Positions 1 through 23,686 of a stretch of DNA of 23,686 nt are shown here, one piece after another; the stretch's first letter is position 1, and each line of letters opens with the position of its first letter. Source of the stretch: Polyangiaceae bacterium (GTDB lineage Bacteria > Myxococcota > Polyangia > Polyangiales > Polyangiaceae); contig JAICTU010000078.1 of NCBI GenBank assembly GCA_025936205.1, forward strand, positions 1 to 23,686, written 5' to 3'. The position numbers were made by a program, and so were the translations under genes. The notes under the pieces were generated by a model. The model saw only the letters and a list, made by a program, of their open reading frames with translations. It was not told the DNA's origin and did no database searches.

Positions 1-2238
1 CGTGAGGCGCACGATGCCGCCGAGGCTGTGAGCAGCGCTCCGCGCCGCACCCGGGACCGCTTCGGCATCGTGGTTGATCTGGCTGCATCGGCGCCCTTCG
101 CCAACGAACCGGACACGGACTTCTCCGAGGCGTCCCATCGGACGGCGCTACGCTCCGCGCTGGATCAGCTGCAGACCCGCCCCAGCTTCGAGATTGCCCC
201 CGTGATCGCTGGGGCGCGGGTCGAGACGGGCGAGATCGAGTATGGCTTCGACCCTTCGCGGCCACGCGTGGTGCCGTACCGCTGCCAGCTGGCGCGGGCA
301 CCCGAGGTGGAAGCGGCGATCGAATGCGCCGAGCGCGCGCTCGCGAGCTTCGGCGCCAGCCCGCTGCCGGAGCGAGTGGAGCTGGTGCGCGCCGTGGCGC
401 GCGTGCTGAGGCGGCGGCGCGCGTCGCTGATCGCCACCATGCTGCTCGATTCCGGCAAGCGCGTGTCCGAGGCCGACGCCGAGGTGTCCGAGGCCATCGA
501 TTTCGCCGAGTACTATCTGCGTCAGGCGGAGGAGCTCGGCCGCGACGCGCGCGTGCTCGCCCGCCCGCGCGGCGCGGTGGTCGTGACCTCGCCCTGGAAC
601 TTCCCGCTCGCCATTCCGCTCTCCGGCGTGCTGGCGGGCTTGCTCGCGGGCGACCCCGTGATCTTCAAGCCGGCGCTGGAGACGGCGCTGGTGGGCGAGC
701 AGCTGTGCCAGGCGGTCTGGGATGCTGGCGTTTCAAAACAGGCGCTGCAGCTGCTGCTCTGCCGAGACCAGGTCGGAACGCTGCTGTTGCGACATCCCGC
801 CGTGCGCGGAGTGGTGCTCACCGGCGCCACCAGCACCGCGCGCTTCTTCCTCGAGCAGCGTCCGTCCCTGCATCTGTGCGCGGAGACGGGGGGCAAGAAC
901 GCGCTGATCGTGTCGGCGCTCGCCGATCGCGAGCTCGCCATCCGAGATCTGGTGGCTTCGGCGTTCGGCTTCTCCGGGCAAAAGTGCAGCGCCGCGAGCC
1001 TGGCGATCCTGGAGGCCGAGGTCTATGACGATCGGCATTTCCTGGCGCAGCTGCGCGACGCGGCGGCCAGCTTGGTGGTGGGCTCGGCGTGGGAGCCCGC
1101 GAGCAGCGTCACGCCGCTGATCCGTCCGCCGGAGGCGGCGCTGCGGCGCGGCCTCACACAGCTCGAGCCCGGCGAGTCGTGGCTGCTCGAGCCGAAACAA
1201 GACCCGGAAAATCCGCGGCTCTGGTCCCCTGGCATCAAGCTCGGTGTGAGCCCCGGCAGCTTCACTCATCAAACCGAGCTATTCGGACCGGTGCTGGGCG
1301 TGCTGCGCGCGCGAGATCTCGATCACGCTCTGGAGCTCGCGAACGGCACAGCCTACGGCCTGGTCGCGGGGCTGCACAGCCTCGACGAACGCGAGCAAGC
1401 GCGCTTCCTGGAGCGGATGGCCGCCGGCAACTTGTACGTGAACCGCACCGTCACGGGAGCGATTGTCGGTCGCCAACCGTTCGGGGGCCACAAGGCCTCC
1501 AGCGTCGGGCCGGGAGCGAAGGCGGGCGGCCCGAACTACGTGCTCCAACTGGTCGAGCTACGAGAGGCAGCGCGCCCCGCGAGCCCGCCCGCGGACGAAC
1601 CACTGCCGGGGCAGGTCGCCGCGCTCGGCGACTGGGTGAAACAGCGGCTGAGCGTCGACGAGCACGCCCTCTGGCGTGCGCGCGTGAGTGACTATGCGCG
1701 CGCGCTGCGCGAGTACTTTCGCGTCGAACACCCCGCGCGCGAGGTGCTGGGGCAAGACAATTGGCTGCGTTATCTGCCCTGCAGCTCGCTGCTGCTCTTG
1801 GCCACGCCCGATGGCTCCGCGCTGGAGCTGGCGAGCGCCTGCGCCGCGGCGCTGCTCGCGGGCAACGGCTGGCAGCTGAGCGGGGAGGCGAGCGCCGGCG
1901 CGACGGGCACGTCGCAGCGTTTCGCGCAGGACTTCGAGGCGCTGGTCGCCGCCTGCGGCTGTGCCGGCCGGCTCGAGCCCTTGACCGAGCTGGGCGCGCG
2001 ACTGCAGGGGATCGAGCGGCTGCGCTGGCTGGGCCCGGCTTCCCGCGAGGTGCCCGAGGCACTGCTGCGCGCCGCGGGCCAGCTCGGCTGCCACGTGGAG
2101 ACTCGCCCGGTGCTGGGCAGCGGGCGCTACGAGCTGCTCTTCAATCATCGCGAGCAGGCGATCAGCAGTGACTATCATCGCTACGGGCACCTGGGCTGGC
2201 GCAGCGAGGGGCTCGCCCCTGCGCGCCTGCCTCGGTAG
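1..2238 (+). CDS. putA: PutA C-terminal part: L-glutamate gamma-semialdehyde dehydrogenase domain plus C-terminal domain (5'-truncated by window edge)
   Basis: This is the back half of bifunctional PutA, which oxidises proline to glutamate. The visible part is the NAD+-dependent aldehyde dehydrogenase that oxidises glutamate semialdehyde. The frame stays open to base 1, so the GTG at 28 is probably internal and the proline dehydrogenase half lies outside the window. The linker FANEPDTDF is typical of PutA. The NAD-binding SPWNFP motif is near base 589, the general-base Glu (AETGGKN) is at 883-885 and the catalytic Cys (GQKCSA) at 985-987. NLYVNRTVTGAIVGRQPFGG and GPGAKAGGPNY are PutA-specific signatures. 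About 200 residues follow the dehydrogenase and end in REQAISSDYHRYGHLGWR, matching the dehydrogenase-like C-terminal domain of long (type B) PutAs. The stop is 4 bases from the convergent next gene. The assignment is firm; the N-terminal half is inferred. Confidence 0.93.
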   Translation, partial: REAHDAAEAVSSAPRRTRDRFGIVVDLAASAPFANEPDTDFSEASHRTALRSALDQLQTRPSFEIAPVIAGARVETGEIEYGFDPSRPRVVPYRCQLARAPEVEAAIECAERALASFGASPLPERVELVRAVARVLRRRRASLIATMLLDSGKRVSEADAEVSEAIDFAEYYLRQAEELGRDARVLARPRGAVVVTSPWNFPLAIPLSGVLAGLLAGDPVIFKPALETALVGEQLCQAVWDAGVSKQALQLLLCRDQVGTLLLRHPAVRGVVLTGATSTARFFLEQRPSLHLCAETGGKNALIVSALADRELAIRDLVASAFGFSGQKCSAASLAILEAEVYDDRHFLAQLRDAAASLVVGSAWEPASSVTPLIRPPEAALRRGLTQLEPGESWLLEPKQDPENPRLWSPGIKLGVSPGSFTHQTELFGPVLGVLRARDLDHALELANGTAYGLVAGLHSLDEREQARFLERMAAGNLYVNRTVTGAIVGRQPFGGHKASSVGPGAKAGGPNYVLQLVELREAARPASPPADEPLPGQVAALGDWVKQRLSVDEHALWRARVSDYARALREYFRVEHPAREVLGQDNWLRYLPCSSLLLLATPDGSALELASACAAALLAGNGWQLSGEASAGATGTSQRFAQDFEALVAACGCAGRLEPLTELGARLQGIERLRWLGPASREVPEALLRAAGQLGCHVETRPVLGSGRYELLFNHREQAISSDYHRYGHLGWRSEGLAPARLPR

Positions 2239-2242
2239 GTTC

Positions 2243-2983
2243 TCAGCTGTCGTCGCTGAAGATGAACTCGAAGGCGACGTTCTCGCCCAGCGGCCCTGCC
2301 GCGCGCGGGCCATAACCCACGGCCAAGAAGCGCTCCGCGGGCGCAGGGCAGTCACGCACCAGCACGTCCACGGCGCGTGCGGCCCGAGCAGCGGACAGCT
2401 CCCAGGGACTCGCATAGCGCTTGCTGAGCGCCGGCTCGACGATGCGCGGCTTGCCGTAGTAGCCGGTGACGCGCAGCTGGCCGTCGAACTCGGCCATGAC
2501 CGTCTGCGCGAGATCGCACAGCAGCGCGCGTCCGCTCTCGGAGAGCTCCAGGCTCGATCCCGAGAACAGCCGCGCGTTGGCGATGGCCACCGACATGCGA
2601 TCGCTGGCGCTCGTCAGGCTCAGCTGCTGGCTGCGCGCCAGCTCGCCAAAGCGCTCGCGCAGGCGCGCGTTCAGCCGCTCGATGCGCGGGCGCGCACGCG
2701 CCGCGAGCAGGCCGTTTTTCGGAGCGGCTTCGGCGGGTGCCGGGGGCGGCTCCGCTGCGCGCGCGAGCGCTCGTTTCAGCTCTGCACGAGTCTGAGACAG
2801 CTCGCTGCGCAAGCTTTCGCCCTCCGCGCGCAAGCGGCCCGCCTCGCGGCGCAGCGGCACGTAGTAGCCGGCGACGACCGTGAGCGCGCCAAAGAACAGA
2901 AATCCGCTCGCGAAGCGCCAGCGTCGAGCGGAGCTCCGGGCCGTCACGGTTACGGAGCTTAGCGAGCCGCGCCGGTGCATCAT
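2243..2983 (-). CDS. Membrane-anchored OmpA/MotB-domain protein
   Basis: Predicted 246-residue inner-membrane protein with a periplasmic peptidoglycan-binding domain. From the ATG at 2983 it has a basic N-terminus, one membrane segment (about residues 23-42), a charged helical coiled-coil-like stretch with Leu/Arg/Glu heptads (about 45-80), a short Pro/Ala linker, and an OmpA/MotB C-terminal-like domain (about 125-246). The domain shows the ending ASPWELSAARAARAVDVLV, a match to the family's N-W-E-L-S-x-x-R-A helix. The frame is open to 3109, but the residues before 2983 are low quality and precede the natural signal-anchor, so I prefer 2983 (or the adjacent ATG at 2980). No MotA/ExbB-like partner is adjacent. 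A cell-wall tethering role is likely; a stator role is unsupported. Confidence 0.75.
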   Translation of the reverse strand: MMHRRGSLSSVTVTARSSARRWRFASGFLFFGALTVVAGYYVPLRREAGRLRAEGESLRSELSQTRAELKRALARAAEPPPAPAEAAPKNGLLAARARPRIERLNARLRERFGELARSQQLSLTSASDRMSVAIANARLFSGSSLELSESGRALLCDLAQTVMAEFDGQLRVTGYYGKPRIVEPALSKRYASPWELSAARAARAVDVLVRDCPAPAERFLAVGYGPRAAGPLGENVAFEFIFSDDS

Positions 2984-3598
2984 AATTTTGAGGATCCCGG
3001 CGGCCGGCGCTCTGCTCCACCGGACCGGCAGGTGACGCGGGAAGGAGCACTGGCCCGGAGCGTACGGAAGGGGTGCGATCCCGTGGCTCACCGGCCACCG
3101 CCCGCTCACGTTGGGCGCGTGGGTACGCCGCTCCGACTTGGGCCGACTGCACGTCAGGCGTTTACGTAGGCGATTTCAGCCCTCTCCGCTGCCCCAAACG
3201 GCCCCGACCTCGCTTACAGGGCCACGGCAGATTGCCGCTGCAGGTCCCCTTCGAAGCAGCCCGGATGTGGGCCTTGCCAGAGCCCGATCCAGCAGTGCGC
3301 TGCGTGCCCGCGGATCGCAGGGAAAATCCCTTTTTGGAAGGACTTTCCCCATGTTGGTGCGATCCACAGAAAAGCGCCTCTGGGGTGTACATCATGAGAT
3401 GCGCTCGCACCCGATGACTGCTAGCCTCAGCGTTCAACCCTCGGAGAACGCACCTCCTTCTCAATTGCGTTGCGGCAGAGCCCGTCAGGGCTCGAGAAAA
3501 TTGAGAGGGAGCTTTCGAGGGCCGATTTCTGTGGGGACACCCCGCACTGTACTCTCGAAGCACTGTACTCTCGAAGCCCTGAGCACTGGAACCCTGCC
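2984..3598. other. 615-base gene-free region upstream of the GYF-domain gene
   Basis: No convincing gene is present. Open frames here have no recognisable domain and poor codon composition. The stretch is less GC-biased than its surroundings and holds several structures: an imperfect inverted repeat (GGGAAA 3320-3325 with TTTCCC 3344-3349), a GAGCCC-GTCA-GGGCTC hairpin (3478-3493), a GTGGGGACACCCCGC palindrome (3531-3545) and a 16-bp tandem duplication (3545-3576). It presumably holds the promoters of the two divergent genes and a structured leader for the gene at 3599. No clear -35/-10 pair was seen. Confidence 0.55.
3545..3576. repeat. Perfect 16-bp tandem duplication
   Basis: The unit CACTGTACTCTCGAAG occurs twice head to tail with no mismatch (3545-3560 and 3561-3576), ending 22 bases before the ATG at 3599. 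It abuts the palindrome at 3531-3545. It could be a recent slippage duplication or a duplicated protein-binding site in the leader. Confidence 0.9.
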
Positions 3599-4774
3599 AT
3601 GAGTCAAGGAAACGACTTCGCCAATTATGCCTCCTCCGCCGAGGATCGGGGCTCTGCGTCCGAGGACGTTTGGTTCGTAGCCGTCTCGAGTGACGACATC
3701 AAACAGATGACCATTGATCAACTGGACGAGGCCTTCCGTCTCGGGGTCATCAGCGCTCAGACGGCGGTCTGGACTGAAGGTATGGAAGCCTGGGCTCCGC
3801 TGGGTGAGGTCGCCGATCTGGATGGCGATGACTCCGCGGGCGAGACCGAGGCCATTGCAGAAGCGCCGCCGGCCGCTCCGAGTCTGAGCAGCGAGAGCGC
3901 GCCCAACCACCGCCGTACGAACCCCGGCTGGCACAATCCGTTTGATCCGCCCGGCGCCGTCCCGGCGTCGAACGGCATGGGCGGTTCTGCCTCGATGTTC
4001 TCCGAGCCTGCGCCTGCGCACAACTCGGTCTCGATGGGCCCGTCCAGCTTTGCCCCCGTCACGGCCAGCTACGCGCCGCCTGCAGCGGGCTCCCTGAGCC
4101 ACAGCACGGGTCCCGTGGCGCTCAACGTGGACGAGGACTCGCCGCCCATCGCACGCGGGCGCCGCGTCCGTCCGGAGCGCTGGCTGCTGGCCGCCGCCGG
4201 CGTGATCGCCATCGGCGTGATCGCCTTCAACAACTCCGATCTGTTCTCCGGGTCGAAGTCGGTGGCAGCCGCAGAGAAGCAGGCCGCCGCCGCGGCGATC
4301 GTGGCGCATCCGTACGAGGTGCCGGCGGACAAGGGTGCGTCCGCCGAGAAGGCGTCAGCCGACAAGGTGGCAGAGAAGGACGACGGCAAGGACGCGCCGA
4401 TCGGCAGCCTGAAGGGCGAAGCCGGCGAAGAGGAGAACAGCGAGGCGGCCCCCAGCGCTGCCACGCCGGACCCGGTGACCAAGGGTGCTGCGGGGACATC
4501 CCGCACCCCGGCGCCCAGCTCCTCCAGGGACGCCGCGAGTTCGAAGGAAGCGCTGCACGACGGGTTTGCCAAGGCGTTCAGCAAGAGCCCGGCACCGGCG
4601 AAGGAGAAGCATGAGAAGCCCGCGAAGGCTTCCAAGGCTGGCAAGGCCTCGAAGATGTCTCACACCAAGACGCCGAGCCGCGCTGCCTCCGCCTCGGGGA
4701 GCAGCAAGTCGAAGAAGGCCGGCGCTCCCAAGACTGGCTCTGCTTTCGATCCGTTGAACGGCTCGCTACCGTGA
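3599..4774 (+). CDS. GYF_2 (DUF4339)-domain single-pass membrane protein
   Basis: Predicted 391-residue protein. Residues about 23-70 (VWFVAVSSDDIKQMTIDQL, then a conserved A-V-W-T-E-G-M-E-A-W-A-P-L) form a GYF_2-type domain, a small fold that in related families binds proline-rich or partner peptides. A Pro/Ser-rich linker follows, then one membrane segment (about 195-214), then some 175 residues rich in Ala, Lys and Ser ending in FDPLNGSLP. The orientation is probably GYF in the cytoplasm and the basic tail in the periplasm. The ATG at 3599 is chosen because it immediately precedes the conserved domain; the open frame back to 3470 passes through the duplicated leader. GYF domains occur in myxobacterial motility regulators such as GltJ, but this protein shows no zinc finger or TonB domain, so no pathway is assigned. 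Confidence 0.8.
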   Translation: MSQGNDFANYASSAEDRGSASEDVWFVAVSSDDIKQMTIDQLDEAFRLGVISAQTAVWTEGMEAWAPLGEVADLDGDDSAGETEAIAEAPPAAPSLSSESAPNHRRTNPGWHNPFDPPGAVPASNGMGGSASMFSEPAPAHNSVSMGPSSFAPVTASYAPPAAGSLSHSTGPVALNVDEDSPPIARGRRVRPERWLLAAAGVIAIGVIAFNNSDLFSGSKSVAAAEKQAAAAAIVAHPYEVPADKGASAEKASADKVAEKDDGKDAPIGSLKGEAGEEENSEAAPSAATPDPVTKGAAGTSRTPAPSSSRDAASSKEALHDGFAKAFSKSPAPAKEKHEKPAKASKAGKASKMSHTKTPSRAASASGSSKSKKAGAPKTGSAFDPLNGSLP

Positions 4775-4820
4775 GCTGACTCCGGACATTCTTTTGCGGG
4801 GGCACCCCGAGCCCGGAGTT

Positions 4821-4856
4821 CGAGGGCCTCGCAGCCAGACGGCTTCGAGGCCCTCG
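4821..4856. terminator. Bidirectional terminator-like hairpin between convergent genes
   Basis: A perfect 11-bp stem (CGAGGGCCTCG 4821-4831 with CGAGGCCCTCG 4846-4856) encloses a second 4-bp stem (AGCC 4833-4836 with GGCT 4841-4844) and a 4-base loop. It lies between the stop at 4774 (+) and the stop at 4916 (-), the right place for a shared terminator. There is no clear T-tract on either side, so termination may need another factor. Confidence 0.65.
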
Positions 4857-4915
4857 CTGCTTTGCGCGAGGGCACTTGGTGCGCGCGCGACGCTGGGCGT
4901 TCCGCCCCAGGATGT

Positions 4916-6154
4916 TCAGTGGCTGATGCCGAGCCAGGCGCCGCCCGACGCCAGCACGAACGCGATCGGGGTGAGGGCAAGCGCGAAGATCGCCGCGATG
5001 GGGGTTGTCACCGAGAGGAACAGCACCGCGATCACGACGGCCAGCGCGGCGCCGAGCGCGGGCTCCAGCACACTGCGCGTGCCGCTTGCTCGCGCGACCA
5101 GGTAGCCCGCCAGCGGGAACGCCAACCCCACCGCGACCGCCAGGAAGACCAGCGGACCATTCGAGCTCACGTCCGCTTCGTCCGCGGCCGCGAAGTCGAG
5201 CCCCAGCCAGTGGCCGGTGTAGAGCGCCACCCCGAGCGCGACGAGCCCGACCCCTGCCGTCACCAGTGTGCCCAGCGCAATCCAGTGCAGCATCAGCGGC
5301 GCCTGGCGCGGTTCCAGGACCTGCCAGATTTCCCGCAGGGACGGTGGCTCGGACCAGCCCGGGTGCGAGCTGCGCGGGCGATCGCTGCCCAAGCCCGCGG
5401 GGCGGATCGACGGTGGGCGCCGCGCAGCCTCTCTGGCGATCGCGCGCCGGGCAGCGGCATAGGCCAAGGCGAGCAGCGTGAGCAGCAAGGGCAGCGCCAG
5501 CACGAGCACGCCCGGGCCGCGACCGAACACGATGTGGTCGTAGAGGCCGCGCAGCGCGGTCGCGCTGGTCCAGGCCAGCGCAAACCAGCGCGTCTTGGCG
5601 CGCACGCCGAGGGTGGCGCCCCACAGGACCGCCGAAACCACGTGCGGCGGCACGGCGAGGACGGCGCGCAACACGCCCAGGGGATCGAGCACGCCGGCGT
5701 TGCCCGCGTCCAGGGTGCCGCTCAGTGCATCGACTGCGAGCGTATCCGTCGGCAGCGTGCCGAGCGCCAGCGCAACCGCCATCTTGCCGGCAGCGAAGCC
5801 CAGCCCGGCCACCGCCGAGAGCACGATGCCGTGGCGGATTTCCAGGATCCGTCGCGCCGAATACAGCGGCCAGATGCTGAGCACCTTGGCGCCCTCCTCG
5901 AGCGGGGCGGCGAACAGGAACATGGCGAGCAGGGCCTCGGATTCCTTGCCGGGCAGCGCGACCAGCGAGAGGCCTGTCCAGTTCCAGAGCGCCGTCTCGG
6001 CGAACTGGCAGCCGATGGCCAACAAGGCCGCGGCCAGACCGACGCCCAGCGCGCGCACCCAGGGGATTCCGCGTGCCGCCGGCAGCCGGCGCCAGGCCAG
6101 TGCCGCCAGCAACAGCGGCGCCAGGCCTACGCTCAGACCGAGGATGACCCGCAT
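4916..6154 (-). CDS. PrsW-like (CPBP/type II CAAX-like) intramembrane protease
   Basis: Predicted 412-residue polytopic membrane protein. PrsW-family metalloproteases cleave membrane substrates such as anti-sigma factors inside the bilayer. Motif 1 is present as E86-E87-x-x-K90 (PLEEGAKVL). Motif 3 has H171 (PHVVSAVLWG) and motif 4 has H207 (LYDHIVF). In motif 2 the usual F-A-x-x-E is GFAAGKM, so the expected Glu is Lys124. The core is followed by a cytoplasmic loop (about 235-285) and four or five extra hydrophobic segments. The gene lies 54 bases after the barrel gene at 6209 on the same strand, so the two may be co-transcribed. The family call rests on motif order and spacing. The motif 2 change may mean reduced or altered activity. 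A role in sigma-factor release is only inferred. Confidence 0.75.
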   Translation of the reverse strand: MRVILGLSVGLAPLLLAALAWRRLPAARGIPWVRALGVGLAAALLAIGCQFAETALWNWTGLSLVALPGKESEALLAMFLFAAPLEEGAKVLSIWPLYSARRILEIRHGIVLSAVAGLGFAAGKMAVALALGTLPTDTLAVDALSGTLDAGNAGVLDPLGVLRAVLAVPPHVVSAVLWGATLGVRAKTRWFALAWTSATALRGLYDHIVFGRGPGVLVLALPLLLTLLALAYAAARRAIAREAARRPPSIRPAGLGSDRPRSSHPGWSEPPSLREIWQVLEPRQAPLMLHWIALGTLVTAGVGLVALGVALYTGHWLGLDFAAADEADVSSNGPLVFLAVAVGLAFPLAGYLVARASGTRSVLEPALGAALAVVIAVLFLSVTTPIAAIFALALTPIAFVLASGGAWLGISH

Positions 6155-6202
6155 GGTCGATTCCGAACTCGTCTCGGCACTCTCGCGCAGATCGCGGCGG
6201 TC

Positions 6203-6219
6203 TGCATTTCAGAAATGCA
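6203..6219. repeat. Hairpin spanning the stop codon of the barrel gene
   Basis: TGCATTT (6203-6209) and AAATGCA (6213-6219) are perfectly complementary around a 3-base loop. On the minus strand this places the last Phe codon and the TGA inside a 7-bp hairpin. It may stabilise the 3' end or attenuate read-through into the protease gene. Confidence 0.6.
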
Positions 6220-7114
6220 AGCCCGCCACTGCGCTGATGCCGACGCCAAAGCCGACGCCGCTGCCATCTCGCGCATAGAGATCGGCCAGGCCCGCGACGT
6301 CGCTGCCGAGTCCGGCTTGGGGCGCCTTCGAGCGGGACAACACCAGCAGCTCCAGGCTGCTCTGCAGCCCGAGCGACAGCATCGGGTTCAGGTACCAGTC
6401 GAGGGCCGCGCCCAGCCGTGTGTCGAAACCGCTGATGTCCACGCGATCCGCATCAAAGCCCTGCGGCGCATGCTGTGGCTGGAAAGCCCCGAGCGATGCG
6501 TAGCCTGCGCTCAGCGTGAACGAAGGCTCCAGATCGCCCATGGGCAGGTGTAGGCCCAGCTCGCCGTTCAGGGTCCAGAGGTCCCACGCGCTTTGTCGCG
6601 CCATGCGAAAACGCGCGCCGATCGTCAGGAAAATCAGGCGTACACCGCCGCCCACCCCGAGCAGCAGCGCCGAGCCGCCATCGTCGATGACGCCGGCGTC
6701 CACCAGAGCGTTTCCGTGCAGATCGTCGAGCGAAAGGTACTCGTAGCCGGATTCCGCCTGGAACCACACGAACTCGAGTCCACGGCCCGCATCCTCGCGT
6801 TCGGCGCGATCGAGCTGGCGGTAGGTTTCCGCTTCGCCCGCGCTCGGGGGGGAGCTGCTCGAAGGCGGCGTCAGACCACCGCTCTGAAGTGGCGGATTCG
6901 CGGGGGGCGGGTAGCCCGGCTGGCTGCTGGGGTACGGACTGCTGGGGTACGGGCTGCCGGAAGATGGGCTGCTCGGGTACCGAGCCTGCGGATACGGGCC
7001 GCTCCCGTAGGCGGGAGCGCTGGGATTTTGTGCGTGAGCCGAGGGCTCGTGCAGGATCATCAGGATCGCTGCGATCGACCCCACGTACAGGAGGTGGCGC
7101 GAGCTCGGGGGCAT
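6209..7114 (-). CDS. Secreted outer-membrane beta-barrel protein with Pro/Ser/Tyr-rich linker
   Basis: Predicted 301-residue exported protein. From the ATG at 7114 it has a signal peptide ending SAHA|Q (about residue 29). A Pro/Ser/Tyr/Gly low-complexity stretch with PYPSS repeats follows to about residue 80. The C-terminal part alternates hydrophobic and polar residues with Gly/aromatic turns (for example SALLLGVGGGVRLIFLTIG and FTLSAGYASLGAF) and ends in Phe, as expected for a BAM-assembled outer-membrane barrel. The frame is open to 7438, but the signal peptide fixes the start at 7114. It is divergent from the heme-barrel gene at 7348 across 233 bases. No specific family is recognised. Confidence 0.75.
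   Translation of the reverse strand: MPPSSRHLLYVGSIAAILMILHEPSAHAQNPSAPAYGSGPYPQARYPSSPSSGSPYPSSPYPSSQPGYPPPANPPLQSGGLTPPSSSSPPSAGEAETYRQLDRAEREDAGRGLEFVWFQAESGYEYLSLDDLHGNALVDAGVIDDGGSALLLGVGGGVRLIFLTIGARFRMARQSAWDLWTLNGELGLHLPMGDLEPSFTLSAGYASLGAFQPQHAPQGFDADRVDISGFDTRLGAALDWYLNPMLSLGLQSSLELLVLSRSKAPQAGLGSDVAGLADLYARDGSGVGFGVGISAVAGLHF
6926..6955. repeat. Tandem 15-bp coding repeat (PYPSS units)
   Basis: Two adjacent 15-base units, GCTGGGGTACGGACT (6926-6940) and GCTGGGGTACGGGCT (6941-6955), differ at one base and are followed by degenerate copies. They encode the Pro-Tyr-Pro-Ser-Ser repeats of the barrel protein linker, a site prone to length change by slippage. Confidence 0.8.
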
Positions 7115-7347
7115 CCCGAAGAGCCTAACGTCGGCGGGCCGCACTGGCAAACAGCGCGGGGTTGGCAACGCCAGCGGCAGAAAGGAGAGCCCTCGCGGAG
7201 AAGGGCCACACCGGCTCGTGTGTGGGTGTCCGCGCACAATTCTCGAGCTCTCGCTGCGGGGTGTCAGCGCGGTGCAGGGGCGCGACAGTGCGCTTTGTGG
7301 CATCGCGTGTTTGACGTTTTGCGCCACTTGGGCAAGAACGCCGGCGA

Positions 7348-8556
7348 ATGCCACGCCTTCCGTTCCTGAAGGGCGCATGCTGGCTTTGGATTGTCGCCGT
7401 CGTCTCGCTGTCGAGCGGCCGCGCCCACGCCTATGCATGGATGATCAAGCACGGCTTCTCCAAATGCGGAAGCTGCCACACCGACCCTTCCGGCGGCGAG
7501 ACGCTGACGGCGTTCGGCCGCTATCAGAGTGAGCACTTTCTCACCATGGGCGGCGCCGACATGGAGGAGATGAGCAACTCCTCGAAGTTCCTGTTCGGCG
7601 CCATCAACGAGCCCAGCGACGTGAACCTGGGCGGTAGCTACCGTCACATGGTGCTGTACTCGGCCTCGGTGCCGGGCGTGCCGGCGGAGTGGCGGCAGTT
7701 TCCGATGCAGCTCGACGTGTACGGCTCGGGTCGCATCGGCAAGTTCGAGATCGGGGCGAGCCTCGGCGTCGCCAAGGGCATTCAGGGCAACGCCCAGGTG
7801 CGCGCGGCGGAGATCAACAAGGAGCCGGGGGAGGGCTTCATCGTCCTGAGCCGCAGCCACTACGTTGGGCTGTGGCTGCAAGACAACACGCTGCTGCGTG
7901 TCGGCCGCCTCAACCTGCCCTTCGGTGTGCGCATTCCGGAGCACACGCTCTGGGTGCGCGAGTCGACGCGCACCGATCGCGAATCGGATCAACAGCACGG
8001 TGCTTCGCTCACCTACACGGGTGGGCGCTGGCGCGTTGACTCGATGTTGATCCTCGGCAACTTTCAGCTCAACCCCGACCGCTACCGCGAGCGAGGCTAC
8101 GCGGCCACCATCGAGTACCTGCTGAACCCCACCCTGGCGGTGGGATTGAGCTCGCTGCTCACGCATTCACAAGTAGATTCGCTCACCCGTGTGCAGAACT
8201 CGATCCGCTACGCAGACGGCGTGCTCGTGCGTTGGGGCGCCAGCGAAAAAGTCTCCGTGCTGGGGGAGCTGGATCTGCTGAAAGAGGGCGGCCGTCACAC
8301 GGGCCTCACCGGCTTCGTGCAGACCGACTACGAGCCCTGGCAGGGCGTGCACTTGATGCTCACCGGCGAGGTGCTCGATCAAGGCCTGCTGGAGAAGCCC
8401 GGCGTATTGCCGGTGCGCGGCTCAGGGGCGCCCCGCTACGGGGCGTGGGTCGGCCTCGACTGGTATCCGGTCGAACACCTGGAGCTGCGCGTGGACGGCG
8501 TGATGCACCAGGATGACGTGTTTCACGGCCAAGCCCAGCTGCACCTGTATCTGTGA
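7348..8556 (+). CDS. Heme-binding (CxxCH) outer-membrane beta-barrel-like protein
   Basis: Predicted 402-residue exported protein. The signal peptide ends at about AHA28|Y29. Directly after it is one c-type heme motif, C40-G-S-C43-H44, in the sequence KHGFSKCGSCHTDPSGG. The remaining 330 or so residues look like an outer-membrane barrel: many short amphipathic strands such as GYAATIEYLLNPTLAVGLSS, frequent Tyr/Trp/Gly, and a final strand QAQLHLYL ending in Leu. The stretch VGRLNLPFGVRIPEHTLWVR is typical of porin-like strands. It lies 25 bases upstream of a small c-type cytochrome gene, which suggests joint function in electron transfer at the outer membrane (inference). There is no close match to MtrB/PioB, which are larger. 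The start is set by the signal peptide. Confidence 0.78.
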   Translation: MPRLPFLKGACWLWIVAVVSLSSGRAHAYAWMIKHGFSKCGSCHTDPSGGETLTAFGRYQSEHFLTMGGADMEEMSNSSKFLFGAINEPSDVNLGGSYRHMVLYSASVPGVPAEWRQFPMQLDVYGSGRIGKFEIGASLGVAKGIQGNAQVRAAEINKEPGEGFIVLSRSHYVGLWLQDNTLLRVGRLNLPFGVRIPEHTLWVRESTRTDRESDQQHGASLTYTGGRWRVDSMLILGNFQLNPDRYRERGYAATIEYLLNPTLAVGLSSLLTHSQVDSLTRVQNSIRYADGVLVRWGASEKVSVLGELDLLKEGGRHTGLTGFVQTDYEPWQGVHLMLTGEVLDQGLLEKPGVLPVRGSGAPRYGAWVGLDWYPVEHLELRVDGVMHQDDVFHGQAQLHLYL

Positions 8557-8568
8557 AGTGCTATTGCC

Positions 8569-8576
8569 GAGGAGGT
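8569..8576 (+). promoter_or_regulatory. Strong ribosome binding site deciding the GTG start at 8582
   Basis: GAGGAGGT lies 5 bases before GTG 8582. This and the signal peptide that begins there rule out the longer open frame starting at 8513 inside the previous gene. Confidence 0.75.
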
Positions 8577-8581
8577 CCCCC

Positions 8582-9073
8582 GTGCTGCGACGCCTACAGC
8601 TCTCGACTGCTCTCACGCTCGCGATCGCGAGCTGGCTCGGCTCCGCGAGTGCAACTCCCGAGTACCCCGGCGTGATCGACGCCACGCTGGGCGCCATGTG
8701 CGGTGAGCCCGCTTCGCGCTGCTTGATCTGCCATACCACGGCGCGCGGCGGGCAAGGCACCGCGGAGCAGCCGTTCGTGCGCCACCTGCGCACGCTCGGT
8801 TTGACGCACGGCCACGATGCGTCCGCACTGCGCAACGCGCTCAACCTGCTCGACGAGAACTGGGACTCCGACGGTGACACGGAGCCCGACAAGAAAGAGT
8901 TGCGCGAATGCGGCAACCCGAGCGGCGATGATCTCGGCGCGGGCCCGGTCTACGGCTGCGATGGCGCTCAGCTCGTGCCGAGTGCCGCGAGCCGTGAGGG
9001 CCGCAACCCCGCCGCAGCAGCGCTCGCGTTCGGTCTGGCGGCCCTGCTCGTACATTTCGCCCGGCGCCGCTGA
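8582..9073 (+). CDS. Small secreted c-type cytochrome with C-terminal membrane anchor
   Basis: Predicted 163-residue protein starting at GTG 8582. It has a signal peptide ending ASA24|T25, then one heme-attachment motif C47-L-I-C50-H51, a helical segment, and an Asp-rich stretch (NWDSDGDTEPDKKELRECG) that resembles calcium-binding thrombospondin type 3/EF-hand-like loops. The C-terminus is a hydrophobic helix (NPAAAALAFGLAALLVHF) followed by ARRR, the pattern of sorting-signal tails such as the CTERM families, although the Cys of MYXO-CTERM is absent. It probably follows the heme-barrel gene in one transcript (25-base gap). A periplasmic or surface electron carrier is the likely role. Confidence 0.78.
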   Translation: MLRRLQLSTALTLAIASWLGSASATPEYPGVIDATLGAMCGEPASRCLICHTTARGGQGTAEQPFVRHLRTLGLTHGHDASALRNALNLLDENWDSDGDTEPDKKELRECGNPSGDDLGAGPVYGCDGAQLVPSAASREGRNPAAAALAFGLAALLVHFARRR

Positions 9074-9627
9074 GCGGCGTTCACCCCGGAGGCTGAAGCA
9101 GCCACGCCTCGAGGACGCTCGCCTCGAGTCGATCCCGGAACTGAGGCCGCCGAGAGTTTCGAGCAGCTGGGTGAAGGCGCGTTTGCAAGCTCAGACTGAC
9201 AAGCGGCCTCGGCAGAAAGCTTCGTTCACGATGGATCGAGCTCGGCCTCGCGTTCTCCCGCTGTGCTGCAGTGATCTCGCGCAGCGCAGTTTCCGCGGAG
9301 AAATCACGCTCTCGGCACGATCTCCTCGAAACACTGCGATCCATCAGATCTGCGATTCACGAGGTTCCGACCCAGATTGCTCCGTCAAAGATGCGGCGTT
9401 TTCACCGACAGATCTTCAACGCTGTCGCGAGCGCTTTGTCTAAGCTTGCGGGCTAGAGCACTTCAGCTCACAGTATGAAACTCCAGCGGCTGACCTCTGT
9501 TGCAATCTGGCGCACGAAGAAATTGCGGGGACACCCCGCAGCCCGAGTCTGGGGCTTTACCCCGGGCGCGATTCGCTCCAGAAAGCTCATGCGAAGGCCG
9601 CGTTTCCCCGCCATCGATAGACTCGAC
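9074..9627. other. 554-base gene-free region
   Basis: No gene can be supported here. The base composition is visibly lower in G+C than in the flanking genes, and the short open frames lack domains or credible ribosome sites. It holds the palindrome at 9525-9539 and a GGGG-CTTTA-CCCC hairpin (9551-9563) in what is probably the leader of the lipoprotein gene at 9628. Confidence 0.55.
9525..9539. repeat. GCGGGGACACCCCGC palindrome, member of a repeated motif
   Basis: A perfect 6-bp inverted repeat with loop ACA, about 88 bases before the ATG at 9628. Near-identical palindromes occur at 3531-3545, 4796-4809 and, inside a coding region, 4490-4504. The 4796 and 9525 copies also share flanking bases (TTGC before; AGCCCG after). 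Confidence 0.7.
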
Positions 9628-10239
9628 ATGCAGAGTATTCTAACGACTTGCGCCATCATCGGCGCCCTGGGTTTGGCTGCGTGCGGTTCCCCGTCGGAGC
9701 TCGACGAGGACTCGTTCCCGAAGCTGGAGGAGACTGGCTACACGAATACGGCGAGCGGTGCGGGGGGGAGCACGGTCGTCGTGAGCGGCGGCGGCGGCGC
9801 CAGCGGCAGCGGCAACGTGGTCTCCACTGGCGGTAGCGCGCAGACCGGCGGCTCCAGTGCTGGTAGCGGCAGCACGGTGTCGACCGGCGCCAACGGCTGC
9901 CCCTCGGACATTAGCCAGTTGTTCAATCGCCCGAGCACTCAGGGTGGCTGTACCGCGAACGGCGGCTGCCACGACGGCGCCGTACCACCGGATCTCGTTT
10001 CGCCCAACGTGCTCTCGCGCCTGCTCAACGTGCCGTCCACCTGCAAGAAGACGTCGACCGGCATGTCGGTCCCGCCGCGGCCCTACATCGGCAAGGACGA
10101 CTCTTTCCTCGAGGAGAAGGTCGCCGGCAGCGTGAACCAGGAGTGCGGCGTCGCCATGCCGTTCTTCGCGACGCAGTCGCTGAGCGATGCCGATCGCAAG
10201 TGCATCGTCGCCTGGATCGACTCGGTGAAAGGCGGATGA
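9628..10239 (+). CDS. Lipoprotein with cytochrome c-like domain and abnormal heme motif
   Basis: Predicted 203-residue lipoprotein with lipobox L16-A-A-C19. A Gly/Ser/Thr-rich linker (about residues 40-90) precedes a globular domain that looks like the cytochrome c-like domains common in Myxococcota. It has a Cys-containing entry (GGCTANGGCHDG), a central region, and the closing pattern AMPFFATQSLSDADRKCIVAWIDS, which matches the distal Met-Pro and final helix of c-type cytochromes. However, the heme site reads C-x5-C-H instead of C-x2-C-H. Either heme is attached at a widened motif or it has been lost and the Cys residues form disulfides. The start at 9628 is fixed by the lipobox. Its TGA overlaps the next ATG, so the two genes are translationally coupled. 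Confidence 0.75.
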   Translation: MQSILTTCAIIGALGLAACGSPSELDEDSFPKLEETGYTNTASGAGGSTVVVSGGGGASGSGNVVSTGGSAQTGGSSAGSGSTVSTGANGCPSDISQLFNRPSTQGGCTANGGCHDGAVPPDLVSPNVLSRLLNVPSTCKKTSTGMSVPPRPYIGKDDSFLEEKVAGSVNQECGVAMPFFATQSLSDADRKCIVAWIDSVKGG

Positions 10240-11684
10240 GCGTGCTGCAGAGTCTCCGTTTGCGCTGGGCCAAAGCCCTCTTCGGGCTCGTGCTGCCGCT
10301 GTCCCTGGCGGTGGAGAGCTGGGCCTCCGACGCGCACGCCGGCACGCGCATCCTGCTCCTCGAGTTCGGTGGGCGTGCCTCCGATGTGCTGCGCGACAAG
10401 GTGAAGCAGTCGCTGGAAGAGGACGGCAACACCGTGGTGCTGGCCGAGCAGAGTGCCCAGGGCCAGTCCAGGTCGGATCTCGCCCGCCTCGCCAAGAACC
10501 AGAGAGCCGACGTGATCGTCGACGGTGTCGCGCGCCGGCAAGGCGCGAAGGCGTGGCTGGTGTCACTGCGCGTGCTGAAGGCGGAAACCGGCGCTTCCGT
10601 TGGCGGTTGGATTCGCTTCAAGAACTCCTGGCTGCCGGGTCTGACCAAGGACCTGCTGGACAAGTCCGCCTCGAAGCTGTCCAAGTCGCTCAATCGCGCC
10701 ACCAAGGGCAAGCGCGGCTCGGCAGGGATGCCCGACGACGATGACGCCGCGGATGCGCCCGACGGGGCGGAGCTCGGTGGCGATGACGCAGCGGAAGCCG
10801 CGGAGGAGAAGCCGCAGCGCGCGCACTCCCGCGCCGCGGCCGCCGCGGCCAAACCGGCCGAAGAGAGCAGCGAGTCGAGCGGCAGCGAGTCGAGCAGCGG
10901 CGACTCTGCCTACGATGCCGAGGCGGGTGCCGTCGTCGACAAGGCGACGGACGAGGACGAGAGCGGAGAGTCCAGCCGCATCCGCGGCGCGATCAGCGCG
11001 CGCGCCGGCATGGTGCACCGCAAGCTCGATTTCTCGGACGATATCTATGATCGCCTGCGCAAGCAGGACGCGAACATCTGGGTCTATCAGCTGCAAGGCG
11101 AGCTGTATCCCTTCGACGCGCCGATCGGCGACAAGCTGGGTGTGATCGCGCGCTACGAGGGCTCGTTCTCCGGCAACGTGCGCGACGCCGACTTCGGCGG
11201 CAATTTCTCGGTCATCTACCACGAGCTGTTTGGCGGGCTCCGAGCGCGCTACCCGCTGGGTGCCAACACCGTGGGCTTCGAGCTCACCGTCGGCAACCTC
11301 AAAGCAGGCCTGGACGACCCGTCGCACCGCTCCCTCATGCCCGAGATCTCGTATACCCAGCTGCGCTCTGCGCTGGATTTCGATCTCGCGCTGGGTCCCG
11401 TGCATGCGATCGCCGCGGCGGGCTTCCGCTTGCCGCTCGGTTACGGCGAGATCAAGGATACGGACTGGTTCCCTCGCGTCGGCGGCTACGGCGTGGAAGC
11501 GACCGGAACCCTCGAATATGCGCTCGGCAGGAGCGTATCGCTCGATCTGACGGGCTCGCTGCGCCGCTACTTGCTGGAGATGAACTCCACCCCCAATGAC
11601 GCACGGACGGGCACGTCCGAGGTAGCAGGCGGCGCCGTCGACCTGTACACGGCCCTGTATCTGGGAATGACCTTCCGGCTCTAA
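10236..11684 (+). CDS. Exported protein with TolB/CsgG-like N-terminal domain, acidic linker and C-terminal barrel
   Basis: Predicted 482-residue protein. The signal peptide ends AHA35|G36. Residues about 37-140 (TRILLLEFGGRASDVLRDKV, then NQRADVIVDGVARR and WLVSLRVLKAETG) form an alternating alpha/beta domain like the nucleotide-free TolB-N/CsgG type. A highly acidic Asp/Glu/Ser/Ala linker spans about 165-245. The last 235 or so residues are rich in alternating strands (for example FGGNFSVIYHELFGGLRARY, FELTVGNL, LDLTGSLRRYLLEM) and end TALYLGMTFRL, consistent with an outer-membrane barrel. The ATG at 10236 overlaps the stop of the lipoprotein gene (ATGA), so the two proteins probably work together. 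No precise family is recognised. Domain calls are pattern-based. Confidence 0.75.
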   Translation: MSVLQSLRLRWAKALFGLVLPLSLAVESWASDAHAGTRILLLEFGGRASDVLRDKVKQSLEEDGNTVVLAEQSAQGQSRSDLARLAKNQRADVIVDGVARRQGAKAWLVSLRVLKAETGASVGGWIRFKNSWLPGLTKDLLDKSASKLSKSLNRATKGKRGSAGMPDDDDAADAPDGAELGGDDAAEAAEEKPQRAHSRAAAAAAKPAEESSESSGSESSSGDSAYDAEAGAVVDKATDEDESGESSRIRGAISARAGMVHRKLDFSDDIYDRLRKQDANIWVYQLQGELYPFDAPIGDKLGVIARYEGSFSGNVRDADFGGNFSVIYHELFGGLRARYPLGANTVGFELTVGNLKAGLDDPSHRSLMPEISYTQLRSALDFDLALGPVHAIAAAGFRLPLGYGEIKDTDWFPRVGGYGVEATGTLEYALGRSVSLDLTGSLRRYLLEMNSTPNDARTGTSEVAGGAVDLYTALYLGMTFRL

Positions 11685-12089
11685 TTTATTCGGCGACGGG
11701 AGCGAGTTCTCGCCAACAGAGAGCCGCGCATAGGGCGGTCGCTCGGACCAGCAGACAGGGCTCGGCCCCACAGCTCCTCCGGCGTCGCTAGGATATGCCC
11801 GCTGCCGCTCTCATCGAGCACCAGTGGCGCCACGAGTGCGTGGCTGGGGTCCTCTGCGGCGCAGCGAACTTTTGGGCTCATCCTGGCGCCGGCGGGTGCC
11901 GTGCAGGCCGAGCCGCGATTCCTCCTCTTTTCGCCTCCCCTTTGATTCTTTCCGCTCGCGGCAGCGCCCCTTTTTTGAAAACTTCATGTTCCTCGAGGAA
12001 CTTCACTTCGCGCCAAAAAAGGAGCTCTGTCGTCAACGCTTCGGGGCGCGGACGAGGCGGATTCTTTCTTCCCTGGCCCCCTGAGCCCT
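11685..12089. other. 405-base convergent intergenic region with nested palindrome
   Basis: This lies between the stops of the barrel gene (+) and mlaE (-). Short open frames use rare AAA/AGA/ATA codons and lack domains, so no gene is called. The main structure is the nested inverted repeat at 11969-12022, with a small GCGAG-TT-CTCGC dyad at 11702-11713. Confidence 0.5.
11969..12022. repeat. Nested inverted repeat: CCTTTTTTG arms around a 14-bp palindrome
   Basis: Outer arms CCTTTTTTG (11969-11977) and CAAAAAAGG (12014-12022) are perfect complements. Almost concentric with them is the perfect palindrome GTTCCTCGAGGAAC (11988-12001). T6 tracts appear on both strands at the outer arms, so it may act as a two-way terminator, or it may be a protein-binding site. 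Confidence 0.7.
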
Positions 12090-12932
12090 TCAGATCGGCG
12101 TGAGCACGCTGGTGATCAGGTAGTTCGCGATCAGGAGGGCGACGGCGCTCTGTACGACTGCGCGGGTCGTGGCCTGACCCACCCCGCGCGCCCCGCCGCT
12201 CGCGTAGAAGCCTTGCTCGCCGCAGATCGCCGTGACCAGGAAGCCGAAGCAGCCGGCCTTGATCACGCCCATCCAGAAGTCGCTGGCTTGCATGTACTCT
12301 TGGATGTTGGCGATGAAGACGCCCGGGTCGATGCCCAGGCCTTTCACGGCCACGATCCAGGCGCCGAGCATGCCGACCGAGCTGTACACGATGCACAGCA
12401 GCGGGAACATGAGCACGCCTGCCAGCAGACGCGGCGAGAGCAGGTACTGAACCGGGCTCACCGCCATGGTGGTCAAAGCGTCGATCTGCTCCGTGACGCG
12501 CATGTTGCCCAGCTCCGCCGCGATGGCGCTGCCTGCGCGCGCGGTGATCATCAGCGCCGAGAACACCGGGCTGATCTCGCGCGTGAGCGAGATGGCCACG
12601 ACGGAGCCCACCACGCCTTCGGCGCCGTATTCGCGCAGCGAGTTGACGCTCTGAAGTGCGAACACCATGCCGCTGAAGGTACCCGTCAGCATGATGATGA
12701 AGAGCGACTGGACGCCGATGAATTCCATCGCGTTCATCAGCTGACCCACGCGGAAGGGCGGGAGCACGAGCCAGCGCAACGTGTCCAGCGTCAGGGTCAT
12801 GAAGCGGCCCAGGCCCTCCAGCGCGCTGGTGGCGGGGCTCAGCGCCCGAGCCAGCAAGGGCGCGGCCCCGCTCCCCCCGCTCTCCCCGCCAGGCTGTCCC
12901 AGCGATTCGCTGCGCGAGGTGTCGGGTGCCAT
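12090..12932 (-). CDS. mlaE: MlaE-family ABC transporter permease (lipid asymmetry)
   Basis: Predicted 280-residue inner-membrane permease of the MlaE type, which with an ATPase and an MCE protein moves phospholipids between membranes. The sequence has the amphipathic entry and first helix (GQLMNAMEFIGVQSLFIIML), the family signature TREISPVFSALMITARAGSA, then IAAELGNMRVTEQIDALTTM and PVQYLLSPRLLAGVLMFPLL, and a final helix ending TSVLTPI. The start at 12932 follows AGGG with short spacing; the open frame to 12995 overlaps tsaE. The ORF begins 7 bases after tsaE ends, so it is the last gene of that operon. The usual mlaF and mlaD do not follow. Confidence 0.92.
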   Translation of the reverse strand: MAPDTSRSESLGQPGGESGGSGAAPLLARALSPATSALEGLGRFMTLTLDTLRWLVLPPFRVGQLMNAMEFIGVQSLFIIMLTGTFSGMVFALQSVNSLREYGAEGVVGSVVAISLTREISPVFSALMITARAGSAIAAELGNMRVTEQIDALTTMAVSPVQYLLSPRLLAGVLMFPLLCIVYSSVGMLGAWIVAVKGLGIDPGVFIANIQEYMQASDFWMGVIKAGCFGFLVTAICGEQGFYASGGARGVGQATTRAVVQSAVALLIANYLITSVLTPI

Positions 12933-12939
12933 TCGCACC

Positions 12940-13446
12940 CTATTTATCACTGTTCGCGCAAATGGCCTGTAAAAGCTGGCCGGAGCGCGGCCCATCGGCG
13001 CTCAGCGCAGCTCGGCGAGGTCCGAGCTCGAGGCGCAGCGACAGGCAATCACGCCCCAGCGCGGACGGAAAGCGCTCGCCCCATTCGGCGATCAACACGG
13101 CGCCCTGGTCGCGCAGCTCCAGCAAGCCGAGCTGTTCGGCCTCTTCCAGGCTGCTCAGGCGATACAGATCCGCGTGGGCGATGCGCGGCAGCGTCGGCCA
13201 TTCGCGCAGCAGCGTGAACGTGGGGCTCTGTACCGGTTCGCGCTCCGGCAGCCCGAGCGCCCGGCACAGCGCGCGCACCAGGAAGGTCTTGCCTGCGCCG
13301 AGCGGGCCGCTCAGGATCAGCGCATCCCCAGGCGCCAGCGCTGCGGCGATCGCGCGCGCCAGGCGGCGTGTGGCGCGCCGGTTGGGCAGCTCCACGCGGG
13401 CGGAGCCGAGCGCTGCGTCCTCGGCACTCCTGGCCTCGGTGGTCAT
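12940..13446 (-). CDS. tsaE: TsaE, tRNA threonylcarbamoyladenosine biosynthesis ATPase
   Basis: Predicted 168-residue P-loop protein needed for t6A37 modification of ANN-decoding tRNAs with TsaB, TsaC and TsaD. The Walker A is GPLGAGKT (about residues 41-48), followed by SPTFTLLREW, HADLYRL and IAEWGERFP, all in the order typical of TsaE. Length matches the family. Its ATG at 13446 overlaps the TGA of the upstream lipoprotein gene (ATGA), giving translational coupling. mlaE starts 7 bases beyond its stop. The open frame continues upstream to 14847 but is a shadow of the lipoprotein gene. Confidence 0.93.
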   Translation of the reverse strand: MTTEARSAEDAALGSARVELPNRRATRRLARAIAAALAPGDALILSGPLGAGKTFLVRALCRALGLPEREPVQSPTFTLLREWPTLPRIAHADLYRLSSLEEAEQLGLLELRDQGAVLIAEWGERFPSALGRDCLSLRLELGPRRAALSADGPRSGQLLQAICANSDK

Positions 13447-15320
13447 GGCGCGACCGAAGGCTCCACGCGCTGCGCGCTCAGCTGCCGCACCAGCTTGCGG
13501 CGCTCGAACTTGCCCTCGGAGCTGGTCCACAGCTCGCGCTGGCTCAGCGTGTCCAGCCCCGCCACGATCCGGCGATGGGCGTCTGCCACGCTCGCCGGAT
13601 CCCGCACGCTTTCCTGCGCCGCCTCGGGCAATGCGGCCTCGGCGATGCGCGCGATGTCGTGCCCCAGCGCCTCGTACCAGCTGGGCGCGTGGCCCTTCTT
13701 CGAGAACCAGCGGCTGGCATCGGGATCCTGCGTGGGGTCCAGACGCGGCAGGCGCCCCGCCACGATCGTCCAGAGATCGTGCCGGCGCAGATCGTCCAGC
13801 GGCAGCCCGAGTGCGCTCAGCCCGAGCCCGATGGTCCAACGCCGATCGAGCGCGCCGAGCAGCGAGCTGCATTCCGTCCCGCCCAGCACGAGCAAGCCGG
13901 GGCGCCTCACCTCGGATTGCGCCTGCGAGAGCTCCGGAGGCAGCTCCGAGGCGTGATCGCTGCAGGGAGCCGTACTCGTACCCACGCTGAGCAGCGCGTC
14001 CGTGCGCGGCTCGAGCGCCTTGCGCAGCGCCAGGCTGGCGGCAGCGTCGTCGGCGCCGACCAGATACGTGAAGGGCGGCAGCTCGCCGCCGCCCTCGGGT
14101 GCCTCCAGCAGCAGCACCGGAATCGCATGCGAGGCGGCAAATTCGGCAGCCGCCGCGGCACCGTGAGCATCGAGGCCGGCCACCAGCAGTGCCGCGCCGT
14201 CGCCTGCCAGGCGCGCCAGCGTATCGCCGAGCGCGCCGCCGTCGACGGGCCGCGTCTCGAGCTGCGGCTCCTGGGCTTCCGCCGCGCGCTGGGCCAGAGC
14301 GAGGGTGACGGAGATCCCGCTCGCCACGTCGAGCGAGCGCTGGCGCGTGACCGGATCCCCGAGCTCGAGCGCCAGGCCGAGCGTACGCCCCCGGACGCTC
14401 GGGGTCAGGCTGCCCTGCGTGGCCAGCCAGAGCAGCTCCGAGCGAGCGGGCGCGCTCTTGCCGCTGAGCGCCCCGGCGAGCGTGCCGCCGCCCGCGCTGC
14501 TGCCCGCGGCGATCGGACCGCTCGCGACCAGGCGCTGAGCGAGCTCCACGTCCTGATGGGTGATCGCACTGCGCGAGAGCACTTCCAGGATCTGCTGCCG
14601 CATCCAGTCGACGGCCGCCGCGCGCTCTGCCGGGCGCACCGAGGGGCTCTCGATCGCGTTCACGGACAGGCCGGGCAGGGTGGCCTCCAGCACCGGCAGC
14701 GGCACTTCGGCCAGGCGCGGCTCCAGCGTGCGCCAGAGCCGTTCGCGATGGCGGCGCGCGGCCAGCGCCGCGAGCTCGAGCATCTGATGGACGGCGTCTT
14801 CGTAGCGCCGCACCGCCAGCGAGGCGAGCACGAGCCGATCCAGGCACAACATCCGGTCGTCGGGATCGATCAGGCGCCCCTCGAGCGCGAACAGCTTGGC
14901 GTAAGCGGTCGGCGCACGCCCTGCTGCCAGATCGATCGAGGCCCGCACCACCTCCGCGAGGTCGCTGGCGGCGCCGTAGGGACCGGGGTCCGCGAGCCCG
15001 AGCCAGCGCTCGGAGAGTGGCAGGTCGCCGCGCGAGAGCGCGATCCAGGCGAGATAGATGCGGATCCAGCGGCCCTCGGGATCATCGGGAAAACGCTGAA
15101 TGAAGGCGGTGAACGCGCGCTCCAGCCCGACGCGGGCGTCCGGCGGGGTGTTGGTCCATTGCTCGCGCAGCGCGCGAAACTGCGCCTGCGCTTCGGGGCT
15201 GCTCGCGAGAGATACCTCGGGTCCAAGGCCGGTGTGCTTGCCGGCGCCGCACCCCGGCAGCGAGCTCGCTGCGAGCGCTCCGCCGAGCGCCAACGAAGAC
15301 AACAGCGGGGCCCGGCTCAT
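13443..15320 (-). CDS. LpoA-like lipoprotein: TPR-like N-terminus plus periplasmic-binding-protein-like C-terminus
   Basis: Predicted 625-residue lipoprotein with lipobox L-P-G-C24. Residues about 35-270 are Ala/Leu-rich helical pairs (for example EGRWIRIYLAWIALSRGDLPLSERWLGLA), like TPR repeats. Residues about 320-600 show an alternating beta/alpha pattern with short hydrophobic strands followed by turns (GAALLVAGLDAHGAAAAAEF, IPVLLLEAP, GLLVLGGTECSSLLG), as in type I periplasmic binding folds. This TPR + binding-fold arrangement is that of LpoA, the outer-membrane activator of penicillin-binding proteins. The similarity is architectural only, so no symbol is given. It is the first gene of the tsaE-mlaE operon and is divergent from the cytochrome b gene. 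Confidence 0.75.
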   Translation of the reverse strand: MSRAPLLSSLALGGALAASSLPGCGAGKHTGLGPEVSLASSPEAQAQFRALREQWTNTPPDARVGLERAFTAFIQRFPDDPEGRWIRIYLAWIALSRGDLPLSERWLGLADPGPYGAASDLAEVVRASIDLAAGRAPTAYAKLFALEGRLIDPDDRMLCLDRLVLASLAVRRYEDAVHQMLELAALAARRHRERLWRTLEPRLAEVPLPVLEATLPGLSVNAIESPSVRPAERAAAVDWMRQQILEVLSRSAITHQDVELAQRLVASGPIAAGSSAGGGTLAGALSGKSAPARSELLWLATQGSLTPSVRGRTLGLALELGDPVTRQRSLDVASGISVTLALAQRAAEAQEPQLETRPVDGGALGDTLARLAGDGAALLVAGLDAHGAAAAAEFAASHAIPVLLLEAPEGGGELPPFTYLVGADDAAASLALRKALEPRTDALLSVGTSTAPCSDHASELPPELSQAQSEVRRPGLLVLGGTECSSLLGALDRRWTIGLGLSALGLPLDDLRRHDLWTIVAGRLPRLDPTQDPDASRWFSKKGHAPSWYEALGHDIARIAEAALPEAAQESVRDPASVADAHRRIVAGLDTLSQRELWTSSEGKFERRKLVRQLSAQRVEPSVAP

Positions 15321-15445
15321 ACTCCTGAAATTTGCCTCATCTCGGCCGCCACCGCAGCGCCCGAAGCCAGTATCCAGCTCGCTCCCGAAAACCTACCCGA
15401 TCGCCGGCGGGGTTTGCTAATGCCTTCGGCTCCGTGACTGGCTGG

Positions 15446-16099
15446 ATGAGCCCGAACTGGCTTCGCTGGCAAGCACTTCTGGGTGCCGTTCCGCTGGCCG
15501 GCTACCTGCTGCTGCACCTCGTGGGGCAGGTTCTGAGCCTGAGCGGCAGCCCACTGCAGAGACGGCTGCAGGACTTGCTGGAGCGCTCTCCGCTGGCGCT
15601 CTCGCTGGAGCTGATGCTCGTGTATGTGCCGCTCGCGGCTCATGCCGCGCTGGGCCTGTGGCGCGTGCGCTCGCCGAGCCTGCCCGCCGGCGCTGAGCGG
15701 GACGGCAACTGGCCGGTGTCATGGGGAAACGCCCTGCAACGGCTCAGTGCGCTCGCGCTGCTCGTGTTTTTGGTCCTGCATGTCTGGCAATTCGAAGGCA
15801 GGTTGTGGGCAGGGGAGCTGCGGCGCGCCGATTTCTTCCCCGTGCTCTGCGCGAGCCTGTCGAGCACCGCGTTCGGTGGCGTGCCGCTGGTCGCGCTCGG
15901 TTATCTGTTCGGCGTCGCCGCGGCCAGCGTGCATCTGGCGCAGGGCCTCTATCACGCGAGCCTGAGCTGGGGTCTGGTTGCGCCAGCGCGGCGCCAGCGC
16001 CTGGGGCGCGCGTGTGTGCTGGGCGGTTTCACGCTGTTTGCTGCCGGAGCATTGATCATCATCGATCTCGCGACCGGCTCGGTGCTGCCCGCATTGTAG
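15446..16099 (+). CDS. sdhC: b558-type succinate dehydrogenase/fumarate reductase cytochrome b subunit, orphan
   Basis: Predicted 217-residue membrane protein with five hydrophobic segments, like the diheme SdhC of Bacillus and Wolinella. It anchors the flavoprotein and iron-sulfur subunits and passes electrons to quinone. All four expected heme-ligand histidines are present in matching contexts: H24 (LLHLVG), H66 (AAHAALG), H112 (VLHVWQ) and H163 (VHLAQGLY). The QRLSALALLVFLVLHVW segment is characteristic. The ATG at 15446 is used; a GTG at 15434 is also possible, and neither has a good ribosome site. No sdhA or sdhB lies next to it here; instead it is followed by a hypothetical gene and folB. 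The family is clear, its partner is unknown. Confidence 0.85.
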   Translation: MSPNWLRWQALLGAVPLAGYLLLHLVGQVLSLSGSPLQRRLQDLLERSPLALSLELMLVYVPLAAHAALGLWRVRSPSLPAGAERDGNWPVSWGNALQRLSALALLVFLVLHVWQFEGRLWAGELRRADFFPVLCASLSSTAFGGVPLVALGYLFGVAAASVHLAQGLYHASLSWGLVAPARRQRLGRACVLGGFTLFAAGALIIIDLATGSVLPAL

Positions 16100-16130
16100 A
16101 GGCTGTAAAGGCTGTGAAGGATCTGGCCCC

Positions 16131-16583
16131 TTGGCGCATTGCTATCTCCTGTGTGTGACGACTGGATCGTCGATCGATCGCCAGTCGAACAACGTGTCCT
16201 TGTTCACGCTGGTGGAGCAGATCAACCTGCCGCCCAACTCGCCGCCGCCGCCGAGCGGCTTGATTCCGGTGGAGATCCACGCCTACTTTCAGTTGCCGGA
16301 AGTGCAGGTGAATCGCGAGTTCGAGCTGCGCTTTGCGCTGTGTGCAGACAGCGGGCTCGAGACCCTGAGCGACGTGTTTCGGCATCGCATCAGCGCGCCG
16401 CGTTTTCGCGTGCGCACGCTGGGCTTGCCGTATCCACCCGTGCTCGGCCAGTACACGCTGCAGGTCGACGTGCGCTGGGTCGGGGGGCAGGGCCTGCGTG
16501 AAGAACAGAGCTGGCAGCGCCAGGCCGCGGCCTGGCCGATCGGGCTGTACCAGCTCGATCCGCGGCCGCGCGTGACCCACTGA
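16131..16583 (+). CDS. Hypothetical protein, TTG start
   Basis: Predicted 150-residue cytoplasmic protein of unknown function. No ATG or GTG exists in frame before the conserved-looking N-terminus; the TTG at 16131 is preceded by AAGGA (16117-16121) at 9 bases. The protein starts AHCYLLCVTTGSS, then has VSLFTLVEQINLP, a Pro-rich turn and several beta-strands (VEIHAYFQL, EFELRFALCADS, RFRVRTLGLPYPPVLGQYTLQVDVRWVGG), compatible with an immunoglobulin-like beta sandwich. Pattern resembles small bacterial DUF families but no name is certain. It sits 31 bases after sdhC and 12 before folB, so one transcript is likely. Confidence 0.72.
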   Translation: MAHCYLLCVTTGSSIDRQSNNVSLFTLVEQINLPPNSPPPPSGLIPVEIHAYFQLPEVQVNREFELRFALCADSGLETLSDVFRHRISAPRFRVRTLGLPYPPVLGQYTLQVDVRWVGGQGLREEQSWQRQAAAWPIGLYQLDPRPRVTH

Positions 16584-16595
16584 GCCGGGAGTATC

Positions 16596-17261
16596 ATGGA
16601 CGTCATTCGCATCCATCGGCTCGAGCTCGACTGCATCGTGGGCATCCGTCCCTCGGAGCGTGAGGTCGAGCAGCGCGTGCGGCTGGATCTGGGGCTGCAC
16701 GCGGACGTCTCACAGGCGGGCCGCACGGGGCGTATCAGCCTGACCGCCGACTATGATCAGGTCGCGCACGAGGTGGCGGCGCTGCTCAGCTTCCGCCGCT
16801 ACCACCTGATCGAGATGGCGGCGGAGGAAGTGGCAGCGATGCTGCTCGGCATTCACGCCAGCGTGCAGCGCGTCGACGTGCGCATCGAGAAACCGGGAGC
16901 GCTCGCCGGGCGGGCCCGGGCCGCATCGGTCGAGGTGAAGCGGCAGCGCCGCGACTTCCCGCGGAGTCTGGAGCGGCAGAGCCACGGCAGCCGGGAGCTG
17001 CTGCTCGACACACGCGAGGCGCGGCTGGAGCTCGTGCGCATCGAGCCGGAGCAGCAGCTGAACGAGTCGCCCGAGGCCTCGGCGGAGGGGCTGTACTGGC
17101 TGCTCAGCGGGCTAGTGCAGGGCGATCAGGGCTTGCTCTCCGCGCGCCTGCCCGAGGGCGCTAGCCATTCTTCTTCCGACTCGCCGAGCCGCCTTCGCTG
17201 CCTGGGTCCGGATCCGGCGGTTCTATTTCGTTGTTGGCGGCGCCACTGGATAGCCCACTGA
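16596..17261 (+). CDS. folB: FolB-type dihydroneopterin aldolase with about 100-residue C-terminal extension
   Basis: The first 115 or so of 221 residues are FolB, which splits dihydroneopterin to hydroxymethyl-dihydropterin and glycolaldehyde in folate synthesis. E21 (RPSEREVEQRV), Y54 (TADYDQV), the IEMAAEEVAAMLL helix with E74, and catalytic K100 (VRIEKPGAL) all fit the family. FolB is normally about 120 residues; here a segment with SRELLLDTREARLELVRIEP and AEGLYWLLSGLVQGD follows, possibly a small cupin-like fold. The last 33 codons overlap the 3' end of the convergent sigma-factor gene by 101 bases and read like out-of-frame sequence, so the original stop may have been lost. The ribosome site GGGAG (16587-16591) supports the start. 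Confidence 0.85.
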   Translation: MDVIRIHRLELDCIVGIRPSEREVEQRVRLDLGLHADVSQAGRTGRISLTADYDQVAHEVAALLSFRRYHLIEMAAEEVAAMLLGIHASVQRVDVRIEKPGALAGRARAASVEVKRQRRDFPRSLERQSHGSRELLLDTREARLELVRIEPEQQLNESPEASAEGLYWLLSGLVQGDQGLLSARLPEGASHSSSDSPSRLRCLGPDPAVLFRCWRRHWIAH

Positions 17262-18045
17262 TCGTGGCGGTGATGCTCAGATCGAGCTGGCTGCGCACGC
17301 CGCGCGCGATGCTGTCGAACTCGCCGTCGCTCAGGTGATGCTCGGCCTTCATCTGCTGCCGTACCGACTCGAACACGCGATTGCGCGCCGCCTCGAGCCA
17401 GCGCGCCGCGGTGGCTCGATGGACCAGATACATGCGCCCCAGCTGGTCGATGCTGCAGCGCCCCACCAGCTGTAGCCGCAGCAAATTGCGTTCGCGAGCG
17501 GGCAGGGCATGGATGGCGTTCTTGAGCGCGCGCTGGAACGAGTCGCGGTAGCGCGACTTGACGATGTCGTTGAGGGGGCTCGACTCGGTCTGCGCCAGCC
17601 GATCCGGCAGATCCGCGTGGTGCAGCTTGCGCGCGTTGCGCGAGCGAATCGCGTCCAGCGCCACGCGCGCTGCCGCCACGCTCAGCCACGCCACCAGCGG
17701 CCCGCGCGCCGCGTAATCGGCGATCTTCGCGCGCGGCCCGACCAGCAGTCGAGCGCGCAGCGTCTGCAACGCTTCTTCGATGAACTCGGAGTCGGAGTCG
17801 ATGCGGGAGATGGCCTTTACGACCTGCGGCAGCGTGTCCGACTCCAGCACACGCATCGCCTCTGGATCCCCCTGTGCACAAGCGCAGCACAAGTACAGCT
17901 CGGTACCGAAGCGCGTCCAGTCCCACTCCGGTGCGGGACCGAGGACGCGCTCGCAGTGCGCTCGGAACGTCTCAAACTCGAGCTGAATGCTCGGATACGC
18001 TCGCTTCCCTCGAGCGTACGCATCGCGCAGCGCCGTTTCCTCCAC
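17161..18045 (-). CDS. Sigma-70 family RNA polymerase sigma factor, Myxococcales-type (gmx1-like)
   Basis: Predicted 294-residue sigma factor starting at GTG 18045. A long N-terminal part with CCACAQGD (about residues 53-60) precedes region 2 (about 75-150, including QTLRARLLVG and PLVAWLSVAAARVALDAIRSR). Region 4 (about 195-245) has the helix-turn-helix ALPARERNLLRLQLVGRCSI, then DQLGRMYLVHRATAARWLEA. The tail is disordered and acidic/basic, ending SRKKNG. The arrangement matches a sigma family I associate with Myxococcales genomes (TIGR03001-like). It is the second minus-strand sigma gene, 85 bases after the FliA-like one, and overlaps folB at the 3' end. The regulon is unknown. Confidence 0.78.
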   Translation of the reverse strand: MEETALRDAYARGKRAYPSIQLEFETFRAHCERVLGPAPEWDWTRFGTELYLCCACAQGDPEAMRVLESDTLPQVVKAISRIDSDSEFIEEALQTLRARLLVGPRAKIADYAARGPLVAWLSVAAARVALDAIRSRNARKLHHADLPDRLAQTESSPLNDIVKSRYRDSFQRALKNAIHALPARERNLLRLQLVGRCSIDQLGRMYLVHRATAARWLEAARNRVFESVRQQMKAEHHLSDGEFDSIARGVRSQLDLSITATISGLSSGAANNEIEPPDPDPGSEGGSASRKKNG

Positions 18046-18093
18046 ACCGCCGAGTCTAGGCTGCCCGCCTACCCGGTTGTAAAGGACATCGGG

Positions 18094-18114
18094 GGAGGCG
18101 TCGAGGACGCCTCC
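18094..18114 (-). terminator. Hairpin between the two sigma-factor genes
   Basis: A perfect 9-bp stem (GGAGGCGTC 18094-18102 with GACGCCTCC 18106-18114) has a 3-base loop, 17 bases past the stop of the upstream sigma gene on the minus strand. There is no immediate T-run, so it could be a weak terminator or a processing site. Confidence 0.5.
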
Positions 18115-18130
18115 GGTACCGCCGGCCGGA

Positions 18131-18919
18131 TCAGGCCGCGCTTTCCAGGATGCCCTTGAGGCGCGTCATCGCGCGCGAGTGCAGTTGCGAGATGCGCGGC
18201 TCGCTCACGCCCAGCATCTCGCCCAGATCCTTGAACTTCACGCCACGGAAATAATGCATCGATACAATGCGGCGCTCGCGCTCCGGCAACTGGTCCATGG
18301 CGCGGGTCAGGGTGGCCTTGACCAGGCGGGCCTCGACCGTCTTCTCGGTGTTGGTGGACTCGCCGGCGGTCAGACAGCGCGCCTGCTCGGTCTCGCTCAC
18401 GTCATCGAAACGCAGCACCACGGGGGTGCAGGGGCGCTTGCCCGCGGCCTGGGCGGCCTCGGCGGCAGCGGCGCGCGCGCGGCGCGGCAGCCAGTCCTGG
18501 GCGCGGAGCTCATCGAGGATGGCGCCGCGGATGCGCACGCGCACGTACCAGTCGAAGTTTTCGGTCTGCTCGTGGCCGTGCTTGCGGACGGCGTCCCAGA
18601 GACCGCTCATGCCCGCGGCGATCAGGTCATCGCGCAGCACGTTGCGCGGCAGCTTGCGCTGAAAGCCGCCGGCGATCTGCCGCACGAGCCCGCTGTACTT
18701 CGTGATCAGGACGCGCGAGACCTCGGCGCGGGCCTGCTCTTCCGCGGTCTCCTGCGGGGTCTTGGCGCGGCGTTGGCGCTTGGCGGTGGCCGGCGGCACA
18801 GCTCGAGAGCGAGTCACCCGACGGATGCGGCTTTCCGGGGGTGCGTCTGCCGCCTCGGTGTGGGACACTTCGACGGACTTGGTTTCGCTCCCCTCGGACT
18901 GCACTCGCTCTTGCGCCAT
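18131..18919 (-). CDS. FliA/WhiG-like sigma factor with reduced region 3
   Basis: Predicted 262-residue alternative sigma factor. A disordered charged N-terminus (about 1-65) is followed by region 2 (about 70-150; DDLIAAGMSGLWDAVRKHG, then WYVRVRIRGAILDELRAQDW, a FliA/WhiG/SigF signature) and region 4 (about 205-258; QLPERERRIVSMHYFRGVKF, then LGEMLGVSEPRISQLHSRAM). Between them the usual helical region 3 is replaced by an Ala-rich stretch and PVVLRFDDV. No flagellar gene is near, so the regulon may be developmental or stress-related (inference). The start is supported by GGAGG (18926-18930) at 6 bases. Candidate promoter elements are upstream. Confidence 0.87.
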   Translation of the reverse strand: MAQERVQSEGSETKSVEVSHTEAADAPPESRIRRVTRSRAVPPATAKRQRRAKTPQETAEEQARAEVSRVLITKYSGLVRQIAGGFQRKLPRNVLRDDLIAAGMSGLWDAVRKHGHEQTENFDWYVRVRIRGAILDELRAQDWLPRRARAAAAEAAQAAGKRPCTPVVLRFDDVSETEQARCLTAGESTNTEKTVEARLVKATLTRAMDQLPERERRIVSMHYFRGVKFKDLGEMLGVSEPRISQLHSRAMTRLKGILESAA

Positions 18920-18942
18920 TGATTACCTCCGGGGAGGCTCCT

Positions 18943-18960
18943 AAGCACGGCGCGTGCCAC
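18943..18960 (-). promoter_or_regulatory. Candidate sigma-54 promoter or dyad operator for the FliA-like sigma gene
   Basis: On the minus strand the site reads GTGGCACGCGCCGTGCTT. GG and GC are separated by exactly 10 bases, as in TGGCACG-N4-TTGCW, with one deviation (GTGC for TTGC). The same bases form the perfect dyad GCACG-GCG-CGTGC (18945-18957), so a repressor or activator site is an alternative. A start site about 12 bases downstream would leave a leader of only about 13 bases before the ATG. Confidence 0.35.
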
Positions 18961-18976
18961 GTTATATGTGGCTGAA

Positions 18977-18982
18977 ATTATA
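18977..18982 (-). promoter_or_regulatory. TATAAT -10 box candidate for the FliA-like sigma gene
   Basis: A perfect TATAAT on the minus strand lies about 58 bases before the ATG at 18919 in an AT-rich pocket. No good -35 hexamer is found 16-18 bases upstream (CTCCAC there), so it would need activation or be an extended, weak promoter. Confidence 0.4.
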
Positions 18983-19457
18983 AGCGCTTTTTTGAAGGTG
19001 TGGAGCTCTGCAGGGGGTCAATTTTTACCCTGCCTTCCAGGGCGCGAGGATTGATAAGGGCTGAGGACGGATAGCGTAGAATCATCACGGATGGGCTGAA
19101 TCAGCCTGGATCGAGCGTTCTAGCTTCGCTCGGAGTTCCCTGATTCGCTCTCGATGAGCCCGCGCGGGCAGGAATCACCCGGGGTATTTCTCGACCCCCC
19201 TGGGTCATATGTAGGGCGGTGCGGCGCCATCGACGACGCCACGAACACATGCGCGTCGGTTTGGGGCTGTGTTTGGGCTGGTTTGTAGGAGGAGCAGCGC
19301 GGAGGGCCTGCATTTTGGCTCGATGCCCGTCACCCCTTGAACGTACCCCTTCGGGAATGCCGACTCGCGCCGTTCAAATCCGGGTAACCAAAATCTGGTG
19401 CCCCCTGGTCCAAAGCCGAACGCTGGAACCAGCCGAGCGCCATCGAGAGCGAGAAAC

Positions 19458-20510
19458 ATGCGCGAAGGCAAGAATCTGATCGGGGTCGACATCGGCTCGA
19501 GCAGCATCAAGGTCTGCCAGGTTCGTGAGACCCGCAAGGCTTACAACCTGGTGGCGTTCGGGTACGCCCCGCTTCCTCCCCAGGCCATCGTCGACGGCCA
19601 GGTCATGGACGGCAACGCCGTGGCCGAAACCCTGCAACAGATCTGGCATTCCGCGAAGATCCGCCAGCGCGAAGTGAGCCTCGGAGTCTCGGGGCAATCG
19701 GCCATCATCCGCAAGATCACCATCCCGATGATGACGGCGGAAGAGCTGGAGGAGCAGATCCAGTGGGAAGCCGAGCAGCACATCCCCTTCGACATCAAGG
19801 ATGTGCACGTCGACTACCAGGTGCTGCGGCGCCACCCCGAGCAGAGCCAGATGGATCTGCTGCTCGTGGCCGCCAAGCGCGACCAGATCAACGACTACGC
19901 GCAGCTGGCGCGCGACGCGCGGCTCAAGCCCATCGTGTGCGACATCGACGCCTTCTCGATCCAGAACCTGTTCGAGCTCTCGCGTGGCCTGCCCCCGGAC
20001 CAGACCGTGGCGCTGATCAACGTAGGGGCGAACCTCACCTCGCTGAACATCATCTCGGGCGGCATCAGCGCCTTCACCCGCGAGATCGCCAACGGCGGGC
20101 ACGCCATCTCCGAGCAGATCCAGAAGCAGCTCGGGATCCCGTTTGATCTGGCCGAGTCCTACAAGTGCGGGACCGCCGATGGTCCTGCGCCGCCCCAGGT
20201 GGCCCAGATCATCGAGTCGACCAGCGACGGTATCGCGGCCGAGATCCAGCGCAGCCTGGACTTCTTCATGGCGACCAGCGGTGACGGCGAGATTTCCCGC
20301 ATCTACGTGACGGGCGGCTCCTCCAAGATCCCGTCGCTCTCGCAGGCCATCGAGCGGCGGGCGCGCGTGCCGGTGGAGGTCTGGGCGCCCACGGAGCGCC
20401 TCACCATCGACTCCAAGAAGGTGGATCTGGGCGTGCTTGGCGTGCGCGCTCCGCAGCTGGCGGTGGCCCTGGGCCTGGCGCTGCGCAAGGAGAGGGAGAT
20501 CCGGGCATGA
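19458..20510 (+). CDS. pilM: PilM, actin-like type IV pilus assembly ATPase-fold protein
   Basis: Predicted 350-residue cytoplasmic protein of the type IV pilus inner-membrane alignment complex; it binds the N-terminal tail of PilN. The FtsA/actin fold shows in GVDIGSSSIKVCQV (phosphate 1, residues 9-22), ALINVGANLTSLNIISGG (phosphate 2) and IYVTGGSSKIPSLSQAIERR (adenosine loop). The stretch EELEEQIQWEAEQHIPFDIK is a PilM hallmark. The start at 19458 directly precedes the conserved REGKNLIGVDIG; the frame back to 19398 has no ribosome site. Its TGA overlaps the pilN ATG. Confidence 0.95.
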   Translation: MREGKNLIGVDIGSSSIKVCQVRETRKAYNLVAFGYAPLPPQAIVDGQVMDGNAVAETLQQIWHSAKIRQREVSLGVSGQSAIIRKITIPMMTAEELEEQIQWEAEQHIPFDIKDVHVDYQVLRRHPEQSQMDLLLVAAKRDQINDYAQLARDARLKPIVCDIDAFSIQNLFELSRGLPPDQTVALINVGANLTSLNIISGGISAFTREIANGGHAISEQIQKQLGIPFDLAESYKCGTADGPAPPQVAQIIESTSDGIAAEIQRSLDFFMATSGDGEISRIYVTGGSSKIPSLSQAIERRARVPVEVWAPTERLTIDSKKVDLGVLGVRAPQLAVALGLALRKEREIRA

Positions 20511-21148
20511 TTCGCGTCAACCTTCTTCCCCAGAAGCGGCGCAAGGGCGGCGGCAGTGCGCGCGGCGAGCTGTGGCTCGTGGCGTGCCTGGTCTCGGTCG
20601 CCCTGGAAGTGGTCGGCTGCCTGGTGCTCTACGGGCAAAAGAAAGACGAGCTCAGCCAGCAGCTCGACAAGAACAAGGCTCTGGACGCCCAGATCAAGCA
20701 GATCAACGACGTCTCCAAGAACCACGAAGAGATCAAGGCGAAGCTGGCCGCGCTGCGCGACCGCGAGGAAGCCATCGCCAAGCTGCAGAGCGCGCGCAGC
20801 GGCCCCACCGCGATGTTGCTCGAGGTGGCGCGGCTGCTGACGCCGGGGCGCGGTCCCAGCGTCGACCCGAACGAGCTGTCCAAGGTGCGGCGCGAGAACC
20901 CGACCCAGGACTACAACGGCAACTGGGACCCGCGGCGCCTGTGGCTGACCCGGTTCGTCGAGCAGGACCGAACGGTCCGGCTCGAAGGCATGGCGCGCGA
21001 CGGTGAGGACGTGAGCGAGCTCGCGCGGCGCATGAACCTGTCGACGTATTTCAACGACGTGCAGCTGTTGCCCGCCAAGCGGGAGACGGAAAAGGTGAGC
21101 GGGCTGCCGATGGTGTCGTTCAAGCTCGAAGCCAAGGTGAGGTACTGA
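20507..21148 (+). CDS. pilN: PilN, type IV pilus inner-membrane assembly protein
   Basis: Predicted 213-residue bitopic protein. The extreme N-terminus MIRVNLLPQKRRK is the conserved INLLP tail that docks into PilM. One membrane segment (about 22-43) is followed by a periplasmic coiled coil (QLDKNKALDAQIKQINDVSK, continuing to about residue 95) and a ferredoxin-like C-terminal domain (VEQDRTVRLEGMARDGEDVS, VSFKLEAKVRY). It is longer than the usual 180-200 residues because of an insert after the coil (RLLTPGRGPSVDPNELSK, KVRRENPTQDYNGNWDPRRL), a feature seen in myxobacterial-type PilN with this kind of Gly-Asn-Trp-Asp loop (inference). Overlaps pilM by 4 bases. Confidence 0.93.
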   Translation: MIRVNLLPQKRRKGGGSARGELWLVACLVSVALEVVGCLVLYGQKKDELSQQLDKNKALDAQIKQINDVSKNHEEIKAKLAALRDREEAIAKLQSARSGPTAMLLEVARLLTPGRGPSVDPNELSKVRRENPTQDYNGNWDPRRLWLTRFVEQDRTVRLEGMARDGEDVSELARRMNLSTYFNDVQLLPAKRETEKVSGLPMVSFKLEAKVRY

Positions 21149-21149
21149 G

Positions 21150-21749
21150 ATGGCCATCAATCGTGGCACCCTGAGCCGCTTGGCGCTGCCGGCCAAGCTC
21201 GGGATCGGCGCGGGTGCGTTGGCGCTCGTAGGCGCTGGTTACTACTTCGTCTTCCACTCCGAGGTGGAGGAAGGCCTGACCAAGGCGCGCACCGCGAACA
21301 CGAAGTTGAACTCGGACCTGAGCAAGGCCCGGGCGGCGGAGCAGGCCTATCAAAAGGACCTCGCCGAGCTGGCGGATCGCGAGCAGCGCCAGAAGGAGCT
21401 GAACCAGATCTTGCCGGCCACTACCGAGTATCCGGCGTTCCTGAGCGCCGTGCAGTCGGCGGCCAACATCTCGGGCGTGAGCCTGGCCGCCTGGACCCCA
21501 CGCGAGAAGGTGCCGGAAAAGTACTACGCCAAGGTGCCGATGAAGGTCGAGCTCAGCGGCAAGTTCATGCAGATCGCGCGCTTCTTCTACAACGTCGGTC
21601 AGCTCGATCGGATCATCAACATGGAGAACATCTCCATGACCGACCCACGGTTGGTCGACGACGAAATGGTACTGAAGACGGAAGCGCTGGCGACGGCGTT
21701 CCACGTCGTGGAAGACAAGCCGGCAGCCGGCGAGAGCGGAGGCAAGTGA
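21150..21749 (+). CDS. pilO: PilO, type IV pilus inner-membrane assembly protein
   Basis: Predicted 199-residue bitopic protein that pairs with PilN in the periplasm. One membrane segment (about 15-35) precedes a coiled coil (EEGLTKARTANTKLNSDLSK, to about residue 80), the PilO signature KELNQILPATTEYPAFLSAV, and a ferredoxin-like domain (KVPMKVELSGKFMQIARFFY, LDRIINMENISM). It starts one base after the pilN stop and its TGA overlaps the pilP GTG, so all four pil genes are one transcript. Confidence 0.94.
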   Translation: MAINRGTLSRLALPAKLGIGAGALALVGAGYYFVFHSEVEEGLTKARTANTKLNSDLSKARAAEQAYQKDLAELADREQRQKELNQILPATTEYPAFLSAVQSAANISGVSLAAWTPREKVPEKYYAKVPMKVELSGKFMQIARFFYNVGQLDRIINMENISMTDPRLVDDEMVLKTEALATAFHVVEDKPAAGESGGK

Positions 21750-22345
21750 GCGTGCGCCCCCTCTTTTGGATCGTGTGCGGCGCGCTGGCAGTCTCCAGCG
21801 TCGCTTGCGGTGGTGATCAGCCAGCCGAGAAGAAGCCGGCTGCGAAGGCGGGCGGCGCGAAGACGCGGGCCTCCGCCAAGGCGGGTAGCGCCGCGCCGGA
21901 GAAGACAGTGGCGCCGGTGGGACCGCCCATCGACTTCAACGACAGCTCCAACCTGCGCGACCCGTTCCTGTCGTACGCGCGCGAGTTCGCCGAGGAGGCG
22001 AAGAAGCGCGTGCGATCGCAGCGCGATGTGGTGCTCGACCAGTACGGTCTGGATGAGCTCAAGCTGGCCGGGCTAGTCACGGGCATTCGCCCCGCGCGCG
22101 CCATGTTGATCGACCCCACGAAGAAGGGGCACGTCGTACACGAAGGGCAGTTCGTGGGGCGCGCGGAGGTCGTGCAGGGTGGCGCTTCCGGAGCGGACTA
22201 CGAGATCAACTGGCGTGTCGATCGCATCCGCGACTCCGACATCGTGCTGGTGCGCGAGGATCCCTCGAACCCCGACGTGCCGAGCGCCACGCGCGTGATC
22301 CCGCTGCGTCCCGACGAGATGGTGGCGGCCGCGACGACGCGCTGA
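21746..22345 (+). CDS. pilP: PilP, type IV pilus inner-membrane lipoprotein
   Basis: Predicted 199-residue lipoprotein with lipobox S18-V-A-C21, linking PilNO to the PilQ secretin. A Lys/Ala-rich disordered segment (about 25-60) precedes the RDPFLSYA motif and the PilP beta-domain (DQYGLDELKLAGLVTGIRPA, AMLIDPTKKGHVVHEGQFVG, DSDIVLVREDP). GGAGG (21738-21742) is only 3 bases from GTG 21746 but 9 from the in-frame GTG at 21752, so the shorter start is possible; the lipobox is unaffected. pilQ would be expected next but is absent. Confidence 0.93.
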   Translation: MSVRPLFWIVCGALAVSSVACGGDQPAEKKPAAKAGGAKTRASAKAGSAAPEKTVAPVGPPIDFNDSSNLRDPFLSYAREFAEEAKKRVRSQRDVVLDQYGLDELKLAGLVTGIRPARAMLIDPTKKGHVVHEGQFVGRAEVVQGGASGADYEINWRVDRIRDSDIVLVREDPSNPDVPSATRVIPLRPDEMVAAATTR

Positions 22346-22741
22346 CGAGGTGGGCACATCCTGGTGCCGTCGGGGGGGCTCGGTTCCGAGCCCCAGGCAT
22401 GCCGATTGCGGTCGGCGTTGCCGCGAAAATAAATTCGCTGCCGCGGCGCGTCGGCAACTGCTCGTGTTTCATCAGCTTTTGAAGCTGAGAGCCGAACTCG
22501 AGTGGCGCCTGGCGCGTGTTGCAGTGTGACCAGATCTCGGTGCGCCGTGTACTTGTGATCTGGGCGGCACGCTCATGCCGTCCATTGTGCGCTTTCGGCA
22601 TCCGTAAAAACGGAGCCGGCGCGTGGTTCCCCCGACCTCGGAACCGCTCGCCGGAGCCGAAGGCGTTCCCATCGTGCGACGAGAGGACCTGAAGCAACCC
22701 ACACCCAAAGACCCCCCCAACATACCTTCCAGGAGGACTCT
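22346..22741. other. 396-base gene-free region after pilP
   Basis: No gene is supported and no pilQ remnant is seen. It holds a strong hairpin at 22375-22394, a weak GGCAC/GTGCC dyad near 22354-22369, an AT-rich GCGAA-AATAAA-TTCGC dyad (22423-22438) and the perfect inverted repeat TCAGCTT-TTG-AAGCTGA (22472-22488). The 3' part is presumably the promoter and leader of the small secreted gene at 22742. Confidence 0.5.
22375..22394 (+). terminator. Terminator-like hairpin after pilP
   Basis: GGGGCTCG (22375-22382) and CGAGCCCC (22387-22394) form a perfect 8-bp GC-rich stem with loop GTTC, 30 bases past the pilP stop. No T-tract follows, so termination is plausible but not certain. Confidence 0.55.
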
Positions 22742-22996
22742 GTGACGAACCGAAGGAAGATGCGGAGGAGCGTCCAAAGCACGTGCTTTGGCGCCTCGGC
22801 GATCGTGTGCCTGGCGATCCTGGGCCACGCGATCGTGTGCCCGGCGAGAGCCAGCCCGGACGATACAGCCGGCGCTCCGCTCGTTGCCGTCAGATTGCTC
22901 GCCGGCAGATCGGCAACAGGCGAGGACCAGCTCAGCCCCGCCTGTGACGACTCGCCGATGTCCACTGCCTGCCCGCAGCAGGACAACCGCGCCTAG
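22742..22996 (+). CDS. Small secreted protein of unknown function
   Basis: Predicted 84-residue protein from GTG 22742 with an excellent ribosome site, AGGAGG (22731-22736) at 5 bases. A basic N-terminus (TNRRKMRRSVQ) and hydrophobic segment (FGASAIVCLAILGHAIVC) ending ARA|S form a signal peptide. The mature part is only about 45 residues, acidic, with two Cys (C69 and C77 near the end) that could pair. The repeated AIVC comes from a 12-base direct repeat GCGATCGTGTGC. A strong terminator follows directly, so it looks like a single-gene transcript. No family is recognised. Confidence 0.65.
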   Translation: MTNRRKMRRSVQSTCFGASAIVCLAILGHAIVCPARASPDDTAGAPLVAVRLLAGRSATGEDQLSPACDDSPMSTACPQQDNRA

Positions 22997-23010
22997 TCAG
23001 CAACTAGCAA

Positions 23011-23054
23011 ACGCCTGCGACGGCCACTGGGAGGCCGTCGCGGGCGTGTCTTTT
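23011..23054 (+). terminator. Intrinsic terminator
   Basis: A 15-bp stem (23011-23025 with 23033-23047, one G-T pair) has the 7-base loop ACTGGGA and is followed by GTGTCTTTT. It begins 14 bases after the stop of the small secreted gene. This is the clearest intrinsic terminator in the window. Confidence 0.88.
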
Positions 23055-23097
23055 GCTGGCTGCAGCCGATCCGTGATGTATTCCGCGCCTGCGGCCC

Positions 23098-23686
23098 ATG
23101 ACCCCAGACCTCGAACGGCGCCTGGCGCCGCAGGCTGCTTCGGATCGACCCCGCTCGCGGCCGATGCTGCGCTTCGTGATCGGGCTGGCCGCGCTGGGCC
23201 TGTGCGTGTCGCGGCTCGACCTGGAGCATGACCTGCACCGGCTGAATACGGGGTTTCTATCCGGGCTGCCCGAGGGCAACTATCACGCGATCGCGGAGGC
23301 GCTGGTGCAGACCGCCGCGCAGCAACGAGGGCGGCTGCGGGAGGTGCCGAGCGAGGGCTCGACGGACAACATCGAGCGCCTGCGCAAAGCGCGGGGGACC
23401 TGCGAGCTGGGCTTCGGGCTCGCGCAGGACGGCTCGGAGTGGGGAGCCGAGGGCGAGCTGCAGCTGATCGGCAGACTGGCGAAGGCCGAGTCGGTGTTCT
23501 TCCTGGGCAAGAGCGCGGATCAGCTCACGGAGTTCGCCCAGCTGCGGGGGCAACGCATCGGCATCGGTCCCCAGGGCAGCGGCAGCGCACAGCTGATGCG
23601 CCACCTGTTCCAGCTCCCCGAGTTGGCGCGGCTCGACGCTCAGCTGAGGCAGGGCACGCCTGCGGAGCAGCTCGGGCAGGTCGAAG
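23098..23686 (+). CDS. TAXI-type (TRAP) periplasmic solute-binding protein, N-terminal part (3'-truncated by window edge)
   Basis: An open frame of 196 residues runs off the right edge. After a short basic N-terminus and a hydrophobic anchor (LRFVIGLAALGLCV), the sequence matches the start of TAXI solute-binding proteins: TGFLSGLPEGNYHAIAEALV, then VPSEGSTDNIERLRKARGTC, ELGFGLAQDG, LIGRLAKAESVFFLGK, and LRGQRIGIGPQGSGSAQLMR. Members bind small carboxylates or amino acids for TRAP uptake, or act as sensors. Starts at 23098 or at ATG 23164 are both possible; the first lies 43 bases past the terminator. Whether a sensor or transporter domain follows cannot be seen. Confidence 0.82.
   Translation, partial: MTPDLERRLAPQAASDRPRSRPMLRFVIGLAALGLCVSRLDLEHDLHRLNTGFLSGLPEGNYHAIAEALVQTAAQQRGRLREVPSEGSTDNIERLRKARGTCELGFGLAQDGSEWGAEGELQLIGRLAKAESVFFLGKSADQLTEFAQLRGQRIGIGPQGSGSAQLMRHLFQLPELARLDAQLRQGTPAEQLGQVE

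Follow-up and report, generated by a model that had tools for sequence, protein, structure and literature searches.

A putative Cyc2-related heme-porin and its monoheme partner cytochrome with an anchor-like tail in a Polyangiaceae bacterium

Two adjacent heme genes and a proposed electron route

A stretch of 23,686 nucleotides from a Polyangiaceae bacterium (the window, 23.7 kb) carries two adjacent genes whose products each contain one CxxCH heme motif. This locus raises the question of whether a protein that is both cytochrome and porin (P0001), with a small cytochrome encoded next to it (P0002), could move electrons across the outer membrane. Among open reading frames of at least 90 residues, these two are the only ones in the window to bear a CxxCH, and because they are neighbours, the motifs are not attributed to chance. 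Both are monoheme; no such reading frame in the window codes for a multiheme cytochrome. The first gene has the following features.

7348..8556, + strand: P0001, fused monoheme cytochrome/porin-type protein, 402 aa (open reading frame, translation, homologs, profile chain)
7348..7431, + strand: signal peptide of P0001 (predicted cleavage between A28 and Y29; A-x-A site by eye)
7432..7521, + strand: short N-terminal heme segment YAWMIKHGFSKCGSCHTDPSGGETLTAFGR (mature start; invariant columns)
7465..7479, + strand: CxxCH motif CGSCH, C40-G-S-C43-H44 (translation)
7570..8553, + strand: putative porin-type beta-barrel region, left edge approximate (Pfam, hhalign)
7903..8001, + strand: strongly conserved barrel stretch GRLNLPFGVRIPEHTLWVRESTRTDRESDQQHG, residues 186 to 218 (many invariant columns)

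The signal peptide ends in A-H-A and the protein in QLHLYL. The original prediction had described a barrel-like protein of about 400 residues with a signal peptide and a single CxxCH, and a small anchored c-type cytochrome 25 bases downstream. This layout was recovered, the neighbour being a GTG-started reading frame of 163 residues. The heme motif is indeed near the signal peptide, not immediately after it as had been stated: the single CxxCH lies 11 residues past the predicted cleavage site between A-H-A and Y. The terms "barrel-like" and "anchored" agree with the profile homology to porins and with the tail of the partner family, respectively (see below).

P0001 has 1383 homologs among the 5.8 billion proteins searched. 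Conservation of the CxxCH, which the original prediction had proposed to check, holds for 113 of the best 120 of these; the other seven (262-347 aa) lack the N-terminus. Loss of the motif in most homologs, named there as a refutation, is thus not seen among these 120. In 46 aligned family sequences, A28, Y29, W31, M32, C40, C43 and H44 are invariant, as are D46, G49, G50, L53, G57 and R58.

On balance, we consider it probable that P0001 is an outer-membrane fused heme-porin, of a myxobacterial lineage sister to Cyc2, which together with P0002 moves electrons across the outer membrane. P0001 would be a porin-type barrel in that membrane, with a single c-type heme attached covalently to its mature N-terminus and positioned inside the pore or directly beneath it. 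By analogy with the model for Cyc2 (PMC8406198), the heme would be located in the mouth of the pore or at it, where a small reduced solute could reach it via the pore; the electron would then be accepted or donated by a partner in the periplasm or on the surface. Electrons would pass singly through P0001 and P0002, in one direction or the other, linking the pool of periplasmic cytochromes with a small redox partner outside the cell, which could be Fe(II)-like or a different reduced solute. Gene order makes P0002 the obvious candidate for the electron partner. If its tail is processed as a MYXO-CTERM, it would be located outside and offer an external docking heme; if unprocessed, it would be held in the inner membrane and point into the periplasm. 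The role proposed here, moving electrons across the outer membrane, is also described for MtrCAB, MtoAB and PioAB (PMC10654088). These use a separate multiheme cytochrome in a porin, which is not encoded within the window, whereas the heme of P0001 would be part of the barrel polypeptide.

Several protein sets were compared. The P0001 family profile (F) has 76 rows, and the porin sets comprise 14 PF07396 proteins and 23 BBP2 (PF07642) proteins. Set C is a Cyc2-like set, with R at position -6 from the first heme cysteine in just 23 of 118 members. Set Y consists of myxobacterial Cyc2-type proteins; 15 of its 20 loci entered the profiles and 14 of these the tree. Of these 15, 14 have AxPxFAR and seven have the complete motif ending in [QK]Y. 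The Cyc2 comparators are Cyc2-like or Cyc2-type by sequence, no verified iron oxidase being among them. Divergent matches from searches of the phylum form further heme-porin groups: S (motif AYPQFQFSSGTNRCNQCH...), D (two hemes, ...CDTCH...CxGCHVSPxGGG), X (ALPRFAARNG..C..CHV.PSGGG.R) and M (ALPRMTL.AGSRCSNCHVNPQG.G).

The partner cytochrome and its pairing with the heme-porin

The second gene and its surroundings have the following features.

8570..8575, + strand: AGGAGG, resembling a ribosome-binding site, before P0002 (sequence)
8582..9073, + strand: P0002, monoheme partner cytochrome, 163 aa, GTG start (open reading frame, homologs, loci)
8720..8734, + strand: heme motif CLICH (C47, C50 and H51 invariant in 68 aligned members)
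8864..8899, + strand: DSDGDTEPDKKE, putative EF-hand-like calcium-binding loop (pattern and conserved acidic residues)
8951..9070, + strand: Y-G-C, hydrophobic segment and Arg tail, a MYXO-CTERM-like sorting/anchor signal (family conservation)

The gap between the stop codon of P0001 and the GTG of P0002 is 25 nt, and the two genes are probably on the same transcript; a promoter/terminator scan returned no site on the forward strand. In the list of open reading frames, the P0002 frame also has an in-frame ATG at 8513, upstream of the GTG at 8582.

P0002 has 112 homologs. In 68 aligned members, P29, C47, C50, H51, D103, P113 and Y124-G125-C126 are invariant. We take DSDGDTEPDKKE to be an EF-hand-like calcium-binding pattern; its residues D95, D97, D99 and E106 are conserved to at least 90% in these members. 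There is a weak likeness to the NCBIfam model of a GEGP diheme protein (51 of 68 family members at E<=0.1, best 5.9e-7), P0002 itself scoring 13.1 bits against a cut-off of 300. By a rule written for this work, 111 of 113 family members have the tripartite tail (Cys, hydrophobic segment, Arg/Lys), against none of the 120 proteins in each of two control sets.

A P0002-type partner, defined as a same-strand frame with a single CxxCH ahead of the tripartite tail that ends within 1.3 kb of the stop codon of the P0001 homolog, was found downstream in 28 of the 35 loci with downstream DNA. Conservation of the neighbouring gene, also proposed as a check in the original prediction, is thus borne out. 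Candidate starts of the partner mostly lie no more than a few tens of bases from the preceding stop codon or overlap it. An independent tblastn search with the P0002 family matched 28 of 37 P0001-family loci. Seven of the 35 loci are without a partner (L003, L011, L014, L018, L024, L027 and L034), which counts against the conduit. Loci L011 and L014 are from the same MAG as locus L001, and L024 and L034 are together in one MAG.

Other heme-porin groups vary in this respect. A CxxCH reading frame adjoins the gene in all four X loci (diheme, downstream), in seven of seven S loci and in five of nine D loci. Of nine matches to Cyc2-like genes on plasmids, seven were examined, and six have a c-type cytochrome gene downstream. 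A second CxxCH reading frame was found in two of 20 myxobacterial Cyc2-type loci and in none of the other 18 (about 1.5 kb scanned on each side), and in none of four M loci (flanking DNA scanned). Cytochrome pairing is not general among heme-porin groups, the Y and M counts opposing such a rule, and our confidence in the conduit was lowered for this reason.

The location of P0002 depends on how its tail is read. MYXO-CTERM signals consist of an invariant Cys, a transmembrane helix and an Arg-rich end and lead to display on the cell surface (PMC11980579). With such surface proteins (TraA type), P0002 shares the C-terminal Cys, the hydrophobic helix and the Arg tail. Its score against the curated model TIGR03901 is 14.2 bits, under the cut-off of 20, and we thus speak of a resemblance at the level of the sequence, not of membership. 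At E<=0.1, TIGR03901 matches nine of 68 family members and TIGR03382 one. It is conceivable, even if we rather doubt it, that P0002 never reaches the surface and is an inner-membrane, tail-anchored acceptor facing the periplasm, so that the pair would be an ordinary Cyc2-Cyc1 arrangement built from different parts. The low score and the few members matched fit this reading, as does the distance of roughly 17 residues between the Cys and the hydrophobic segment; also, Cyc1/Cyc41, which are encoded downstream of Cyc2, are described as periplasmic (PMC10879576). However, an uncleaved inner-membrane anchor should have no need for an invariant Cys, yet YGC is invariant in 68 members and the three parts of the tail are nearly always retained, and the spacing between Cys and helix in TraA is of similar length (PMC11980579). 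For the conduit as proposed here, P0002 may be displayed on the surface by its MYXO-CTERM-like tail.

The heme segment and the putative porin-type barrel

The position of the heme relative to the cleavage site is fixed. Positions were counted from the first heme Cys, excluding 17 of 121 listed family members without the heme or with too short an N-terminus, and one of 31 loci members. Ala is found at -12 in all 104 scorable listed members and in all 30 scorable loci members, and at -14 in 100 of 104 and 30 of 30, respectively; in the 104 listed members, position -14 is always Ala, Ser or Gly. In the Cyc2-like set, Ala occupies -12 in 114 of 118 members and -14 is Ala, Ser or Val in 118. The heme of the P0001 family thus lies 11 residues behind an A-x-A site, as it does in most Cyc2-like proteins.

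This column count is a cleaner measure of the spacing than the crude signal-site predictor written for this work. The latter gave 11 residues for 81 of 104 listed members and 28 of 30 loci members (9-18 for the rest), and also for three of four X, four of four M, nine of 11 D and 14 of 20 Y proteins; group S had 12 residues in six of seven. In the P0002 family, which served as a control, the distance from cleavage site to heme is 21-28 residues (108 of 113 scored).

Except for the CxxCH, the heme segment contains no iron-ligating residue that is conserved across all heme-porin groups. In cytochrome f, the N-terminal Tyr is a heme ligand (PMC6616624). Because the distance between heme and cleavage site is fixed and no ligand residue is shared besides the CxxCH, we propose that the sixth ligand of the porin heme may be the mature N-terminal amine, as in cytochrome f. 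Within the P0001 family, Met32 is a rival candidate. It is replaced in a few of the wider family members, being kept in 102 of the 104 listed sequences that could be scored and in 29 of the 30 from the loci, and the equivalent position is Phe or Tyr in 118 of 118 Cyc2-like proteins. A more elaborate arrangement would be a two-heme surface conduit, in which P0002, lipid-anchored, equipped with its calcium loop and displayed via MYXO-CTERM processing and T2SS, docks onto a heme-porin with the Tyr29 amine as sixth ligand. The strict spacing of 11 residues in the P0001 family and in most Cyc2-like proteins, despite diverged barrels, would follow from such a ligand, set by signal peptidase cleavage; as a whole, however, we regard this arrangement as unlikely.

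The barrel is less easily recognized than the heme segment. As a single sequence, P0001 had no match in Pfam and NCBIfam, where no Pfam porin family was reached at E<=0.1, and none in the PDB (best E 1.1). A search with the P0001 alignment returned from the PDB chance-level cytochromes around the CxxCH only (best 0.27). At E<=0.1, BBP2 was detected in five of 46 single family members (best 2.9e-4) and Porin_O_P in three (best 1.6e-3); among ten divergent members, no porin family was found except OMP_b-brl in one (0.062).

Profile comparisons reach further. In hhalign, F matches the BBP2 set at 2.9e-6 across 292 columns, and the PF07396 set matches X at 1.6e-9 and Y at 3.5e-10; X matches BBP2 at 3.9e-6. 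Five reversed-sequence controls gave 0.03 to 0.44. Eleven PF07396 proteins, when aligned, match OprP (2o4v) at 3.9e-48, and also OprO. The direct comparison of F with PF07396 (0.004), those of S, D, M and C with either porin set (0.0008 to 0.14) and that of Y with BBP2 (0.0006) were counted against the conduit. A crude count of amphipathic strands is a poor separator of barrels and shuffled sequences and carries no weight (14 for the family profile versus 10.2 +/- 2.4 for shuffled controls at threshold 0.7; 10 for single P0001 versus 3.7 +/- 1.8 at threshold 1.2). The profiles point to common ancestry of the P0001 family and porins, and from the homology to OprP/OprO-type porins through intermediates we infer a closed barrel for P0001.

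Given this ancestry, P0001 might be a solute-specific porin whose heme acts as a redox sensor or plug and not as an electron relay. OprP-type porins and BBP2 are relatives of the barrel, whose most conserved stretch, with its many Arg, His and Asp residues, could form the lining of a selective pore. We consider this reading improbable, because the conserved pairing with P0002, and pairing in some sister lineages, points to electron transfer; moreover, the likeness to the OprP/OprO phosphate-selective porins (PF07396) and to BBP2 (PF07642) is one of barrel ancestry, and the CxxCH of P0001 is present in none of the 37 proteins compared (14 PF07396 and 23 BBP2).

Relation to Cyc2 and occurrence of the family

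The original prediction had called a heme fused to a barrel unusual, with separate multiheme conduits as the known alternative. This does not hold: Cyc2, whose oxidation of Fe(II) has been demonstrated, is an established fusion of a monoheme cytochrome and a porin (PMC8406198). The argument for novelty thus falls, and the minimal outer-membrane electron conduit, which had also been suggested there, stays the best reading of the locus. A heme fused to a barrel is already known; the new element is a distinct lineage with a conserved and apparently tail-anchored partner of its own.

In the same source, Cyc2 is defined by AxPxFAR[QK][TY] before the CxxCH, a motif called unique to Cyc2, and by PxL after it, and is modelled as a 16-stranded porin similar to OprO/OprP; the Cyc2 of Mariprofundus oxidised Fe(II) and was located to the outer-membrane fraction, and the FeGenie rule for Cyc2 asks for at least 365 residues (PMC8406198). 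With Cyc2 from A. ferrooxidans and Mariprofundus PV-1, P0001 shares the layout (signal peptide, a single N-terminal CxxCH near the cleavage site and a porin-type domain, the latter by profiles only) and, at 402 aa, the length. A cytochrome gene often adjoins, as with P0001; in rus operons, cyc1 comes after cyc2 (PMC10654088). Both motifs, in contrast, are missing. P0001 has AYAWMIKHG in place of AxPxFAR[QK][TY], and TDPSGGETL follows its CGSCH, so that the PxL four residues past the CxxCH is absent. In the family, AY.WM[IL][KR]HG...C..CH.DPSGG..LT..GR replaces the two Cyc2 motifs; among 104 scorable members, 17 have P at -10, 102 have M at -8 and all 104 have K or R at -6. The partners differ too, being a periplasmic cytochrome for Cyc2 and a monoheme protein with a Cys-helix-Arg tail for P0001.

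A chain of profile comparisons connects the two. F matches X at 6.9e-31 over 333 columns (6.7e-24 for the barrel alone), X matches Y at 8.4e-13 over 326 columns (barrel alone 1.6e-6) and Y matches C at 8.1e-20, seven reversed-sequence controls giving 0.08-0.53. The P0001 alignment (A1) matches four X proteins at 3.7e-28 over 356 columns, signal peptides included; here, GRLNLPFGVRIPEHTLWVRE of the P0001 family aligns to GHFVMPYGLRLADHTAFIRE of the intermediate L112. Compared directly, the similarity to Cyc2-like proteins is low and limited to the heme segment, which counts against the conduit: F-Y and F-C are at about 3e-4 (0.34 and 0.43 for the barrel only), and A1 matches five plasmid-borne Cyc2-like proteins at 6.3e-6, in the N-terminal 48 columns only, signal peptide included. 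The comparison of M with Y or C, at about 5e-4, also speaks against. The five plasmid proteins had no Pfam porin match, and searches of plasmids with P0001 (tblastn) and with L112 returned no match. A match of the intermediate profile to the multiheme cytochrome 6qvm (0.0019), presumably OmhA of Carboxydothermus, was set aside since the alignment is mainly signal peptide and CxxCH.

In a quick maximum-likelihood tree (73 rows, midpoint root, without a verified Cyc2, barrels poorly aligned), F forms a single clade (SH-aLRT 100) with S as its sister group (99). D, X and M are on the side of F, and all 26 Cyc2-type rows are across a 99% branch; neither X nor Y forms a single clade. With a separate clade and both motifs missing, P0001 is, as judged from sequence, not Cyc2 proper. 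It appears to be a distant sister, the barrels being similar through intermediates only, and the chain argues for common ancestry of the P0001 family and Cyc2-type proteins.

That P0001 is simply a drifted Cyc2 orthologue and Fe(II) oxidase is very improbable: architecture, length and spacing are the same and Cyc2-type relatives exist in the phylum (Cyc2-like profile matched in at least 38 of 282 genomes, in at least two of them, G116 and G178, via an X protein only), but the P0001 clade lies across a 99% branch from the Cyc2-type rows in the midpoint-rooted tree, the AxPxFAR[QK][TY] motif is absent, and at least 11 genomes have a strong P0001-family match (E<1e-70) together with a Cyc2-profile match at a different place, so that the two look like paralogous systems.

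Fused heme-porins discussed in the literature found are Cyc2 iron oxidases. The P0001 family, mostly from uncultured myxobacteria, and the further heme-porin lineages, one of them diheme, suggest that heme-porin fusions make up a wider class, with partners of their own and perhaps with other substrates. A search relying on the Cyc2 motifs would miss P0001. If surface display of P0002 by its tail is true, two small genes would encode both faces of a conduit.

In mainly non-subscription literature, no paper title on the P0001 family was found. Its loci number 37 among 84,980 species genomes scanned, with titles mostly of Polyangiaceae, Myxococcales, Myxococcaceae or unplaced Deltaproteobacteria/Proteobacteria MAGs; 36 of the 37 records are MAGs, the exception being the cultured strain Minicystis rosea DSM 24000 (locus L025). 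In the same phylum, P0001 matches at E<=0.001 occur in at least 66 of 282 genomes, at least 37 of them at E<1e-70. As up to six candidates per genome were scored for the P0001 family and up to five for the Cyc2-like profile, the counts from the phylum are lower bounds. The window is closest to a Polyangiaceae MAG, whose locus L001 encodes a protein 82% identical to P0001. Of the other genes in the window, 16 were compared with the 13.2 kb of this locus, and ten of them are matched there.

Intermediate and diheme heme-porins

Four loci (L112, L136, L137 and L138) code for intermediate heme-porins of the ALPRFAAR.G..C..CHV.PSGGG type. These proteins link the family of P0001, the fused monoheme cytochrome/porin-type protein, with Cyc2-type proteins. 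A diheme cytochrome ORF is located downstream of the intermediate heme-porin in all four cases.

The fused heme-porin also occurs in a diheme form (CDTCH ... CxGCHVSPxGGG), which is encoded at L102-L106, L108-L110 and L113, and additionally at L101 and L139. A CxxCH ORF is found directly upstream in four of the first nine (L102, L105, L109 and L110) and downstream in L103; L139 also has one upstream. The diheme proteins apparently represent a further uncharacterised lineage.

Genes surrounding the heme-porin pair

The following other features were annotated in the window:
4916-6154, minus strand, PrsW-family intramembrane protease (PF13367, E 1.7e-15)
6209-7111, minus strand, divergent 300-aa protein with a Pro-rich N-terminus and a barrel-like C-terminus (by eye)
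9475-10239, plus strand, predicted lipoprotein with an LAAC lipobox (by eye)
19398-22345, plus strand, type IV pilus assembly genes pilM and pilN, followed by pilO- and pilP-like ORFs (the latter two by eye)

The divergent 300-aa protein had no match in a Pfam search. Of the 37 heme-porin loci, 9 contain a homologue of this protein and 8 a homologue of the PrsW-family protease. The lipoprotein carries a non-canonical C-x5-CH motif (CTANGGCH), and its C-terminus weakly matches cytochrome cbb3 (E 0.083). When the 37 loci were compared, a homologue (46% identity) was found near the pair only in the Polyangiaceae locus L001. The lipoprotein could be a third redox component beside P0001 and its partner cytochrome P0002.

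Copy number

Heme-porin paralogues are common: when 33 genomes were searched with the heme-porin profile, at least 8 of them (G001, G013, G014, G018, G022, G023, G025 and G031) gave matches at more than one distinct site, with some matches being partial. Several further double rows in this search correspond to a single gene that is split. At L019 (7352-8448), it is the partner cytochrome gene that is present in two tandem copies, following a single heme-porin gene.
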